Shown here: in pieces, positions 1 through 64,000 of the stretch
Position numbering within the stretch: position 1 is the first letter of the stretch
Layout: every line of letters starts with the position of its first letter
Notes under the pieces: model-generated
Database searches by the model: none
Told to the model about the DNA's origin: nothing
Seen by the model: the letters and a program-made list of their open reading frames with translations, nothing else
Position numbers and translations under genes: made by a program
NCBI GenBank assembly: GCA_025041175.1
Contig: JAKCFJ010000001.1
Coordinates: forward strand, 1,798,001-1,862,000
DNA from: Halobacteriales archaeon YIM A00010
GTDB lineage: Archaea; Halobacteriota; Halobacteria; Halobacteriales; Haloarculaceae
Reading direction: 5' to 3'
Length of the DNA: 64,000 bases

Positions 1-2
1 AC

Positions 3-698
3 ATGAGCCAGGAAGAACGCAGCGAGACACTTATTCGAGTGCTCGACGATCTGAATCACTCCGATATTGATTTCGTTCTGGTCGGTGGCTATGCTGTCTC
101 ACAGTTCGAGACTCGTTTCTCGACGGATCTGGACCTCGTTATCGCTCCCGACGACTACGATGAATTGGTGACGTTCTTGCATTCCCAGGAGTTCGAGCGC
201 GAAACCGAACTCGAAGTACCACCCGACGAAACACGATATAACCGTGAGAACGATGTGTTCACCCGGTCTACGGGGCTAGTTCATCCAGTCGGTGTGGATG
301 TCTTGGTGAACGGACTCGGCTGTCGCCAGACCGAGGCGGAGTGGTCGTTTGACTACCTTCACGAGCACAGCACCGAGACGACGATCTCCGGTGGTACACA
401 ATCAACGACCGCTCGGGCCGCCAGCGGCGAAATCCTTGTGGCCGCTAAGCTCCACAGTGCCCGGAAAACCGATTTGGTTGATGTTCTCGCCGCAGTCCCG
501 AAGATCGATTTCACCGATGTCGAACCACATCTTCATCGGGGTGATGAGGACACCCTCCAAGCGCAACTGCGAGACGCCACTGTATTCATTGAGGATGGCG
601 GATTAGATCATCGGTTCAAAAGTATGTTCGGTCACTCCTCTGTCTCGACAGATGACGTTGAGTCACTGCTGACGTTTCTCCGTGACCAACAGCAGTGA
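3..698 (+). CDS. Nucleotidyltransferase-fold protein (AbiEii/MNT-like)
   Basis: The 231-residue protein has the polymerase-beta-type nucleotidyltransferase signature near its N-terminus: a GG pair at residues 28-29 (VGGYA) followed by TDLDL, with acidic residues D42 and D44 in metal-binding position. A conserved AxGEIxxxKL-type stretch lies at about residues 135-150. Families of this kind (AbiEii, MenT, MNT) transfer nucleotides to proteins or tRNA and often act as toxins with a partner encoded just upstream. That upstream neighbour lies outside the window, so a toxin role is only inferred. The ATG at position 3 is the first visible start; the true start could be further upstream. Confidence 0.7.
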   Translation: MSQEERSETLIRVLDDLNHSDIDFVLVGGYAVSQFETRFSTDLDLVIAPDDYDELVTFLHSQEFERETELEVPPDETRYNRENDVFTRSTGLVHPVGVDVLVNGLGCRQTEAEWSFDYLHEHSTETTISGGTQSTTARAASGEILVAAKLHSARKTDLVDVLAAVPKIDFTDVEPHLHRGDEDTLQAQLRDATVFIEDGGLDHRFKSMFGHSSVSTDDVESLLTFLRDQQQ

Positions 699-710
699 TC
701 ACCACCTCTC

Positions 711-1691
711 CTACCCCTCCCACGTCTCGAACTCCTCGTAGATCCCTTTCGAGAGGTATCGCTCGCTCGAATCGGGAAACACCGTGACTACGGTTGAGTG
801 TGGCACTGACAGCTGCCCGTCGCTGATTCGCTCTGCGACCCGTTTGGCACCGACGCTGGCCGCGCCCGCGCTCGCCGCGACGAGGTGGCTCTCCTCGCGG
901 GCGAGTCGTTTCAGTTCCTCCTGGGCCGTCCGGTCGCTCACCTGGAGAATCTCGTCGACCAGCTCCGGTTCGAACAGCTCGTTCGTCGAAGGATCGCTCG
1001 TCCCGATGCCCTCGGTCTTGTACTCCTCGTGGTCGGTCTCCCGGCCGAAAAACCGCGCGTACACCGATCCCTCGGGTTCGACGGCACAGACGTGGGTGTC
1101 CGGATGCTGTTCGCGGGCGTACCGACCGATCCCCATCAGGGTGCCAGCCGTGCCACAGCCGGCGACGACCGCCCCGACACCGTCGTCGAGCGCCTCGTAG
1201 ATCTCCGGTCCCGTCGTCGCGTAGTGGGCTTCGGTGTTCAACGGGTTCGAGAACTGCTGTGGAACCACGCTGTTGTCGATTTCCTCGGCAAGTTCGTGGG
1301 CGCGTTCGATCGCTCCGTCCATCTCCGCTTCGGTGGGCGTGTTCACCACCTCCGCACCGAGCGCGCGCATGAGCTGTTGTTTCTCCTGGCTGAACCGCTC
1401 GGGAACAACGAAGATCGCTTCGATATCCAACTGCTGGGCCGCGATCGCAAAGCCGATTCCCGTGTTCCCTGCCGTCGGCTCGATCACCGTACCGCCGGGA
1501 TCGATGTCGCCCCGTTCGAGCAGCCGCCGGAGCATGTACTCCCCGATCCGGTCTTTCACGCTCGCGCCCGGATTGAACGATTCCAGCTTGGCGTACACGT
1601 CGACATCGTCCGGACCGGCGTGGACGGCGACCAGCGGCGTCTCTCCAACGGTGTCGAGGACCGACGACAGCGGCTCCCGGTGTGTGGTCAT
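711..1691 (-). CDS. Cysteine synthase family PLP-dependent enzyme
   Basis: This 326-residue fold-type II PLP enzyme resembles O-acetylserine sulfhydrylase/cystathionine beta-synthase. The PLP lysine is K46 in GASVKDRIG, the substrate loop is PTAGNTG (residues 72-78), and the phosphate-cup glycine loop is GCGTAGT (178-184). It most likely makes cysteine from an activated serine plus sulfide or thiosulfate in the cytoplasm. Its length is normal for the family and no C-terminal CBS domains are present. It is convergent with the upstream nucleotidyltransferase (12 bp between stops) and has its own promoter region at its 5' side. The exact acyl donor cannot be told from sequence. Confidence 0.88.
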   Translation of the reverse strand: MTTHREPLSSVLDTVGETPLVAVHAGPDDVDVYAKLESFNPGASVKDRIGEYMLRRLLERGDIDPGGTVIEPTAGNTGIGFAIAAQQLDIEAIFVVPERFSQEKQQLMRALGAEVVNTPTEAEMDGAIERAHELAEEIDNSVVPQQFSNPLNTEAHYATTGPEIYEALDDGVGAVVAGCGTAGTLMGIGRYAREQHPDTHVCAVEPEGSVYARFFGRETDHEEYKTEGIGTSDPSTNELFEPELVDEILQVSDRTAQEELKRLAREESHLVAASAGAASVGAKRVAERISDGQLSVPHSTVVTVFPDSSERYLSKGIYEEFETWEG

Positions 1692-1962
1692 TTAATGGCA
1701 AATATTGCACGTCCCATCATATTAAAGCCTCACGGCTCACCACGGCTGCGTCCGTTCATTCTAAGGGCTGTTGCGATCAGTTACCGGTGAGTGACTACCG
1801 TCGGTCATATCCATTGATACGCGACGATCGTTTGTTGGGTGAGTCGCGGTCGATCCCGTGGTGAACAGGCGACCGAGTGTTCCAAGATCCATGACCGACG
1901 GTAGATGAACGATCTCCGTTCAGAGCCATAGAGATCACCGTGATGTGGGGACAGCGAAGAAA
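1692..1962. other. Intergenic region with a 110-bp element bounded by inverted repeats
   Basis: No gene is seen between the cysteine synthase start and the BtpA stop. The first 40 bases hold the AT-rich promoter region of the cysteine-synthase gene. Further on, two perfect 14-bp inverted copies (CTACCGTCGGTCAT at 1795-1808, reverse complement at 1891-1904) bound a 110-bp segment without coding potential. Confidence 0.5.
1795..1904. repeat. 110-bp segment with 14-bp perfect terminal inverted repeats (possible MITE)
   Basis: CTACCGTCGGTCAT at 1795-1808 is matched exactly in reverse complement at 1891-1904. The interior holds no open frame and no second copy was noticed in the window. The size and termini fit a miniature inverted-repeat element. 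The flanks (gtga before, atga after) could be an imperfect 4-bp target duplication, but this is weak. A long-armed regulatory structure is the alternative. Confidence 0.4.
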
Positions 1963-2763
1963 TTAATCGCGACAACCCTTATTGACCGCGTCGGTGAGCG
2001 CGGCCACGCGGGCTTGATCCACAGGGTCGTGTGCGTTTCCGTCGGTCTTCAGCGCCGAGCCGACGATCGCGCCGTCAGCGACCGAGAGGAGTTCTTCGGC
2101 CGTGTCGTGGGTCACGCCGCTGCCGACGTACACCGGAACGCCACTCTCATGAGCCACGCTGGCGGCGGCGTCGAGACGGTCCCGAGGGACTGGCTGCCCC
2201 GTCCCGGTGCCCGAGACGATCACGGCGTCCGCGAGCCCGCGTTCGACGGCGTCTCGGGTATCCCTCTGGACGTTTTCGGACCCCAGCGGTTGGCTGTGTT
2301 TGACCGCCACGTCGGCGAGAATCCGCACGTCGGCGTCCAGTCGCTCGCGCAGTCGGAGGGTTTCGTGCGCCCGTCCTTCGACGATCCCTTGGTCGGTGAC
2401 GCGCGCGCCGGCGTGGACGTTGACCCGGACGAACGACGCCCCGGTTGCGGCGGCGATCGACAGCGCGGCCTCGGCGTCGTTCCGGAGCACGTTCACGCCG
2501 ACCGGCGCGTCGATTTCATCGGTGACGGCCCCAACGAGGCTCGTCATCTCCGCGACCACGTGGGCCGGAACGTCCTCGGGGTAGAACGGAGCATCCCCGA
2601 AGTTCTCGACGACCACGCCGTCGACGCCGCCCGCCGCGAGGGCTTTGGCGTCTTCGAGTGCCCGCCGGCGGATCGCCTCACAGTCGCCGTCGAACCGCGG
2701 CGAGCCGGGCAGTGGGTCGAGGTGGACCATTCCGATGATCGGCTGTGTATCGAACAGCTCCAT
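1963..2763 (-). CDS. BtpA/SgcQ family TIM-barrel protein
   Basis: The protein (266 residues from the ATG at 2763; an in-frame ATG at 2781 adds six) matches the BtpA family: an N-terminal IIGMVHLDPLPGSP, then VDGVVVENFGDAPF and GVNVLRNDAEAALSIA, and VRVNVHAGARVTDQG. BtpA was named for a role in photosystem I stability in cyanobacteria, but archaeal members exist without photosystems and their role is unknown. The fold is a probable phosphate-binding TIM barrel related to indoleglycerol-phosphate synthase. It follows a methyltransferase gene on the same strand with 36 bp between the upstream stop and this start, so the two are probably cotranscribed. Confidence 0.85.
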   Translation of the reverse strand: MELFDTQPIIGMVHLDPLPGSPRFDGDCEAIRRRALEDAKALAAGGVDGVVVENFGDAPFYPEDVPAHVVAEMTSLVGAVTDEIDAPVGVNVLRNDAEAALSIAAATGASFVRVNVHAGARVTDQGIVEGRAHETLRLRERLDADVRILADVAVKHSQPLGSENVQRDTRDAVERGLADAVIVSGTGTGQPVPRDRLDAAASVAHESGVPVYVGSGVTHDTAEELLSVADGAIVGSALKTDGNAHDPVDQARVAALTDAVNKGCRD

Positions 2764-2799
2764 ACCGAACACCCGCCGCACAGCGACTTGGTGGTTGCG

Positions 2800-3546
2800 T
2801 CATTTCGGGATCCAGACGAGAGGCACGTGGTTCCACGCCCAGCGTTCCGGTGGCTTCTTGGTGAACTCCCAGAAGCTCCGTGGCCACGTGCCGATCGCGT
2901 CGTGGATCTGGCGGTAGGACAAGGTGCTTTCACCGTCGAGGACGAGTCGGAACCGTTCTGCGAACCGCTCGGGATCGAACTCCGGATCCGGATGCTCCTC
3001 CGGCGACTCGACCAGACGCCGGTAGTGTGCCCGTCCGAATCGATTGATGTACCCCACGACGAGATGGCCGTCGGGTGAAACTGCCTCATAGAGCCGCTGG
3101 AGGGCGGTTTCGGACGCCGCCACGTAGGCGAGCGTTCCGTAACAGAGAACGAGATCGAACTGCCGATCAGGAGTGAACTCGGGGAGAACGGCCTGTTCGA
3201 ACCGGACGTTTTCGACATCGTTCTCGCTGGCCCGCCGGCGGTTCTCGGTGAGGATCGATTCGGCTGCGTCGTACCCCACGACGGTTGTCCCGGGATGCTG
3301 CTCGGCAACGTGGAAGCTGACAACGCCGGGACCACAGCCAACGTCCGCGAACGAATTCGGGACTCCCTTCTCCGTGAAGAAGTCAGCGAGGAGTCCGCGG
3401 ACGTGGTGGGTGCTCGGGGTCGCGCTGTCGCGGTCGTCGTCGCCGGCTTGCAGCCGGCTGCTTGTCGAGCTTCGCTCGACTCTGTCATCGGCCTCGCGCC
3501 AGAACTGATCCCAGTCGATGGTGCTGTCTGCTGTCGGGTCTGTCAT
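2800..3546 (-). CDS. Class I SAM-dependent methyltransferase
   Basis: A 248-residue Rossmann-fold methyltransferase. Motif I is FADVGCGPG (residues 66-74), followed by the acidic end of strand 2 (VGYDAAES) and a motif IV-like FDLVLCYGTLAYV. The substrate is unknown; the family includes ubiquinone, small-molecule and tRNA methylases. The region encoding residues 23-35, a serine-rich unconserved linker, is built from two back-to-back DNA hairpins (3442-3458 and 3464-3480). That suggests a palindromic element was accommodated in frame. The gene precedes the BtpA-family gene on the same strand. Confidence 0.85.
   Translation of the reverse strand: MTDPTADSTIDWDQFWREADDRVERSSTSSRLQAGDDDRDSATPSTHHVRGLLADFFTEKGVPNSFADVGCGPGVVSFHVAEQHPGTTVVGYDAAESILTENRRRASENDVENVRFEQAVLPEFTPDRQFDLVLCYGTLAYVAASETALQRLYEAVSPDGHLVVGYINRFGRAHYRRLVESPEEHPDPEFDPERFAERFRLVLDGESTLSYRQIHDAIGTWPRSFWEFTKKPPERWAWNHVPLVWIPK
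3442..3480. repeat. Two adjacent perfect hairpins inside the methyltransferase gene
   Basis: GCCGGC at 3442-3447 pairs with GCCGGC at 3453-3458 across a 5-nt loop. GTCGAGC at 3464-3470 pairs with GCTCGAC at 3474-3480 across a TTC loop. The second has the same stem-TTC-stem design as the hairpin cluster at 33487-33587. Confidence 0.6.
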
Positions 3547-3885
3547 GTACTATGTATGGCGTGTTCGTAGCAGCGGCTGGTTGGAAATCGGTACGGTCGT
3601 GCCCAACGGCGCGGTACTAGCCGTCTTGAGCGTGTCTGAACGTGGCAGCCGCTCCGTGAAAAATATATCGGTATACTTTATATTACTCTTCACCTACTAC
3701 TTCTCGTGCTGTGTCCTTATCTCTTTCCCTAGAACTATTGGGAAATATGAATGTTGATGTGTTGAGTCAGTGTCTCCGCTCTCCGGTCGCACTGCGGTGA
3801 GTTCGTAACGATGACTCGTCTGTGTGTTCCACCCAGGTGATGGCGCGGTAGACGGGTTTATCCGCCTGCTCGCCCGCCAACAGGT
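3547..3885. other. Intergenic, divergent promoter region
   Basis: This holds the divergent promoters of the methyltransferase (minus) and the gamma-carbonic anhydrase (plus). The stretch 3660-3760 is strongly AT-rich compared with its surroundings. A TATA-like GGGTTTATCC lies about 30 bp before the carbonic anhydrase ATG, which would give a leaderless or near-leaderless transcript. No gene is seen. Confidence 0.5.
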
Positions 3886-4389
3886 ATGGTGATACGTTCA
3901 TTCGAAGGGACAGCTCCGACGGTACACGAGACGGCCCGCGTCGACGAGACGGCGGTGGTGATCGGTGACGTGACGATCGAGAAAGAGGCGAGCGTGTGGC
4001 CACAGACGACGCTCCGGGGCGATTCGGGCGCGATCGTCGTCCGAGAGGGTGCAAACGTCCAGGACAACGCGGTCTGTCACGAGGGGTGTGAGATCGGACC
4101 CTACGCCACGGTTGGCCACACCGCGATCGTGCACGCGGCGACCGTGGGCGAGCGCGCGACGGTCGGAATGAGCGCGACGGTGCTCGATGGGGCGCACGTC
4201 GGCGAACGGAGCCTCGTGGCTGCCGGCAGCGTCGTTACCGAGGACACCGAGATCCCGCCCGAGCACATCGCCGTCGGCACGCCCGCAGAGGTCCGCGAGC
4301 ACGTTCCGGACTCGCCGTGGACCTACGCCGGCGAGCATTACGTGGAACTGGCCAAACGCCACGAGCGAAGTTCCGAACGGATCGAGTGA
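3886..4389 (+). CDS. Gamma-class carbonic anhydrase family protein
   Basis: A 167-residue left-handed beta-helix protein with hexapeptide repeats from about residue 10 to 135 (VDETAV, IGDVTI, VWPQTT, EGANVQ and so on). Three histidines stand where the zinc ligands of gamma-carbonic anhydrases are found: H65 (VCHEG), H78 and H83 (GHTAIVH). It likely interconverts CO2 and bicarbonate, though many members of this Cam/YrdA family have no measured activity. The length matches YrdA-type proteins and lacks the acidic loop of the methanogen Cam. It is convergent with the Nudix gene (3 bp between stops). Confidence 0.88.
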   Translation: MVIRSFEGTAPTVHETARVDETAVVIGDVTIEKEASVWPQTTLRGDSGAIVVREGANVQDNAVCHEGCEIGPYATVGHTAIVHAATVGERATVGMSATVLDGAHVGERSLVAAGSVVTEDTEIPPEHIAVGTPAEVREHVPDSPWTYAGEHYVELAKRHERSSERIE

Positions 4390-4392
4390 CGG

Positions 4393-4989
4393 TTATTCGG
4401 CGTTTCGGCCGTCGAGCAACCGCTGTGTGCCCGGATGCAGCCGCTCGGTCGGTGGTGGAGCGGCGAACCACGCCGCGCCGTTCAGCTCTCCGGGTTGAAT
4501 CGAAAGCGTACCGCCCTCGTAGTCGGCGTGAAAGAACACCCGGAGCGCGTGCAGTCGTTCGTCGTAACTGTCGCAGGTAGCGATCTCGTGGCGCATGTGA
4601 TTGATCTTCCGTAAAGAGATATCGAGTCCGACCTCTTCCGCTACTTCCCGCTGGACGGTCGTCTCCATCGTCTCGTCGGACTCTTGGCTGCCACCGGGAA
4701 CACCCCACGTCGAACTCCCACGTCCGAGGATCAACAGCACGCGTTCCCGTTCCTCGCCGTCAACCGCCATCGATTCGGAAAGGGGAGGCAGCCGCTCTAC
4801 CGGTCGTCTGATGAGGGCGTAGGCGCTGCCGATGTAGCCGTCTTCCGATAGCTCGATCCATTCCTCGAACCGATCGGCGGGGGGCGTGTCGTGGCGCTCG
4901 CGTACTGGGGCCACCCCAAACCGATCACACAACCGGCCCCGCCGTCGTTCGATCTCCGATCGATTGATCTCTCGGTACTCCATGATCAC
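4393..4989 (-). CDS. Nudix hydrolase
   Basis: A 198-residue protein with a complete Nudix box at residues 100-122, G-x5-E-x7-REVAEEVGL, which provides the Mg-binding glutamates. Nudix enzymes cleave nucleoside diphosphates linked to another group; the substrate here cannot be predicted. The N-terminal 80 residues carry an additional basic segment (ERRRGRLCDRFG) not typical of the minimal fold. An alternative ATG two codons downstream (4983) is equally possible. Confidence 0.88.
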   Translation of the reverse strand: MIMEYREINRSEIERRRGRLCDRFGVAPVRERHDTPPADRFEEWIELSEDGYIGSAYALIRRPVERLPPLSESMAVDGEERERVLLILGRGSSTWGVPGGSQESDETMETTVQREVAEEVGLDISLRKINHMRHEIATCDSYDERLHALRVFFHADYEGGTLSIQPGELNGAAWFAAPPPTERLHPGTQRLLDGRNAE

Positions 4990-5074
4990 TCGCTTTCGGT
5001 GTTCCGGATAAAAACACCCGCAATCGCTGATATTCTCGAATCTATCGATTGATAGATGATAGTCGCAGCCACTC

Positions 5075-6103
5075 TTACGGAAGAACCACGCGTTTCACGT
5101 CGCTCACGCCAGCCCGTCGGACCACCGCCCGCACGGGATCGCGCGCGCCTGCGAGATTATCCGAATCGCCATCGAGCACGAGCAGCCGTGCCTCCCGGCC
5201 TTCTTCGATGCAACCGCAGTTCAGCCCCACGGCGTCGGCTCCGGCGATCGTCGCCATAGCCAGCGTCTCACGCGCGCTGACATCAGCAAGCTTACAGACG
5301 AACGCCATCTCTCGGAACATCGACGGGCTGTTCAGCATGACGTTGTCCGTTCCGAGCGCGACGGTGGTGTGATCGAGCAGCTTTCTGATAGGAGGGACGC
5401 CGACGCCGGTCACGAGGTTCGACCGGGGACAGACGGCGACCGGCGTTTTCGTTTCTTCGAGACGTTCGAAGTGGTCGGGCTGGGTGTAAACCATGTGGAC
5501 GAGCAGCTCCGGATCGAGCGCAAACGCGGGATCGATGTCGTCGGGATCGCGCTCGCCGGCGTGGATGGCGAACGGTTTGCCCGCCGCTCTGGTTGCAGCC
5601 CGTTCTGTTTCGAAATCGCTGTCGCGCGCACCGCTGGCCCCGAAGCCGTCGCTTGCCTCCATCGCCTCGATCGTCTCGCGTCCGAACACGACGGATTCGA
5701 GACCGAGATCGTCGTCCGCCAGCGCCTCTTCGAGCGCACGCACGCCCCCAACGCCGCCCTCGCGGAACTCGAGGAACGCGCCGGTGCCGCTTCGTTGCAT
5801 GAACCGCAGCGAGCGGGCCATGGCGCGCACCAGCTCCTCGTCGCTCGCAGCGCGGAGGAGCTGGTGTTTGAGCCCATCGGGCGGCGCGACGAGATCGTCG
5901 AGCGACAGTCCACCACCGGCTTCCTTTGCGATCGAGTCGCCGATGTGGGTGTGGGCGTTGACGAACGCCGGAAGGACGATATCGGTCGAGTCGGTAGCCG
6001 CCTCCTCGATAGCGGTTATTCGCCCGTCTTCGACGACGACCCGACCCTCGGTTGGCTCGAACTCGCGTCCACGGAGGATCGTGCCGGTGAGAGAGGTGCT
6101 CAC
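5075..6103 (-). CDS. Amidohydrolase family protein
   Basis: A 342-residue metal-dependent hydrolase. It has the N-terminal beta-sandwich start (TILRGREFEP), then the HxH metal motif in VNAHTHIGDS (H51, H53), a third histidine in FAIHAGERD, and the late acidic residue in ALGTDNVML. This layout fits the cytosine-deaminase/chlorohydrolase branch of the amidohydrolase superfamily; the substrate is not known. It starts at a GTG that overlaps the stop of the upstream HD-domain gene by 4 bp (GTGA), so the two are translationally coupled and probably act together. Confidence 0.85.
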   Translation of the reverse strand: MSTSLTGTILRGREFEPTEGRVVVEDGRITAIEEAATDSTDIVLPAFVNAHTHIGDSIAKEAGGGLSLDDLVAPPDGLKHQLLRAASDEELVRAMARSLRFMQRSGTGAFLEFREGGVGGVRALEEALADDDLGLESVVFGRETIEAMEASDGFGASGARDSDFETERAATRAAGKPFAIHAGERDPDDIDPAFALDPELLVHMVYTQPDHFERLEETKTPVAVCPRSNLVTGVGVPPIRKLLDHTTVALGTDNVMLNSPSMFREMAFVCKLADVSARETLAMATIAGADAVGLNCGCIEEGREARLLVLDGDSDNLAGARDPVRAVVRRAGVSDVKRVVLP

Positions 6104-7335
6104 GATCGTACCTCCTCGGTGAACTCATCGAGCGTTGCGTGTCGTCCCATCCGAAGGTCGCTGACGAGCGCGTCCAACTCGAGTCCGAGCACCCGTTCTG
6201 TCGCGCGTCCAACGGCGTCGGTCGACGCCTCGGGGGCGTACACGCCAAAGCGCCACTGCTCGCGGTGGGCTGTCATGAGCGCGCGGACGAGCGTGGATTG
6301 TCCCGCGAGCTTCCGGATTTCCCCGTTGACGACGACGCGGCTCGTCGATTCGGGCATTGACGGTTCTCCCGGGACATCGAAAATGACGGCGTCGGCGTCG
6401 ACGCCGACAGCGTCGGCCACCTCCCGCTCCAGTGCTCGTGTTCGTTCGTGATTCATCTCCAACAGCTCATCGGGCACGTCATCGATCTCTGCCCACACAG
6501 CGCGCTTGTAGAGACTGCGGGTGTCGAGCCGGCGAGCGTGGTCCGTGGTCGCTGGGCACGAACGGAGCGCGGCGAGCAGATCGTGGTCGTCCATCCGGCG
6601 CAGCGTCTCGGGATCGGTCGCGTTCGCCGCCAACAGTCGCTCGCTCGCCTGCTGAAGCATCGATCGCCCGATGCGTGCGGTGGGATGGTTGTACACCGCC
6701 CGGTTCATCAGCGCTCGCGCGACCAACAGACTCTCGGCAGTCTGGACGTTGCCAGCAGCGAGCACGAGCCTCCCGTCGACGAATCGCAGCTCCCGGATGA
6801 ACCGCTCGTGGTCGATCGTGCCGTAGGGAACGCCCGTGTGGTGGGCGTCCCGGACGAGATAATCCATCCGATCCACGTCGAGCTCGCCCGAAACGAGCTG
6901 TCCGTACTGTCCGTCGCCGGCGATGAGATCTGCGACCGCGTCCGGCGCGATGTCGTGGTTCTCGAGCACCGCCGCGACCGCCGACGTTTCGAGCAGATCG
7001 TGAACGTCGTCGTGGTACTTTCCCGTGTGGCGGTGGATGAGCGACTCGATGTTGTGGCTGTACGGACCATGTCCCACGTCGTGGAGCAGCGCGGCCGCCC
7101 GGATCCGGTCGGCGTTGGGACCGGCGATCCCGAGCTCCGAGAGGGCCCGGTTGGCGATGTGGTAGACACCGAGGCTGTGCTCGAATCGGGAGTGGTTCGC
7201 TGAGGGGTAGACGAAACTGACCGTGCCGAGCTGGCCGATCCGCCGCAACCGCTGCAGGGGAGGCGTGTCGAGCAGGGCGGCGGCGACGCCCTCGACCTCG
7301 ATGTGGTCGTGAACGCTGTCTTTGATCGTCGTCAT
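6100..7335 (-). CDS. HD superfamily phosphohydrolase
   Basis: A 411-residue dNTPase-like HD protein. Motifs: [13 protein letters not shown] (H53), [12 protein letters not shown] (H85, D86) and [17 protein letters not shown], the arrangement of SAMHD1/dGTPase-type enzymes and of the archaeal/bacterial YdhJ-like group. It probably hydrolyses nucleotides or another phosphoester. The start at 7335 ([13 protein letters not shown]) is preferred over the upstream in-frame ATG because homology begins there. It is divergent from cofD with about 116 bp between starts, and the amidohydrolase follows with a 4-bp overlap. Confidence 0.87.
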
Positions 7336-7451
7336 GGTCCGAAATTTGCGTTCGCACGATAAAAACACGGCTGTGTTTCACCGTGTGGGCGTTGTGGCAA
7401 GCGTTTGCTCGAGCACAAGCACTTATCCCCACACACCTCCCGGTTGGGAGT

Positions 7452-8495
7452 ATGACGACGTTCCTCGCTGGTGGAACGGGCACTCCAAAACTGCTCGCAG
7501 GGAGCGCCACCGTGTTTCCTCCCTCGGAAACGGTCGTTGTGGGAAACACCGGGGACGACATCGAACTCGGCGGCGTGCTCGTCTCGCCGGATCTCGACAC
7601 GGTGCTCTTTCTGGACGGCGGCGTGCTCGACCGGGAGACGTGGTGGGGAATCGACGACGACACGAGCGTCACCCACGACGAACTCCTCCGGATCGCCGAG
7701 CACGCGGGGATCGACCGCCGTCTACGGTACCTTCCGGACGAACGACAGACCACAGGCCGGGAAATCGCTCGGTGGCGACGGTTCTCGGGCGTGGGTGAGT
7801 TCATGCAGATCGGTGACCGCGACCGCGCTGTCCACGTGACCCGGACGAGTCTGTTAGACGAGGGGGCCACGCTGACGGAGGCAACGGGCACGCTGGCCGA
7901 CGCGTTCGGGCTGGAGCGAACCTTGTTGCCGATGAGCGACGATCCAGTGGCGACGATCGTGCATACGCCGGACGGATCGATGCATTTCCAGGAGTTTTGG
8001 GTCGGCAACGACGGGGAGCCACCGGTCGAGACGGTGGAGTTCCGGGGCGCGGCAAACGCGGAGCCGACCGAGCGGGTGCTCGATGCGCTGGCCCAACCGG
8101 TCGTGCTCGGGCCGTCGAATCCCGTGACGAGCATCGGGCCGATGCTCTCGATGGAGCGGTTCGAGCAGGCGCTGTTCGACACCACGGTCGTTGCGGTCTC
8201 CCCGTTCGTTGGCGATCGGGTCTTTTCCGGACCGGCGGCCAAACTCATGCGTGCGGTGGGGTATGCGGCCAGCACTGCCGGTGTGGCCGAAGCGTATCCC
8301 TTCGTGGATGCGTTCGTGCTCGATTCCGACGATCCGACCGATCTCGATCGGCCGGTCGTGCGAACCGACACGACGCTCGACGGCCCCTCCGACGCGGACC
8401 GGGTCGCCCGCGCGGTCAGTGAAGCGCTGGAGTCGAGCGGGTCCGAACGCACGCCGATCGAGGCAGATCCGTCCGAGACGGGAGGCGGTCGGTGA
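7452..8495 (+). CDS. cofD: 2-phospho-L-lactate transferase (coenzyme F420 synthesis)
   Basis: CofD transfers the phospholactate (or related three-carbon) moiety from its GDP-activated donor to the deazaflavin Fo, making F420-0. The 347-residue protein starts with the diagnostic [15 protein letters not shown] loop. It also has [21 protein letters not shown] and a later [12 protein letters not shown] segment typical of the family. The ATG at 7452 is chosen because the upstream in-frame stretch is not conserved-looking and includes a promoter-like region. It is the first gene of a four-gene operon joined by 4-bp overlaps; the other F420 genes are not in the window. Confidence 0.95.
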
Positions 8496-9265
8496 TGGAC
8501 CGATCCGACTCCCTCCTCGGTTTCGCTCCGCGGGTTGCGGTGGCGAGTTTGAGCGGTGCGTCCGACGCTGCGTGGGCACGGCGGGCAAGCAGCTACGCCG
8601 GCTGTGCGTTTCTGGGCGGGATCGCGCTCGACGAACCGACCCGCGAGGCTGCTCGGGCACTCGTCGACCGCGACCGCGAGGAGTTTCTGCCCGCCGATCC
8701 GCTCGCGTTCGTCGAGGCGGAGCTGTCCGAACTCGCTGGGCTGCCGATCACCGCCGGGTTCAACGTTCGGAGTAGCTCTCCTGAACCGATCCGGCAAGCG
8801 GGCGAACTCTGTCGCGATCACGGCGCGATCGTGGAGATCAACGCTCACTGTCGACAGGAGGAGATGTGCACAGCGGGAGCCGGAGAGACGCTGTTGAGCG
8901 ATCCCGACCGGCTCTGTGAGTACGTTCGCGTTGCGAGCGAAACGGGCGCGACGACCAGCGTGAAAGTTCGCGCGGAGGTCCCGGGGGTCGATCTCCCCGA
9001 AACCGCGAGGCGGGTGAACGAGGCCGGTGCGGATGTCGTTCACGTCGATGCGATGGATTCTGAGGCGGTGATCCAGGACATAACAGAGCGAAGCGACGCG
9101 TTCGTCATCGCAAACAACGGTGTCCGCGATCGGGAGACGGCGCGGGAGTACTTCACCCACGGCGCGGACGCGGTGAGCGTCGGCCGACCGAGCGACGATC
9201 CGCGCGTCCTCGCGCGCGTCTACGACGCGACGGTGGAGTGGTTCGGTCGGAGGGTCGACGCGTGA
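8492..9265 (+). CDS. Dihydrouridine-synthase-like TIM-barrel flavoprotein
   Basis: A 257-residue protein related to tRNA-dihydrouridine synthase (NifR3-like) barrels. It has [15 protein letters not shown], then [19 protein letters not shown] (matching the Dus EIN.GC region) and [10 protein letters not shown] (the SVKxR lysine). The C-terminal [16 protein letters not shown] and [10 protein letters not shown] fit the phosphate-binding end of an FMN-binding barrel. It is shorter than canonical Dus and lacks their C-terminal tRNA-binding helical domain, so tRNA may not be the substrate. The GTG at 8492 overlaps the cofD stop by 4 bp (GTGA), and an ATG follows immediately at 8495. It is translationally coupled to cofD. 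Confidence 0.75.
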
Positions 9266-10104
9266 GATCGCCGGCACAGAACGCCCAGCTGGCGCTGTTG
9301 CTCGAAGTGTCCGGAACGCCAAAGCCCGGTAATGTGGACCGACACCGGGAGTACGACGATCTCCGGTTCGAGCATTTCGTGGCCGGGGCCGTCGGGAGCA
9401 CTCCCGGATTGGAGCTCGCACAACAGGGGGCTGCGGTCGGGCGCGCGTTCGAGCGGGGCGTCGCCGGAATGGCCGAACAGACGGCCGGAAACACCCAGTT
9501 CGGGGCGCTGTTGTTGCTCGTTCCGCTCGTCCGGGCCGCGAGTTCGGATCCAGGGGCCGCTCTCACACCGCAGGCGGCACGCGACGTCGTTCGCGCTACC
9601 ACTGTCGAGGACGCCTGTGATTTCTACCGGGCGTTCGAACACGTCGACGTGGGTGTCGACGATCCTCCCTCCGATCTCGAAGCGCTCGATGTGCGCTGGG
9701 GGGCCCGCGTCGAGCCGACGCTGCGAGAGCGGGAGCTCACTCTTTTTGACGTGATGGAACTGAGCGCCGGTGTCGACGGGGTCGCACGGGAGTGGACACA
9801 GGAGTTCTCCCGCTCGTTTGGAGCCGCCGACTGGATCGAAGCGGGCGACGGTCCCGTTTCAGAGCGGGCCGCAGACGCCTTCCTCCGGCTGCTCGCGGAA
9901 GAACCGGATACGTTCGTCGGGAAACGACGCGACCGCGCGACCGCAACCGAGGTGGTCGAGCGCGCACAGGACGCGCTCGATGGGGCGATCGATCCGGAGG
10001 AACTCGCAACGGAGTTCGTTCGCCGGGGGATCAATCCCGGCACGACCGCTGACATCACGGCGGCCGCGCTGTTCATCGCGCTCGAACGGGGGTTGTCGGT
10101 GTGA
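9262..10104 (+). CDS. Triphosphoribosyl-dephospho-CoA synthase (CitG)-like protein
   Basis: A 280-residue all-helical protein of the CitG/MdcB family. The family hallmark KPGNVDRHREYDD lies near residues 23-35, with glycine- and threonine-rich AEQTAGNTQFGALLL and a C-terminal RGINPGTTADITAAALF. CitG makes the citrate lyase prosthetic-group precursor from ATP and dephospho-CoA. Citrate lyase is not expected here, so the archaeal member probably performs a related phosphoribosyl transfer on another acceptor (inference). The GTG at 9262 overlaps the previous stop by 4 bp. Confidence 0.8.
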   Translation: MRSPAQNAQLALLLEVSGTPKPGNVDRHREYDDLRFEHFVAGAVGSTPGLELAQQGAAVGRAFERGVAGMAEQTAGNTQFGALLLLVPLVRAASSDPGAALTPQAARDVVRATTVEDACDFYRAFEHVDVGVDDPPSDLEALDVRWGARVEPTLRERELTLFDVMELSAGVDGVAREWTQEFSRSFGAADWIEAGDGPVSERAADAFLRLLAEEPDTFVGKRRDRATATEVVERAQDALDGAIDPEELATEFVRRGINPGTTADITAAALFIALERGLSV

Positions 10105-10661
10105 CTGGGGAGGGATGGCCGCTCGATCTGTCGGGCGTCACCGAGTCGATCGTCACGACGCTGGGACCGAACGACCGATGGAACGCCGCCGCGCTCGGGC
10201 TGTTCGCTGGCGAGAAGGTCACCGCCCGCACGTGGGGACGCACGCGCACGCGCAGAAATTTCCACGAGCGCGGCGAGGGCTACGTCCAGTTCACCCGCGA
10301 TCCCGTGGACTTCGTCGAGGCCGCCTGTTCGATCCGCGAGGAGGACACCCCGATCCTCGACAGCGCCGACGCGTGGGTTCGCGTCGCCGTCGAATCGATC
10401 GGGACGGGTGAGTCCGGACACTGGGAGGAGTGGGCGCTCTCACCCCTCGACTCGAGCGTCGAGCGGCGCGTGGTCCCCACGACGAATCGAGGCTACTACG
10501 CCGTCATCGAGGCCACGGTCGCCGCCTCGCGTCTCGACGTGTCGGGATACGACACCGACGAGCTCAGGGCGCGGATCGATCGGGCCGAATCCGTGGTCGA
10601 ACGCTGTGGCGGCGAGCGCGAACGAGCCGCGTGGCAGCGGTTCGAAGAGCTGGTGTGGTGA
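10101..10661 (+). CDS. DUF447 family protein (predicted flavin-binding split barrel)
   Basis: A 186-residue DUF447 protein. Characteristic segments are LGPNDRWNAAALGLF near the start, ARTWGRTRTRRNFHERGEGYVQFTRDPVDFVEAA, and the C-terminal helical ARIDRAESVVERCGGERERAAWQRFEEL. The family is predicted to bind FMN in a split-barrel fold, but no reaction is established. The GTG at 10101 overlaps the CitG-like stop by 4 bp, making it the last member of the four-gene cofD operon. Its 3' end abuts CRISPR debris. Confidence 0.82.
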   Translation: MTGEGWPLDLSGVTESIVTTLGPNDRWNAAALGLFAGEKVTARTWGRTRTRRNFHERGEGYVQFTRDPVDFVEAACSIREEDTPILDSADAWVRVAVESIGTGESGHWEEWALSPLDSSVERRVVPTTNRGYYAVIEATVAASRLDVSGYDTDELRARIDRAESVVERCGGERERAAWQRFEELVW

Positions 10662-10724
10662 GTTTTGGTTTCGATTCCGTACTGCGACCTTGACCGTCAC
10701 GGTATCGCCGCCGTTGTTCCAGAT

Positions 10725-10761
10725 GTTTCAATCCCGTGTTGGGTTTCTACGGTGCTGCAAC
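10725..10761 (-). CRISPR. Solitary 37-nt CRISPR repeat, minus orientation
   Basis: Read on the minus strand this 37-mer begins GTTGCAGCACCG, continues TAGAAACCC and ends ACGGGATTGAAAC. It is clearly the same repeat as those at 11206 and 11605. It lies between the DUF447 gene and the cas1 fragment and points the opposite way to the other two copies. No second repeat is seen to its left, so no spacer is bounded. Confidence 0.75.
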
Positions 10762-10822
10762 CCTCCGGAAGACGATCACGGGCGAGCTAGACGAGTATCA
10801 CGCGCTGGCGGTGCGCCGATGA
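10762..10822 (+). pseudogene. 3' remnant of cas1
   Basis: Directly after the repeat, an open frame encodes a short tail (TITGELDEYHALAVRR then TGA at 10820-10822) that resembles a Cas1 C-terminus. Its stop overlaps the cas2 ATG by 4 bp (ATGA), as is usual in cas1-cas2 pairs. Only about 17 residues remain; the rest is absent. Assignment rests mainly on position and overlap, so it is probable rather than certain. The fragment is joined to the repeat, suggesting that deletion occurred by recombination at repeats. Confidence 0.55.
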
Positions 10823-11089
10823 GACTCGTCGTAACCTACGACGTGAGCGACGACGCGAATCGACGGCGAGTGTATCGAACGCTGGAACGGTACGGCGCGT
10901 GGCGGCAGTACAGCGTTTCGAGCTGGACGTGTCGAAGACCGAACGGGTGGAATTGGAGGGCGAGCTCGACTCGCACATCGAGCCAGCTGAGGGCGATCGA
11001 ATCCGACTCTATCGGCTCTGTGTGTCCTGTTGCGATGACGTGACCGACCTCGGGTTGCTCCACCCGAAGAACAGTCGAACGTTCTTTGA
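10819..11089 (+). pseudogene. cas2: cas2 pseudogene with two -1 frameshifts
   Basis: The frame from ATG 10819 encodes the Cas2 start MRLVVTYDVSDDANRRRVY and ERYGAWRQYSV. One T is then missing in the run at 10916-10918, and the protein continues in the next frame as FELDVSKTERVELEG and RIRLYRLCVSCCDDVTDLG. A second missing base near 11052-11056 moves it again to VAPPEEQSNVL and a TGA at 11087-11089. Joining the three frames gives a normal 90-residue Cas2, the metal-dependent dimer that works with Cas1 in spacer acquisition. The conserved N-terminal aspartate (YDV) is intact. With two independent lesions it is unlikely to be functional unless both are sequencing errors. Confidence 0.85.
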
Positions 11090-11205
11090 CGGAAATCTAC
11101 GTGGACCTTTATACCATCCGTGTACAGGGGGGGTCCACGAAGTGGAAGCCGATTCTCACTGGAAGAGAAACGTTTATGAGATCTATAGACCGATATTCAC
11201 CCCCT
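11090..11205 (+). other. Possible CRISPR leader remnant
   Basis: These 116 bases between the cas2 stop and the first plus-strand repeat are less GC-rich toward the repeat and carry no open frame. The position (after cas2, before a repeat in the same orientation) is where a leader would lie. No leader motif was recognised, so this is inferred from location only. Confidence 0.3.
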
Positions 11206-11242
11206 GTCGCAGCACGGGAGAAACCCAATACGGGATTGAAAT
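11206..11242 (+). CRISPR. Solitary 37-nt CRISPR repeat, plus orientation
   Basis: The 37-mer begins GTCGCAGCACGG, has the shared GAGAAACCC core and ends ACGGGATTGAAAT. It differs from the other two copies at several scattered positions and has lost the terminal C. It is followed by AT-rich DNA and an ORF rather than by a second repeat at spacer distance. Confidence 0.78.
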
Positions 11243-11326
11243 CTACCAACCGTACATAGATCTCCCCCATCTATAGATATAATAGTTATAACAATCCAGA
11301 ATCCACTCATTATTGAAATATCAATC

Positions 11327-11638
11327 ATGATTGATGTAGACGGGTGGAACCGGATTGAGGCCGCCGATGATGTCTTCGCCAGCTACGAACAGGAGGAGAC
11401 GCAGACAACGATCAGCATTCGTCGTGGGGAAGATTGGCCGGAGACTGTTGCAATTACAGAGACAGCTAATAACGACGCTGAAACGATCTGCCGAAAAGAG
11501 TTGACCACCGACGCCGTGGAATGGGCGACCGAATACATGCAGTCGATTCAGTGCTCGGGATTGAAACACGGGATTGAAACCAACGCGCCCAGTGCCCGGA
11601 GTCCGTTGCGACAGGAGAGAAACCCACTACGGGATTGA
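11327..11638 (+). CDS. Hypothetical protein whose 3' end runs into CRISPR repeats
   Basis: The ATG at 11327 opens a 103-residue acidic frame. The first 76 residues (MIDVDGWNRIEAADDVF, then QTTISIRRGEDWPETVAI and DAVEWATEYMQSIQ) look like a small haloarchaeal protein, with an N-terminal beta-rich part and a C-terminal helix. The remaining 27 residues are encoded by two half-repeats and the full repeat at 11605, which supplies the stop. The original 3' end was therefore probably lost. AT-rich DNA upstream contains TATA-like sequence. The function is not recognised. Confidence 0.5.
   Translation: MIDVDGWNRIEAADDVFASYEQEETQTTISIRRGEDWPETVAITETANNDAETICRKELTTDAVEWATEYMQSIQCSGLKHGIETNAPSARSPLRQERNPLRD
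11556..11580 (+). CRISPR. Two tandem 12-nt copies of the CRISPR repeat 3' end
   Basis: CGGGATTGAAAC occurs at 11556-11567 and again at 11569-11580, one base apart. This is the 3' third of the 37-nt repeat that is present in full at 11605. Such truncated copies are what recombination or slippage within a dying array would leave. Confidence 0.7.
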
Positions 11639-11641
11639 AAC
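11605..11641 (+). CRISPR. Full 37-nt CRISPR repeat, plus orientation
   Basis: The copy begins GTTGCGACAGGA, has GAGAAACCC and ends CTACGGGATTGAAAC. It lies 24 bases after the second half-repeat, about the length of a shortened spacer, and directly precedes the S17e promoter region. It also provides the stop codon of the preceding hypothetical ORF. Confidence 0.8.
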
Positions 11642-11683
11642 ACGAAACGAATCCTTTTAGCCTCGCCGCCGGGAAGCCACGGC

Positions 11684-11872
11684 ATGGCCATCAAACCCGC
11701 CTACGTCAAGAAAACAGCGACAGTGCTGCTCGAACGATACTCCGAGGCGTTCGACGACGACTTCGATCGGAACAAGGACATCGTCATGGAACTCACGAAC
11801 ATCGAATCGAAATCCGTCCGCAACCGGATCGCCGGATACATCACGCGAAAGAAGGGCGGGTCCCCGCAATAA
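11684..11872 (+). CDS. rps17e: 30S ribosomal protein S17e
   Basis: A 62-residue archaeal S17e starting MAIKPAYVKKTATVLLERY and containing NIESKSVRNRIAGYITRK, the conserved C-terminal signature. It is a small-subunit structural protein of archaeal/eukaryotic ribosomes. A TATA-like CTTTTAG lies about 30 bases before the ATG, just inside the end of the CRISPR debris, so its promoter seems to have survived the rearrangement. Confidence 0.95.
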   Translation: MAIKPAYVKKTATVLLERYSEAFDDDFDRNKDIVMELTNIESKSVRNRIAGYITRKKGGSPQ

Positions 11873-12033
11873 CGCGGATCGACCGCTTCGATCCGCGCCA
11901 TCGTTGCCGGAGAGCCGAACAGCTTCATTTCTCCATCTTCGATCTGCCGTCTGCGCCCGGTTCCACGAACGATCCGTGATTTTGTCATCCAATATGTAAA
12001 AGTTGATGTGCGATCATTGCTGGCATCCACGGG

Positions 12034-12993
12034 ATGGCAGCGATGGAACTGCGGGGGTTGACAAAGGAGTATGGGGGTGGCACGGGGATCGATTCGTTGA
12101 CGTTCAGCGTCGAGGCGGGGGAGTTGTTCGGGCTGTTGGGACCGCAGGGCGCGGGGAAGACGACGACGATCCGAACAGTGCTCGGGTTTCAGTCACCAAC
12201 AGCGGGAGCAGCGACCGTTCTCGGTTTCGATACGCAAAACGAGCGTGATCTCCGCCAAGCCAAGGCCGACATCGGCTATCTTCCGGCGTCTCCGGCGTTC
12301 GACGAGAGCGCCACGGGGACCGAAATCCTCGATTCACACGGACGCATCAAGGGCGATGCCCGGCGAGAGGAGCTGTTAGCGCGCTTCGATCTCCCCGTCG
12401 ACCGCCGTGTGCGCGACTATTCGACGAGCAACGTACAGAAACTCGCGCTCGTGGGTGCGTTCGTGCACGATCCGGCGCTCGTGATCATGGACGAACCGAC
12501 CGTCGGACTAGATCCGCTCGCCAACCAGCGGTTCAACGAGTTCATCTGCGAGGAACAACGCCGCGACGTAACCATCTTCGTCACCTCGCGCGTGCTGAGC
12601 GAGGTGCAGCGGCTCTGCGACCGGGTCGGGTTCCTCTGGGACGGTCGGCTACTCGGGACGGAACCGGTCGAATCGCTTGGCTATCGGTGTGGAAAGACCG
12701 TTCACCTCCGCGTCGCCGAAGCGCTGGACGCGTCGGCGTTCGAGTTCGATGGTGTACACGATCTGACCGTTCGGACCGTTTCCATCGGCGAAGACCGGGA
12801 AACGACGAGCGCCGAAACCAACGAGCGGGAACTCGGGGCTTCGAACGTCGTGACCGAGGTGTCGTTCACGTTCACCGGCGACGTCAACGCGTTGGTGGAG
12901 ACCGTCAGCTCGTATCCCCTGTTGGAGTTCGACCTCGAAGACGCGCCGCTAGAGACGGTGTTCGGACAGCTCTACGACGCGATGGATACGTGA
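12034..12993 (+). CDS. Orphan ABC transporter-type ATPase with degenerate motifs
   Basis: A 319-residue protein with a standard Walker A (GPQGAGKTTT, about residue 39) and Walker B (LVIMDEPTVGLDP). The usual LSGGQ signature is replaced by STSNVQK, and the H-loop histidine (SSHVLSEV in homologues) is replaced by arginine (VTSRVLSEVQ). A C-terminal extension of about 100 residues follows the nucleotide-binding domain. No permease gene is adjacent; the next gene is the DUF106 protein. It may be a partner subunit with reduced ATPase activity or a non-transport ATPase. The in-frame ATG at 12043 is an alternative start. Confidence 0.75.
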   Translation: MAAMELRGLTKEYGGGTGIDSLTFSVEAGELFGLLGPQGAGKTTTIRTVLGFQSPTAGAATVLGFDTQNERDLRQAKADIGYLPASPAFDESATGTEILDSHGRIKGDARREELLARFDLPVDRRVRDYSTSNVQKLALVGAFVHDPALVIMDEPTVGLDPLANQRFNEFICEEQRRDVTIFVTSRVLSEVQRLCDRVGFLWDGRLLGTEPVESLGYRCGKTVHLRVAEALDASAFEFDGVHDLTVRTVSIGEDRETTSAETNERELGASNVVTEVSFTFTGDVNALVETVSSYPLLEFDLEDAPLETVFGQLYDAMDT

Positions 12994-13071
12994 ACCGTCC
13001 AGGCCGGTCACAGCTGGTTCGCGTCGTGATCTCGACGAAAAATTGATGGTTGTTCGACAGTAGTTACGCGT

Positions 13072-13692
13072 ATGGTCCTCGAAAGTAGCGGTTGGACGAT
13101 GTACGATACGGTCGCTTGCGTCCTGGCGATCGTCTTGGTGTCGGGATACCTACTGATGCCCGTCCAGCATCTCGTCGTCACCGCTCTCGATCTCGTTTTC
13201 AGTCCCATCGTGAAACTCGTCCCGTTCTCGTTGTTCTTCTTCGGGTTGGCCGGCGTCACCGGTATCTCCTCGACCGTGATCCGTCACCGGGTGCAGGACA
13301 GCGAGCAGCTCGATCGTCTCCAGTCCCGAATCACGGAGCTGCAAGCAGAGCTGTCTACCGCTCACCACGGCGATGACGAGAACCCACCGGACGCCCTGCC
13401 ACCGGAACAGGAAGAACTCGTGAGCAGTTGGGTTGCGATGATGAAACTCCAGCTCCGTCCGTTGGTGTGGAGCATGCTCGTTACGGTGCCGATCTTCCTC
13501 TGGCTTCGGTGGGCACTGATGGCACCGACGGCGGCGGCCGTTCCGGTCGCGCTCACGCTGCCCGTCCTCGGCCCGATCACCCTGTCGGCAACGCTCGTCG
13601 GACCGGTAAAAGTCTGGCTCGCGTTCTACATCGGTGGGTCGATCTCTACGTCGGTGCTCTCCAAACGAGCGCTCGCCCGCGTGACGGCGTGA
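13072..13692 (+). CDS. DUF106/EMC3-like membrane protein (YidC/Oxa1 superfamily)
   Basis: A 206-residue membrane protein. Hydrophobic spans lie at about residues 12-30 and 47-66, then a cytoplasmic coiled coil (RHRVQDSEQLDRLQSRITELQAE, 71-94) and an acidic linker, then KLQLRPLVWSMLVTVPIFLWLRW, and a last span around 165-190. This order matches archaeal DUF106 proteins, distant relatives of YidC, Oxa1, TMCO1 and EMC3 that insert membrane proteins. It is expected in the cytoplasmic membrane acting with SecYEG or alone. The gene has its own short upstream gap. Confidence 0.8.
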   Translation: MVLESSGWTMYDTVACVLAIVLVSGYLLMPVQHLVVTALDLVFSPIVKLVPFSLFFFGLAGVTGISSTVIRHRVQDSEQLDRLQSRITELQAELSTAHHGDDENPPDALPPEQEELVSSWVAMMKLQLRPLVWSMLVTVPIFLWLRWALMAPTAAAVPVALTLPVLGPITLSATLVGPVKVWLAFYIGGSISTSVLSKRALARVTA

Positions 13693-13782
13693 ACCGCCCG
13701 TTCTCCACGCACTGGTAGTTCACCGCAACGAACGATTGTGCGTATCACAATCGTTTTTGTTCGTCACTGCCCATCTTCGGTA

Positions 13783-14823
13783 ATGACTGTCACTGCCGGA
13801 ATTCTCGGCGCGACTGGGGCCGTCGGTCAGCGGCTCATCCAACTGCTCGAACCACACCCTGACTTCGAACTAGCGGCGCTCACCGCGAGCGACGCGAGCG
13901 CGGGGCATCCCTACCGCGACGTCGCAAAGTGGCGCATCCACACGCCGATCCCCTCGTCGGTCGCAGAAACGACCGTCCGTCGAACCGCTCCCGACGCCGT
14001 TCCTGACGACGTCGATCTGGTGTTTTCGTCGCTTCCATCGAGCGTCGGTGAGCGCGTCGAGCCGGCGTTCTGTGAAGCGGGGTACGTCGTCTCCTCGAAC
14101 TCCTCGAACCACCGGACTGCGCCCGACGTTCCGCTCACCATCCCCGAAGTGAACCCCGATCATCTCGATGTCCTCGAAGTCCAGCGCGACGAACGGGGGT
14201 GGGACGGCGCGCTCGTGAAAAACCCGAACTGTTCGACGATCACGATGGTGCCGACGCTCGCGGCGCTCGATTCGTTCGGACTGGAGCGGATCACCGTCTC
14301 GACGCTGCAGGCCGTGTCGGGGGCGGGCTATTCGGGCGTGAGTTCGATGGAGATCATCGACAACGCTATTCCCCACATCGGTGGCGAAGAACGGAAAATG
14401 GAACAGGAGGCGCGCAAGCTTCTCGGTGCGTTCGACGGCGCGGAGATCGACTGGCACGGAGTGGAGGTAGCAGCGTCGTGCAACCGCATCCCGACGCTCG
14501 ATGGCCACCTCGAAAACGTCTGGGCCGACACCCGCGAGGAGATCTCTCCTGCGGACGCCAGGGCGGCGATGCGATCGTACCCCTCGATCGATCTCCACAG
14601 CTCTCCCGACCCACTCATCCACGTGTTCGAGGACGACGAACCGGACCGGCCACAACCGCGGCTTGACCGGCTCCGCGGCGACGGCATGGCCGTCACAGCG
14701 GGGGGTTTCCGTGAGACCGCTGGGGGCGTCCAGTACAACTGTTTGGCTCACAACACCATCCGAGGGGCCGCAGGCGCAAGCGTGTTGAACGGCGAACTCC
14801 TCCACAGCCGCGGGTGGCTGTAA
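13783..14823 (+). CDS. asd: Aspartate-semialdehyde dehydrogenase
   Basis: The 346-residue enzyme reduces aspartyl phosphate to aspartate semialdehyde with NADPH, the branch point to threonine, methionine and (via diaminopimelate) lysine. It has the nucleotide-binding loop ILGATGAVGQRL at residues 7-18, the catalytic cysteine C150 in NPNCSTITM, AVSGAGYSG, and a C-terminal GGFRETAGGVQYNCLAHN. The ATG at 13783 is chosen because homology starts at MTVTAGILGATG; the earlier in-frame ATG would add 15 unrelated residues. A TATA-like TTTTTGTTC lies upstream. Confidence 0.93.
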   Translation: MTVTAGILGATGAVGQRLIQLLEPHPDFELAALTASDASAGHPYRDVAKWRIHTPIPSSVAETTVRRTAPDAVPDDVDLVFSSLPSSVGERVEPAFCEAGYVVSSNSSNHRTAPDVPLTIPEVNPDHLDVLEVQRDERGWDGALVKNPNCSTITMVPTLAALDSFGLERITVSTLQAVSGAGYSGVSSMEIIDNAIPHIGGEERKMEQEARKLLGAFDGAEIDWHGVEVAASCNRIPTLDGHLENVWADTREEISPADARAAMRSYPSIDLHSSPDPLIHVFEDDEPDRPQPRLDRLRGDGMAVTAGGFRETAGGVQYNCLAHNTIRGAAGASVLNGELLHSRGWL

Positions 14824-15255
14824 GACTCGGTGGAATAATCGAATCCGTTCCACAGCAGCCCGACGGCAGCGCTCTTCGTCTCCGAAAGCGGGTGACTAGA
14901 ACGGAAAGAGATTGACGCCAGGCGGTTCGATAGTCATCATAAACAGTGTGTCTAGAGGTTGTTTTCTAGGTTGTAGAGCCCTCTATTCGGCGAATTGTGG
15001 TAATATCCACAACAGTATTATACGTGCTCTCAGCAACTGATCAGTTTACTACTCGCTAATGTAACACAATCCCCGGTACTATTGACGTATGAGGTGAGGA
15101 AGGAGTTAGAACAGAGGGCGGACACCCACCGGTACGCCGATCCGGGCAGCCAGCACAGCGTTCTGGTCCGGTGATCGGGGATACTCCCGTCACCGCTTCG
15201 ACGGAACGCCAAACGACCGATGCATCGAACGACGACCGATACAGAAATTCAGACA
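14824..15255. other. Gene-poor region between asd and the secreted PG-binding protein
   Basis: Most of the 432 bases show nothing recognisable. From about 14935 to 15090 the sequence is AT-rich. A plus-strand frame at about 15062-15175 reads like the C-terminal end of a real protein (LTYEVRKELEQRADTHRYA and on to a TGA) but has no start, so it may be a gene remnant. The promoter of the following secreted protein must lie near the right end. Confidence 0.4.
15062..15175 (+). pseudogene. Possible C-terminal gene remnant
   Basis: A short plus-strand frame with protein-like composition (charged helix EVRKELEQRADTHRYADP, ending QHSVLVR and TGA) follows an in-frame stop and has no start codon. It resembles the tail of a degraded gene, but no family was recognised and chance cannot be excluded. 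Confidence 0.25.
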
Positions 15256-15840
15256 ATGAAACGAGATTTAGCGATCGAACCGACCGAATCGACGGCCAAC
15301 CACCGAAACACGACGGGCTCTTTCAGTCGACGTGGGTTCTTAAAGAAAGCTGCTGGTGCCGGCGTCGTTGGTGTGGCTGGCATCGCCACCGCTACCGGGG
15401 AAGCGATGGCCTACACGTGGCCGACCTATTCACGCGGCAGCGAAAACCCGGATATCGGTGCTATCCAGCTCCTGCTCGGTGAACACGGCTACTATTTGGA
15501 CAGCTACGACAACATCTACGGTCCCGAAACCGAAAGCACCGTGTATGCTTTTCAGCGGGATCACGGTCTGTCTGGCGTTGATGGTATCGTGGGTCCCGAA
15601 ACGTGGGACGCGCTGACTGTTACCGTCAGCCGTGGTTCCGGCAGTTCTAGCGATCCGAGCTACGCAGTCGCAGCGGTACAGTACCAGCTCAGAGACGTCT
15701 ACGGGTATGATATCGGCTATGATGGGATCTACGGGCCCGAAACCGCATCCGCTGTTCGATCCTTCCAAAACAGCCGCAACCTAGCCGTTGATGGGATCAC
15801 CGGTCCGAACACGTGGAGAGCACTCATATCGACCGGATAG
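15256..15840 (+). CDS. Tat-exported protein with two peptidoglycan-binding (PG_binding_1) repeats
   Basis: The 194-residue protein starts at the ATG at 15256 (MKRDLAIEPT); an upstream ATG at 15220 is less likely. A twin-arginine signal SRRGFLKKAAGAGVVG ends near the AMA-YTW site. Two similar domains follow, each with IYGPET, an AFQ/SFQ helix and a VDGI-GP-TW ending (about residues 47-107 and 120-193), matching the PG_binding_1 fold. Haloarchaea lack peptidoglycan, so it may bind S-layer glycans, another polymer, or bacterial cell walls. A short Gly/Ser linker joins the domains. Confidence 0.85.
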   Translation: MKRDLAIEPTESTANHRNTTGSFSRRGFLKKAAGAGVVGVAGIATATGEAMAYTWPTYSRGSENPDIGAIQLLLGEHGYYLDSYDNIYGPETESTVYAFQRDHGLSGVDGIVGPETWDALTVTVSRGSGSSSDPSYAVAAVQYQLRDVYGYDIGYDGIYGPETASAVRSFQNSRNLAVDGITGPNTWRALISTG

Positions 15841-15875
15841 CACGAACGTCGTAACTGCCGACGTGACTGTAACCG

Positions 15876-16037
15876 CTACTCAAACAAGAGATCGTACCGA
15901 TCGAGACTGCCATCGGTTCGGCGTCTATCCACGATGATCTGCCACGAGAAACGCTCTCGGTGACCACCGTCGTTTCTCGGCCCACATTCGTCCGTGAACT
16001 CCAGCACAATCGCGTGCGTCGTCGCTTGCTGTTTCAC
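15876..16037 (-). CDS. Small hypothetical protein translationally coupled to polB
   Basis: A GTG at 16037 overlaps the polB stop by 4 bp (GTGA) and opens a 53-residue frame: VKQQATTHAIVLEFTDECG, then a basic middle segment and SLDRYDLLFE at the end. The composition is protein-like and the overlap is the same coupling used elsewhere in the window, which is why I call it real. No family is recognised. It is convergent with the PG-binding gene. Confidence 0.5.
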   Translation of the reverse strand: MKQQATTHAIVLEFTDECGPRNDGGHRERFSWQIIVDRRRTDGSLDRYDLLFE

Positions 16038-18727
16038 ACGTACTCGCCCAGTCCCATCTGTTGCTGTCCGGTTTTGACCTCGTCCCACGAGATGTCGATG
16101 GCTTCGAGGACGCGCTCGATCGGCCCTTTGAGCGTCTTATCGAGCATCTTGTCCCAGTCGACGGCGAATTCGTCGGGCACCTGATCGGCGTATTCGATGC
16201 AGATGACATCCTGCTCGCGCTTGAATTCGGTGTACGTTCCCTTCTCGTCGCTCGAAACCCGCCCTTTGTCTTCGACCCGCTCGAAAAAGTCGGGATGCAC
16301 CCGGTCGAGATACAGTCGCTTTGGTTTCGAACCGCGGGCGAAGTTCGTCCCGAGCATCGCGTTCGCGTACTTCGCTCCACGAACCTGCGCCGTGTCCGTG
16401 TCGTAGTTTCCGAGACGCTTGCCGATTCCACCGGGAATACCCACCTCCTCGACGGACATCTTCCCGTTTTGGAATTGTTCGATCACGTCGTGCACGTAGT
16501 CGGTCACCGCGTCCTGATATTCCTCGCCGTCACTCGTGACGATCAGATCGATGACCTTCCGCTGGACCTCCTTGGTGATCGGCGCGATGTCCGAGCGCTT
16601 GTACTCGAATCCCGTGATGTCGATGTCGTCAACGTCTTTGCCTTCCTTCCAGACGATGTGTCCGGCGTACCGCTTTTTTCGACCGGCTTGGAAGAATCGA
16701 CGGTACAACTTCTCGAACTCGATCTCAAAGCGATGCTCCTCTGTGTTGAGCATCTCCTGGGCGAACTCGTCGTACGAATCGTTGATCGCGTCCTCTAACT
16801 CGAACGATTGCTCGATGGCTTTGTTCTTCGACAGATCACGACCGAACTCGATCATGACGCTGTCGGTGTCCCCATATATAACTTCTTTATTATGTTTATT
16901 GGCAGCTTCTTCAGTGTGTTTGATCACTTCTCGTCCGGTTGCTGTCACAGCGGCACCCATCTCCATGTCGTAGAGACGGAATCGCTCCCATCCAAGAACG
17001 CCGTACAGCGAGTTCATCAAGACCTTTACAGCCGATTGCTGTCGGTCGTAGGTCTCGTATGCCTCGCTCCCAGGATCGTATTCGTCGCGTCGAGTTTTCT
17101 TCTCGTCGCGTTCAGTGAGCAACTCATTAACCATCTCCCGGATAATGCCGTCAGGCTCCTTCCGGAACAGCGTCCCGTTGGGTGCCTCGTACACATCGCC
17201 GTCGTACTCCGGACTGACTTTGGTTTCGGGACTGGCGTTGATGGTAACCATCGCCATCGGATAGAGGCTCTTCAGGTCGAGCACGCTCACCATCTCCTTG
17301 ACGCCGGTGATCGGCTCGAACACCGCGCCGCCCTCATAGTCTTCTGCGTCGACCGATCCTTTCGACGGGAGGACAAACTCACCGTACACCTTGTGGAGAA
17401 TGTACAGATCCACCGCGTCGCCCGGCGTGGTCGCGTCCTCTAGCTTACAGCCGACGAACGTGGCGACCTCTTCCCAGAACGGGATGATCCCCTGTCTCCG
17501 GTCGAGTTCGACACACAACTCCACGTCTCGCAGGTTGTATTCGAGCAACTGCTCGGGATCGGTCTCCCAGAGATCTCCGATGTCGCCCGGATAGCGTTCC
17601 TTGCCGATCCCGAGTTCCACCTCGCCGACAGCGTCCAACCGGTAGGATTCCAGCTCCGTGAACTGCGTGCGCTTGTATCCGTCCAGCAGATCGAACACCA
17701 CCCGCCCCTTCACGTTCGGCCCCCGCCAGTCGTCGCGCCACACCTCGTTCACCCGCGACAGGCGATCCGGGTCGAGCGAATCCCTTCCACCGAGCTGCTC
17801 CAACCGATCGAGGAGATACGGCATGTCGAAATCATTGAAATTCCATCCAGTCGTAATATCTGGATCAGTCGTCTCGACGTAGTCGAGGAAGGCAGCGAGC
17901 ATTCCCTCCTCGCTGTCGAACCGGCGAACGTCCACGTCAATCCCTGCAGAGATGGGATCGTACCCGGGGAGCTCGTCGGGACCGGGCTCTCCAGCGGGGG
18001 ACTCGTACAGCCAGACGATGTACTGATCGTCATACGAATCGTGGCTAGTGAGACAGATGATCGGTTCTTCGCCATCCTCGGGGAAGCCGTTCCGGTCGTC
18101 GACCTCGATGTCGAAGGTGTTCATCCGGAGGTCGGCGTCCAGTTCGACCGGTTCGACCTCCTGGTGGGGAACGTCGATGTTCCCATCTGACGCCCGACGC
18201 CGGGGAACGCGGACACCGCTGGTGATGTCCTTGTCGATGAGCAGCCGGTTGGGAAAGAGGATGTCCGCCTCGTAATGCTCGAAGTGATCGCGGAGTTGCC
18301 CCACGTCTCGTGGAGTCTGGCCGAACACCTTCGTCAGCCGCTCACCACGGATGCTTTCGTAGCCGTCCTCGTGCCCAGTAAGCCGGTCGTACTGGGTTTC
18401 GGGCGGACTGTCGAGCGACTCCGTCGGGGTGTAAAAGTACGGCCGAAATTCACGAACACGGACGTGTTCGGTCTCGTTGTCGGCGGTTCGTCCGAACACG
18501 TGCAGGATCGGGTGCTCGTCGGCTCCGGTTCCCTCGATGGTGTAATCGACCTGCGTGACCGCAATCTCGACGGTGCCGTCGGCGTCGGGATACCGGTACG
18601 ACGATGTGTCGATGATGTCCGTTGGGGGGTCGCCCCCGTTGCCGGCCACCGCCACCGCTTCACCCGGCGGCCGTCGGCCCGACTCGTCGCTCTCCGTAAA
18701 ATCCGTGAGTCGCGTGTTCTCGGTCAT
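16034..18727 (-). CDS. polB: Family B DNA polymerase
   Basis: The 897-residue replicative-type polymerase has an N-terminal domain, the 3'-5' exonuclease motifs (NTFDIEVDD; GWNFNDFDMPYL) and the polymerase motifs A (LDLKSLYPMAM), B (KVLMNSLYGVLGW) and C (YGDTDSVMI, Y618-D622). It ends with GQQQMGLGEYV, where GQQQMGLG resembles a PCNA-binding box. The length is that of an intein-free haloarchaeal enzyme; many relatives carry inteins at these motifs. Codons 603-618, just before GDTDS, are strikingly AT-rich (see findings). The start at 18727 (MTENTRLTDFT) is chosen over the in-frame upstream ATG at 18778. A coupled 53-residue gene follows. Confidence 0.96.
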   Translation of the reverse strand: MTENTRLTDFTESDESGRRPPGEAVAVAGNGGDPPTDIIDTSSYRYPDADGTVEIAVTQVDYTIEGTGADEHPILHVFGRTADNETEHVRVREFRPYFYTPTESLDSPPETQYDRLTGHEDGYESIRGERLTKVFGQTPRDVGQLRDHFEHYEADILFPNRLLIDKDITSGVRVPRRRASDGNIDVPHQEVEPVELDADLRMNTFDIEVDDRNGFPEDGEEPIICLTSHDSYDDQYIVWLYESPAGEPGPDELPGYDPISAGIDVDVRRFDSEEGMLAAFLDYVETTDPDITTGWNFNDFDMPYLLDRLEQLGGRDSLDPDRLSRVNEVWRDDWRGPNVKGRVVFDLLDGYKRTQFTELESYRLDAVGEVELGIGKERYPGDIGDLWETDPEQLLEYNLRDVELCVELDRRQGIIPFWEEVATFVGCKLEDATTPGDAVDLYILHKVYGEFVLPSKGSVDAEDYEGGAVFEPITGVKEMVSVLDLKSLYPMAMVTINASPETKVSPEYDGDVYEAPNGTLFRKEPDGIIREMVNELLTERDEKKTRRDEYDPGSEAYETYDRQQSAVKVLMNSLYGVLGWERFRLYDMEMGAAVTATGREVIKHTEEAANKHNKEVIYGDTDSVMIEFGRDLSKNKAIEQSFELEDAINDSYDEFAQEMLNTEEHRFEIEFEKLYRRFFQAGRKKRYAGHIVWKEGKDVDDIDITGFEYKRSDIAPITKEVQRKVIDLIVTSDGEEYQDAVTDYVHDVIEQFQNGKMSVEEVGIPGGIGKRLGNYDTDTAQVRGAKYANAMLGTNFARGSKPKRLYLDRVHPDFFERVEDKGRVSSDEKGTYTEFKREQDVICIEYADQVPDEFAVDWDKMLDKTLKGPIERVLEAIDISWDEVKTGQQQMGLGEYV

Positions 18728-18854
18728 GGGTATCGATGGCCGCCAGCGGGTAAAAACTCCGATGGTCTCGCCGTTCATTGGGATTCCATCGCGCCGGCAA
18801 TCCTTGGATAGCCCAAAAGCCTATGGCGTGAGGTCCACCATCATCAGGTACGGT

Positions 18855-19034
18855 ATGTCAGGCAATGACACCCTGTCGACGACGGACGCACCGTGTGCCG
18901 AGTCATCTGGCTCAGACGCCATCGCAACGACGGAGGCGTACGAGACCGATGAGGGTGTCGTGTTTTACGATGCCAACAACCCACTCGCGTGGCTTCACGC
19001 GCGCGCCACTATCACGCTCAAGGACGCCGTTTGA
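18855..19034 (+). CDS. Small conserved haloarchaeal protein
   Basis: A 59-residue acidic protein from the ATG at 18855 with an unstructured Ser/Thr/Asp-rich start and a compact end, TDEGVVFYDANNPLAWLHA then RATITLKDAV. This tail pattern occurs in a family of small haloarchaeal proteins with no assigned function. It is divergent from polB, with 127 bp between starts that must hold both promoters. It contains no membrane segment or cysteine pair. Confidence 0.65.
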   Translation: MSGNDTLSTTDAPCAESSGSDAIATTEAYETDEGVVFYDANNPLAWLHARATITLKDAV

Positions 19035-19083
19035 CCGGGGATAGCTCCAATCGGTGCTGGTCGCCCAGCACCGAGGGTCTTTT

Positions 19084-19470
19084 GTGAATGTCCGTGGAAC
19101 AGCCGTTGTGTCTCCGCCCGACGATGACGACAGTTCGTGGTCGCCCGAACCCGAGGAGTTCGATCCCACGTCCGTTGAGCCGGATGCGTTCGATCCCACG
19201 TCCGTCGAGCCGGATGCGTTCGATCTGGACGAATCCGGGATCGACATCCCGGAAGCGCCCGACCCGACGGAAAACGACGTTCCTCCCGGGGTGCGCCGGA
19301 CGTTTTGGTTGATCGTTCTGATGGCCAACCTCGGGCTGCTCGCGCTCAGCGTCGGGGTGATGATCGTCGTCTTCCGGGGACAGCTCCGGTTCGGTGGGAG
19401 TCTGGTCGTGCTGGGACTGCTCGCGTTGTTGGTCGGCTACTTCCGGTACCGAAATCACCGGAATCGATAA
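19084..19470 (+). CDS. Small membrane protein with acidic N-terminus
   Basis: The frame encodes about 120-128 residues depending on start (GTG at 19084 or GTG at 19108; no ATG close by fits well). An acidic, proline-rich N-terminal half contains a tandem ten-residue duplication (FDPTSVEPDA twice, 19159-19218). Two transmembrane helices follow (about WLIVLMANLGLLALSVGVM and LVVLGLLALLVGYF), and the protein ends in a basic YRNHRNR tail. The topology suggests both termini on the same side. The function is unknown. Confidence 0.65.
   Translation: MNVRGTAVVSPPDDDDSSWSPEPEEFDPTSVEPDAFDPTSVEPDAFDLDESGIDIPEAPDPTENDVPPGVRRTFWLIVLMANLGLLALSVGVMIVVFRGQLRFGGSLVVLGLLALLVGYFRYRNHRNR
19159..19218 (+). repeat. 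30-bp tandem duplication within a membrane-protein gene
   Basis: Two adjacent 30-bp units (19159-19188 and 19189-19218), each starting TTCGATCCCACGTCC, differ by one synonymous base (GTT/GTC). They encode FDPTSVEPDA twice in the acidic N-terminal region. Confidence 0.8.
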
Positions 19471-19494
19471 CTGCCATCGGCTAGTACCGACGGT

Positions 19495-19917
19495 ATGCGC
19501 ACCGTTCGGGCTGACGATGGGTCCCGGTATCTCCTCCGGAAACGCTCTTCGGACGCTTCGCTCGTGTTCGATCCGGAAACGGGCGAGGAACAGTATCTCG
19601 ACAACGATCGGCTCGAACGACGCGACGAGATTCCACCCCTCCAAGCGGTCGGGGCGACGGTGCCCGACGACAGCAGGGAGGAGATCGGCGTCAGCGACGA
19701 GCGCGCTCTCGGGCTGTTGGTCGTGCTCGATCGCCGCGGTCCGATCGCTGCTGTCGATCTCGTCGGGTTCACGGAGCTGTGTGAGAGCGATCTCAACGGG
19801 CTGCTCACCGGGCTTCGGGCTGGTGGTCTCGTCGAATCCGTCTCCGATCCGGTGGTGGGGTACGAAACGACTCGCGCGGCACAGGCGAAGCTTTCGGGAG
19901 CGCGTTCCGGTGAGTAG
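19495..19917 (+). CDS. Hypothetical protein with a C-terminal winged-helix-like region
   Basis: A 140-residue protein. The first 45 residues look like a small beta domain (TVRADDGSRYLLRKRSSD, then SLVFDPETGEEQYLD). Residues 70-130 have the pattern of a winged helix: ALGLLVVLDRRGPIAAVDLV, then a recognition-type helix ESDLNGLLTGLRAGGLVES and a wing ending in GYETTRAA. It may be a DNA-binding regulator. It lies just upstream of the ribosomal gene rpl44e, but whether it regulates that cluster is not shown. Confidence 0.65.
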   Translation: MRTVRADDGSRYLLRKRSSDASLVFDPETGEEQYLDNDRLERRDEIPPLQAVGATVPDDSREEIGVSDERALGLLVVLDRRGPIAAVDLVGFTELCESDLNGLLTGLRAGGLVESVSDPVVGYETTRAAQAKLSGARSGE

Positions 19918-20004
19918 GCGGTACCAAGAGACGGCTCACCGAGCGTGCGGCGGTTCGAACCAAACGGGTTTTAATGCGGCGTCGATAAGGTAGATTCAGT
20001 AACC

Positions 20005-20289
20005 ATGCAGATGCCACGCCGATTCAGGACGTACTGTCCACACTGTGACACTCACGAGGAACACGAGGTCGAGAAGGTCCGTAGCGGCCGCCCCTCGGGA
20101 ATGACGGAGGTACAGGGCCGCCAGCGCGAGCGCCAGAAATCCGGCATCGGTAACGCCGGGAAGTTCTCGAAAGTGCCGGCAGGGAACAAGCCGACGAAAA
20201 AGACCAACCTGACCTACCGGTGTAGCGAGTGTGGCAACGCCCACCTCCGCGAGGGATGGCGCGCTGGCCGACTGGAGTTTCAGGAGTGA
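20005..20289 (+). CDS. rpl44e: 50S ribosomal protein L44e
   Basis: The 94-residue protein starts [20 protein letters not shown] and has the second zinc pair in [14 protein letters not shown], so four cysteines form the zinc ribbon of archaeal/eukaryotic L44e. It is a large-subunit protein near the E site. It is followed two bases later by rps27e, and then by aIF2-alpha and nop10, the conserved archaeal translation operon. Confidence 0.97.
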
Positions 20290-20291
20290 CC

Positions 20292-20474
20292 ATGGCGGGA
20301 CAGTTCTACCGGGTCACCTGCCCGGACTGTGAAAACGAACAGACCATCTACGGCAAGGCCGCGAGCGAAGTCGCGTGTGCGGTGTGTGGACACGTTCTCG
20401 CCCGTCCGACGGGCGGGAAGGCCGTCTTCGAGGGCGAAGTCACGGAAACGATAGCGCGCCAACCCTCCGCCTGA
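20292..20474 (+). CDS. rps27e: 30S ribosomal protein S27e
   Basis: A 60-residue zinc-ribbon protein starting [19 protein letters not shown] with CPDC and a second pair CAVCG, then [15 protein letters not shown]. It is the standard archaeal S27e. The start lies 2 bp after the rpl44e stop, so the two are cotranslated. Confidence 0.96.
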
Positions 20475-20580
20475 TCCGATCAGCGACGATCCGTTTTCGA
20501 TCCGGGACGAACGAGCGATCCGTTCGGGGGTCTCACCGGTATACGGAGCCTTTATTCCCGTCAGCACACAACTGACGAGC

Positions 20581-21387
20581 ATGAAATACACAGGCTGGCC
20601 TGACCCGGGCGATCTCGTCGTCGGCCGGATCGATGAGATCGAGGATTTCGGGGTGTTCGTGGATCTTCTGGAGTACACCGATCGGCGCGGGCTGGTGCAC
20701 ATCAGCGAGGTCGCGAGCGGATGGATCAAGAACATCCGCGATCACGTGGGTACGGGAGAGACGGCCGTCTGCAAGGTGCTCGACGTGGACAAAGGCGCCC
20801 AGCAGATCGATCTCTCGCTCAAAGACGTCAACGACCACCAACGCTCGGAAAAGATCCAGGAGTGGAAAAACGAGCAGAAAGCGGACAAGTGGATGACGCT
20901 TGCGTTCGGTGAGGACGTCTCCGACGAGCAGTACGGGACAGTCGCAAACGAGCTTCTCGGGGCGTTCGGCACGTTGTACGATGGGTTCGAGCAGGCGGCG
21001 ATTCGGGGGAATGAGACGCTTTCCAACACCGATCTGACCGAGCAGGAGATCGAGGCAATCGTCGAAACCGCTCGCGCGAACGTTTCGGTGCCCTACGTCA
21101 CCGTTACGGGGTACATCCACCTCGAGTCGCCCAATCCTGACGGCGTCGACGACGTTCGGGCAGCCCTCGAAACGGCGACCGGCAACGGGGAGATCGGAGA
21201 AGAGACGGATCTCGACGTGACCTACGTCGGTGCGCCCGAATACCGCATCAAGGTTCAGGCACCGTCGTACAAGCTCGCGGAAGACGAACTCACAGAAACC
21301 GTCGAGCGCGCTCGGTCGGTCATCGAGGAGCGCGGAGGGACCGCACAGTTCCACCGCGAGCGACAAACCGAGACCGAAGGGAGCTAA
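20581..21387 (+). CDS. Translation initiation factor aIF2 subunit alpha
   Basis: A 268-residue aIF2-alpha. The N-terminal S1/OB domain spans residues 1-85 ([20 protein letters not shown], ending [13 protein letters not shown]). A helical domain lies at 90-170, and the C-terminal alpha-beta domain that contacts aIF2-gamma has [17 protein letters not shown]. With the beta and gamma subunits (not in the window) it delivers initiator Met-tRNA to the small subunit. It sits between rps27e and nop10, as is usual in archaea. There is a 106-bp gap upstream with room for its own promoter. Confidence 0.95.
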
Positions 21388-21391
21388 GCCG

Positions 21392-21574
21392 GTGCACTCG
21401 GACATCCGCGTGTGTGCGTCGTGGCCCGAGCACCACGACCGACCGGTGTACACGCTCACCACGAGCTGTCCGGAGTGTGGCGGTGAGGCCGTCAACAGCG
21501 CGCCAGCGCCGTACGATCCCACCGACCGATACGGCGAGTACCGACGTGCACTTAAGCGGCGAGAACAGGAGTAG
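21392..21574 (+). CDS. nop10: H/ACA RNP protein Nop10
   Basis: The 60-residue protein begins at a GTG at 21392 (VHSDIRVCASWPEHHDRPVY) and contains TSCPECGGEAVNSAPAPYDP and GEYRRALKRR, the Nop10 signature. It helps hold Cbf5 and guide RNA in the pseudouridylation complex. Archaeal Nop10 usually has a CxxC half ribbon; here the C-x2-C pair in SCPECG is present. It starts 4 bp after the aIF2-alpha stop and is followed 5 bp later by the PAC2 gene. Confidence 0.92.
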   Translation: MHSDIRVCASWPEHHDRPVYTLTTSCPECGGEAVNSAPAPYDPTDRYGEYRRALKRREQE

Positions 21575-21579
21575 GCTGC

Positions 21580-22374
21580 ATGGACGAGTTCGACATCGAG
21601 ACGGTCGCCGAACCTGCTATCCACGCTCCGATTCTCATCGAAGGGCTTCCCGGCGTCGGCCACGTCGGCAAACTCGCTGCCGAGCACCTCCTCGAAGAGT
21701 TCGAAACGACGCTCATCTCCCGGCTGTACTCCGATCACTTCCCACCGCAGGTGACCATCGACGACGGAACGACGCAACTGGCTTGTCTCGAATTCCACAA
21801 AGTGGATCTCTCTGCGCCGGCCACTTCTTCTACAGAGTCTGCTCAAGAGACCGACACTTCCCCGCACGATCTGGTCGTGTTGACCGGCGACCACCAGGCA
21901 CAGGACCCGTCCGGCCACTACCAGCTGACCGACACGATCCTCGACGTAGTGGAAGGGTACGGCGTCGAGCGCGCGTTCACGCTGGGTGGCGTTCCGACCG
22001 GTGAGCTGATCGAGGAGTACAGCGTCATCGGTGCCGCCTCGTCGCCGGAGCACGTCGAGGAGCTATCGGACGTGATCGAGTTCCGCGACAACGAGCCGGC
22101 CGGTGGGATCGTCGGTGTGAGCGGGCTGCTCCTCGGCCTGGGCGGGCGACGTGGATTGGACGCAGCCTGTCTCATGGGCGAGACGAGCGGCTACCTCGTG
22201 GATCCCAAAAGCGCCCGTGCCGTCCTCGAAGCCCTCGAGGAGATCCTTGGCTTCGAAGTCGGATACGACTCCCTCGAGGACCGCGCAGAGGAGATGGAAG
22301 AGGTCGTCACGAAGATCCGCGAAATGGAACAAGGCACAGCACCGACCGAGGACGACCTCCGGTACATCGGATAG
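21580..22374 (+). CDS. PAC2-family proteasome assembly chaperone
   Basis: A 264-residue protein of the archaeal PbaA/PAC2 family. It begins with APILIEGLPGVGHVGKLAAEH and continues LVVLTGDHQAQDPSGHYQLTD and FTLGGVPTGELIEE, then GIVGVSGLLLGLGGRRG. The C-terminal HbYX-like motif (DDLRYIG) fits docking to proteasome alpha rings. Family members assist proteasome assembly or act as ATP-independent caps. It follows nop10 closely, part of the conserved aIF2alpha-nop10-PAC2 cluster. Confidence 0.88.
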   Translation: MDEFDIETVAEPAIHAPILIEGLPGVGHVGKLAAEHLLEEFETTLISRLYSDHFPPQVTIDDGTTQLACLEFHKVDLSAPATSSTESAQETDTSPHDLVVLTGDHQAQDPSGHYQLTDTILDVVEGYGVERAFTLGGVPTGELIEEYSVIGAASSPEHVEELSDVIEFRDNEPAGGIVGVSGLLLGLGGRRGLDAACLMGETSGYLVDPKSARAVLEALEEILGFEVGYDSLEDRAEEMEEVVTKIREMEQGTAPTEDDLRYIG

Positions 22375-22416
22375 CGACCCCAACAGTGCTTAGTCGGGGG
22401 AAGGGATAGCCCACGC

Positions 22417-23580
22417 ATGGAGACGACGCCGACGTTCGCGGGGTTGTGCTGTCCCGAGACCGACGAGCGGTTCGACGCGACGGCCAGCCACCATCCCGAG
22501 GGTGAGCCGCTCGATCCGACGTACGACTACGACGCGATCGATCTTTCTCGAGACGAGATCGAAGCCCGACCGTTCGGTCCGAACAAGTACGAGGAACTCC
22601 TCCCGTTCCCGTCCGACGCGCGGGTGTCGCTGGGCGAGGGCGGGACGCCGCTCATCGAGTGCCCCACGCTGGCCGAGGAGCTCGGCGTCGGTCGCGTGGT
22701 GATCAAAGACGAGGGAGCCAACCCCACGGGAACGATCGCGGATCGAGGGGTTGCGCTCGCCGTTTCGGCGGCCCGCCAGCACGGTGTGAACGACGTGGCC
22801 ATCGCAACGCCGGGGGGTGCCGGCCAGTCGGTGGCTGCCTACGCCGCCCGGGCCGGGATCACGAGCCACGCCTTCGTCCCTTCGCGCGCGTCGTTTCTTA
22901 CGAAAGCCATGATAAACGTTCACGGCGGCGATATGAACGTCGTCGGCGGTCGTCTGGACGACGCGAAAGCGGCGTTTCGCGCGGGTGAGGAGGACTGGTA
23001 CTCGCTGCAGGCGTTCGAGACGCCCTACCGCCACGAGGGCGCGAAGCCGGTGTTGTACGAACTCGTCGAACAGCTGGACTGGCAGGTGCCCGACGCGGTG
23101 TTCTATCCGTTCGTGGGTGGGGGACCGCTCGTCGGCATGGCAAAGGCCGCCCGGGAGCTTCGCGATCTCGGTGTGACCGATTCGCTCGTGCCGTTGTACG
23201 CCGCCCAGTCGGAGGCGTGTGCGCCGATCGTAAAAGCGTTCGAGGCGAATACGGACACACAGCCGTGGGCGGTGCCCGACACCGTCTGTGGCGCGCTCGA
23301 ACGACCCGATCCCAACGGGGGCGCGCTCGTGCTCGACGCGCTGGATGAATCCGGTGGCGGCGCGGTCGCAAGCAGCGACGACACCATCCTCGAAAGCGCG
23401 GTCACCGTCGCAAGCCACGAGGGAATCGGGGTGAGCGTTGCGACAGGAGCCGCCGCGAGCGCAGCGTGGGAACTCCGCGAACGGTTCGGCGCGGACGATA
23501 CGATCGTCCTCGTGAACGCCGCACGCGGGGAGACGGACGCGGATCTGCTCCGGAGCCACCTGATGGGACAAGGGATTTGA
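22417..23580 (+). CDS. Threonine-synthase-like protein lacking the PLP lysine
   Basis: The 387-residue protein aligns by eye to the threonine synthase fold: GEGGTPLIECPTLAEELG, VVIKDEGANPTG, QSVAAYAARAG, PYRHEGAKPVLYEL and the C-terminal VATGAAASAAWEL. The lysine that forms the Schiff base in the family (NPTGSFKDRG) is absent: residues 102-111 read NPTGTIADRG. The PLP-phosphate loop, usually SSGNAG, is TPGGAG. It is therefore probably not a conventional threonine synthase; it may be a pseudoenzyme or bind a different ligand. The start and length are normal and no frameshift is seen. Confidence 0.75.
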   Translation: METTPTFAGLCCPETDERFDATASHHPEGEPLDPTYDYDAIDLSRDEIEARPFGPNKYEELLPFPSDARVSLGEGGTPLIECPTLAEELGVGRVVIKDEGANPTGTIADRGVALAVSAARQHGVNDVAIATPGGAGQSVAAYAARAGITSHAFVPSRASFLTKAMINVHGGDMNVVGGRLDDAKAAFRAGEEDWYSLQAFETPYRHEGAKPVLYELVEQLDWQVPDAVFYPFVGGGPLVGMAKAARELRDLGVTDSLVPLYAAQSEACAPIVKAFEANTDTQPWAVPDTVCGALERPDPNGGALVLDALDESGGGAVASSDDTILESAVTVASHEGIGVSVATGAAASAAWELRERFGADDTIVLVNAARGETDADLLRSHLMGQGI

Positions 23581-23678
23581 GCCGAGGACTCGGCGCTCAC
23601 CGGGTCCGATCACTGCTGCGATCGGTCGGCAGTCGTTTCCGGAGCCACGCCGGGAATCGCTCCGCGACGGTGCCGTTC

Positions 23679-23778
23679 ATACTGTCGGACAGAGCCACGG
23701 AGCGAGTGTGACGGAATATCCAGCTGCTGTCCGGCGGTTCACCGCATCTGATATTCAATCATCTCTGTCCGACAGTAT
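23679..23778. mobile_element. MITE copy 1 (100 bp, 16-bp perfect terminal inverted repeats)
   Basis: ATACTGTCGGACAGAG at 23679-23694 is the exact inverse of CTCTGTCCGACAGTAT at 23763-23778. The 100-bp element has no gene of its own. Its reverse complement matches the 97-bp element at 47926-48022 along most of its length (shared GAATATCAGATGC, GAACCGCC, CAGCAGCTGG and TATTCCGTC). Its right end contains the stop codon and last eight codons of livM. It is non-autonomous; a transposase with matching ends must reside elsewhere in the genome. Confidence 0.82.
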
Positions 23779-25014
23779 CAGTCGGTCGCGGACGGTTCCG
23801 AGCAGCCCGTTGGGCACGTACAGCACGAACAGGACGAAAACGACGCCCACGTACAGCGCCGCCCGCCCGTTGAGGAAGACGTCGATGGTTTCTCCGACCG
23901 TCATCCCGTTGTACACGACCGTTTCCATCGTTCCCTGGCCAACGTTCTCCCGAAGATACGGCAGGAGTCCGCCACCGCTTCCCCCCTTCGAGAGGAACTC
24001 GCGCACGCCCTCGTCGAAGAGGTGACCGTACAGCGGCCCGGCGAGCGTGCCAAACCCGCCGATGATGCTCGCCAGGAGGGCGTCTCCGGTGGTGAGGAAA
24101 TAAAACCCGCTTTCGGGCGTCACCGAGCGGCGATACCCCGCGAAGAGACCGCCGGCGATCCCCGCGAAGAACGCCGAGATGGCGAACGCTCCGAGCTTGT
24201 AGTAGAACGTGTTGTAGCCGATGGCCCGGGCGCGTTCCTCGTTCTCGCGGATGGCGACGAGCGTCCGTCCGAACGGCGAGTGGACGACCCGCTGCATCGC
24301 AAAATAACAGACGAGCACCACGATCCCGACCATGTAGTAGGATACTTCCGCAGCCGTGAGGTGGACGACGCCGAGCAGCTCGACGGTGTCGCCGGTCAGC
24401 TGACCGACGGCAAGCGACAGCGAGTCGACGCCAGGGACACCGATCTCGAACCCCTCTGTCCGTCCGGTGACGGCGACGCCGTCGCGGGGGTTCGACCCGA
24501 GATAGCCCCAGTCGCGGACGAAGACGTACAGCACCTGGGAAAAGCCGAGCGTGATCATTGCGAAGTAGACGCCCGAGAGCCGGAAGGAGACTGCGCCGAT
24601 GATCACCGCGAAGACGACTGCGAGCAGTCCGCCGAGCACGAGCAAGAGAACGAACGGCGTGGATGCGGGGAGCAGCGGTATCTTCCCGTTCGCAGTGAGG
24701 ACGACCAGGTAGGCCCCCACGCCGTAAAACGTGGCGTGGCCGAACGAGAGGTAGCCGGTGTAGCCCGAGACGAAGTCGAACGACACGGCGAACAGCCCGA
24801 AGTAGAGGACAGCAACCATCGTCTCGACCCGCGGTAACAGCGCCACTGCCTCCGCGGAGAAGGGTGAGTTCACCGCGACGGCGTAGACGCCGGGGTAGGC
24901 CGCGAGCACCGCGATGACGAGTAGGTGGACCGCGTGGTCGCGGGCGTAGCTTCGAAGCGACGACGCAAGCGCGTTGGCGCCGCTAACGCCGGAAGCTGAC
25001 GGGCTAATGGCCAC
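23755..25014 (-). CDS. livM: Branched-chain amino acid/amide ABC transporter permease LivM
   Basis: The 419-residue membrane protein has about ten hydrophobic helices and the LivM landmark GYTGYLSFGHATFYGVGAY. The cytoplasmic EAA-like loop reads RENEERARAIGYNTFYYKLGAFAISAFFAGIAG (in part). It forms the pore with LivH. The last codons (LSDRDD and the stop) come from the end of the MITE at 23679-23778, so the original C-terminus was replaced by element sequence. It overlaps livH by 11 bp, completing the operon livK-livG-livF-livH-livM. Confidence 0.92.
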   Translation of the reverse strand: MAISPSASGVSGANALASSLRSYARDHAVHLLVIAVLAAYPGVYAVAVNSPFSAEAVALLPRVETMVAVLYFGLFAVSFDFVSGYTGYLSFGHATFYGVGAYLVVLTANGKIPLLPASTPFVLLLVLGGLLAVVFAVIIGAVSFRLSGVYFAMITLGFSQVLYVFVRDWGYLGSNPRDGVAVTGRTEGFEIGVPGVDSLSLAVGQLTGDTVELLGVVHLTAAEVSYYMVGIVVLVCYFAMQRVVHSPFGRTLVAIRENEERARAIGYNTFYYKLGAFAISAFFAGIAGGLFAGYRRSVTPESGFYFLTTGDALLASIIGGFGTLAGPLYGHLFDEGVREFLSKGGSGGGLLPYLRENVGQGTMETVVYNGMTVGETIDVFLNGRAALYVGVVFVLFVLYVPNGLLGTVRDRLILSDRDD

Positions 25015-26041
25015 CCACCTCCTCGACGCCGAACAGGCCCTGTGGCCGGACCACGAGCACGACCACGAGCACGAGGAAGATCGTCATCTCGGGGAGCCCG
25101 GTGAACGCGATGGCGTTCTGGAACCACCACGTCATCGTCGCATCGATGAGTCCGACGAGCAGACCGGCAGCGACGGTGCCGCGGAACGTGCCGAGTCCGC
25201 CAATGATGACGACGACGAACGCCGGCAACAGCGTCTCGACGGCGAGGGGAACGCTCGCTCCCCACGACTGGTCCCACGCGAGCAGGACGCCAGCGACGCC
25301 GGCGAGTCCAGTCCCGAGCGCGAAGACGACAGTGAACACCCGACGAACGTTGACGCCGAGTGCCGCCGCCATCTCCGAGTCCTCGCTGCCAGCACGGACG
25401 TACAGGCCGTAGCGCGTTCGGGTGAGGAACGCCCAGATGACGACCACGGTGAGGATTCCACACGCGATTTCGAACAGCTTCAGCCCGGACACCGACGCCA
25501 CCACGAGATCGTGGCGCTGTCCCAACGCGGCGGGTTTGGTCGCCAGCGCGGCCTGCCACTCCGAGATCGGCTGGAGACCGTAAAACGAGACGACGATGCG
25601 CGCGAACTCGTCGAGTATCAGCGTTAGGCCGAACGTCAGCAGGATCTGAGAGAGCGGTGGCCGGTCGTAGATCGGTCGGATGAGACCCATTTCGAGCAGG
25701 CCGCCGAGCGCGGCCAGCGCTGTGAAAACGACGACGACGCCGAGCAGGAACGCGAGCAAACGCGTCGGATCGCCGGTTTCCTGGCTCACCAGCAACACCA
25801 TGACGAGTCCGCCGAGGTACGCACCCACCATCGTCACCGACCCGTGAGCGAAGTTCAACACGCCCATCAGTCCGAAAATGAGGGTGAGTCCGCTTGCGAT
25901 CATGACGTACAGCGCCGCCTTTGCCAGTCCGTCGACGAGCACGCCAAACAGCGTACTAGGCCGGAAAAACGCACCGAGAGCGTCGAGAAACAGCGGGATG
26001 CCATCCGCGAACGGCGACAGCGCGAGGACAACGCTAGTCAC
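25004..26041 (-). CDS. livH: Branched-chain amino acid/amide ABC transporter permease LivH
   Basis: A 345-residue integral membrane protein with about eight to nine helices. Characteristic stretches are KAALYVMIASGLTLIFGLMG (in part), VLNFAHGSVTMVGAYLGG, the cytoplasmic loop RAGSEDSEMAAALGVNVRRVF, and GGLGTFRGTVAAGLLVGL. It pairs with LivM and is energised by LivF and LivG. Its start overlaps the livF stop by 4 bp (ATGA). The C-terminus FGVEEVGGH overlaps the livM start. Confidence 0.93.
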   Translation of the reverse strand: MTSVVLALSPFADGIPLFLDALGAFFRPSTLFGVLVDGLAKAALYVMIASGLTLIFGLMGVLNFAHGSVTMVGAYLGGLVMVLLVSQETGDPTRLLAFLLGVVVVFTALAALGGLLEMGLIRPIYDRPPLSQILLTFGLTLILDEFARIVVSFYGLQPISEWQAALATKPAALGQRHDLVVASVSGLKLFEIACGILTVVVIWAFLTRTRYGLYVRAGSEDSEMAAALGVNVRRVFTVVFALGTGLAGVAGVLLAWDQSWGASVPLAVETLLPAFVVVIIGGLGTFRGTVAAGLLVGLIDATMTWWFQNAIAFTGLPEMTIFLVLVVVLVVRPQGLFGVEEVGGH

Positions 26042-26736
26042 GCGGACAGATACCTCCGGAGCCGTTCATCGCTCTCCTCGACCTCGCTTGTCTCGCCCGA
26101 ATCGACGATCCGACCGTCATCGAGAACGTAAAACCGGTCGGCCAGATCCAGCGCCAGCGGCAGGTTCTGCTCGACCAGAAGGACGGTCGTCTCCGCCGCG
26201 GTGGCCGCCAGCGCGTCGGCGACGGCCGAAACGATGAGCGGCGCGAGCCCTTCGGATGGCTCGTCCACCAACAGGAGGTCGTTGTCGCCGACTAACCCGC
26301 GCGCGATGGCGAGCATCTGCTGTTGTCCCCCCGAGAGGGTGCCGCCGTCGCGGTAGCGGTGTTCGCGCAGATCCGGAAACGTCTCGTACGCGCGCTCTCG
26401 GGCTGCGTCCACGTCGCGTCCCTCCGGAACGGCGACGTGGACGTTCTCCTCCACGGTGAGTTGTGAGAAGATCCGTCTGTTCTCGGGAATCCAGCCGACG
26501 CCGGCGTCGGCAACGTCGTGGGTGTCGGTCCCCGTGATGTCCTCGCCACGAAGCCGAACCCGCCCCTTACTCGGCGGCGTCAGCTGCATGATCGTCCGAA
26601 GAGTGGTCGTTTTGCCGACGCCGTTACGCCCGACGAGCGCAACGACTTCCCCCGAATCGACTTCGAGTGAGACGCCTTCGAGGATGTGGCTGTCGCCGTA
26701 GTACGTGTGGACCGCCTCGACCGAAAGAAGACTCAC
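26038..26736 (-). CDS. livF: Branched-chain amino acid/amide ABC transporter ATP-binding protein LivF
   Basis: A 232-residue nucleotide-binding subunit with Walker A GRNGVGKTTT, a signature LSGGQQQMLAIARGL, Walker B LLLVDEPSEGLAP and the switch region VLLVEQNLPLALDLADRFYVL, which is typical of LivF. It couples ATP hydrolysis to transport with LivG. Its start overlaps the livG stop by 4 bp. Confidence 0.94.
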   Translation of the reverse strand: MSLLSVEAVHTYYGDSHILEGVSLEVDSGEVVALVGRNGVGKTTTLRTIMQLTPPSKGRVRLRGEDITGTDTHDVADAGVGWIPENRRIFSQLTVEENVHVAVPEGRDVDAARERAYETFPDLREHRYRDGGTLSGGQQQMLAIARGLVGDNDLLLVDEPSEGLAPLIVSAVADALAATAAETTVLLVEQNLPLALDLADRFYVLDDGRIVDSGETSEVEESDERLRRYLSA

Positions 26737-27530
26737 GCCACACCACCCGCTCCTTCCGTGTGATCGTCGACATCGCCGCGCTCGTACCCACCGAGATACG
26801 CCCGCTGGACCGTCTCGTCGGCCCGAACGGCCGCCGGTTCGCCGTCGGCGATCACGCTCCCCTGATTGAGCACGACGATGCGGTCGGAGACGGTCATCAC
26901 GATGTCCATGTTGTGCTCGACGAGCAGAACGGCGTGGTCGGTGGCCACGTCCTCGATGAGCGCCACGACATCGCCGACTGACTCCGAGGAAACGCCCGCG
27001 TTCGGCTCGTCCAACAGGAGTACGTCCGGATCGCCGGCCAGAGCGACGGCGATCTCCAGCTGGCGCTTTGCGCCGTGGCTCAGCGCCCCGGCGGATTCGT
27101 CGGCGTCCTCGGCCAGCCCGACCCGGTCGAGGATCGCCTCCGCTTCCGTGATGTACTCCTCGAACGCACCGGCGTTGTGCCAGCAGTTCATCGCGTCACC
27201 ACCGGCCGCTTGGGCCGCAATGCGGACGTTCTCGCGGACCGTGTTCTCCGTGAAGAGGTTCGTTATCTGGTAGGATCGGTGCAGACCGAACCCCGCCGTC
27301 CTGTGGGGCGGTGCGTCGGTGACGTCGATCCAGTCCCCGGCGGTTCGCAACTCGACCGTTCCGGCTGTGGGTGTCAGTTTCCCGGTTAACAGATCGAAAA
27401 ACGTCGTCTTGCCTGCGCCGTTGGGACCGATGAGCGAGCAGCATTCGTCGGCCGCGAGGTCGAACTCCACGCCATCGACCGCGGTGAGACCGCCGAACTG
27501 CTTGGTCAGTCCCCGTGTACGAAGCACCAT
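26733..27530 (-). CDS. livG: Branched-chain amino acid/amide ABC transporter ATP-binding protein LivG
   Basis: A 265-residue nucleotide-binding subunit from the ATG at 27530 (MVLRTRGLTKQFGG); an in-frame ATG at 27551 would overlap the livK stop. Walker A is GPNGAGKTTFFD. The signature is GALSHGAKRQLEIAVAL, in which HGA replaces the usual GGQ, as is common in LivG. Walker B is VLLLDEPNAGVSS, and LLVEHNMDIVM is the H-loop. The middle insertion around RSYQITNLFTENTVREN is typical of LivG. Confidence 0.93.
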   Translation of the reverse strand: MVLRTRGLTKQFGGLTAVDGVEFDLAADECCSLIGPNGAGKTTFFDLLTGKLTPTAGTVELRTAGDWIDVTDAPPHRTAGFGLHRSYQITNLFTENTVRENVRIAAQAAGGDAMNCWHNAGAFEEYITEAEAILDRVGLAEDADESAGALSHGAKRQLEIAVALAGDPDVLLLDEPNAGVSSESVGDVVALIEDVATDHAVLLVEHNMDIVMTVSDRIVVLNQGSVIADGEPAAVRADETVQRAYLGGYERGDVDDHTEGAGGVA

Positions 27531-27540
27531 CGCTGATCGT

Positions 27541-28905
27541 TCAGAGGCCACAGTCCATGGTATCGGCCGCGCTCGGGATCGTTACGGCGTCAGCGTCGAT
27601 CCGGGCGACGGGTTCGCTCGGACGAACGGTGGCGTCCCAGCTGTCTGTCCACTCATCGCCGGTTGGGACCGGATCCGCGACGGTCATTTCCGAGCGGGCC
27701 TGGTTGTTGTATTCCTGGAACGTGTAGCCGTCCGGCCCTTTGGGCGTGTCGGCAACCGTCATCCCGCGCAGCGCGTCCGCGATGTCGGCTCCGTCCGTCG
27801 AGCCGCTCTGTTCGACAGCTTGGACGATCGCCGACGCAGCAGTGAACGTGCCGGCGGAAAACAGGTCGGGAACCACCCCATACGCCTCGGTGTACGTGTC
27901 GACGAATTTGCTGTTTATCTCGTTGTCGTACTGGTTCCAGTGGTAGCGCGTGGTGAACGGCCCGAGCTTCGTCTCTTTCACCGCTGTTTCGGTGAGAGAT
28001 CCGAGTTCTTTCTGCAGCGTCTGGCCCATGGCCGCGTTCGTGATCCGCGTGGCGAACCCACCGAAAACGCGATAGGAGTAGTCGCCGTTGAGAAACGCCG
28101 TGAACAGTTGGGGCAGCGTGGAGACGGTGAACCCGCCGACGATGCCGTCAGCGCCGGCGTCTTCCGCGTTTCCGAGTAGTCCCTCCCACTCCGAATAGCC
28201 CTGGGGGACGAACTTCTCACCGAGGATTTCGATCCCTTCCGCTTCGAGAACAGCGCGGTAGTTGTTCACGACGGCTTTGCCGAAGCTGTAGTCGGCACCG
28301 AACAGATACACTGAGTCGATATCGGTTTCTCGTGCGACGTACGTTCCGCCGCTGCGGGCGTCCATCGCCGTGGTTTCGCTCGCCCGGAAGACGTTCGCCG
28401 CGCAGGTCTCCGCGTCCGCGGTGATCGACGCCGACGCCGCGGGTCCGATGAGCGTCGGGACCTCTGACTGCTTGGAAACGGTCTTGATGACGCGCGTCGC
28501 TGCTCCCGACGAGGCACACCCGAACAGGAGGTCAACGTCCTCCTGGACGAGGTTCGTCGCCAGCGTTTGGGCCGTGTCGGTGTCGAACTGCGTGTCTCGA
28601 ACGTGCAACTCGTAAGTGGTGTCCCCAACCGTGACCGTCCGCGTTCCCTCGTTGGTTTCCTGGACGGGATCCGTGTCGCCCTTGTAGGCAAGCCCGGAGT
28701 AAAATCCCCAAAGCGCTTGCTCGCCGTAGTATTTCAGATCACCCGATATCGGCTGCATAACACCGATGCTGACCGTTCCCGAGGACGAGCCGCCGTTGTC
28801 CGACCCTGCCTGGGAGTCCCCGCCCGTGCAGCCTGCGAGACCGGCGATCCCGGTCGCGCCAAGGATACGCAGCGCCCGGCGACGGGATATGTGTCTCCTT
28901 GCCAT
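27541..28905 (-). CDS. livK: Tat lipoprotein substrate-binding protein of the Liv transporter
   Basis: A 454-residue periplasmic-binding type I protein. The twin-arginine and lipobox leader is ISRRRALRILGATGIAGLAGC, about residues 6-26 (quoted run: RRRALRILGATG), and the lipobox Cys is followed by a Gly/Ser linker. The mature part starts TVSIGVMQPISGDLKYYGEQ and includes LFGCASSGAATRVIKTVS. The start at 28905 places the Tat motif at the N-terminus. The urea/short-chain amide branch of LivK-like proteins is a plausible ligand class, but the substrate is not shown. It is the first gene of the liv operon. Confidence 0.9.
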   Translation of the reverse strand: MARRHISRRRALRILGATGIAGLAGCTGGDSQAGSDNGGSSSGTVSIGVMQPISGDLKYYGEQALWGFYSGLAYKGDTDPVQETNEGTRTVTVGDTTYELHVRDTQFDTDTAQTLATNLVQEDVDLLFGCASSGAATRVIKTVSKQSEVPTLIGPAASASITADAETCAANVFRASETTAMDARSGGTYVARETDIDSVYLFGADYSFGKAVVNNYRAVLEAEGIEILGEKFVPQGYSEWEGLLGNAEDAGADGIVGGFTVSTLPQLFTAFLNGDYSYRVFGGFATRITNAAMGQTLQKELGSLTETAVKETKLGPFTTRYHWNQYDNEINSKFVDTYTEAYGVVPDLFSAGTFTAASAIVQAVEQSGSTDGADIADALRGMTVADTPKGPDGYTFQEYNNQARSEMTVADPVPTGDEWTDSWDATVRPSEPVARIDADAVTIPSAADTMDCGL

Positions 28906-29023
28906 GCTACTACAGTGTACATCTATGTCGGACAAATATTGGCGGGTTAATATATCAACCATGCCGAGACTCACTCATCGCAGGCCGCTACCGGCTCGAA
29001 GTAGTCCGGAGACGTCTCCGTGG

Positions 29024-30052
29024 TCAGTGGCCGTCGGCAGCGAAGAACGCCCACATCTCCAGCGAGGCGTCCGGTCCGTCCGGGTCGGTGTACGAACCCG
29101 AGGGGGTGCCACCCGACCACGCGTGTCCCATACCGTTGACCGACCAGTGCTCGACGATACTCCGACCGGTGGAGTCGTGGTACTCCGAGACGGTGGCGCA
29201 GTTCGGAGCGGAGCAGTCGGAGTACGTCTCGTCCGGGTCGCCGTCAATCGCGCCGTCGTCGCTCCCGTTGTGAGCGAGGTCGTTGGTTTGTGTCGCCTGC
29301 TCGGTCGCCTGCTCGCCGTTACACGGGGCGACCGTGGCGTCGTCCGTGCCGTGGAAGACGATCGTCGGCAGCTCTGTGGTGATGCCGAACTCCTCCATCC
29401 GGTCGTAGGCGCGTGTTCCCGCTTCCTGGGGATCGGTCGGGCTACACTGGGTCATCGCCATCACCCCGCTGATCGCGTTCTCGGCCGCGTCGTACTGTAA
29501 TCCCGAGTGGATGCCGGCACCCGAAAACACGTCGGCGTATTCGACGACCAGGTTGGGCACCATCGCGCCGCCCGCCGATAGCCCGGCGGCGTACACCTCG
29601 TTTCCGTCGATGGCGTGGTCCGTTTGTATCTCCTCGACCATGCCCGCGATGATCGCCGCTTCGCCCTGCCCTCGCGTCGTGTTCGCGTCGTTGAACCACT
29701 GCCAGCACCGGCTGTAATGTCTGAATGGGGACTGTTCCGGGTAGCAAACGATGAAGTCGTTCTCGTCGGCCACCTCGTTCATCCTCGTTCCGTCCGCGAA
29801 ATCGTCGGCAGTTTGGGTACAGCCGTGGAGCATGACCACCAACGGAACCGCCGTGGTGTCGTCCACGCTGCCGGGAACGTACTTGGTGTACTCGAGCCCG
29901 CTGTGGGTGTGGCGCGTGTACGAGCCGTCCGCAGCCCGCGCGTTCGGAACGGCGCTCGCACCTACCAGTCCGGTAGCCACGACGCCGATCGACTGCAACA
30001 GTGTGCGTCTGTGCAGGTCCGTGCGTGAGATACTACGACGATCAGCTGTCAT
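29024..30052 (-). CDS. Tat-exported PHB-depolymerase-family esterase
   Basis: A 342-residue alpha/beta hydrolase. A Tat leader (TDLHRRTLLQSIGVVATG) is followed by a likely signal peptidase site at ARA (residue 40). Catalytic elements: oxyanion HGCTQ, nucleophile S159 in GLSAGGAM, acid near VFHGTDDATV, and histidine in NGMGHAWSGG. Cysteine pairs (CTQ, CYPE, CWQW, CSAPNC) suggest disulfides, fitting secretion. Homologues include short-chain polyhydroxyalkanoate depolymerases and feruloyl/acetylxylan esterases, so the substrate is uncertain. The polypeptide is complete and on the same strand as the liv operon, but separated from livK by 118 bp. Confidence 0.88.
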   Translation of the reverse strand: MTADRRSISRTDLHRRTLLQSIGVVATGLVGASAVPNARAADGSYTRHTHSGLEYTKYVPGSVDDTTAVPLVVMLHGCTQTADDFADGTRMNEVADENDFIVCYPEQSPFRHYSRCWQWFNDANTTRGQGEAAIIAGMVEEIQTDHAIDGNEVYAAGLSAGGAMVPNLVVEYADVFSGAGIHSGLQYDAAENAISGVMAMTQCSPTDPQEAGTRAYDRMEEFGITTELPTIVFHGTDDATVAPCNGEQATEQATQTNDLAHNGSDDGAIDGDPDETYSDCSAPNCATVSEYHDSTGRSIVEHWSVNGMGHAWSGGTPSGSYTDPDGPDASLEMWAFFAADGH

Positions 30053-30198
30053 TAGTTACCACGAATCAATTTATTGACTAGTGAACGGTATAGTCAGTGG
30101 TTGATATGTGAACCAGCGAGAGGAGCGTTCCGGTGTGTCGGGTAGGGCTATAGTAGTGGACTTCGAGCAACGCTGTACGGTAGCGTGGGTGTCTCTCG

Positions 30199-30768
30199 CT
30201 ACACCGTCCGTGCGTGCCGGAACCGACGGAAGAGATACGAAAGCGATACCAGAAGCGTGACGACCTCGATCGCCCACGTGCCGTCTGGTAGTGGTGGGAC
30301 GTAGTTGAGCAGTGGGTTTCCGTATATCAGCAGTCCGATTCCGCCGTACAGATACGGATTCGGCTGCCATTGACTCGTACTCCGTCGAACCGCTCTGGCA
30401 TCCAAAAAGAGCACGATCGGGTAGAGGGTAGCGATCAGAAGATATCCAAACATCAATAGTATCGCCACCAGTCCAAAGACTTCCACCAGTATACTGATAG
30501 ATGGGGGCGTGTGTCGCGGGTCGATCGGGAACAGGACCGTCATGCCGAGCGTTGCGACTGCCATGAACGGTTGGATGAAAATCACGAGCCACCAGTGGGA
30601 CTTCGATGGTCCAGTGACCGTCTGGCCGGCCCAGACGACACCAGCGATTCCCAGGAGGGATAACACGAAGCGAAACATCCCACCAGCGAAGTGACCGGCG
30701 TAGATGATGACGACCGAAAGGTACACCACGAGACCCAAGACGATCGCTCTCACGAATGACCGGGACAT
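30199..30768 (-). CDS. Polytopic membrane protein of unknown function
   Basis: A 189-residue protein from the ATG at 30768 (MSRSFVRAIVLGLVVYLSVV). The longer in-frame extension to 30870 is through AT-rich promoter-like DNA and is not used. About six hydrophobic spans are visible: residues 4-22, 27-47, 53-75, 84-120 (probably two) and 160-180. A NPYLYGGIGLLIYGNPLLNYVPP loop (in part) is proline- and glycine-rich, and a basic FRRFRHARTV tail is likely cytoplasmic. No family is recognised. Confidence 0.65.
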   Translation of the reverse strand: MSRSFVRAIVLGLVVYLSVVIIYAGHFAGGMFRFVLSLLGIAGVVWAGQTVTGPSKSHWWLVIFIQPFMAVATLGMTVLFPIDPRHTPPSISILVEVFGLVAILLMFGYLLIATLYPIVLFLDARAVRRSTSQWQPNPYLYGGIGLLIYGNPLLNYVPPLPDGTWAIEVVTLLVSLSYLFRRFRHARTV

Positions 30769-31009
30769 ATTGGTGTATTTATCGTTTATCGTAATAGTCA
30801 AAAACGGATCGATGATTTTCGGCCGATGGTTGGTGACTGGCTCACCCACTGTGTTTTGTCGCTTCATCATGGATTCACTACTGATTGCCTCCCGATCAGT
30901 CGTTTAATTGTTGCGTGGTCTTCGAAATCACCGCTCATCGTAATCCTTCGGTCCACGCGGCGCATCCGATATCCGTTCATTTTTCGCATTTTCGTCCCTA
31001 TACGGAGTA

Positions 31010-31678
31010 ATGACCGAGCCAGTGACGTTCGGCGCCGGCGTGGTGTTCGGGATCGCGCTGGCGGCTCCGCCGGGACCAATGAACGCCGTCATCGCAGAGG
31101 AGAGCGTGGCCCATGGGTGGCTGTCGGGCGTGCGCGCCGGGTTGGGCGCGATGACGGCGGATTTCTGCTTTTTCGTCGGATCGCTGTTGGGCGTCGTGGC
31201 GGTCATCGAACGCCTGCCGACCCTGCGGGCGGCGATGATCGCCGTCGGCGGCGTGTTGATGCTGTATTTCGCCTACGACACCGCTACCGACCTCCAGAGC
31301 GGCTTCCAGTCGGGGGACGCAGACGAACAGGGCCGTGGCTTTCAGCGGGCGTTCGTGCTGGCGATCACGAACCCCTACCAGATCCTGTTCTGGCTGACCG
31401 TCGGCGTCGCGCTGCTCGACCCGGGGAGGGTCGACGTGCTCGAACCGCTGTCGACGGCGCTCGCCGGGCAGTTCGTCGTCCAAACGGGAACGCCGGTGCT
31501 CCTCGTCGGGCTGTTCGCCGGAATCGGCGTCTGGGCCGTCGGCTTTCCGGCGGCGCTCATCGCCGCAAGAAAACGGATGGATTCGTTTGCCCCCCTCACA
31601 GCGGGCGTCAGCGCGTTTGTGCTCGCCGGGTTCGGCGTCTACTTCCTCGTGGACGCGGTGACGCTGCTGTTTGGCTGA
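31010..31678 (+). CDS. LysE-family transporter
   Basis: A 222-residue LysE/RhtB exporter. Six hydrophobic spans are visible, with the family start FGIALAAPPGPMNAVIAEES and GWLSGVRAGLGAMTADFCFF, and a central ITNPYQILFWLTVG. Members export amino acids or other small metabolites across the cytoplasmic membrane. The substrate is unknown. It is convergent with the HD gene, with 5 bp between stops. Confidence 0.88.
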   Translation: MTEPVTFGAGVVFGIALAAPPGPMNAVIAEESVAHGWLSGVRAGLGAMTADFCFFVGSLLGVVAVIERLPTLRAAMIAVGGVLMLYFAYDTATDLQSGFQSGDADEQGRGFQRAFVLAITNPYQILFWLTVGVALLDPGRVDVLEPLSTALAGQFVVQTGTPVLLVGLFAGIGVWAVGFPAALIAARKRMDSFAPLTAGVSAFVLAGFGVYFLVDAVTLLFG

Positions 31679-31683
31679 TCAGC

Positions 31684-32379
31684 CTACTCCTCGATCCGCG
31701 CGTCGCCCAGCTCTAGTTGTGCCACCTCGGAGACGAGCCACTCGTGGAACCACCGGACGCGCTTCAGCCGCTGGTGGGCGATGCTTTCTGCGGTGTCGCT
31801 CACGATCCGGTCGAGCACGTTCTCACCCCGCTCGACGATCCGGTCGATCATGTCCGGGGCGTCCGTGTGGGGACGGGCTTCATAGCCCATCCGGAGGAGA
31901 ATGAGCGTCATCCCGTTCGCACCGACTTTATCGAGGAGATCGCTTTCGATGAGACAGCGCGCCTCCAGCGGAAGATCGGTGAGCGGTCCCTGGTAGGAGT
32001 GGGTCTCGATCGAATCACACACCTCGTCCACGAACGAGGACGGATACTCGCAGTGACTCCGGAGATACTCCCGCGTGATGCGAGCACCGGCCTCGGCGTG
32101 AACGTCCTGATCGACTTCCAACTTCGCAATGTCGTGAAACAGCGCCGCCACGCGAACGACATCGACGTTCGCCCCCTCGTTCTCGGCAATGTGAGTCCCG
32201 ACTGACACGACGTTCAGGATGTGGTTGAATCGATACTCCGCCGAATGCCACGGATACCACCGCATCCGCCCGCCGTCCTCTTCGCCCTCGACGCTCGCAG
32301 CGAGGTAGTCGTGGACAAACTGTTTCATCTCCTCGAAATCGTCGTCAGTGACTGGATTTTCGCGTATCTCAACCCCCAC
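31684..32379 (-). CDS. HD-domain hydrolase
   Basis: A 231-residue HD protein with FNHILNVVSVGTHIAENEG and VRVAALFHDIAKLE (the HD pair) followed by ETHSYQGPLTD and LIESDLLDKVGANG. This is the standard YfbR/Cgi121-like HD layout with four metal ligands. It likely hydrolyses a phosphoester such as a nucleotide. The N-terminal 40 residues are acidic. It is convergent with the LysE gene. Confidence 0.85.
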   Translation of the reverse strand: MGVEIRENPVTDDDFEEMKQFVHDYLAASVEGEEDGGRMRWYPWHSAEYRFNHILNVVSVGTHIAENEGANVDVVRVAALFHDIAKLEVDQDVHAEAGARITREYLRSHCEYPSSFVDEVCDSIETHSYQGPLTDLPLEARCLIESDLLDKVGANGMTLILLRMGYEARPHTDAPDMIDRIVERGENVLDRIVSDTAESIAHQRLKRVRWFHEWLVSEVAQLELGDARIEE

Positions 32380-32610
32380 AATACCGCCCCCTCTGCCGCC
32401 AAATACTCATGTTGAACATGGATAGTGGTGTTACAGTCTTGAGGGTTACGTTGATTCAACTTCCTCGGACGAAACCGGAGATCAGTAGTACCGTTCCTCG
32501 CTCCGAATCCGTCGATCAGGTGTGGTCGTTCCCCTCGAAATCGACTGGGCCACACCGAATATTCGCCACCGGCAGGGGGGTTTATTGTCCCAGAATGAGT
32601 TTAGGATAAT

Positions 32611-33342
32611 ATGAACATACGTACAGCAACCCCGGAGGATGGGACAGCGGTTCGAGAGACCGCGCGGCGATCTCTCGAAGCCTCTTATTCACTCAGTCCC
32701 CAAACCATCGAAAGCGCAGTGACGCAGTGGTACGACGACGAGGGCATCGTCGACAAACTCGACGAGCCGGATCACGTCATCGTGGTTGCAGAACGTGACG
32801 ATGACGTCGTGGGGTTCGCAGAGGGGATCGTCGTCGAATCGGGGGGCGACGGCGATCTCCTCTGGTTACACGTCGATCCGGACTACCGGGGTGAAGGCGT
32901 CGGAGAACGCCTTTACAGTGACATCTACGACCAGCTGATGGAGATGGGTGCGACACGGCTTCGCGGGCGGGTTCTTCGGGACAATCACAGCGGCAACGAT
33001 TTCTACGAAGAGCACGGCCTCGTCAAAGCCGGCGATGAGCGGGTCGACATCGACGGCACCCAGTACGTCGAAAACATCTACGTCGAGAACGAGCCGATGG
33101 ACATCGAATCCATCCCGACCGACAACGGCAGCGACGTGTACATCGATTACGACGACGCGGAACGCGGCAGCGTCGCGCCGTTCCTCGTCGCGTACAACGA
33201 CACCGAGCGCACCGAACGCTACGGCTACTTCTGCTCGAACTGCGACAGCCTCGATATCGCGATGGACGCGATGGGACGCGCCGAATGCAACCAGTGTGGG
33301 AACCAGCGCAAGGCGACCCGCTGGGACGCGGCGTATCTGTAA
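32611..33342 (+). CDS. GNAT acetyltransferase fused to a C-terminal zinc ribbon
   Basis: A 243-residue two-domain protein. Residues 1-150 are a GNAT N-acetyltransferase (MNIRTATPEDGTAVRETARR; acetyl-CoA loop HVDPDYRGEGVGERL; FYEEHGLVKAG). Residues 175-243 hold a beta segment and a zinc ribbon with CSNC and CNQCG, as seen in the DUF5816 family. Haloarchaea often encode this fusion. The acetyl acceptor is unknown. It is transcribed alone; hairpins follow its stop. Confidence 0.85.
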   Translation: MNIRTATPEDGTAVRETARRSLEASYSLSPQTIESAVTQWYDDEGIVDKLDEPDHVIVVAERDDDVVGFAEGIVVESGGDGDLLWLHVDPDYRGEGVGERLYSDIYDQLMEMGATRLRGRVLRDNHSGNDFYEEHGLVKAGDERVDIDGTQYVENIYVENEPMDIESIPTDNGSDVYIDYDDAERGSVAPFLVAYNDTERTERYGYFCSNCDSLDIAMDAMGRAECNQCGNQRKATRWDAAYL

Positions 33343-33486
33343 ACTACTATACCACTGTTGTTTCTCGTCTTTTGCTGTCGCTGATAACGGATCCAGCGTC
33401 GTCGATTGTCCATTCGGGCTGCTGTTCGATGGAGCGCTCGCTACGCGCTACCGGCGCGGTCGGCGTGAGCGGTGGCCGAAGTCGTT

Positions 33487-33587
33487 CGAAAGAGCTTCGC
33501 TCTTTCGTCACTGAGCGGAGGGAACCTCTGCGAGGTCCGCAAGAGCAACGCTCTTGCAAGATGCCAAAAGACGCTCCGCGTCTTTTG
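33487..33587. repeat. Cluster of four short perfect or near-perfect hairpins
   Basis: Successive stem-loops, each with a 3-nt loop: CGAAAGAGC-ttc-GCTCTTTCG (33487-33507), ACCTC-tgc-GAGGT (33524-33536), GCAAGAGC-aac-GCTCTTGC (33539-33557) and CAAAAGACGC-tcc-GCGTCTTTTG (33565-33587). The stems have different sequences but the same design. The cluster sits between the convergent GNAT and RNase P genes and could act as a bidirectional terminator, or be a palindromic repeat element. Confidence 0.7.
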
Positions 33588-33618
33588 TAGCACCACCCGA
33601 GCGGAAAAAGGTGGATGA

Positions 33619-33891
33619 TCAGTACGGATACCGCGACTGTGCGCCACACGAGCAAGTGATGACCACGTGGCCGTCCTGTAACCGAACGCGGGCGTTGCGT
33701 CCCGGCCGGAGGTACACGTCGCACGCGTCACAGGCGAACCGCTTGAACGATCGATCCAGCCCACACCGGTTCCGTTCTGCGATCCGGCGGGCACGCCGGA
33801 CGTACGCCCGTGCGCGGTTTTCGTGACCCTCAGCCACCGCTGTGCGTGCGAGCGCGTGCAGCCGCTCGATCCGCTCTTGTGCGATGGTCAT
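33619..33891 (-). CDS. rnp4: RNase P protein component 4 (Rpp21/Rpr2)
   Basis: The 90-residue protein starts at ATG 33891 (MTIAQERIERLHALARTAV). Helices are rich in Arg (RARAYVRRARRIAERNR), followed by a zinc ribbon with FACDACDVYLRPG and VITCSCGAQSRYPY. It binds the specificity domain of RNase P RNA and helps mature tRNA 5' ends. The in-frame ATG at 33933 would add 14 residues that do not look like the family. It is convergent with the GNAT gene across the hairpin cluster. Confidence 0.9.
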   Translation of the reverse strand: MTIAQERIERLHALARTAVAEGHENRARAYVRRARRIAERNRCGLDRSFKRFACDACDVYLRPGRNARVRLQDGHVVITCSCGAQSRYPY

Positions 33892-34083
33892 CCCACAACG
33901 GGTCGAATTCGACCCCGGGTACGCAAAAACCAACCGCTCTCCTCGTATCAGTGGGTGCCGTCCGATGTCTCCGTCGAAACGACCTACTCTCGGAGAAACT
34001 GAACCATGATTTATGTGTTTTAGATAGATATCACCAAACAGGAATTACAGAAGGCTTATTATCCGATACAGTATATAAAGTAC

Positions 34084-34254
34084 ATGTCGGTTAGGAACGG
34101 TGAAGCCAAAAATCAGATCGGTGGGGGAATCGCGATTGGATTGGTATTAGGTGTAGCAATCGGCACTGCGACGGAGAACCCAGGGCTGTGGATCGGTATC
34201 GGTCTGACAATGGGGATTGCCCTCGGTGCAGCGTGGAACCGAACAGGGAAATAG
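34084..34254 (+). CDS. Small glycine-zipper membrane protein
   Basis: A 56-residue frame from the ATG at 34084 (MSVRNGEAKNQIGGGIAIG). It contains two hydrophobic glycine-rich helices separated by a short polar turn (TENPGLW), with a GxxxG-like pattern, ending WNRTGK. The composition resembles small haloarchaeal membrane peptides. A TATA-like TATATAAAG ends only about 4 bases before the ATG, which is too close for leaderless use, so the promoter is unclear. The gene is short and the call is moderate. Confidence 0.5.
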   Translation: MSVRNGEAKNQIGGGIAIGLVLGVAIGTATENPGLWIGIGLTMGIALGAAWNRTGK

Positions 34255-34339
34255 GAGCTATTTGTACAAGCCCTCAGTCAACTTACCCCCTATTTTAAAT
34301 ATTCTGTGGATCTCGGGCGTTAGTGATTCGCGGTCGGAA

Positions 34340-35293
34340 TCACATGTAGCCGAGATCGCGCAGCCGGGACATCAGATCCTCTTTGTCCTGGGCGCGGCCG
34401 GCGCGCTCGGTCGTCTCTTCTAGGTTCTGTAGCCACGCGGGTTCAGTGTCGGCCTTGTCCGTGCTCACCTCGCTGCCGAGCGACCGGAACCCCTCGAAGT
34501 ATTTCGGGCTGACAGGGAGGTCGGCGTGGGTCAGACCGTTCGGGAGATCGTCGTAGTCCTGGGGAACGTGACCCGCCGGATACTCCTCGACGGTGTCCGG
34601 AACTGCGTAGTTCCAGAACGCGTCCCAAACGTCGCGCTCTTCGAACTGCAGGATGGGCTGGACCCGGTCGTGTGGCGGATAGATGTCGGGATCGTGGCGC
34701 GGACTGAAGAACGTCTCGTCGGCGCGCGCCTCCTGTTCGTCCCACCGAATGCCGGAGATGATGCCGTCGATGCCGTGGGATTCGAGCGACTCGTTGAGCG
34801 CGACCGTCTTCAACAGGTGGTTGCCGACGTACGTGTCGAGCAAAAACGGGAACGTGTCGTCCTCGTATTCGAGGATCTCACGAACGTGGCGCTGGTTCTG
34901 ATCGTTCAGATCCGAAACGGCGATCTCCTCGCCCGGCTCGTCGGCCAGACTGCCAACGTCGTCGTTGCGGGCGTAAATCACGTCGAGATCCCACTCATCT
35001 GCCCACCGGTCGACGAAACCCATCAGCTCATCGAAATGCTGGAAGTGGTCGATGAACACCGCGGGCGGAACCTCGAGCCCGTGCTTTTCTGCAACCTGGG
35101 CCACGAAGTACAGCGTGAGCGTCGAATCCTTCCCGCCCGTCCACATCACTGCGGGCGACTCGTACTCTTCGAGACCGATTCGAGTGACCTCGATCGCCTT
35201 CTCTATCTTGTCTTCGAGCGCCGCGTAATCAGCCGGCTGCTCGCCCTCACCATCGTCGTACGCAACGTCGAGGTACGCAGGGAACTCCGCCAT
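34340..35293 (-). CDS. Phosphoadenosine-phosphosulfate reductase family protein
   Basis: A 317-residue adenine-nucleotide alpha-hydrolase-fold protein. The PP-loop is PAVMWTGGKDSTLTLYFV, then VFIDHFQHFDELMGFVDRW, YVGNHLLKTVALNESL and GIRWDEQEARADETFF. Related proteins are PAPS/APS reductases and sulfurtransferases. It lacks an obvious C-terminal redox CxxC, so it may use an external thiol donor or be a sulfur-transfer enzyme. ATG 35293 (MAEFPAYLDVAYD) is preferred over the in-frame ATG at 35311. Confidence 0.85.
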   Translation of the reverse strand: MAEFPAYLDVAYDDGEGEQPADYAALEDKIEKAIEVTRIGLEEYESPAVMWTGGKDSTLTLYFVAQVAEKHGLEVPPAVFIDHFQHFDELMGFVDRWADEWDLDVIYARNDDVGSLADEPGEEIAVSDLNDQNQRHVREILEYEDDTFPFLLDTYVGNHLLKTVALNESLESHGIDGIISGIRWDEQEARADETFFSPRHDPDIYPPHDRVQPILQFEERDVWDAFWNYAVPDTVEEYPAGHVPQDYDDLPNGLTHADLPVSPKYFEGFRSLGSEVSTDKADTEPAWLQNLEETTERAGRAQDKEDLMSRLRDLGYM

Positions 35294-35427
35294 ATCGTAA
35301 TTAGATATCATTACCAGCCTAAAATTGCTTTCGGCCGCGTGCTTCTTTGAGAAGAGGTAGCATACAACGGGCTGAGAAACGGTGGAGAGCAGTGTTCCGG
35401 TTGTGCGCGATCGGTAGCGCGAGGCGA

Positions 35428-36030
35428 TCAGCTGATGAACTCGTTGTTTCGCCAGTCGACGCCGTTCGATCCGGCCGAGTCGTGGGGGTCTTCCCGCACT
35501 TCGATCGTGGAAGGTCGGTCCTCGCCGTCGACGATCCGGGTCGCCTCGAGTTGTCCATTGACGGCCGTAATCGCCGTGAGATTCCCTTTCTCGGCGTTGC
35601 GAGCCAGGTCACAGAGCACCTCGAACATCGGATACTGGAGTGCCGTGTTCTGGAGCACAGTCTCCCGATCACCTTTGAAGCAGGCGTATTCGACGAGCTC
35701 CGAGGGGCGCTCTTCTTCCTCTTCTTGCTGGCCGAACGCTCCCCATTGGGGTCCACTCGGGGAAGGCGACGTGCCGAACGAGTCCGGCTCATCCTCCTCT
35801 TCGTCAAGATACACCCGGTTCTCGCTGACACTTGCTTTCAACTGTGCCGTCGGGGTGTACTTGCTAATGTTGTCTTCGGCCGCGACAGCGCTGAGTATGA
35901 GGGTGTTGTTTCGCCGTGTGATCTCCACATCGTCGATCTCGACGGGAAGATCGGGCGATTCAAAGTGCGAATGAACGTCTTCGAGTGGCAGTTCGAGTGT
36001 CGAGTGAAGTGTGTATACGTGGCTGGTCAT
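35428..36030 (-). CDS. Conserved haloarchaeal protein of unknown function
   Basis: A 200-residue acidic protein from the ATG at 36030 (MTSHVYTLHSTLELPLEDV); the earlier in-frame start is unlikely. It has an N-terminal beta-rich part (EIDDVEITRRNNTLILSAV), a very acidic linker (EEEDEPDSFG and EEEEERPSEL), and a helical part with EYACFKGDRETVLQNTALQY and MFEVLCDLARNAEKG. No enzyme motif is seen. It may be an accessory regulator. Confidence 0.6.
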   Translation of the reverse strand: MTSHVYTLHSTLELPLEDVHSHFESPDLPVEIDDVEITRRNNTLILSAVAAEDNISKYTPTAQLKASVSENRVYLDEEEDEPDSFGTSPSPSGPQWGAFGQQEEEEERPSELVEYACFKGDRETVLQNTALQYPMFEVLCDLARNAEKGNLTAITAVNGQLEATRIVDGEDRPSTIEVREDPHDSAGSNGVDWRNNEFIS

Positions 36031-36230
36031 AGCTATGACAGGTGCTCTCCGGGGTAGTGGCATCCCCGCGACCGGAACTGGTCGACCTATTCTATGGATT
36101 CGTCACTTATACTGTTTTCGAGCCACACACCACAGCAATCATAATATAGACAAATAAATTATCTGATTTCAGTTCGGCATGGGAGGTGATACGTGGGGAT
36201 ACACGTGTTGTAGTAGTGATACATGTGTCA

Positions 36231-36581
36231 TTAGTTACTGTCAGCCGTCAGGGTTTGTTGGAGTTCGCCCCGTTCATCGAGTTCTGCGAGGATGTCACTT
36301 CCGCCGACGAACTCTCCATCGACGTACACCTGCGGGATCGTTTCCCAGTCGCTGTGTCGTTCGAGCGCGGATCGGTACGCATCGAGCGCATCGAGCACGT
36401 CGACCGTTTCGAGATCGTCGCGGTGCTGGTCGATCAGTCCCAGCGCTCGCCGCGAGTAGCCGCACTGGGGCATGAGCGGCGTGCCTTTCATGAAGAGGAC
36501 GACGTCGTTGTCTTCGATGGCCGCGTCGACGCGGTCGACGACTTCGGATTCGTCGAGATCTGGTGCGGGATCGAACGCCAT
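36231..36581 (-). CDS. Monothiol glutaredoxin (CGYS type)
   Basis: A 116-residue Grx4-like glutaredoxin with VVLFMKGTPLMPQCGYSRRA, the active-site cysteine C40 in CGYS (family usually CGFS), then WETIPQVYVDGEFVGGSDIL. Monothiol glutaredoxins carry and transfer [2Fe-2S] clusters with glutathione or a substitute thiol; haloarchaea use gamma-glutamylcysteine. The gene is divergent from the thioredoxin-reductase-like gene with a 98-bp shared promoter region, which suggests joint redox roles. Confidence 0.9.
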   Translation of the reverse strand: MAFDPAPDLDESEVVDRVDAAIEDNDVVLFMKGTPLMPQCGYSRRALGLIDQHRDDLETVDVLDALDAYRSALERHSDWETIPQVYVDGEFVGGSDILAELDERGELQQTLTADSN

Positions 36582-36679
36582 GGGTAGGGTTTTGTTTCTC
36601 GACAGAAACGTGTTTCGCCGGCGGGGTGGCTCTCGCCCGTATCCAGCAGGTTATGGCGGAGGAACACGTTTCGGCTACT

Positions 36680-37699
36680 ATGACGAACGATTCCGAGTAC
36701 GACGTAACAGTCGTTGGCGGCGGTCCCGCCGGATTGACCACCGCGCTGTACACCACACGTCTGGGTCACGACACGATCGTCATCAACCGGGGCGGGGGTC
36801 GCGCCGCGATGATGCTCGACACCCACAACGTGATCGGCGTTACCGAATCGGTGTCGGGCAACGAGTTCCTCCAAACGGCGATCGAGCAGATCGAAGGGTA
36901 CGGAGCCGACTACCGCCGTGGTCTCGTCGAGTCGATCGAACGGACCCACGACGACCGATTCCGGGTGGTGTCGGACGAAACGACGATCACCAGCGAGCGC
37001 GTCGTCCTCGCCACCGGGTTCTCGGATGTGCGGCCCGATCCGCCCCTTCCCCGGACGGGTCGGGGGCTGCATTACTGCCTCCACTGCGATGCGTACATGT
37101 TCATCGACGAGTCCATCTACGTGATGGGCCACGGCGAGAGCGCCGCTCACGTCGCCATGATCATGCTCAACTTCACCGACGAAGTGGATCTCCTCACGCG
37201 GGGCGAGGAGTCGACGTGGAGCGAGGAGACCGACCGGCAGCTCCGAGCCCATCCGGTCGACGTTATCGAGACGGCGGTGACCGGGAGCGAGACCGGAACA
37301 GACGGGTGGCTCGAAGCGTTCACGTTCGAGGACGGCACCCGCCGGGAGTACAAGGGCGGGTTCCCGATGTACGGCTCGGAGTACAACAACGGACTAGCGG
37401 AGTCGCTCGGCTGTGAGCTGAACGACGACGGGACGGTAGCGACCGACGATCACGGCCGGACGAGCGTCGATGGCGTCTACGCCGTCGGCGATCTCATCTC
37501 CGGCCACAACCAGATCCCCGTGGCGATGGGCGAAGGAGCAAAAGCGGGCATCGCGCTCCACTACGAACTCCGCGCGTTCCCGAAATCGATCGACGAGATC
37601 GAATCCGAAGGGACGATCGACACCGAGGACGTGCCAGCCGTCTCCGACCAGCTTCGGGCGTCCGCCCAGGGTCACGAACCGGCTGCTGCGGACGACTGA
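36680..37699 (+). CDS. Thioredoxin-reductase-like FAD/NAD(P) oxidoreductase
   Basis: A 339-residue two-dinucleotide-binding protein. FAD loop: DVTVVGGGPAGLTTAL (residues 8-23); then the redox pair C133-x2-C136 in HYCLHCDAY, in the position of the thioredoxin reductase CATC motif; a second nucleotide loop VMGHGESAAHVAM; and the FAD end GVYAVGDLISGHNQIP. It probably transfers electrons from NAD(P)H to a thioredoxin-like partner. The ATG at 36680 is chosen; an ATG at 36653 is possible. It is divergent from the glutaredoxin gene. Confidence 0.87.
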   Translation: MTNDSEYDVTVVGGGPAGLTTALYTTRLGHDTIVINRGGGRAAMMLDTHNVIGVTESVSGNEFLQTAIEQIEGYGADYRRGLVESIERTHDDRFRVVSDETTITSERVVLATGFSDVRPDPPLPRTGRGLHYCLHCDAYMFIDESIYVMGHGESAAHVAMIMLNFTDEVDLLTRGEESTWSEETDRQLRAHPVDVIETAVTGSETGTDGWLEAFTFEDGTRREYKGGFPMYGSEYNNGLAESLGCELNDDGTVATDDHGRTSVDGVYAVGDLISGHNQIPVAMGEGAKAGIALHYELRAFPKSIDEIESEGTIDTEDVPAVSDQLRASAQGHEPAAADD

Positions 37700-37810
37700 C
37701 GAGGCGGGAAGAGATCCTTCACGAGAAGCGCAAACGAGATGAACGGAGAGACCGGGAACTCATGCGCCGACTGGACGATGATCTCCGGAACACAACAGGC
37801 ATCCAATTTA

Positions 37811-37820
37811 CATATAAAAT
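37811..37820 (+). promoter_or_regulatory. TATA-like element upstream of sod
   Basis: CATATAAAAT at 37811-37820 lies in an AT-rich patch about 60 bases before the sod ATG. The spacing would give a short leader of roughly 35-40 bases. Identified by sequence only. Confidence 0.4.
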
Positions 37821-37881
37821 ATTACTAAAACGGAGTTCAGCAAACGTTCAATGGGGGTGCGGTCGTGGACTGAACTGACGT

Positions 37882-38481
37882 ATGAGCTACGAGCTACCAC
37901 CGCTGCCGTACGAGTACGACGCGCTGGAACCACACATTTCGGAGCAGGTGCTGACGTGGCACCACGACACCCACCACCAGGGCTACGTGAACGGATGGAA
38001 CAGCGCCGAAGAGACGCTGGCCGAAAACCGGGAATCGGGCGAGTTCGACGGGTCGGCCGGTGCAATCCGGTCGGTAACGCACAACGGCTGTGGGCACGTG
38101 CTCCACGATCTCTTCTGGCAGAACATGTCGCCGGAGGGCGGCGAGGAGCCGACGGGAGCGCTCGCAGACCGCATCGAGGAAGATTTCGGATCCTACGAGG
38201 CGTGGAAAGGCGAATTCGAAGCCGCCGCCGGCGACGCGAGCGGCTGGGCGCTGTTGGTGTACGACAGCTTCTCGAACCAGCTCCGGAACGTGGTTGTCGA
38301 CAAGCACGATCAGGGCGCGCTGTGGGGATCCCACCCGCTCCTCGCGCTCGACGTGTGGGAACACTCCTACTACTACGACTACGGCCCCGCGCGGGGCGAC
38401 TTTGTGGACGCCTTCTTCGAGGTCGTCGACTGGGAGGAGCCTGCGGCCCGCTACCAGCAGGCCGTCGGGCTGTTCGAGTGA
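37882..38481 (+). CDS. sod: Superoxide dismutase (Fe/Mn)
   Basis: A 199-residue Fe/Mn superoxide dismutase that converts superoxide to oxygen and peroxide. It starts MSYELPPLPYEYDALEPHIS. The metal ligands are H27 or H28 in LTWHHDTHHQGYVNGWN, H75 in GHVLHDLFW, and D157 and H161 in DVWEHSYY. The length and motifs match haloarchaeal Mn-type enzymes. It is monocistronic with an AT-rich promoter. Confidence 0.95.
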   Translation: MSYELPPLPYEYDALEPHISEQVLTWHHDTHHQGYVNGWNSAEETLAENRESGEFDGSAGAIRSVTHNGCGHVLHDLFWQNMSPEGGEEPTGALADRIEEDFGSYEAWKGEFEAAAGDASGWALLVYDSFSNQLRNVVVDKHDQGALWGSHPLLALDVWEHSYYYDYGPARGDFVDAFFEVVDWEEPAARYQQAVGLFE

Positions 38482-38886
38482 GGACGGAGCCAGAGACTGA
38501 CTGACCGAAGCCGTCCTGTTTTCGACTTCGTTGAGTGGGTGTCTATTCGCTCTCCCGTCGCTCTCGTGAAGGGTTGGGAAATATTTCCTGCTGACGAGCC
38601 GTCTCAATCATGCGGTCGAGCATTGTTCGACACTCTACCTCACCGTTGCTCGACCGCCTCCTTCACGCAAGGTTGACACGCTCTGACGACTGCAGTGACT
38701 CCTACCCACACAGAATCAAAGGAAGAAATTACGATTTCGGAAATCTAGATTTCCGAAATAGGTAGTTCTAATTACGGACCGTTATGAGTCCGACGGCGCG
38801 AAGTTCATCGTTACCGCGGAGCCGCGTCGAATCTGTTCTGCAACGGACGAAAGCCTCATAGTTGATTGACGGACTAGTTCACACGT
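38482..38886. other. Intergenic region with a perfect 26-bp palindrome
   Basis: 405 bases without a credible gene between sod and the zinc-ribbon membrane protein. The only clear signal is the palindrome at 38734-38759 in an AT-rich setting. The left part (38500-38700) has no start-bounded frame of note. Confidence 0.5.
38734..38759. promoter_or_regulatory. Perfect 26-bp palindrome (candidate operator)
   Basis: The sequence is ATTTCGGAAATCT followed by its exact reverse complement AGATTTCCGAAAT, with no central spacer. It lies about 128 bases before the next start. Such symmetry fits a dimeric regulator site; the cognate regulator is unknown. Confidence 0.55.
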
Positions 38887-39294
38887 ATGGAGCAGATTCG
38901 GTGGAAACGACCGTGGCTTGCGGCGTTGCTCGGCGTTCTCGGTACGGGGTTTGGACACCTGTATCTTCGTCGTTGGTGGCGTGCTGTCGGGTGGTTTCTC
39001 GCCTCGTTCGCCACCTCGGCGCTGTTCGTCTCGGAGGAGGTGTTACAGACGGCGTCAGCGCTAGTGATGGATCCCGGTTCCGCTTCGGTCTCCGCGTTTC
39101 CGGTGATGGAGCTACTCCCGATCTACGCCGTCCTCGCCGCCAGCGTCGTCGATGCGTACATCATCGCCCGCATGAACAACCGGCTGGTGAAGGAACAACG
39201 ACAGGGAATACAGCGGTGTTCGGACTGTGGCCGCCAACTCGATTCGGACGTGTCGTTCTGTCAGTGGTGTGGTACCGAGCAGACCGAGCGATAG
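38887..39294 (+). CDS. Small membrane protein with C-terminal zinc ribbon
   Basis: A 135-residue protein. N-terminal basic residues (MEQIRWKRPWLAALLGVL) lead into a first hydrophobic segment (LAALLGVLGTGFGHLYL), then RRWWRAVGWFLASFATSALF and a third segment near LLPIYAVLAASVVDAYI. It ends in a zinc ribbon with CSDCGRQL and CQWCGTEQ. The TM-2 type zinc-ribbon architecture is common in archaea, but its job is unknown. The 26-bp palindrome lies upstream. Confidence 0.75.
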   Translation: MEQIRWKRPWLAALLGVLGTGFGHLYLRRWWRAVGWFLASFATSALFVSEEVLQTASALVMDPGSASVSAFPVMELLPIYAVLAASVVDAYIIARMNNRLVKEQRQGIQRCSDCGRQLDSDVSFCQWCGTEQTER

Positions 39295-39334
39295 TTCTTC
39301 GAGCGAGCCACAACACACAGACAGAGAAATCCAC

Positions 39335-41008
39335 TCACTCCGTGAGCGCTTTCTTATTGGTTTTGCCGATGTCGGTGAGCGGCATCTTCTCGATGAACTC
39401 GACTTCCTCGGGAAGCGCTTGCTGGGGAACCTTGCCCTTCAAGTGATCGCGGATCTCTTCCGTCCCGAGTTCCTCGGCGTCCGGTTGGGGTTCGACGTAG
39501 ATCTTCACGCGCTCGCTGCCGGGCCGGTCGGGATCGGGGATGCCGACCGTCGCGGGCCGGCGAACGGCGGGGTGATTGTACAGCACCTCGTCGATCTCCT
39601 CGGTGTACACCTTCAGCCCCGACACGTTGATCATGTTCTTCACGCGATCGACGACGTAAAACCGACCGCTCGGATCGATCTTCACCACGTCGCCAGTCGC
39701 CACGAAGCCCTCCTCGTCGAACGCCGACTTCGAGTCGTCGAGGTAGCCCGCCATTCGCTGGGGACCGTTGACGTACATCTCGCCCTCCAGTTCGTCTTCG
39801 ACGGCCTCCTCGATGGGGATTTCCTCACCGGTGTCTACGTCCACCAGCTTCACCTCCGTGTCCGGAACCGGAACGCCGATCGTCGGGTGGTCGAACGCGT
39901 CGGTGGCGCTCGAGTCTCCCGTCATCATGTCGAGCAACCCCCGTGCGTTGAAATGCGTGATCGGGGACATTTCGGAGAGACCGTAGCCCTGGGAGATCCC
40001 TTTCGATTGCTCCTCGAAATCTTCCTGTGTCTTGTTCGCCAGCGGTGCGGAGCCGGAGATGCCGATGATGTCCTGTTCGAGTTCCTCGTCGACGAGCTCC
40101 ATGAACTGGGTGGGAACGCCGAGCATGATGAGCGCGCCGAACGTATTGATCATCTGGACCATCATCTCCGTGTCCCGCGCGTCGGGGACCAGTAGCATGT
40201 CCAATCCGAGTTCGATGAGCGAGTGCATCACCGAGTAGCCATACGAGTGGTACATCGGGAGCGCCATGATGGCCGACTCCTGGCCGCGCATGAGCTGGGC
40301 CATCTGGGACTGGCTGGCGACGCCTTGGAGCGCGTTGGCGTGGATGTTCCGGTGAGTGAGCCGACAGCCTTTCGGGAGTCCCGTCGTTCCGCCGGTGAAC
40401 AGGAGCGTGTGAACGTCCTCCGTGGGGTCGAAGTCGATGGCAGGCGGGTCGGGGTCGGTCGCTGCGATCACGTCCCGGAGCCACTCCACGCCGTCGAGGT
40501 TCTCGTGAGCTGCCGGTGGATCGGTGGAGTAGTCGTCGATGGTGGTGAGGATGACGTGCTCGATGTCGAGTTCATCCCGCAGCCGGAAGATGAGATCCCG
40601 GTGTTTGTCCTGACCGATGAGCACCGACGGCTGGCCCTGTTCGAGGCGGTAGACGAGATCGTCCTCGGCGTCGAGGAAGTCGTTGGGGATGTGAACGCCG
40701 CCGGCGCGGGAGATCGCACACGTTGCGACGATGAACTGCACCGACGTGGGAAGCACGGTCGCAACGCGGTCGCCCTTCCCGACGCCGCGTGCTGCTAGGG
40801 CCGTGGCGAGTCGCTCCGTCTGGTCGAGCACCGACGGGTAGGCGTACTTCTCCCCGAGCTGTACCAGTCCCTGGTCGGGATACTCCTCTGCGGCGGTGTA
40901 CAACAGGTCGTGAGCCGGCTCGTTGGGGTACGGTTCGAGCGATCGAGCGATGCCAAACTCCTCGTATTCCGCGTGCCAGGGGCGCTCAGTGGTGTCTGTT
41001 TCGGACAT
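39335..41008 (-). CDS. AMP-binding acyl-CoA ligase
   Basis: A 557-residue class I adenylate-forming enzyme. Key motifs: LLFTGGTTGLPKGCRLTHRN (ATP loop), SQGYGLSEMSPITHF, YVNGPQRMAGYL, ATGDVVKIDPSGRFYVVDRVKN (in part) and the C-terminal catalytic lysine region IGKTNKKALTE. It activates a carboxylate as AMP ester then transfers it to CoA; long- or medium-chain fatty acids are the likely substrate class but not certain. It is followed by 42 bp and the zinc-ribbon gene in convergent orientation. Confidence 0.9.
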   Translation of the reverse strand: MSETDTTERPWHAEYEEFGIARSLEPYPNEPAHDLLYTAAEEYPDQGLVQLGEKYAYPSVLDQTERLATALAARGVGKGDRVATVLPTSVQFIVATCAISRAGGVHIPNDFLDAEDDLVYRLEQGQPSVLIGQDKHRDLIFRLRDELDIEHVILTTIDDYSTDPPAAHENLDGVEWLRDVIAATDPDPPAIDFDPTEDVHTLLFTGGTTGLPKGCRLTHRNIHANALQGVASQSQMAQLMRGQESAIMALPMYHSYGYSVMHSLIELGLDMLLVPDARDTEMMVQMINTFGALIMLGVPTQFMELVDEELEQDIIGISGSAPLANKTQEDFEEQSKGISQGYGLSEMSPITHFNARGLLDMMTGDSSATDAFDHPTIGVPVPDTEVKLVDVDTGEEIPIEEAVEDELEGEMYVNGPQRMAGYLDDSKSAFDEEGFVATGDVVKIDPSGRFYVVDRVKNMINVSGLKVYTEEIDEVLYNHPAVRRPATVGIPDPDRPGSERVKIYVEPQPDAEELGTEEIRDHLKGKVPQQALPEEVEFIEKMPLTDIGKTNKKALTE

Positions 41009-41067
41009 CTACCGGTACATGCTAGCCGCTACGCTTAAACCCACTCGCGTGAATACGCGGTGATATT

Positions 41068-41397
41068 TCAATCGTCGGCGTGTGCCACGTCGCCCGCGGC
41101 GTCGTTCTCGATGCTCGGTGGGTACTTCCCCCGATCGAGCTTGAGATCGGACAGCGGACGCGCCATACAGGTCAAGGCGTAGGATTCTGCCTCCTCCTCG
41201 GTCAGTCCCCGTTTCTCGGCCACGGTCTGTTCGACCTCACCCTCGATGATCTCCGCCGAGCAGGCCAGACACATCCCGACCCGGCAGGAGTACTCCTGTG
41301 CGATTCCTTCCTCGATACACCGGCTCAGAATCGTCTGTCGCTCCGAGACCGTGATCGTCTCGCCCGTTCCAACGAACTCCACCGTGTGCTCGGTCAT
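41068..41397 (-). CDS. [2Fe-2S] ferredoxin
   Basis: A 109-residue plant-type ferredoxin with cysteines C38, C43 and C46 (YSCRVGMCLACSAEI) and C77 (ALTCMARP) binding the cluster. It is an electron carrier in the cytoplasm; haloarchaeal versions serve 2-oxoacid oxidoreductases and similar enzymes. It is on the same strand as the acyl-CoA ligase, with 59 bp between the ferredoxin stop and the ligase start. The C-terminal 12 residues are acidic. Confidence 0.93.
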   Translation of the reverse strand: MTEHTVEFVGTGETITVSERQTILSRCIEEGIAQEYSCRVGMCLACSAEIIEGEVEQTVAEKRGLTEEEAESYALTCMARPLSDLKLDRGKYPPSIENDAAGDVAHADD

Positions 41398-41506
41398 ACT
41401 GGCGGGGTTCGCGTGGCATCACTAAACAGTTGTTGGAGTTTCGATCGACCGGGAGCGGTGTGGGGCGGTGGACGGATTTATTATTATACCAACGTATATC
41501 TTGGAT

Positions 41507-41938
41507 ATGAGTACTCACCGCAAACGAGCCTATTCCAGGCTCGATGAGATCGTCTCGTTGCTCGTTCTCGGCGGCGGATTCGTCGCCCTGTTCGCCGGAT
41601 TCGAGTATTTCTTTCTCGTCTGGATTCTGGGGTTTGTCGTGCTCGTCCCGCTCGTTTCCATTCTCACCGGCGAAGAGATGCTCTCGTCGCTCGAAGACGA
41701 TCACGACGCGACAGCCACGGAGACCGAACGCACGGGCACGTCACAAGAAACGGACGATCCCACGCCATCGACGCAGGACGCACTCACCACGCTCCGGGAG
41801 CGCTACGCCCGCGGGGATCTCACGGACGAGCAGTTCGATACAAAGCTCACGCGGTTGCTAGAGACCGATACGCCCGAGAACGCAGCGGAGTGGCGCGAAC
41901 GGACCGAACGAGAGACCGAAACCGAAACCGAGTGGTGA
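41507..41938 (+). CDS. Membrane-anchored SHOCT-domain protein
   Basis: A 143-residue protein from the ATG at 41507 (MSTHRKRAYSRLDEIVSLL). Two hydrophobic helices (VSLLVLGGGFVALFAGF and LVWILGFVVLVPLVSIL) are followed by an acidic linker. A SHOCT motif follows: DALTTLRERYARGDLTDEQ with FDTKLTRLLE. The C-terminus is highly charged (ERTERETETETEW). SHOCT domains are thought to be oligomerisation modules. The next gene starts 53 bases after its stop. Confidence 0.82.
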   Translation: MSTHRKRAYSRLDEIVSLLVLGGGFVALFAGFEYFFLVWILGFVVLVPLVSILTGEEMLSSLEDDHDATATETERTGTSQETDDPTPSTQDALTTLRERYARGDLTDEQFDTKLTRLLETDTPENAAEWRERTERETETETEW

Positions 41939-41991
41939 GTAGGAACCGAGAAATCGGTAACGGTTTTCCCATTGGGGAGTCTCTGAGGAGT

Positions 41992-43353
41992 ATGTCCACC
42001 TACGATGTCGTCGTCGTCGGTGCGGGTACGGCAGGGTGTTACGCCGCTGCTACGGTCGCTCGTGCCGGCTACGACGTGGTCATTCTCGAGCGCAAGACTG
42101 CGCAGGAGGCTGGCCACATCGCCTGTGGTGACGCGATCAAGGGAGCGGCCAACTTTCCGGACGCGATCCCGAAATCCCAGATCGAGCCGGCGTTTTCGAA
42201 CACCCGCGTCGACCACGGTCGGCTGGAACTCCCCACTGAAGACTCCGTGCTCGACATCCCGGTGCCGGGTGAGCTGGCCGTTCTCGACCGCTGGGAGTAC
42301 GGCCGCCTCCTCATCGACGGCGCAGAGCAACGCGGTGTCGACTTTCACTACGACACGGTGGTCAAGGACGTGCTCCAGGACGACGGCCGCGTGAAAGGCG
42401 TCACGGCGGTCAGAAACGGCTCAGCCACCGACTACGAGGCCGATGTCGTTGTCGACGGCGCGGGAGCGTTGTCGTTGCTCCAGGACAAGGCAGACTTCTC
42501 GGATGCGTCGTTCGACACCAACGTGAACTACTCGCAGTTCTGTTCGGCCTACCGCGAGATCGTCGAGGTCGACGAGCCGGTCGAGTGGGACGACGCGCTC
42601 GTGTTCAAGCCGACCGAACGCGCCGCCGGCTACCTGTGGTATTTCCCGCGGTCGCCAACGGAGATCAACGTCGGACTCGGCTTCCAGATGAACGAATCGC
42701 CCATGAAGCTCGTCGAGTCGCTCAAAGCCGATCTCAAAGAGCGAACCGAGTTCGCCGGCGCGCGCGTCAAAGACAAGCTCGGGGCAGCGCTGCCCACGCG
42801 CAGACCGTACGACTCGGCTGTTGCCCCCGGATTTCTCGCCGTCGGTGACGCTGCTGGTCACGTCAACCCCACGACGGGCGGCGGGATCGCCGGCGCGGCC
42901 TACGCCGGCCAGTACGCCGGCGAGCAGGCCATCGAGACGATTGAATCCGGGGATGTCGGCGAGTCGGCGCTGTGGGAGTACAACAAGCGGGTGATGGAGC
43001 ATTTCGGTGCCCGGTACGCTGCGCTCGACGTGTACAACATCTTCATCACTGCCTACGATATTGACGATCTCACCGGGCTGCTCGCCGCGGTGCCCACCAC
43101 GAAATTCTCCGAAGCCCTCTACTCGGGCAGCACGAGCATCGGGCCACGGATCGCGCTCAAAACGCTGTACGAAAGCGTCGGTCATTGGGACACGCTGTTC
43201 GATCTCTATTCCACCAAACGGTTGGCCGACCGGCTCCTCGCACACTACGAGAACTACCCCGACTCGATCGCGGAGTTCGGCGCCTGGCAGACCCGGCGCG
43301 ACCGCATCATGGACGATATCTACGCGACGGCGGACGCCGACGCGAAATACTGA
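41992..43353 (+). CDS. Geranylgeranyl reductase family FAD protein
   Basis: A 453-residue flavoprotein of the digeranylgeranylglycerophospholipid reductase family, which saturates the isoprenoid chains of archaeal lipids. FAD loop: YDVVVVGAGTAGCYAAATVA; then CGDAIKGAANF, AAGYLWYFPRS, and GDAAGHVNPTTGGGIAGA near residues 285-300. The ATG at 41992 is chosen because the Rossmann loop starts right after it; the upstream in-frame extension is low-complexity. It follows the SHOCT gene on the same strand. Confidence 0.9.
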   Translation: MSTYDVVVVGAGTAGCYAAATVARAGYDVVILERKTAQEAGHIACGDAIKGAANFPDAIPKSQIEPAFSNTRVDHGRLELPTEDSVLDIPVPGELAVLDRWEYGRLLIDGAEQRGVDFHYDTVVKDVLQDDGRVKGVTAVRNGSATDYEADVVVDGAGALSLLQDKADFSDASFDTNVNYSQFCSAYREIVEVDEPVEWDDALVFKPTERAAGYLWYFPRSPTEINVGLGFQMNESPMKLVESLKADLKERTEFAGARVKDKLGAALPTRRPYDSAVAPGFLAVGDAAGHVNPTTGGGIAGAAYAGQYAGEQAIETIESGDVGESALWEYNKRVMEHFGARYAALDVYNIFITAYDIDDLTGLLAAVPTTKFSEALYSGSTSIGPRIALKTLYESVGHWDTLFDLYSTKRLADRLLAHYENYPDSIAEFGAWQTRRDRIMDDIYATADADAKY

Positions 43354-43414
43354 TCTCGTCACTCCGACGGCCGGTCGTGGAATAACGGAGAAAAACTATC
43401 TGAAATCGAGAACG

Positions 43415-44278
43415 TTACGCGGGGGCGACGACCGCGCTGGCGTTCGACGAATTGTTGGCGGTTTCGTTGCTCTCGTTTCCGGCCGAGGAGTTATCCGATC
43501 CGCCCGACCGTTGCTCATCCAGCCACTGCTGGTAGTCGGATTGGCTTTTGACCTCGATGGTGCCAGTCATTTGGGAGTGACCGACGCCACAGTACTCGGC
43601 GCAGTAGAGCTGGTACTCACCGGGTTCCGTGGCATTGGTTTTCATGGTGTGGTACTGATCGGGGAAGGCGTCCTGTTTCAGCCCGAGATCCGGGGCGTGG
43701 AACGAGTGGAGCCAGTCATCGGAGACGAGATGGAGATACACCGGTCGATCCTCGGGAATCACGAGCGTATTACTGCTCGTGACGTCACCCTCCGCATCGA
43801 TGTAGTTGAACGTCCAGGAGTACTTGACTGCGACCACTTCGATCTGTACGGCGTCGTCTTCAGTCGGTGCGTGGGCACCACTCGTGTTGTTGTACGTCAA
43901 TCCTTCGATGTTTCCAGTCTCTGCATTCGGGGAATCCGCAGTGGGGCCGCCGATGTAGCCGCTCGCAAGCACCTGCGTGGAAGCCAGACCGACGAAGAGG
44001 AGGACGATGGCGGTTGCGACCGTCCACGTGATCTCTAGGCGCCGGTTTTCCTGGGTCGGCTTTGCTTCACCGCTGTCTTTGAACCGATATACGGTGTAAA
44101 TGAGGATCCCCTCGACGAGCACCGTGATCGGGACCGCCGCGTACAACAGATTGTTGTTGAGATCGGTGATCAGCTTGGAGTTGATCGACGGCTGGGCGGC
44201 TGCCGGAGCGACGAACAAGGTGGCCAGCGTGAGGCTGACGCTGATGGCTAACGCCCTCCGTATCCGCGTGGCAGTCAT
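43415..44278 (-). CDS. coxB: Cytochrome c oxidase subunit II
   Basis: A 287-residue protein with a signal/first membrane helix (RRALAISVSLTLATLFVAPA), a second span near LLYAAVPITVLVEGILIY and a third at TWTVATAIVLLFVGLA. The outward CuA domain has H191, C226, C230, H234 and M237 (YCAEYCGVGHSQM), a full binuclear copper site. It accepts electrons from a copper protein or cytochrome and passes them to subunit I (not in this window). It is divergent from the ctaA-ctaB fusion gene, so oxidase and its heme enzyme share a promoter region. Confidence 0.95.
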   Translation of the reverse strand: MTATRIRRALAISVSLTLATLFVAPAAAQPSINSKLITDLNNNLLYAAVPITVLVEGILIYTVYRFKDSGEAKPTQENRRLEITWTVATAIVLLFVGLASTQVLASGYIGGPTADSPNAETGNIEGLTYNNTSGAHAPTEDDAVQIEVVAVKYSWTFNYIDAEGDVTSSNTLVIPEDRPVYLHLVSDDWLHSFHAPDLGLKQDAFPDQYHTMKTNATEPGEYQLYCAEYCGVGHSQMTGTIEVKSQSDYQQWLDEQRSGGSDNSSAGNESNETANNSSNASAVVAPA

Positions 44279-44345
44279 ATCCGGCGGTTAGACAGCGGGC
44301 GGTAAATACCTGCTGAACTCCGGTCAGTCACCGCAACTCCCACGA

Positions 44346-45806
44346 ATGAAAAACGAAAAAACGGGGAGAATAAGTGCGAACGCTCCCGAGCCACACGTAG
44401 TGTCCACGGAATCTCCATCACCGCGGTTTACGAGGCTGCTCGTGGCGGCGCTCGTCGGCGTGTATCTGCTCATCGTCGTCGGGGCGACGGCCGCGCTCGC
44501 GGACGCCGTTCGGGCGTGTTCGACGTGGCCGCTGTGTTCGGGATCGATCGGTGATCCACAAATTGCGATCGCTCTCGGCCATCGTGTTGCTGCGGCCCTC
44601 GCCGGGGTGATCCTCGTCGCTGCGGTCGTCGTCGGCTGGTCCCACGCCCCCACGCGTGTCAAAAGCACTCTCCTCGTTGCGCTCGTATTGTACCCCGTTC
44701 AGGTCGGTGTCGGTGCGCTCGTTGCGACGAACGGCGCCCAACCCGGCTTCGCTGGGCTGCATCTGCTCACCGGGGGAGTGATCTTCGTTTCGCTCGCGCT
44801 CGCGCTCGCGTGGCAGCTCGAAGCCGAAACCGGGCAGTTCGAATCGCAGTCGACGCGCTCTGATCGCCCCCAATCCGACCGACCGGCACCCACGACTGAC
44901 AGCGATGTGTCTGTCGATCCGTCCCCCGCAACCGGCGTACTGGAGACCCTTCGGGCATATTTCAGATTGATGAAGCCGCGGTTGATGTGGCTTCTCTGTC
45001 TGGTGGCGTCGGCGGGGATGGCGCTAGCGGCTGGCACCGAAACGGAGCCGCTTTCGGTCGGAACGGTGGTGTTCACGTTGGGTGGCGGCGTGCTCTCGAT
45101 CGGCGCGAGCGGGACGTTCAACCACGTTCTGGAGCGGGATGTCGACCGACGAATGGAACGAACCGCCGACCGGCCGCTCGCGACCGACACAGTAGGTGTT
45201 CCCAACGCGATCGCGTTCGGTCTGTTGCTCACCATCGCTTCGATCGCTCTGTTCCTGCAGGTGAACGCGACCGCCGCCCTGCTCGGATTCGGCGCGATCG
45301 TGTTTTACAGCGTGATCTACACGCTCGTGTTGAAGCCCAACACGGTACAGAACACGGTTATCGGTGGGCTGGCGGGCGCAATCCCGGCGCTCATCGGCTC
45401 GGCCGCCGTCACCGGGACCGTCGGCGTTCCTGGGCTCGCGCTCGCCGGCGTCATCTTCCTGTGGACGCCCGCACACTTCTACAACCTCGCGCTCGCCTAC
45501 CAGGAGGACTACGAACGCGGGGGGTTCCCGATGATGCCCGTGGTTCGCGGCGAAGGCACCACCAGGAAACACATCGTCTACTACCTCGTTGCGACGTTGC
45601 TCGCCGCGATCGTGTTGACGGCGCTCACCCCGCTCGGGTGGCTGTACGCCGCGGCAACGGTCTCGCTCGGGAGCGTGTTTCTCTGGACGGTCGTCCGCCT
45701 CCACCGCGAGCGAACCGACCGGGCGGCGTTCCGGGCGTTCCACGCGTCGAACGCCTACCTCGGGGCGATCCTCCTCGCCGTCATCGTCGACATGATGGTG
45801 GTGTAA
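44346..45806 (+). CDS. ctaB: CtaA/Cox15-like domain fused to heme O synthase (CtaB)
   Basis: A 486-residue fusion. Residues about 30-165 carry four helices of a half CtaA/Cox15 (heme A synthase) type, with CSTWPLC and IALGHRVAAALAG and GLHLLTGG histidines. Residues about 200-486 are the UbiA-type protoheme IX farnesyltransferase: YFRLMKPRLMW, the Mg-prenyl motif NHVLERDVDRRMERT with ADRPL, and VLKPNTVQNTVIGGLAGAIP. It makes heme O, and perhaps channels it toward heme A. GTG 44400 is an alternative start. It is divergent from coxB. Confidence 0.92.
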   Translation: MKNEKTGRISANAPEPHVVSTESPSPRFTRLLVAALVGVYLLIVVGATAALADAVRACSTWPLCSGSIGDPQIAIALGHRVAAALAGVILVAAVVVGWSHAPTRVKSTLLVALVLYPVQVGVGALVATNGAQPGFAGLHLLTGGVIFVSLALALAWQLEAETGQFESQSTRSDRPQSDRPAPTTDSDVSVDPSPATGVLETLRAYFRLMKPRLMWLLCLVASAGMALAAGTETEPLSVGTVVFTLGGGVLSIGASGTFNHVLERDVDRRMERTADRPLATDTVGVPNAIAFGLLLTIASIALFLQVNATAALLGFGAIVFYSVIYTLVLKPNTVQNTVIGGLAGAIPALIGSAAVTGTVGVPGLALAGVIFLWTPAHFYNLALAYQEDYERGGFPMMPVVRGEGTTRKHIVYYLVATLLAAIVLTALTPLGWLYAAATVSLGSVFLWTVVRLHRERTDRAAFRAFHASNAYLGAILLAVIVDMMVV

Positions 45807-45807
45807 T

Positions 45808-46506
45808 GTGGACGTGAGCGCCCTTGACGGCGACCGAACGCTCGGGCGCAATGCGGTGATGGGGTGGGCGACGGTCGTGAACGCCGAGTTCCTGTTGGTG
45901 GCCAGCTACCTGCTGCTCGCACCGGTCACGCCCACGGCTGTCTGGATCTACGTGTACCCCTTCGTCTGGATCAACGTCGCTATCTGGGCAATCCGGCGGG
46001 TCGACGTGTCGGCAGCGAGTCGGCGTCGACGGTACGTCGGGGGAATGGTCGCGCTCGGCTATCTGTTCGTTCTGGGCTATCTCGGCGGGCTGTACGGCCC
46101 GGGGATGGGCGGGCTGGCGACCGGGCTCCGGATCGAGGTGATGAGCCTCCCGCCGGGGTGGAGTCCGGCCGTGTTGTACAGCGGTGAACAGGTTCGGCTC
46201 GCGCTGCTTCCGTTCAAGGTGGTCGGGTATCTCACTCTCGCGTATCTCATCTACGCGACCGTACTCGACGCCACAGGGAGCGCCACGGTGGGGATCTTCG
46301 GGCTGTTTTCCTGCGTCTCCTGTGTGCTGCCGCTGATCGCGGCCACCGTCAGTGGGTTCGTCGGCGGTGGTGGCGCGCTGGTGGCGGCCGCATCCGCCCA
46401 GTCCTACGCCCTCTCGACGGCCGTGTTCGTCCTCACCGTGGTGTTGCTCGTCTGGCGGCCGACGGCGGGGAGCTTTTCCCGGCTGCGCGCCAAGCTCCGC
46501 GTATGA
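45808..46506 (+). CDS. Polytopic membrane protein downstream of ctaB
   Basis: A 232-residue protein from the GTG at 45808, one base after the ctaB stop. It has about six hydrophobic spans, among them GRNAVMGWATVVNAEFLLVA, PFVWINVAIWAI, MVALGYLFVLGYLGGLYG and GIFGLFSCVSCVLPLIAATV. A CVSC pair in a helix may be functional (metal or redox). Linkage to ctaB suggests a role in oxidase assembly, copper or heme supply, but this is inference. Confidence 0.75.
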   Translation: MDVSALDGDRTLGRNAVMGWATVVNAEFLLVASYLLLAPVTPTAVWIYVYPFVWINVAIWAIRRVDVSAASRRRRYVGGMVALGYLFVLGYLGGLYGPGMGGLATGLRIEVMSLPPGWSPAVLYSGEQVRLALLPFKVVGYLTLAYLIYATVLDATGSATVGIFGLFSCVSCVLPLIAATVSGFVGGGGALVAAASAQSYALSTAVFVLTVVLLVWRPTAGSFSRLRAKLRV

Positions 46507-46733
46507 CTGCCGTCGAAATCGAATACTGCGTCCCGTGTGGCTTTCTCGACCGGGCCGAGACGATCCAGCACGCGCTGCTATCGAACTTCGGCCAACAACT
46601 CGACCGCGTCGCGCTGGTGACCGGCAAGCACGGCGTGCTCCGGGTCAGCGTCGGCGAGGAGACGGTGTTCGACAAAGAAGAAGACGACTACGACGTGGAC
46701 GAGATCGTTCGCGCCGTCCGTGAGCGGGTGTAG
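46503..46733 (+). CDS. SelW/Rdx-family thioredoxin-fold protein
   Basis: A 76-residue protein with an N-terminal CxxC (VEIEYCVPCGFLDRAE), a central ALVTGKHGVLRVSVGEE and a C-terminal helix IVRAVRERV. This is the Rdx (SelW/SelT-like) fold, a presumed thiol redox protein. It overlaps the preceding membrane-protein stop by 4 bp (ATGA), so it is coupled to the ctaB operon. Confidence 0.85.
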   Translation: MTAVEIEYCVPCGFLDRAETIQHALLSNFGQQLDRVALVTGKHGVLRVSVGEETVFDKEEDDYDVDEIVRAVRERV

Positions 46734-46971
46734 TGCTCCTGAGCCGAACACGGAGAGAGCAGGGCGCTCCGTGTCGCTGTCCCTCGGAGACGCCCTGGTC
46801 ATAACAGCGCGAGGCTGGGGCTGGGGGCGTTCAACCGGAATCATTCCGCAGTAGATGAACTGTTGTGTCCGGAGTGCTTCGGAGATGCGCTTGAGACGAT
46901 CGTTGCCAACGCGTAGGACCAACAAACACTGACCAATAGCAGTAGCGGACTCAACAGAAAGAGGACAGATG

Positions 46972-47067
46972 TTACGCGAGGGCGTCGAGCAGTTCGCGGT
47001 CTTCTTCGATCAATTCGCGGATTCGTTTGCGGTGTTTTTCGAGATCGTCTGATTTGGATTCGCTCAT
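46972..47067 (-). CDS. 31-residue helical ORF downstream of the Doc-type gene
   Basis: An ATG at 47067 opens a short frame MSESKSDDLEKHRKRIRELI and on to ELLDALA, stop at 46972. The sequence is one charged amphipathic helix. It begins 38 bp after the Doc-type stop on the same strand, so the two are probably cotranscribed. It could be an antitoxin or simply a small peptide; no family is recognised. Confidence 0.45.
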   Translation of the reverse strand: MSESKSDDLEKHRKRIRELIEEDRELLDALA

Positions 47068-47105
47068 AGGTATTGGTTAGTGGTCCGTGTATTCAGTCTT
47101 TGTGC

Positions 47106-47504
47106 TCAGGGGTGAAGCTTGCTTTCGTCGATATCCCCTGTTTCGAGCCATTCAGAGAGTTCGTCAACGCTGAACGCTCGAATCGCGTTCAGGATGGGTT
47201 CAGTATCCTCCTTATCTGTCTTGGCTGGTTCAAGACCGTGGCGGTCGAGATAGTCACGGATCGTCATCCACGCAGTTCGCTTGTTTGCATCCTCGAAGTA
47301 GTGCGCCGTGATGAGTCGTCGGAGTAGGTACGCCGCTCGATCGTGGGGGTGAAAGTGGTTGTCACGCGTCTCCTTGACGATTTCACTGTAGTGGACCGCG
47401 GGGTTCGGCACGGCCGCGCCTTCGTGGTCCAGATCGTATTCTTCTTCAAGTTCATCGTGTGTTGCCACGATTTGCCTCCCAGATGGGAGTTTGCCGCGTA
47501 TCAT
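47106..47504 (-). CDS. Doc/Fic-type toxin-like protein
   Basis: A 132-residue protein with the Fic/Doc core HYFEDANKRTAW at residues 68-79: catalytic H68, then the anion-binding ANKR (Doc-type N74-K75-R76). Doc phosphorylates EF-Tu; Fic proteins AMPylate targets. The small size and the HxFxDANKR form favour Doc. A helix N-terminal to the motif (RAAYLLRRLI) and a C-terminal AFSVDELSEWLETG complete the domain. No Phd-like antitoxin is encoded upstream; a 31-residue ORF follows, and a winged-helix gene is divergent. Confidence 0.85.
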   Translation of the reverse strand: MIRGKLPSGRQIVATHDELEEEYDLDHEGAAVPNPAVHYSEIVKETRDNHFHPHDRAAYLLRRLITAHYFEDANKRTAWMTIRDYLDRHGLEPAKTDKEDTEPILNAIRAFSVDELSEWLETGDIDESKLHP

Positions 47505-47514
47505 CTGTCCTCAT

Positions 47515-47567
47515 TCTTTGCTATATAGCATAGAAACTTAATTGTTATGTTTGCCGATCAGCAAAGA
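47515..47567. promoter_or_regulatory. Inverted repeats in the doc/winged-helix divergent promoter
   Basis: TCTTTGCT at 47515-47522 is the exact inverse of AGCAAAGA at 47560-47567. Inside the left arm, GCTATATAGC (47520-47529) is a perfect 10-bp palindrome containing a TATA-like core. These lie between the divergent starts at 47504 and 47597, as expected for an autoregulatory site. Confidence 0.5.
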
Positions 47568-47596
47568 CTAACTGGTGAGAGTATCTATATTCAGCT

Positions 47597-47800
47597 ATGC
47601 CCGCACGTAAGGGACTCTCAGATGACGATGTTATTGAGGCGGTACGGGAAACGCAACCAGCAGGCACAGCCGATATAGCCGACGCTCTCGGCGTTCAACG
47701 CCAAGCTGCAGACTACCGCTTGCGAACCCTCCGAGAAGAAAGCAGAGTTCAATCGCAGAAAATCGGCGGCTCGCTCGTTTGGACGCTCCCTGACGAATAG
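47597..47800 (+). CDS. Small winged-helix DNA-binding protein
   Basis: A 67-residue helix-turn-helix protein: SDDDVIEAVRETQPAGTADI, then the helix-turn-helix ADIADALGVQRQAADYRLRT and a wing REESRVQSQKIGGSLVWTL. The fold is complete in 67 residues, as in MarR/ArsR-like minimal repressors. It is divergent from the Doc-type gene, so regulation of that promoter is likely, but unproven. Confidence 0.8.
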   Translation: MPARKGLSDDDVIEAVRETQPAGTADIADALGVQRQAADYRLRTLREESRVQSQKIGGSLVWTLPDE

Positions 47801-47925
47801 CGGAAGCACATTCTTCGATCTGTGACCATGATGCACCCCAACAAACGCCGAACAGCGTGGTCTTCTCAGCCTTGCGCGCACGGGTGGGGGGATCACCGAG
47901 AGTGCTACAAGAGACCCAACGCGTC

Positions 47926-48022
47926 ATACTGTCGGACAGAGGTGATCGAATATCAGATGCTGATGAACCGCCAGGCAGCAGCTGGCTATTCCGTCGCAAT
48001 CCGTCCGTCGGTCCGACAGTAT
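47926..48022. mobile_element. MITE copy 2 (97 bp)
   Basis: ATACTGTCGGAC at 47926-47937 and GTCCGACAGTAT at 48011-48022 are perfect 12-bp inverted ends. The interior matches the reverse complement of the element at 23679-23778 with scattered substitutions and small indels near the right end. It lies between the winged-helix gene and the convergent oppF. In both copies TC precedes and CAG follows the element, so the inverted repeat may extend slightly further. Confidence 0.82.
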
Positions 48023-48052
48023 CAGCACTGAGCAGGGCACCGTCTGCAACAA

Positions 48053-49396
48053 TCAGCCGTCCCCTTCCGCACCGCGGTTGCGGTGACAATGGGCGTGGTG
48101 CTCGCCGGTGCCGTGCTCGCTGTCCACCGTATATCGGGGTACCTCCCGGGCACAGACGCTTTTCTCGGTGAACTGTTCGAGCAGATCGCTGGCCGCGTCC
48201 CACTCCTCGGCGACCACACGGTCGATCGTTCGGTCGACGATCCGACCGGCCTCCCCCCGAGGCACTGAGTCATCGAAAAACGTCCCGCGTATCGACGCCT
48301 CCGACGCATCGAGCAGTTCCGGCGCGCGGCGGGTCACCGCACGCACGAACGACCTGACGTTCTCCCACTCCCGATCGGAGAAATCGTACTCCTCCGGCGC
48401 GATGAGCACCGGACACCGCGTCCGGAACCGACAGCCAGAGGGGGGATCGATCGGCGACGGCACTTCTCCAACGAGCAGATCACGGCTGGGTGACGCCCGG
48501 GGATCCGGTACGGGAATGGCTTCCAACAGCGCGTTCGTGTACGGGTGGCGCGGGTTTTCGAACAGCTCCTCCGTCTCTGCAAGCTCGACGATCTCACCGA
48601 GATACATGACGGCGACCCGATCGGCGATGTATCTGATGACCGAAAGATCGTGGCTGATGAACAGGTAGGTGAGACCGAACTCCGCTTGGAGTTCCCGCAT
48701 CGTGTTGAGGACCTGGGCCTGGATGGAGGCGTCGAGGGCGCTGGTCGGCTCGTCGCAGACGATGAAATCGGGGTTCACCGACAGCGCACGCGCGAGATTG
48801 ATCCGCTGGCGCTGGCCCCCGGAAAACTGGTGGGGATACCGGTTGTAATGTTGTGGATCGAGACCGACCTGATCGAGCAGCGTTCGGGCGGTGTCGCGGC
48901 GCTGTTCCGATTTCGACGATCCGTTCTCCGGATCCGACGCCGGCAAACCGTGGGCGCGCATCGGCTCCTCGACGATCCGTCCGACTTTCATGCGAGGATC
49001 CAGCGATGATTGGGGATCCTGAAAGATGAACTGCATGTCCTGTCGCATCGTGCGGAGCGACTCGCCGCTCATCGCCGCAAGGTTCTGGCCCTCGAACAGA
49101 ACGTCACCGTCGGTGGGTTCGAGGAGTTTGATGATGGTTCGTGCGAGCGTCGATTTTCCACAGCCGGATTCGCCGACCAGTCCGAGCGTCTCGCCCGCTT
49201 CGATCGCGAAGGAGACGTCATCGACCGCCCGAACCCAGCTGCGGTCGTACACCGGGCGGGGGATTCGGCCGGTTTGATCGAGTTGCAGCCCGCCGAGAAA
49301 TCCGCTGTCGTTGTTGAAATGCTTCGACAGCCCGGAGACGCGCACGAGCGGCTCGTCGACGGACGCTGTCTCCCGCTCCTCGTTGTCGACGCTCAT
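48053..49396 (-). CDS. oppF: Oligopeptide/dipeptide ABC transporter ATP-binding protein (OppF-like)
   Basis: A 447-residue nucleotide-binding subunit. Walker A is [18 protein letters not shown], signature [15 protein letters not shown], Walker [14 protein letters not shown], and H-loop [15 protein letters not shown]. The oligopeptide C-terminal domain ([32 protein letters not shown]) is present. A 90-residue C-terminal extension ends in a His-rich [18 protein letters not shown]. It overlaps oppD by 4 bp. Confidence 0.92.
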
Positions 49397-50532
49397 CGTC
49401 GCTCACCCCCGCCGGCGTCGAACCCACGAGACGTTCGCTTCCCATCGAGCGGTTCGCTCTCCCAGTAGCCGACATCGAACGCGTCGTTTTTGAAACACGC
49501 CGTCCAGTGTGGTGGTCCCTGCCGGTCGGGATCCTCCCGGATGTCCGGTCGTCTGTTCGCACACACCTCCCGGGCGTCGGGACACCGCGGATGAAACCGG
49601 CAGCCAGGGGGAGGATCGATCGCTTCGGGCATCACGCCCTCGATCGGTGTCAGTTCGTCCACCGTCGTGTCGGGGCGGGGAAGCGCGCCGAGCAGCGACT
49701 CGGTGTATGGGTGTTTGGTGTCGTGAAACAGGTCGTCAACGGTCGCCTGCTCCACGATCTCACCGAGATACATGACGTTCACCCGGTCACAGATCTCGGC
49801 GATCACGCCCATATCGTGGGTCACCCAGATGAAGCTCGTGTCATAGCGCTGTTGGATGTCGGTGACGAGCCGCAGTATCTGGGCTTGGACGGTCACGTCC
49901 AGCGCGGTCGTGGGTTCGTCAGCGATAATCAACGACGGCTCACACGCCAGCGCCATCGCGATGAGCACCCGCTGGCGCATTCCACCGGAGAACTGGTGTG
50001 GATACTCCGAAAACCGCTGGTCCGGTTCGGGAATCCCGACCTCCCCGAGCATCTCGACCGCGATTTCCCTAGCCGTTGGCTCGTCCACGTCCCGGTTGAG
50101 CGCGATGATCTCCTCGAGTTGGCTGCCGACGGAGTAGACGGGGTTGAGCGACTCCATCGGATCCTGGAAGATGATGGCGATTTCGCGCCCACGGATCCGG
50201 CGGCGCATCACTTCGTCCGAGAGCACCGCCTCGCGTTTCGTCGGTTGGGTTGCGTGCTCCTCGAAGCCGACGAGGAGATCGCCTTTGAACCGGATCTCAC
50301 CGCCAACGATCGAGCCTGGCTCCTCGATGAGGCGCATGATCGATCGGACAGCGACGCTTTTTCCCGCGCCGGACTCGCCGACGAGACCCACAATCTCGCC
50401 GGGATACACGTCGAAGCTGATCCCATCGACTGCACGGACATCGCCCTCCGCGGTGAAAAACTGCGTCTTCAGGTTCCGTACCTCCAACAGTGGCTGTCGT
50501 GAACTCAACTGATTCGTGGTTTCTCGTGCCAT
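49393..50532 (-). CDS. oppD: Oligopeptide/dipeptide ABC transporter ATP-binding protein (OppD-like)
   Basis: A 379-residue nucleotide-binding subunit with Walker [19 protein letters not shown], signature [15 protein letters not shown], Walker [17 protein letters not shown] and [15 protein letters not shown]. The oligopeptide-type C-terminal region has [14 protein letters not shown] and [15 protein letters not shown], the Fe-S-like cysteine segment of this family. It starts 3 bp after the oppC stop and overlaps oppF by 4 bp. Confidence 0.93.
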
Positions 50533-50535
50533 ATA

Positions 50536-51531
50536 TTATTCCTCCTCGATGTGTGGATCGAGCGCGTCTCGGAGCCCATCGCCCAGCAGATTGAATCCGA
50601 CGACCGTGAACAGGATCGCTAGGCCGGGCCAGATGCTGAACCACGGGTTTGGCAGCATCGAATCCCGGGATTGGTTGAGCATCTGTCCCCACGACGGGGT
50701 CGGGGGCTGTGCACCGAAGCCCAGAAACGAGAGTCCCGCGACGATGAGGATGGCGAGACCGATCTGGAGCGTTGCTTGCACCAACACGGGTGCGAAGCTG
50801 TTGGGGACCACGTGGCGCAGGATGATCCACCGGGTGCGCACGCCGGCCGCGCGTGCGGCAGCGACGTACTCCTCCTCGCGCACGGAGACGACGCGCGAGC
50901 GGAGCAGCCGGGCGAACGTCGGGATCGAGGCGATGCCGACCCCGATCATCGCGTAGGTGAGGTTGCGGCCGAACGCAGCCATGAAGGCGATGACCAACAC
51001 CAGAAACGGAATAGCGTACAGCGTTTCGACGGCGCGCATCAACACGTCGTCGACCCATCCCCCGTAGTAGCCCGAGACGGAGCCGACGAGCGTCCCCCCG
51101 ACCAGCCCGATCACCGTCGAGACGAAGCCGACGAGCATGGCGATGCGGGTGCCGTAAAACAGCCGCGCCGCGATGTCCCGGCCGCGGTGGTCGGTTCCGA
51201 GGGGGTGTTCCCACGTGCCCTGCCCGAAATCGTTCTCCAGACCGACCGGTGGGAGTAGGATCTCCACCTCCTGGGGATCACGCGCGGGGTGGACCCAGAA
51301 CGTCTCCGCAAGCCAGTAATCCAGCAGGTAGTAGTCGACCGACGCGATGAGGGCGACGAGGGTGACGACGCTGATGATCGCCAGCCCGGCGAGCGCCGTT
51401 GGATCGCCTCGGATCTGTGAAAGCGTGTTCCACGCGCCGACGCGGCTCTCGACGCCGCGCACGTCCGGCTCGGTTCCCGTGCCGACGGAGTCCTCGGTGA
51501 GTCCGTCGTCGGTGGCGCTGTCGTGGGCCAT
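50536..51531 (-). CDS. oppC: Oligopeptide/dipeptide ABC transporter permease (OppC-like)
   Basis: A 331-residue permease. An acidic cytoplasmic start is followed by a first helix (LAIISVVTLVALIASV), a long outside loop (QGTWEHPLGTDHRGRDIAAR), and five more helices. The cytoplasmic EAA motif is VAAARAAGVRTRWIILRHVVPNS (in part). Its ATG overlaps the oppB stop by one base. Confidence 0.93.
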   Translation of the reverse strand: MAHDSATDDGLTEDSVGTGTEPDVRGVESRVGAWNTLSQIRGDPTALAGLAIISVVTLVALIASVDYYLLDYWLAETFWVHPARDPQEVEILLPPVGLENDFGQGTWEHPLGTDHRGRDIAARLFYGTRIAMLVGFVSTVIGLVGGTLVGSVSGYYGGWVDDVLMRAVETLYAIPFLVLVIAFMAAFGRNLTYAMIGVGIASIPTFARLLRSRVVSVREEEYVAAARAAGVRTRWIILRHVVPNSFAPVLVQATLQIGLAILIVAGLSFLGFGAQPPTPSWGQMLNQSRDSMLPNPWFSIWPGLAILFTVVGFNLLGDGLRDALDPHIEEE

Positions 51532-52580
51532 CAGCGATCACCCCCGTAGGACACCCGCGGATCGATGTACGCGTACGAGATGTCCGTGAGTATCACGCCC
51601 ACCACGAACACCACCCCGAACACGAGGGTGGTGCCCATCACCAACGGATAATCCTGGTTGTTGATGGCGGTGATGATGAGCCGTCCCATGCCGTTGATCG
51701 AAAACACCGTCTCGGTCAGGACCGCCCCACCGATGGCGGTGGTCAGCTGTAGCCCGACGATGGTGATGACCGGTAGCTGTGCCGGACGGAACGCGTGCTT
51801 GCTGAGAATGGTCCGCTCGCGCACCCCGTACGCGCGGGCCAACTGGACGTACTCCTCCGAGAGCTGTTCGAGCATTGCAGACCGCTCGATGCGGGTGATA
51901 GCCGCCATCTGGAGCGTTCCCAGGGACACCATCGGCAACAGGAGGTGCTCACCAGCCACCACGAGCACGTCGATCCGACTGGTGGCAGCGTCAACGCTCG
52001 CCGGATCTGCCCACGGGAGGACCAGGCTCGTCGCCGGTAACACGTCGAGATGGAACGCGAATATCATGATCAACATCAGTCCGATCCAAAAAGAGGGCGT
52101 CGAGACGCCGATGAGCGCGACCACGCGGGAGACGTGGTCGGTCGGTTCGTTGCGCCGCTGTGCCGAGATGATCCCCAACGGGATGGCGATCACCAGTGCG
52201 AACGCGAAACTCGACACCATCAGCAACAGCGTCACCGGGAGCCGCTCCGCGATCTTCTGTGTGACGGGAACTTGATAATAAAGGCTCCGGCCGAGATCGA
52301 CGCCGAACTCGGGCGTGAAAAAGGGAAAGCTCGCGGCCGGCGCGATCCACACCGGCGAAACGTCCCCAAGGTAGTTGATGTACCGTATCCACAGCGGTTG
52401 ATCGAGCCCGTATTTCGCGCGGATGGCCGCGGCCTGCTCGGCGCTCGGTGACGGACCGAGCATGATCTGGACGGGATCGCCCGGGATGGCGTCGGTCAGA
52501 AAGAACGTGATCGTAACGATACCGACGATCACTGGGATCGCCTGGAGCATCCGCCGCGTTGTGTATCTCAAGAGGCCCAC
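51531..52580 (-). CDS. oppB: Oligopeptide/dipeptide ABC transporter permease (OppB-like)
   Basis: A 349-residue permease starting MGLLRYTTRRMLQAIPVIVG with ITFFLTDAIPGDPVQIMLG, the OppB hallmark, then five further helices and the EAA-like loop QLARAYGVRERTILSKHAF. The end is ISYAYIDPRVSYGG. It pairs with OppC. The 122-bp gap to oppA upstream is common in these operons. Confidence 0.93.
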   Translation of the reverse strand: MGLLRYTTRRMLQAIPVIVGIVTITFFLTDAIPGDPVQIMLGPSPSAEQAAAIRAKYGLDQPLWIRYINYLGDVSPVWIAPAASFPFFTPEFGVDLGRSLYYQVPVTQKIAERLPVTLLLMVSSFAFALVIAIPLGIISAQRRNEPTDHVSRVVALIGVSTPSFWIGLMLIMIFAFHLDVLPATSLVLPWADPASVDAATSRIDVLVVAGEHLLLPMVSLGTLQMAAITRIERSAMLEQLSEEYVQLARAYGVRERTILSKHAFRPAQLPVITIVGLQLTTAIGGAVLTETVFSINGMGRLIITAINNQDYPLVMGTTLVFGVVFVVGVILTDISYAYIDPRVSYGGDR

Positions 52581-52702
52581 TGCGTCTCACCTGTCTCGTG
52601 ATCGTCTATAGTGGATATTGACATTTCTATCATGGTGTACTAATCGTGCGGTCGGACAGGGGGATTCCCAGCCGTCCCACCGCTGGAACCGGAGTCACAC
52701 AG

Positions 52703-54340
52703 CTACTGCTGGTCGAGCCACGTGTTGTTGTAGCTGCTGAGGATGCTGAACGGGTCGACCGGGTGTGACGTGAAGTCGTTGACGTTGTTTCGGATGCCGT
52801 AGCTGTTTTTCAGGTTGTAGGCAGGAAGGTGTGGCCGCTCTTCGAGCATGGTGGTGATCCCGTCGATGTAGAACTGGCGGCGCTCCTCGCGGTTTTTGGA
52901 CTCGCGCGCGTTGACGAACGTCTCGGCGGCGGTTTTGCCGGCGTCGCTGTTGTTCCCCCAGTACGTTCCGTTGGTGACCCCGAGGGTGTCATCGGTCCGG
53001 CCGAACAGGTAGTAGGTGAACGCGTCGGGATCGGGGGTGCCGGACCACCCGAGTGTGTACATGTTGTAGTCGCTTTCGTTGCCGGTGACGTACGTGTCGA
53101 GAAACGCACCCCAGTCGAGGCGCTGGACGGTCGCGTCGAAACCGGCCTCCTGCAGCCCGTTCGAGACGCTGACCCCGATCTGTTCGCGCTTGTCGTCGGG
53201 GGGAACGACAATCTTCCAGCTGTAGTTGCTGTCGACGCCGGCCTCGTCGAACAGCTGTTTTGCCTTGTCGATGTTCTTGTCGTGGGGGATCTGTTTCCAT
53301 TTATCGATGGGCATCTCCCACGCGTCGGCGGTCGCTTTGGGCAGCGGGCTGTACTGGCGCACGCCGGTCGGTTCGATGAAGTTGCTCACCGCCTGGTCCA
53401 TATCGACCACGTGATCGATCGCCTCCCGGACGTTCGGATCGGTAGTGGGTCCCTCGTTGCAGTTGAACGCCAGATAGAAGTACCCCGTTCCAGGCACCGC
53501 GTCGATCTCCGCGCTGTCGATGCCCTCGACCGTCCCCCACTGCTGTGGGGGGATCTCCTTGATAATGTCGTTCTCGCCGTTTCTGAGGGTGGTCACCCGT
53601 GTGGTCGCCTCCTCGACGGGCACGAACTCGATCTCGTCGAGATTCGGCTCCGTCTCGCCCCAGTAGTCCTCGTGGCGCACCAGCCGAACGAAGTTGCCCT
53701 CCTGCCAGTCGTCGAACTCGAACGGCCCGGAACCGACCGGCTGTTTCGTGTTGAACGCGTCCTTGTCCTTCTCTCGAACCGCCTTCGGGACGATGTTCCG
53801 GTGGAGCGTGTGCTGGAACGCCCCGAACGGGTATTTGAGATCGAACTGAACCGTTTTCTCGTCGACGGTCTCGATCGAATCGATCATCACGACCTCGTTC
53901 GCGTTTTCCGTCTCCTCGGCGGCCGGCGCGTTGAACGAGTGTTTCACGTCCGTCGCGGTGACCGGATCGCCGTTGTGGAAGGTGGCGTTCTCGACGAGCT
54001 CGACGATCCACCGCGTGCCGTCGCGTTCGACTGTCGGCTCGCCGGTCGCCAGCGTTGGCACGTGACCCGTCTCCTCGTCGTACTCGTACAGTCCCTCGAA
54101 CACCTGCATGACGACCTCGTCCGACGGAACGTCGTTGAGTACGACCGGGTCGAACTCGACCGGGCTTTTCACCTGGGCGAACTGCAGTTTGCCACCCTTC
54201 TGGGGGGTGCCGGTGTCGCCGTCAGAGCCACCATCTCCATCGCCGCCCAAACAGCCGGTCAGACCAACAGTACCGACAACCGCGACCCCCTTGAGCAGCC
54301 GCCGCCGCCGAACCGAATATCGTTTGTGTTTATCAGTCAT
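52703..54340 (-). CDS. oppA: Tat lipoprotein oligopeptide-binding protein (OppA-like)
   Basis: A 545-residue family 5 solute-binding lipoprotein. The leader is YSVRRRRLLKGVAVVGTVG then LTGC with the lipobox Cys and an acidic Gly linker. The family signature is PVEFDPVVLNDVPSDEVVMQ and FHNGDPVTATDVKHSF, then TKQPVGSGPFEFDDW and YLAFNCNEGP. It delivers peptides, nickel or other ligands to OppBC; the ligand is not known. It is the first gene of the operon, with an AT-rich promoter region upstream. Confidence 0.92.
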   Translation of the reverse strand: MTDKHKRYSVRRRRLLKGVAVVGTVGLTGCLGGDGDGGSDGDTGTPQKGGKLQFAQVKSPVEFDPVVLNDVPSDEVVMQVFEGLYEYDEETGHVPTLATGEPTVERDGTRWIVELVENATFHNGDPVTATDVKHSFNAPAAEETENANEVVMIDSIETVDEKTVQFDLKYPFGAFQHTLHRNIVPKAVREKDKDAFNTKQPVGSGPFEFDDWQEGNFVRLVRHEDYWGETEPNLDEIEFVPVEEATTRVTTLRNGENDIIKEIPPQQWGTVEGIDSAEIDAVPGTGYFYLAFNCNEGPTTDPNVREAIDHVVDMDQAVSNFIEPTGVRQYSPLPKATADAWEMPIDKWKQIPHDKNIDKAKQLFDEAGVDSNYSWKIVVPPDDKREQIGVSVSNGLQEAGFDATVQRLDWGAFLDTYVTGNESDYNMYTLGWSGTPDPDAFTYYLFGRTDDTLGVTNGTYWGNNSDAGKTAAETFVNARESKNREERRQFYIDGITTMLEERPHLPAYNLKNSYGIRNNVNDFTSHPVDPFSILSSYNNTWLDQQ

Positions 54341-54496
54341 GAGTATTGCTGCCGTCAGCCTATCAGGCTAGAAATAACATGATTGAATAAAACATTCGCT
54401 TACTAAAACTAGTTTTTCACATACTGAATCCACTGTATTCGGGTCGTTCGTCCCGAAATCCGAAGCCTTACGCCCGGACCACACCTCGTTTCTGGT

Positions 54497-55447
54497 ATGG
54501 TTCTGAACGCCGAGAACGTTCGGCGTGAGTACGGGGACACCGTCGCGCTGGATGGGGTTTCTCTCTCTGTCGAGCAGGGGTCGGTGTTCGCGCTCATCGG
54601 TCCGAACGGCGCAGGGAAAACCACGCTCATCCGTTCGCTGACCGGCACCACCGAGTACGAGGGGGAGATCGAGCTGTTGGGCGAGCCTCCGAAACGGACG
54701 GACACCCAGCGGATCGGCCTGCTCCCCCAGTCGTTCGACCCACCCGAGCGGCTCACTGCCCGGGAGCTACTCGAGTACTACGGTGGGCTGTACGACGACG
54801 CCCGTTCTGTGGCGGATGTGCTCGCCGACGTGGGACTGGGAGACAAAGCGGACACGTGGTACGAATCCCTTTCGGGGGGGCAACAACGGCGGGTCTGCGT
54901 CGGGATCGCGCTCGTGAACGATCCGGAGCTGCTCGTTTTGGACGAGCCGACGACAGGGATCGATCCCGCGGGACGGCGCGACCTGTGGCGGCTCCTCGAT
55001 CGACTCACCGCCGACGGCACGTCCGTCGTGCTCACCACACATTACATGGACGAAGCGGAGTATCTCGCCGACCGTGTGGGCTTGCTCGCTGACGGGTCGC
55101 TCGTCGCTACCGGCCCGCCACAGCAGCTCATCGAAGAGTACGGTGGTCGGAGCCGGCTGGAGGTCGAGGTAGCCGAGGATGTCGATGCTGCCGCTGCGCA
55201 ACGCGCGATCGAACCGATCGGAACCGGCGTCGACACGACCGGCCGGACGCTCACCATCCAGGGCGTCACACCGCGCGCGATCGGGGACGTACTCGACGCG
55301 CTCGACCACGCCGGCGTCGAATACGACGCGCTGTCGTGGCGACAGCCCGACCTGGAATCGGTGTATCTCGCGCTGACGGAGACCGACACCGACGATCCAC
55401 CAGCGCCCGACACCGGCGAACGAGCGGAGGTGCTCCAGTCGGGATGA
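54497..55447 (+). CDS. ABC-2 type exporter ATP-binding protein
   Basis: A 316-residue nucleotide-binding protein with Walker A IGPNGAGKTTLIRSLTG, signature LSGGQQRRVCVGIAL, Walker B LLVLDEPTTGIDPAGRRD, and H-loop LTTHYMDEAEYLAD. A C-terminal DrrA-type domain of about 90 residues follows. It energises the membrane subunit whose start overlaps this stop by 4 bp. The substrate is unknown (drug, lipid or peptide). Confidence 0.92.
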   Translation: MVLNAENVRREYGDTVALDGVSLSVEQGSVFALIGPNGAGKTTLIRSLTGTTEYEGEIELLGEPPKRTDTQRIGLLPQSFDPPERLTARELLEYYGGLYDDARSVADVLADVGLGDKADTWYESLSGGQQRRVCVGIALVNDPELLVLDEPTTGIDPAGRRDLWRLLDRLTADGTSVVLTTHYMDEAEYLADRVGLLADGSLVATGPPQQLIEEYGGRSRLEVEVAEDVDAAAAQRAIEPIGTGVDTTGRTLTIQGVTPRAIGDVLDALDHAGVEYDALSWRQPDLESVYLALTETDTDDPPAPDTGERAEVLQSG

Positions 55448-56193
55448 GTGCTACACGCCGCATCCGCGCCGAAACGACGGCAGCGTTCCAGTCGTTCGTC
55501 CGCCGTCGGACCGCCGTGTTCTTCACGTTTTTCTTCCCCGTGATCATCATCCTCATCTTCGGCGCGCTCGTCCAGACCCAGCCGACCAGCGGCGGCCTGT
55601 TCGCACAACCGCCGGCGTACTACGTTCCAGGGTATCTCGCGGTCGTCGTGCTGTTCACGCCGCTCTCGCGCGTCGGGAGCACCGTCGCGCGCCACCGCGA
55701 GGGCAACCGCTTCGAGAAGCTCGCAACCACGCCGCTCTCGCGCGTGGAGTGGCTGCTCGCCCACACCCTCGTCAACGTCGGGATCATCGGCGTGGCGAGC
55801 CTCATCATCCTCGCGTTGGTGGTGACCGTCACGGACGCGACGATCGCGCTCTCGTGGCTGCTCGTCCCGTTCATCGCGCTCGGAGTGGCGCTGTTCTGTG
55901 GTCTCGGCGCGCTGTTGGGTTCCGTTGCCGGCTCCCAAGACGGCGTCATCGCTGCCAGCAACACGATCGCGCTCCCGCTGTTGTTCCTCTCAGAAACGTT
56001 CATCACGCCGTCGCTGCTCCCAGCGTGGTTCCGACCGGCGCTGGATCTCTCGCCGCTGTCGTACTTCGCGCGCGGCGTGCGCGCTGCCACGATGGGACCG
56101 ACGGCCGACGCCTACGGCAACCTCCTCGTCCTCTGTGTGCTGACGCTCCTGTTTCTCGGCGCAGGCGCGATCGCACTCCCGCAAACGGATTGA
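55444..56193 (+). CDS. ABC-2 type exporter permease
   Basis: A 249-residue membrane protein from ATG 55444 (MSATRRIRAETTAAFQSFVR) overlapping the ATPase stop by 4 bp. Six hydrophobic spans follow the basic N-terminus, with FFPVIIILIFGALVQTQP, FEKLATTPLSRVEWLLAHTL, and SETFITPSLLPAWFRPALDL typical of ABC-2 permeases. It forms the export channel with the preceding ATPase. Confidence 0.9.
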   Translation: MSATRRIRAETTAAFQSFVRRRTAVFFTFFFPVIIILIFGALVQTQPTSGGLFAQPPAYYVPGYLAVVVLFTPLSRVGSTVARHREGNRFEKLATTPLSRVEWLLAHTLVNVGIIGVASLIILALVVTVTDATIALSWLLVPFIALGVALFCGLGALLGSVAGSQDGVIAASNTIALPLLFLSETFITPSLLPAWFRPALDLSPLSYFARGVRAATMGPTADAYGNLLVLCVLTLLFLGAGAIALPQTD

Positions 56194-56316
56194 TTGTTGC
56201 GTTGGCATACAGCATCAGGACGGATCGTCACACCAGTGATGAACCACTGAATGCTGAATCCCGGCAGATACGTCGGTACACTCACTGTGTCACGTTTCGT
56301 TGGAACGGTTTCAGGC

Positions 56317-56853
56317 ATGATGAATCGAGAACACTGGCCGGTAGTCGAATCCGGTATCGATCACGAAGGATACGGCTACACGGCGGGGTACGACCGGGTC
56401 AAGCAGCCAGACGGGACGGAGCAGCCATACGAATGGATTGCGCTCCCAGACATCGTAGTCATCGTCGCCCGTACCGGGAAGGATATCGTCCTTGTCGAAC
56501 AGTATCGCCCATCCGCGAAAGCCCACGTGCTAGAGTGTCCAGCTGGCATCCCCGAACAGAACGAAACGCCGATCGAGACCGCCATCCGCGAGCTTCGAGA
56601 GGAAACCGGTTACCGGGCGGACACCGGGGAATTGTTGTACACGCACAATCCACTGCCGGGATTGCTCCGACACCAACTGCACGTGGTTTATCTTTCGGAG
56701 TTAACCGCCGGTGAGACGGATATGGACGACAGGGAATTCATCGCGTCTCGATTGATGCCAGTTGCTGATGTGGTTGAGGAGGCACGAAATCCACCCGCAA
56801 ACGGTATGACGCTCATGGCGTTGCTCATCGCACAGGAAGACGGCCTGCTCTGA
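56317..56853 (+). CDS. Nudix hydrolase (ADP-ribose pyrophosphatase-like)
   Basis: A 178-residue Nudix enzyme from the ATG at 56317 (MMNREHWPVVESGIDHEG); an earlier in-frame ATG at 56251 adds 22 doubtful residues. The Nudix box GIPEQNETPIETAIRELREE then TGYRA is complete. The preceding VIVARTGKDIVLVEQYRPSA is typical of ADP-ribose/sugar-nucleotide pyrophosphatases. The substrate is inferred from that pattern only. Confidence 0.88.
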   Translation: MMNREHWPVVESGIDHEGYGYTAGYDRVKQPDGTEQPYEWIALPDIVVIVARTGKDIVLVEQYRPSAKAHVLECPAGIPEQNETPIETAIRELREETGYRADTGELLYTHNPLPGLLRHQLHVVYLSELTAGETDMDDREFIASRLMPVADVVEEARNPPANGMTLMALLIAQEDGLL

Positions 56854-56893
56854 CGACGCTGTACCCTATTCAACGGAACGGATCGATTCCCTT

Positions 56894-57544
56894 CTACCGT
56901 GAATTCCACGCTGGAACCGCCAACAACAGGAGCGCTTCGCGCACCTCCCACCCGTACACGTGGTTCAACATGAGATACGTGACGATCCCGAGCGCGAGGC
57001 TGATCGACCACGAGAGGACAGCGATGCGGCCGACCCGCGCGTGAGCCGTGTCGGCGAGCTCAGTGGGCGTGTGTGTGAGTCCGAGAACCACCGCGTACAG
57101 CACGACGGGGACGGCGACCACCGAGAGAAGGATGTGAACCGCGAGCATGAGGAGATACAGCGGTCTGATGATCGACGCGTACGCCGCGAGAAACTGCCCG
57201 TCGGCGATCCTGATGCTCTTCTCGAACCCGCCGCCCACCTTCCAGAGGTAGAGCACCAGAAATGCACAGATGAGCGCGAACGCGAACAACATCGCTGCCC
57301 GGTGTTTGGACACCTGTCCGTCCCGGATGAAATACCAACCGACGAGCAACGACAGCAACGCGGCCGAGTTCACGACCGCGATGAGATCCGAAAAGAGGAG
57401 GACGGTCTCTTCGGAAAGGGTCGGAAACAGCGGGATGAACCCCCCGAACGCACCCAACACCAGCGCGTATCCGATGAGAGAAAGCACCACCGTCACCGCT
57501 TTCGGGTTGTCTTTCACGACTCGACTACGGGTTGTGGCGGCCAT
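56894..57544 (-). CDS. DUF420 family membrane protein
   Basis: A 216-residue protein with five to six helices: VVLSLIGYALVLGAFGGFI, LIAVVNSAALLSLLVGWYF, AMLFAFALICAFLVLYLW and LLMLAVHILLSVVAVPVVLY, with histidines (KHRAAM; LAVHILL; HARVGR) in conserved DUF420 positions. DUF420 proteins are often found near cytochrome oxidase genes and may help assemble them. Here it is not in such a cluster. Confidence 0.82.
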   Translation of the reverse strand: MAATTRSRVVKDNPKAVTVVLSLIGYALVLGAFGGFIPLFPTLSEETVLLFSDLIAVVNSAALLSLLVGWYFIRDGQVSKHRAAMLFAFALICAFLVLYLWKVGGGFEKSIRIADGQFLAAYASIIRPLYLLMLAVHILLSVVAVPVVLYAVVLGLTHTPTELADTAHARVGRIAVLSWSISLALGIVTYLMLNHVYGWEVREALLLLAVPAWNSR

Positions 57545-57690
57545 ACTGATCGTTCGATCAGCAGGGTTTTGGCCGCTTCGTTTCCGATTTCATCACTCAT
57601 CACTGCGCTGTCCCATTTCCAGTCAGTACAAAGATCAGTTTGATTTATCATTTAAGGAGGGTTTTTCACTGATAGCGCTCACGTCCAGAT

Positions 57691-58509
57691 ATGGAACGAC
57701 GAGCGTTCGTTGCGGGAGTGACAGCCGGCCTGGGACTGCTCGGGGGGTGTCTCTCCTCGATACAGATCGACAACGGAAACGAAACCCCAACGACGCGGAC
57801 CGAGCAACGGACCCACGATGTCGGCTCGGAAACGAGCCTGCGAGTCCGCAACCCCAACGGGTCGGTGACCGTCACGGGGTACGACGGGGACACGGCGACG
57901 GTCGACATCGAGATCCGTGGCCCGGAGCGGTCGGTCAAGGCGGTGTCGGTGACGGCGGATCGTTCGGACGAGCAGCTCTCGGTGGTGACGGAGCACGACG
58001 ACACGGACGCCGAGCGGGCGGACGTGTCGTTGACGATCGAATACCCGAACGGATCGCCAGTCGAGCGGTTCGAGACGACCAACGGCTCGATCGAGGTTCG
58101 GGACGCGGCCGGCGATCCGGAGCTGACGAGCCAGAACGGGAGCCTCTCGGTCCGAAACGTCGATGGCACGGTCGCGCTCTCGACGGACAACGGCTCGATC
58201 ACCGCCCGAAACGTCGGCGGTCTCGAGGACGCGAGGACATCGAACGGCTCGGTCGATCTCGACGTGCCATCGATTCCGGGCGACGTGACCGTCAGCACCG
58301 CTAACGGTGGGATCGACGCCGCGCTGGCGCGGGATCTCGACGCGACCGTCACGGCGACCACGAGCAACAGCCCCGTGGAGCTGCACGGCGTGGAGCTCGC
58401 CGACACGGACGACTCGACGAGCGTCTCGGGCACGCTGGGCGGGAGCACTCACTCGCTCGCGTTCGAGACGAACAACGGTTCGATCGATCTCCGGCTGCTG
58501 TCGGCCTGA
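57691..58509 (+). CDS. Lipoprotein with DUF4097-like beta-helix repeats
   Basis: A 272-residue exported protein. MERRAFVAGVTAGLGLLGGC is a short Tat-like lipobox leader (Cys at residue 20). The mature part carries repeated units (VRNPNGSVTVTG, FETTNGSIEVRD, LTSQNGSLSVRN, LSTDNGSITARN, ARTSNGSVDLDV, FETNNGSIDLRL), each ending in an NGS turn, as in the DUF4097 beta-strand repeat family. The surface role is unknown. Confidence 0.82.
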   Translation: MERRAFVAGVTAGLGLLGGCLSSIQIDNGNETPTTRTEQRTHDVGSETSLRVRNPNGSVTVTGYDGDTATVDIEIRGPERSVKAVSVTADRSDEQLSVVTEHDDTDAERADVSLTIEYPNGSPVERFETTNGSIEVRDAAGDPELTSQNGSLSVRNVDGTVALSTDNGSITARNVGGLEDARTSNGSVDLDVPSIPGDVTVSTANGGIDAALARDLDATVTATTSNSPVELHGVELADTDDSTSVSGTLGGSTHSLAFETNNGSIDLRLLSA

Positions 58510-58588
58510 CCGTGCGAGGGAAGCCCCCGTGGAGCGCGTCCCGGAAGAAATCAGTGGGGCTATGTGTGGTTCGGCAGTAATTGCCGGC

Positions 58589-59425
58589 ATGATCCCGCCC
58601 GTTGCGAGCCAATTCGTGGCAGGAACGACCGAAGCGGAGGCGCTCGAACACGCCCGCCAGCTGCGCGAACAGGGGATACATACCATTTGTAACGTGCTCG
58701 GGGAGCACTACCACGAACCGGCGGCTGCCAGTGGGGACGTCGAGCGGTACCGACGGCTCTGTCGAGACGTCGCTGGGACCGATCTGGGGGCGTGTATCTC
58801 CGTCAAGCCCTCGCAGATCGGACTCGGGATCGACGAGGCGACGTTCCGGGAGAACCTCGGAGCCATCGTGGAAACTGCCCGCGATGGGGGAGTGTTCGTC
58901 TGGATCGATATGGAGGACCGAACGACGACGGACGCGACCCTGGACGCGTTCGAACGGTTCGTTACGGAGTATCCGGAGATGGGCGTCTGCGTTCAGGCGA
59001 ACCTGCGGCGCACCGAGGAGGATCTCCAACGACTCGCCGGGCTTCCGGGGACGGTCCGGCTCGTGAAAGGGGCGTACGACGAACCCAAACGCGTCGCCTA
59101 CACCGACCGGACGGCGGTGGACGAACAGTATCGAACGCACCTCAAATATCTGTTTTCCGAAAGCAGCGCCGGAGCGGTCGCCGTCGGTAGCCACGATCCA
59201 CGCATGATCCAGCGGGCCATCGAACTCCACGACGCCTACGGCACCGAGTTCGAGATCCAGATGCTCATGGGTGTCCGGGAGGACGCACAAGCCGAGCTCG
59301 TGGAGGAGTACGACGTGTACCAGTACGTTCCTTACGGTGACAAATGGCTCTCGTATTTCTCCCGGCGCGTGATGGAACGCCGGGAGAACCTCACGTTTGC
59401 GCTCCGGGCGATCCTAAATCGGTAG
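58589..59425 (+). CDS. Proline dehydrogenase
   Basis: A 278-residue FAD-dependent TIM-barrel enzyme oxidising proline to pyrroline-5-carboxylate. Motifs: ICNVLGEHYHEPA, SVKPSQIGLGI, VWIDMEDRTTTDATL, VRLVKGAYDEPK, VGSHDPRMI, and the C-terminal YVPYGDKWLSYFSRRVMER with the proline-binding arginines. Start MIPPVASQFVAG at 58589 is chosen; the ATG at 58562 is possible. No pyrroline-5-carboxylate dehydrogenase is adjacent. Confidence 0.92.
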   Translation: MIPPVASQFVAGTTEAEALEHARQLREQGIHTICNVLGEHYHEPAAASGDVERYRRLCRDVAGTDLGACISVKPSQIGLGIDEATFRENLGAIVETARDGGVFVWIDMEDRTTTDATLDAFERFVTEYPEMGVCVQANLRRTEEDLQRLAGLPGTVRLVKGAYDEPKRVAYTDRTAVDEQYRTHLKYLFSESSAGAVAVGSHDPRMIQRAIELHDAYGTEFEIQMLMGVREDAQAELVEEYDVYQYVPYGDKWLSYFSRRVMERRENLTFALRAILNR

Positions 59426-59568
59426 CTCGGAACCGCCGATCGGACGCCAACCGTGTGTCACGACAAAACCCGTTTTTCGAGGGGCCAGCCGTGGGATCAG
59501 TGGTGACGTACTCGGTATGAGGGTTCCACAACCACTATGTCATCCGACGGTGATATTCCACGCGTCCC

Positions 59569-60234
59569 ATGACGCAGGAACTCGGTCCTCTTGCTCGGAA
59601 ATTATCGCTGTCGTACTACGAAGACGCCCTCCCAGCACACGATAAGTTCCACGCCAATCGAGTGCGGAACCTGTCTGTTCAGTTAGCAGATGAGTGGGAT
59701 CGCACCGTTGATAGAGGTGTTCTTTCCGCAGCAGCGTGGTTACACGACATTGGTCGTCCACGAGAACGATCGGGGGAGATCGAAAATCACGACGAATGGG
59801 CCACAGCAGAAGCGGAGGATCTCCTTACGAGCGAGGCGGTGGCGGCCGACCGAATCGATACCATCAAACACTGTATCCGAACTCACAGTATTCGGTCTCG
59901 CTCCCCGGAGCCGGAGCTGCCCGAGGCGAAATTGCTCTTTGACGCAGACAAGTTGGAAGCGACTGGCGCACGGGGAATCGTTCGTCTGGCCTGTATCGTC
60001 GGCGAGCGATCGGGTCGAACGGGCGAAAAACACGCAGTAATCGATAACGCATCCGTTTCTGGAATGGCTACACCGGACCGTCCAGACATTACGCTCCTTC
60101 GAGAGTGGGCAACGGAGCGTCTGGATGCGTTGTATACGTCACCTGGACGGCGTCTTGGAAGATCCCGATTGGGTTTTATGGACGATTTCTTCGCACGGTT
60201 TGACAGTGAAATTGGTGTCAGAACAGAAAAATAA
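59569..60234 (+). CDS. HD-domain hydrolase
   Basis: A 221-residue HD protein: FHANRVRNLSVQLADEWDRT, AAAWLHDIGRPRERSG (HD), CIRTHSIRSRSPEPELPEA and LLFDADKLEATGARG (fourth ligand). This is a YedJ-like HD enzyme of unknown substrate. It is slightly less GC-rich than its neighbours. It is convergent with the TetR gene. Confidence 0.87.
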   Translation: MTQELGPLARKLSLSYYEDALPAHDKFHANRVRNLSVQLADEWDRTVDRGVLSAAAWLHDIGRPRERSGEIENHDEWATAEAEDLLTSEAVAADRIDTIKHCIRTHSIRSRSPEPELPEAKLLFDADKLEATGARGIVRLACIVGERSGRTGEKHAVIDNASVSGMATPDRPDITLLREWATERLDALYTSPGRRLGRSRLGFMDDFFARFDSEIGVRTEK

Positions 60235-60317
60235 TCCGCGTGTACGCCACGATCCGCGACAGGTAAGATCGAACTCGTCGGGCCTCTCGAACAGCCCGTT
60301 CACGAACGACCAGACGC

Positions 60318-60917
60318 TCATCCCCCACCGTTCTCCGCGCCGGAACCGACCAACACCTCCCGTCGGAGATACGCCCGAAGCCGTTGGCGGGCCTCCGCCA
60401 GCGGGGCACCGACCGTCACGTTGCGGAGCTGGGCACCATTGATGTGTTCGGCGAGAAACGCGGCCGTATCCTCCGGATCGACGTCCTCCTCGACGACGCC
60501 CCGATCGATACCCGCTTGGAGCAGCGATCGGAGCCGGTCGAAAACCAGCCCATCGAACCCCGCTAACCGCTCGCGGTAGGCCTCGTCGTAGGGCGCTTGA
60601 GCCTTGATTTCGAGGATCGCCGTCTGAAACTCCTTTTGTCCCTCCTCTCGCGGCGTGAGCCGCTCCTCGACGAACGTGAGGAGCTGCGTTTCCGGATCAC
60701 CGCCGCAGTCCTCGCTGATCTCGGTCTCGAACTGCTCGTAGAGATGCTCGAGAAACGCGAGCAGTAGATCGTGTTTGCTCTCATAGTGGTAGTGGAGCGC
60801 TGCCTTGCTCTTGGTCGATTCGTCCGCGATGTCCTGCATGCGGAGCGACGCGTAGCCGTGCTTGCACAGGGCACGGTAGGTCGCCCCCATCAGTTCCTCA
60901 GTGGTTTCGTCAGACAT
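60318..60917 (-). CDS. TetR/AcrR-family transcriptional repressor
   Basis: A 199-residue TetR protein from ATG 60917 (MSDETTEELMGATYRALCKHG). The N-terminal DNA-binding helices are SLRMQDIADESTKSKAALHY with HYESKHDLLLAF, and the C-terminal ligand domain is helical. Two identical palindromic sites lie within 60 bases upstream of its own start, which makes autorepression likely. No divergent gene starts at those sites, so the other targets, if any, are elsewhere. Confidence 0.92.
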   Translation of the reverse strand: MSDETTEELMGATYRALCKHGYASLRMQDIADESTKSKAALHYHYESKHDLLLAFLEHLYEQFETEISEDCGGDPETQLLTFVEERLTPREEGQKEFQTAILEIKAQAPYDEAYRERLAGFDGLVFDRLRSLLQAGIDRGVVEEDVDPEDTAAFLAEHINGAQLRNVTVGAPLAEARQRLRAYLRREVLVGSGAENGGG

Positions 60918-60931
60918 TGGTTGGAAATAAC

Positions 60932-60945
60932 TGACTGGCCAGTCA
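60932..60945. promoter_or_regulatory. TetR operator, proximal copy
   Basis: The palindrome TGACTGGCCAGTCA lies 15 bases upstream of the TetR start. An identical copy lies 28 bases further out. Sequence symmetry and position suggest it is the repressor's own binding site. Confidence 0.7.
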
Positions 60946-60959
60946 TCCCACACCCTACC

Positions 60960-60973
60960 TGACTGGCCAGTCA
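60960..60973. promoter_or_regulatory. TetR operator, distal copy
   Basis: The second TGACTGGCCAGTCA, extended to a 16-bp palindrome CTGACTGGCCAGTCAG (60959-60974). Centre-to-centre distance from the first copy is 28 bp, placing the two sites on nearly the same face of the helix. Confidence 0.7.
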
Positions 60974-61052
60974 GTTAAATACGTTGTGAAACGGGATCGG
61001 CAGTGTGCTGTGTTTGATTCGTCGTGGTCGTGACGAAACAACCTGCCCGCCG

Positions 61053-61649
61053 TCACTCCGAGAGTTGAACGATCACGATCGTGCCGGCAAGAAGCGCCAA
61101 CAGGCCGAGCACGATGCGCAGTCCGCCGGCAACGAGCACCGAGGAGACGGCGAGCGCAACGGCGATCGCTCCGAACACGACCGCCGGGAGCGTGCGCCGG
61201 ATCGTCTGCTCGTCGATAGTTGGTCGTGCGCCCGGCGGGGCTGGTGAGGGCGAGGGACCCCCGCTCGTTCGTCGTGGGCGTCTGTTCGAGACCGACAAGG
61301 TCGAGTCGATGTTGACCGACGCGTGGTTCGGCGCAGTCGGTTCGATAGAAACCGGAACGAACCGCTTTTCGCTGCCGTACGCGGTTGCGATGGTCAGCTC
61401 TCCGCTGACTGCGATGCCCGAGGAAACCGGGATCGTGATCGAAAGCGTCTCTCCCCGTTCGATGTAGTAGTTGGTGGCGTTGAGGGACGCCACCTCCGAC
61501 AGCTCCGCATCGAGGTTGAGATACACGTGGGTCGACTCACCGTGGTTTCTCAGGACGACACCGAACGCTCCTTGAGTCCCGAACTCGTCAGGAACCCTGA
61601 GCGTGTGCATTCCCTCCGGATTGACATCTACGGTGAGACTCTCCTGCAC
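61053..61649 (-). CDS. Haloarchaeal membrane-anchored protein of unknown function
   Basis: A 198-residue protein starting at GTG 61649 (VQESLTVDVNPEGMHTLRV). Residues 1-105 form a beta-sandwich-like domain (GVVLRNHGESTHVYLNLDAE; YYIERGETLSITIPVSSG; LTIATAYGSEKRFVPVSIE). A proline-rich linker follows (PSPSPAPPGARPT). Two C-terminal hydrophobic helices (AVVFGAIAVALAVSSVLVAG and IVLGLLALLAGTIVIVQL) anchor it. No known family is recognised. It may face the cell exterior. Confidence 0.65.
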   Translation of the reverse strand: MQESLTVDVNPEGMHTLRVPDEFGTQGAFGVVLRNHGESTHVYLNLDAELSEVASLNATNYYIERGETLSITIPVSSGIAVSGELTIATAYGSEKRFVPVSIEPTAPNHASVNIDSTLSVSNRRPRRTSGGPSPSPAPPGARPTIDEQTIRRTLPAVVFGAIAVALAVSSVLVAGGLRIVLGLLALLAGTIVIVQLSE

Positions 61650-61700
61650 AGGTTACTTAAAGGGGTGTGGGCGTAAAAAAAGTACAGGTAGAGGCACTCC

Positions 61701-61895
61701 TCACTCGCGCATGTCGGGCGGCAGTAAGTTCGGGATCCCGTCCGTGATCGGGTACTCAGTGCCACACTCGGTGCACGTGAGCTGTCCCTCCAAGACCTCC
61801 GTCACCGCTTCGTTTTGGTCTTCTCGAGTCACCTCCAGCTCGAGTTCTTCTTTGTCGAGAGGACAACACAAGATGTCCATCAACGTCTCTTTCAT
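61701..61895 (-). CDS. Trm112-family methyltransferase activator
   Basis: A 64-residue zinc-binding protein: MKETLMDILCCPLDKEELEL, GQLTCTECGTEYPITDGIPN and LLPPDMRE. Trm112 proteins stabilise and activate RNA and protein methyltransferases. The second zinc pair CTEC is intact; the first appears as CC in ILCCPLD. It is just upstream of the gene 61053-61649 and just downstream of purA on the same strand. Confidence 0.9.
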   Translation of the reverse strand: MKETLMDILCCPLDKEELELEVTREDQNEAVTEVLEGQLTCTECGTEYPITDGIPNLLPPDMRE

Positions 61896-61943
61896 ACTCG
61901 TTCACTCGGTGCTTCGACGCAAAAGCGTGCCGGGTCGGAGCCG

Positions 61944-63287
61944 TCAGAACGGGTCTTCGAGGACGATCGTTTCCGTCCGGCCCGGTCCGACGCCGACCGC
62001 GTAGATCGGCGTCGACAGCTCTTCGCTGATGTATTCGAGATACGTCCGTGCGGCCGCAGGCAGGGTCTCGTACCCGTTTTCGACGACGGGGTCGAACTCG
62101 GGCCAGCCGTCGAACGTCTTCGTCACGACCGAACACCGCCCCCACTGTTCGGTGGTCGGCGGCATCGAGTGCAGCGTCTCCCCGTCGAGTTCGTACGCGT
62201 GGCCGACCTGAACCTCTTCCAACCCGGCGAGTACGTCGAGGTGGTTCACAGCGAGCCCGGTGAACCCGTTCGCCCGGGCCGCGTGCCGGAGCATCGGCAT
62301 GTCGAGCCAGCCGACGCGGCGCGGTCGTCCGGTGACAGTGCCGTACTCGCCGCCCTCGTCCCGGATGTACGTGGCGGTGTCGCTCGCCTCGCGGTCGCCG
62401 CCGTCAGCCGGGGTTTGTCCCTCGACGCGCCCGAGTTCCGTCGGAAGCGGACCCGTGCCGACGCGAGAGAGATACGCCTTCACGATGCCGACGATCTCGC
62501 CGTCACCGATCGTCGCCGGGGCGAGTCCGGTCCCGGCCGGCGCGCCGGTGGCAGTGGTGTTCGAGGAGGTGACGTAGGGGTAGATGCCGTGGTCGATGTC
62601 GATGGCGGTTCCCTGCGCGCCCTCCAACATGACAGTCGCGCCCGCGTCGATCTTCGAGGACAGGAACTCACCGCAGTTGACGACCATCCCCTCGTTTTCG
62701 AGCCGCCGGGCGAAGCCGCGATACGTTTCATACAGGTGCTCCGCGTCGAACTCCTCGCCCGGATCGATGCCGTACACCTCCGTTGCGAGCGCCCGGTTGT
62801 GGGAGACGGCGTACTCGAGGCGCTTGCGCAGCACGTCGCTGTCGAGCAGATCTCCGACCCGGATCCCGCGGCGGCCCGCTTTGTCCTCGTACGTCGGACC
62901 GATCCCCCGACCGGTCGTTCCCGCCGCGAGATCGTCTTTTGCCTCCTCCTCGATCCCGTCGAGAACGCGGTGGTAGGGGAAAATCACGTGAGCGCGCGCC
63001 GCGATCCGAACGTCCGGCTCCAACCCCCGCTCTCTGAGCGTGTCGATCTCCTCGAACAGCGTTTCCGGATTGATGACACAGCCGTTGCCGATCACGCCGG
63101 TCGTTCCCCGGACGACGCCGCTCGGAACGAGCGAGAGCTTGTACGTCTCGCCGTCGTGAACAACGGTGTGTCCGGCGTTGTCCCCGCCCTGGTAACGAAC
63201 GACGATATCAGCGGAATCGCCGTACAGATCGACGATGCCGCCCTTTCCCTCGTCGCCTAGCTGTGAGCCGACGATGGTTACAGTCAT
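61944..63287 (-). CDS. purA: Adenylosuccinate synthase
   Basis: A 447-residue GTP-dependent ligase joining IMP and aspartate in AMP synthesis. Start MTVTIVGSQLGDEGKGGIVD at 63287 holds the GDEGKG P-loop. Also present: RYQGGDNAGHTVVHDG, GTTGRGIGPTYEDKAGRRG (in part), MLEGAQGTAIDIDHG and YVTSSNT, GRPRRVGWLDMPMLRHA, and NHLDVLAGLEE. The in-frame ATG at 63359 is unlikely because homology starts at 63287. Confidence 0.96.
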   Translation of the reverse strand: MTVTIVGSQLGDEGKGGIVDLYGDSADIVVRYQGGDNAGHTVVHDGETYKLSLVPSGVVRGTTGVIGNGCVINPETLFEEIDTLRERGLEPDVRIAARAHVIFPYHRVLDGIEEEAKDDLAAGTTGRGIGPTYEDKAGRRGIRVGDLLDSDVLRKRLEYAVSHNRALATEVYGIDPGEEFDAEHLYETYRGFARRLENEGMVVNCGEFLSSKIDAGATVMLEGAQGTAIDIDHGIYPYVTSSNTTATGAPAGTGLAPATIGDGEIVGIVKAYLSRVGTGPLPTELGRVEGQTPADGGDREASDTATYIRDEGGEYGTVTGRPRRVGWLDMPMLRHAARANGFTGLAVNHLDVLAGLEEVQVGHAYELDGETLHSMPPTTEQWGRCSVVTKTFDGWPEFDPVVENGYETLPAAARTYLEYISEELSTPIYAVGVGPGRTETIVLEDPF

Positions 63288-63569
63288 ACGCGGACGTTCC
63301 TGCCACCGCGCTAAACAGATTTCGATACCAGCGCCGCGCGCCCCGCCGGAGCCGCTCATCGAACAACGCTGTGTGCGTTCTCGGCGGTTGTGAATCGATT
63401 TAAGCCGCTACGGACACACGACACGATCAGGAGGGGCTGCTTGTGGATTTCAGCCAACGGCAGCCACGGGTCACAAACGTTAAACTGTGGGAAGTAATAC
63501 CACAGTACAGCTAGGTTTTTCGAGAAGACAGCAACATTTAAAGGCATCAAACACAAGTTAACAAGTGCC
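63288..63569. other. Divergent intergenic region between purA and a winged-helix regulator
   Basis: About 280 bases without a gene. The right part contains an inverted repeat ACTGTGG/CCACAGT (63484-63506) and a TATA box TTTAAA (63537-63542) placed about 28 bases before the regulator ATG, which would give a leaderless transcript. Confidence 0.5.
63484..63506. promoter_or_regulatory. Inverted repeat upstream of the winged-helix regulator
   Basis: ACTGTGG at 63484-63490 and CCACAGT at 63500-63506, separated by nine AT-rich bases, form a candidate operator roughly 30 bases upstream of the TATA box at 63537. Confidence 0.5.
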
Positions 63570-63875
63570 ATGATAGATAGGCTGGAGAAAGAGGTCGACA
63601 TGCTAGAGCGACATTTACAGGTGTTGAAGATGGTCATCAAAAACGAGCCGATCGGGATAGTGAAGATGTCCAACGAGACCGGCTATCCCCACCACAAGGT
63701 GCGGTACTCGCTCCGGGTTCTCGAAGAGGAAGACCTGATCGAGCCGTCGAGCCAGGGTGCGATCACGACCGAGCGGACCGACGAGTTCGTCAGCGATCTC
63801 GACGGAAAGCTCGACGAGATCACCATCAAGCTCGATGAGATGAAGATCGACGAGGCTGTGGAAGTCGAAGGATAG
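63570..63875 (+). CDS. Winged-helix transcriptional regulator
   Basis: A 101-residue DNA-binding protein. An N-terminal coiled-coil helix (MIDRLEKEVDMLERHLQVLK) is followed by the helix-turn-helix IGIVKMSNETGYPHHKVRYSL (in part) and RVLEEEDLIEPSSQGAITT, and a C-terminal acidic coiled coil (DLDGKLDEITIKLDEMKID). The flanking coiled coils suggest a dimer. Transcription appears leaderless, with an operator-like repeat upstream. Confidence 0.85.
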   Translation: MIDRLEKEVDMLERHLQVLKMVIKNEPIGIVKMSNETGYPHHKVRYSLRVLEEEDLIEPSSQGAITTERTDEFVSDLDGKLDEITIKLDEMKIDEAVEVEG

Positions 63876-64000
63876 TTACAGATCCGGCATTGCAACGTGA
63901 AACTGCCGCTGGCGTGCTTCGACTAGACAGAGGTGGAATCCGCTCTTTCTGGAGAGACGGACGTAGCTCGCTTTGTTTGCCCCACCGAACAGACCACCAC
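63876..64000 (-). CDS. C-terminal part of a minus-strand gene, cut by the window edge
   Basis: A TAA on the minus strand at 63876-63878 ends an open frame that runs to the window edge (about 40 residues): GLFGGANKASYVRLSRKSGF then HLCLVEARQRQFHVAMPDL. The composition is protein-like. It is convergent with the regulator gene, with no gap between the two stops. No family is recognised. Confidence 0.5.
   Translation of the reverse strand, partial: GGLFGGANKASYVRLSRKSGFHLCLVEARQRQFHVAMPDL

Follow-up and report, generated by a model that had tools for sequence, protein, structure and literature searches.

Organization of the locus

Within the window analysed here, a stretch of 64,000 nucleotides from Halobacteriales archaeon YIM A00010, four genes follow each other on the plus strand. 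The first gene (positions 7452 to 8495), which begins with ATG, is cofD, encoding the 2-phospho-L-lactate transferase of F420 synthesis. Its product passed the equivalog model TIGR01819 with 365.2 bits (cut-off 257.45) and also matched PF01933. The second gene (8492 to 9265) encodes a Dus-like FMN-type barrel (PF01207, 37.3 bits, cut-off 20.4). It is followed by a gene with a GTG start (9262 to 10104) for a CitG-like protein, a predicted ATP-dependent (tri)phosphoribosyl transferase, which matched the full PF01874 profile with 232.5 bits. The last gene (10101 to 10661), again starting with GTG, encodes a DUF447 split-barrel protein of the FMN type, whose matches to PF04289 (83 bits) and PF20766 (71.2 bits) both exceeded the cut-offs. 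The four genes listed in a preliminary description of this DNA were thus confirmed in these places by profile matches and by the DNA itself.

The same description had claimed that the genes overlap by exactly four bases at each junction and that all downstream starts are GTG. Direct reading of the sequence revealed GTGA at 8492, 9262 and 10101. For the Dus-like/CitG-like (9262 to 9265) and CitG-like/DUF447 (10101 to 10104) junctions, this results in 4-base overlaps, all on the plus strand. The cofD/Dus-like junction reads GTGATG (8492 to 8497, plus strand) and also offers an in-frame ATG at 8495, with which the overlap would shrink to a single base (TGATG). Since ATG is available at the overlap point in seven of 17 haloarchaeal cofD-Dus junctions, the window included (GTG in one more), the true start of the Dus-like gene may be ATG 8495, and for this junction the claim may not hold. 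In haloarchaeal loci, a 4-base overlap is possible at 15 of 17 CitG-DUF447, 10 of 15 Dus-CitG and eight of 17 cofD-Dus junctions. Overlaps of this kind are frequent in prokaryotic operons. They are compatible with the predicted co-transcription but unremarkable, and the gene order is more telling. The block probably forms a single transcription unit composed of two modules, cofD with the Dus-like gene and the CitG-like gene with DUF447. As to composition, the four proteins contain 17-18% Asp plus Glu and less than 1% Lys, which, along with 62% GC, fits the haloarchaeal assignment of the window's order.

Properties of the encoded proteins

The Dus-like protein comprises 257 residues and reached 121.8 bits with TIGR00736, under the cut-off of 218.7. 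It retains the motif E-x-N/D-A-H-C-R-Q and shares the barrel and the conserved cysteine motif with tRNA-dihydrouridine synthases. However, the C-terminal tRNA-binding domain of these enzymes is absent, the PF01207 match ending at profile position 226 of 311, as had been described before. Homologues of the protein occur in methanogens, and two that were scanned (loci L094 and L090) carry TIGR03277. The protein resembles the methanogenesis marker 9 protein, whose N-terminal part is a Dus-like barrel and whose gene likewise lies ahead of CitG-DUF447. The marker 9 protein possesses the Cys-rich TIGR03277 domain, for which the profile scan gave no match in the window's Dus-like protein. In haloarchaea, only the Dus-like gene keeps company with cofD, and the two remain paired even where the CitG-like gene and DUF447 have been lost.

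The CitG-like protein is 44% identical to a methanogen homologue and 24% identical to CitG of Escherichia coli, with core residues common to them. It shares a whole-length PF01874 match and the conserved core residues with CitG, the triphosphoribosyl-dephospho-CoA synthase of citrate lyase, but falls far under the equivalog cut-offs (27.4-29.7 bits with the CitG/MdcB models, cut-offs 272-282) and has other genomic partners. In view of the common family and core residues, the protein could make a phosphoribosyl-dephospho-CoA prosthetic group for the carrier protein of some decarboxylase or lyase, by analogy with citrate lyase. This is hardly to be expected, given the low equivalog scores and the finding that a citrate-lyase gene was not found among the scanned neighbours; moreover, it would leave unexplained both the pairing with DUF447 and the co-loss with RFAP synthase reported below. 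The data agree with the earlier proposal that a CitG-family enzyme is employed here outside citrate lyase.

For the DUF447 protein, a structure was predicted with a mean pLDDT of 84.5. Structure comparison with 2iml (Z 20.5, rmsd 2.5, 176 aligned) and 2nr4 (Z 20.4, rmsd 2.6, 176 aligned), two entries titled as FMN-binding, revealed close similarity. The fold is shared (Z 15-20.5) by MM1853 (2nr4), the A. fulgidus protein 2iml, MTH_863 (2ptf) and a Rhodopirellula baltica protein (3b5m). These four are about 25-30% identical to the window's DUF447 protein; three of the entries are titled FMN-bound, and none names a function. The prediction of two flavoproteins in the operon is therefore retained for the Dus-like barrel and for DUF447, the latter having relatives crystallised with FMN. 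A passage of PMC13140500 suggests that DUF447 proteins contribute to cannulae, which is supported neither by the FMN-type fold nor by the gene neighbourhoods.

Gene neighbourhoods in archaea

Adjacency was counted in 71 loci. From 80 regions, six RFAP synthase regions and the cofD-only region of genome G134 were excluded and the window was added; three loci of genomes that have lost the pair drop out by definition, as they lack DUF447. The underlying sample, a subset of 148 genomes, was limited to a single genome from each non-haloarchaeal genus, and some haloarchaeal genera contributed several. Counts were based on profile-domain coordinates; the gene-calling table missed or stretched some genes. 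CitG adjoins DUF447 in 60 of the 71 loci (22 families). Contiguous Dus, CitG and DUF447 genes were counted in 40 loci from 16 families, and the quartet with cofD in 15 loci from six families, two of which lie outside the haloarchaeal order. The preliminary description had asked for such a survey and had named conservation restricted to close relatives as one half of what would speak against its proposal. As conservation reaches far past close relatives, this restriction was not observed.

Outside the haloarchaea, several neighbours belong to pterin synthesis. At locus L005, DmrX (TIGR02700, 410.6 bits), described in the part of PMC6193120 cited here as an FMN-containing dihydromethanopterin reductase, lies 3' of DUF447. 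DmrX homologues were detected within approximately 1 kb in six of 54 non-halophile loci, each representing a different family, and near none of 21 haloarchaeal loci. A further neighbour cluster is represented in six loci; its only member to be scanned proved DHPS-like (TIGR00284). Moreover, pabB is also among the pathway neighbours in other lineages. Inspection of the conserved frames around the haloarchaeal RFAP synthase disclosed no pterin gene.

Distribution and co-loss with RFAP synthase

By profile searches (presence at E <= 0.001), DUF447 was found in 140, CitG in 141 and RFAP synthase in 144 of 148 genomes of one archaeal phylum; the first two are thus each present in about 95% of the sampled genomes. 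RFAP synthase matches under the cut-off were counted as present (nine of 144 in the phylum set, where 135 exceeded it, and ten of 234 in the order set). In the window's genome, RFAP synthase (G000:C1:390745-391683; 159.2 bits, cut-off 113.5) is located about 1.4 Mb from the operon. All three genes are missing in the haloarchaeal genomes G008, G060 and G119 (99% complete). In G119, the group cofD-Dus-deoxyhypusine synthase-asd is intact and exactly CitG-DUF447 is missing, while three congeneric genomes differ. In the order set, 205 good genomes were compared: DUF447 is missing in four and RFAP synthase in four, with three in common (hypergeometric 1.1e-5, relatedness being ignored), and the joint losses may represent just two events. 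Exceptions exist. G096 (99% complete) has CitG and DUF447 and gave no RFAP synthase match; the drafts G037, G082, G093 and G123 (91-93% complete) lack only DUF447 or only CitG; and among the good genomes of the order set, DUF447 alone is missing from G306 and RFAP synthase alone from G227. In 14 control genomes, DUF447 and RFAP synthase matched in the same four, and CitG in these four and E. coli; the control methanogens and Sulfolobus acidocaldarius have all three.

Hence, the CitG-like gene and DUF447 largely track RFAP synthase, the first committed enzyme of methanopterin-type pterins, and not F420. The preliminary description had linked them to F420 or a pterin, and as cofD belongs to the quartet in 15 loci and is a direct neighbour of CitG-DUF447 in family f14 and G018 as well, modification of F420 itself or of the lactyl-phosphate side chain by the two proteins is conceivable. 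This is very improbable. All 24 haloarchaeal genomes contain cofD, even the three that lack CitG and DUF447; S. acidocaldarius has the pair and no cofD match; and 50 of the 54 non-halophile loci have no cofD in direct contact with the group. Judged by this distribution relative to cofD, an F420 role of the pair was rejected, to which the planctomycete contexts (pabA, an RFAPS-like gene and PTPS) add. The pterin link, on the other hand, holds for CitG and DUF447, considering the co-loss with RFAP synthase and the pathway neighbours in archaea and planctomycetes.

Planctomycetes and other bacteria

Of 80 planctomycete loci, 53 have an RFAPS-like match immediately next to DUF447 in the same orientation, and 40 have pabA in such a position. 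At locus L123, the order is pabA-DUF447-RFAPS-like with 4-base overlaps. CitG was found in all 17 planctomycete isolate genomes chosen and adjoins a PTPS-family pterin gene in seven of nine loci fetched. It was detected within 10 kb of DUF447 in none of the 80 planctomycete loci, several of which lie on short contigs. A Burkholderiaceae region given in the part of PMC9088363 cited here lists DUF447 alongside furan-cofactor and formylmethanofuran genes. A plasmid search for DUF447 gave no match. In methylotrophs, orf19 and orf20 are candidates for CitG and DUF447; the relevant part of PMC3615186 lists them without homology. Methylobacterium extorquens orf5 was discarded as a CitG relative, as it is a glutamate ligase according to a passage of PMC8141765.

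The pair resembles the methanopterin (H4MPT) gene set, comprising RFAP synthase, DmrX and the TIGR00284 DHPS-like protein, in that it co-occurs with RFAP synthase, has neighbours from the pathway in several archaeal families and, in planctomycetes, includes a DUF447 gene placed between pabA and the RFAPS-like gene. The haloarchaeal situation is different, since here the genes adjoin cofD and not RFAP synthase or DmrX, and the organism has folate genes.

Folate genes and a proposed second pterin in haloarchaea

Haloarchaea are regarded as users of folate alone. The haloarchaeal RFAP synthase (the homologue of Haloferax volcanii is HVO_2628 in PMC8305020, cofD there being HVO_2479) reached 111-187 bits in the phylum sample, whereas many non-halophile genomes exceeded 300 bits, though some were also low. 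According to the part of a 2021 review (PMC8305020) cited here, methanopterin-specific enzymes are held to be absent in haloarchaea, and the RFAP synthase homologue is likely no catalyst of the RFAP reaction; the passages of the papers cited here name no haloarchaeal methanopterin. Together with the modest scores and the DHPS-type folate genes, these statements could mean that the haloarchaeal homologue has changed its function and makes, with CitG and DUF447, a related non-pterin aryl riboside. We regard this as rather unlikely because the trio of RFAP synthase, CitG and DUF447 also occurs in the control methanogens and S. acidocaldarius and in planctomycetes, and because a second stand-alone DHPS, which a second pterin condensation would need, is present in the window's genome and its relatives, even though its co-loss is partial. 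As regards the genomes that have lost the trio, the second Pterin_bind protein of G008 is a methyltransferase, G060 contains a hit comparable in length and score, and G119 retains a homologue with 70% identity; G134 has a single Pterin_bind hit. The second DHPS thus qualified only partially as a further co-lost gene.

Both mch and DHPS-type (Pterin_bind) proteins, with a long FolCP-type hit in each genome, are present in 24 of 24 haloarchaeal genomes, including those that have lost CitG, DUF447 and RFAP synthase. Consequently, the haloarchaeal product is not the sole C1 carrier, and since haloarchaea have folate genes too, the proposed product would be a second pterin there. For the same reasons, Mch was dismissed as its sole partner enzyme, and the idea that the co-loss stems from lost folate synthesis found no support. 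In the literature covered, which includes only a minor part of the subscription journals, no paper was found linking tetrahydromethanopterin with DUF447 or triphosphoribosyl-dephospho-CoA, or Haloferax volcanii with triphosphoribosyl-dephospho-CoA synthase.

Proposed role of the CitG-like protein and DUF447

To our knowledge, the part of the methanopterin pathway that leads from RFAP to the completed side chain has no assigned enzymes. It is likely that the four genes represent two modules in what is probably one transcription unit, and that the CitG-like protein and DUF447 build the aryl-polyol side chain of a methanopterin-type pterin downstream of beta-RFAP synthase. The assignment of the two proteins to this pathway is well supported; their specific reactions we infer as follows. 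RFAP synthase would yield an aryl C-riboside, whose ring would be opened reductively with the help of DUF447 and FMN, giving the 1-deoxyribitol chain. Modelled on the action of CitG on dephospho-CoA, the CitG-like protein would then take ribose 5-triphosphate from ATP with release of adenine and attach it to the ribitol end by an alpha O-glycosidic bond. The triphosphate would keep this end activated for the phosphodiester that is formed later (in methanopterin, to 2-hydroxyglutarate), comparable to the use of the CitG product by CitX. More tentatively, most haloarchaea may produce an as yet undescribed methanopterin-like pterin from beta-RFAP beside folate. The CitG-like protein would then be the missing ribosyl transferase of methanopterin synthesis, its transfer proceeding with inversion and a single ATP supplying both the sugar and the activated phosphate, and DUF447 would be an FMN reductase for opening the C-riboside ring.

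By this assignment, two protein families without assigned function, which occur in an archaeal phylum and in planctomycetes, are placed in a specific pathway, with a chemistry open to testing. Gene deletion is easy in haloarchaea, and the natural knock-outs G008, G060 and G119 provide a ready comparison. The haloarchaeal result speaks against the absence of methanopterin-specific enzymes as put forward in the cited part of PMC8305020, and it predicts a second pterin in these organisms.

Organization and conservation of the operon

The genes for CofD, a Dus-like barrel protein, a CitG-like protein and a DUF447 protein are arranged head to tail in this order (7452-10661) in a genome of 5.97 Mb on seven contigs, the window covering 1798001-1862000 of contig C1. 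Judging by their acidic character and low lysine content, the encoded proteins place this genome and its order among the haloarchaea. The preliminary description had assigned GTG starts and 4-bp overlaps to all three junctions. While the four genes and the GTGA sequences at 8492, 9262 and 10101 were recovered in the window DNA, this claim goes too far for the first junction (cofD/Dus-like), where translation could equally well begin with an ATG at 8495. An ATG is available at the cofD-Dus junction in seven of 17 haloarchaeal loci, the window counted.

Divergently from cofD, an amidohydrolase gene and an HD hydrolase gene overlap by four bases on the minus strand (5075-7368); related proteins cluster in about a dozen of the fetched loci, some of them non-haloarchaeal. 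Further upstream, a BtpA/SgcQ-family barrel protein (1963-2781, minus strand; TIGR00259, 296.7 bits, cut-off 153.4) adjoins a methyltransferase. Just downstream of the operon, positions 10408-11650 look like the remnant of a CRISPR locus, with degenerate 36-base repeats in both orientations terminating in GGGATTGAAA and a cas2-like frame reduced to its N-terminal part (PF09827, 34 bits, 33 of 74 positions, no in-frame continuation).

To assess gene order, 71 DUF447 loci of one phylum were compared, 17 from haloarchaea and 54 from other genera (one per genus). CitG adjoins DUF447 in 60 loci belonging to 22 families, and the trio Dus-CitG-DUF447 is contiguous in 40 loci (16 families). The other 11 loci, mostly of family f10, contain DUF447 without adjoining CitG. 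The full quartet occurs in 15 loci of six families, and the archaeal survey, which the preliminary description had proposed as a check, traced it to two families (f6 and f20) beyond the haloarchaeal order. The neighbourhood is old.

The operon is composed of two modules, cofD with the Dus-like gene and CitG with DUF447. All 24 haloarchaeal genomes possess cofD and 23 the Dus-like gene, which adjoins cofD in 22 of these 23. Three genomes (G008, G060 and G119) kept cofD-Dus and lack CitG and DUF447. G119 has the gene order cofD-Dus-deoxyhypusine synthase-asd, while in three genomes of the same genus (G028, G089, G143) CitG-DUF447 is located between Dus and deoxyhypusine synthase; the last two genes of the G119 order were named from members of one locus (L062) and traced elsewhere by similarity clusters. 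The reverse case is genome G018, which has cofD-CitG-DUF447 and no Dus-like match.

Co-distribution with RFAP synthase

CitG and DUF447 follow RFAP synthase (profile TIGR00144), with exceptions. Among 148 genomes of the phylum, DUF447 was detected in 140, CitG in 141 and TIGR00144 in 144 (135 above cut-off). All three are absent from G008, G060 and G119. Within the 124 good genomes, the only additional absences are G037 for DUF447, G096 for TIGR00144 and G082, G093 and G123 for CitG; CitG and DUF447 are both present in G096 (99% complete), where no match to RFAP synthase was obtained. Of the 243 genomes of the order, eight lack DUF447, nine TIGR00144 and five both; for the 205 good ones the values are four, four and three, the unshared absences (G306, G227) concerning drafts of 360 and 170 contigs. 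The chance of the shared absence is 1e-6 (243 genomes) or 1.1e-5 (205 genomes) if relatedness is ignored, and the losses may represent only two independent events, one in genus g4 and one in G119 of genus g5.

In a control set of 14 genomes, the matches to DUF447 and those to TIGR00144 fell in the identical four, including that of S. acidocaldarius, in which profile searches for mch and cofD gave no match. By the title of a 1992 study of Zhou and White, listed among the references of PMC3261824, the modified folate of S. solfataricus reportedly contains an aminophenyl-tetrahydroxypentane, the polyol arylamine expected from RFAP.

Neighbour genes also point to a methanopterin-type pathway. In locus L005, taken from a genome with a DUF447 protein closely similar to M. 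mazei MM1853 (2nr4), a dihydromethanopterin reductase directly follows DUF447 (TIGR02700, 410.6 bits). Homologues of this reductase lie no more than about 1 kb from DUF447 in six of 54 non-halophile loci, each of a different family, and in none of 21 haloarchaeal loci; thus, they are absent from most loci. Another protein cluster was found in six loci; the one member scanned is DHPS-like (TIGR00284, above cut-off). In another family group (12-13 loci), the adjoining genes belong to F430 synthesis, as judged from one scanned locus.

The bacterial data agree with the archaeal picture. From a scan seeded with the bacterial DUF447 chain 3b5m, the best 80 of 323 loci were taken, of which 79 carry planctomycete names in their titles (exception L150). 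Among these best 80, 53 have an RFAPS-like match and 40 a pabA match as a direct same-strand neighbour of DUF447; within 9 kb, similarity clusters comprise RFAPS-like (56), pabA (44), PabB-type (17) and TIGR00284-type (16) genes. In L123, pabA, DUF447 and the RFAPS-like gene each overlap by four bases. Three scanned RFAPS-like proteins reached 67, 94 and 125 bits (cut-off 113.5); the match to TIGR00284 from planctomycetes falls below its cut-off. CitG was not found within 10 kb of DUF447 in any of the best 80 loci; one copy is present in each of 17 isolate genomes picked from the list. A PTPS-family gene, one member of which was scanned, follows CitG in seven of nine fetched planctomycete loci. 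In all nine (L220-L228), an alpha/beta hydrolase gene precedes CitG, haloalkane-dehalogenase-like in the one case scanned.

Possible functions of the proteins

From ATP and dephospho-CoA, CitG forms adenine and a triphosphoribosyl product with an alpha linkage; CitX then turns the triphosphate of this product into a phosphodiester. In methanopterin, 1-deoxyribitol bears an alpha-ribofuranosyl 5-phosphate, and 2-hydroxyglutarate is attached through a phosphodiester. A single CitG-like step on the ribitol could account for both the alpha-ribofuranosyl and the phosphodiester feature. Since RFAP is a cyclic C-riboside while the finished side chain contains an open ribitol, a reduction is needed, for which DUF447, an FMN-type protein co-travelling with RFAP synthase, is a fitting candidate. 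The pathway assignment of CitG and DUF447 rests on distribution, neighbourhood and fold data; their individual reactions we infer.

The fold data fit these roles. The model of the window's DUF447 protein (pLDDT 84.5) matched 2iml (Z 20.5, rmsd 2.5, 176 aligned), 2nr4 (Z 20.4, rmsd 2.6, 176 aligned), 3b5m (Z 18.8) and 2ptf (Z 15.1), followed by flavin reductases (Z up to 14); three of the four DUF447 structure entries name bound FMN or riboflavin 5'-phosphate in their titles. In a five-sequence alignment with E. coli CitG, the invariant residues of the CitG-like protein include E15, K21, G23, V25, D33, F39, N77, G81, D216, P259, G260, A263 and D264. PMC13140500 (2026) ties DUF447 proteins to cannula formation, a role that the FMN-type fold and the cofactor neighbourhoods do not support.

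Compared with the window protein, the Dus-like proteins of many methanogen loci have about 130 additional residues. Both longer proteins scanned contain the C-terminal methanogenesis-marker-9 domain (TIGR03277; 153.2 and 172.6 bits, cut-off 96.2), whereas the window protein consists of the barrel alone. The E-x-[ND]-A-H-C-R-Q motif retains its cysteine, presumably the catalytic one of Dus enzymes, in 43 of 45 homologues. In family f21 (L090, L108) the barrel is devoid of this motif, the marker-9 domain of L090 being intact. The Dus-like gene remains with cofD after loss of CitG-DUF447, and with CitG-DUF447 in methanogen loci without cofD. It may encode a flavin enzyme serving both branches, or it may be a tRNA or cofactor enzyme that is merely co-regulated.

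Implications for haloarchaea

Matches to mch and DHPS-type proteins were found in all 24 haloarchaeal genomes, including those without CitG-DUF447, so that folate is still likely to be the main C1 carrier. The window's genome encodes a second stand-alone DHPS (TIGR01496, 166.7 bits, cut-off 162.6), which a second pterin conjugate would call for, but the loss of this DHPS only partly matches that of CitG-DUF447. Three long FolCP-type DHPS matches were detected on its contigs C1, C2 and C4, and one in most of the other 23 haloarchaea. According to PMC8305020, haloarchaea lack methanopterin-specific enzymes, and their homologue of RFAP synthase is unlikely to catalyse the RFAP reaction. Set against this view of the homologue, the co-loss argues that it acts at least in a common pathway with CitG and DUF447.
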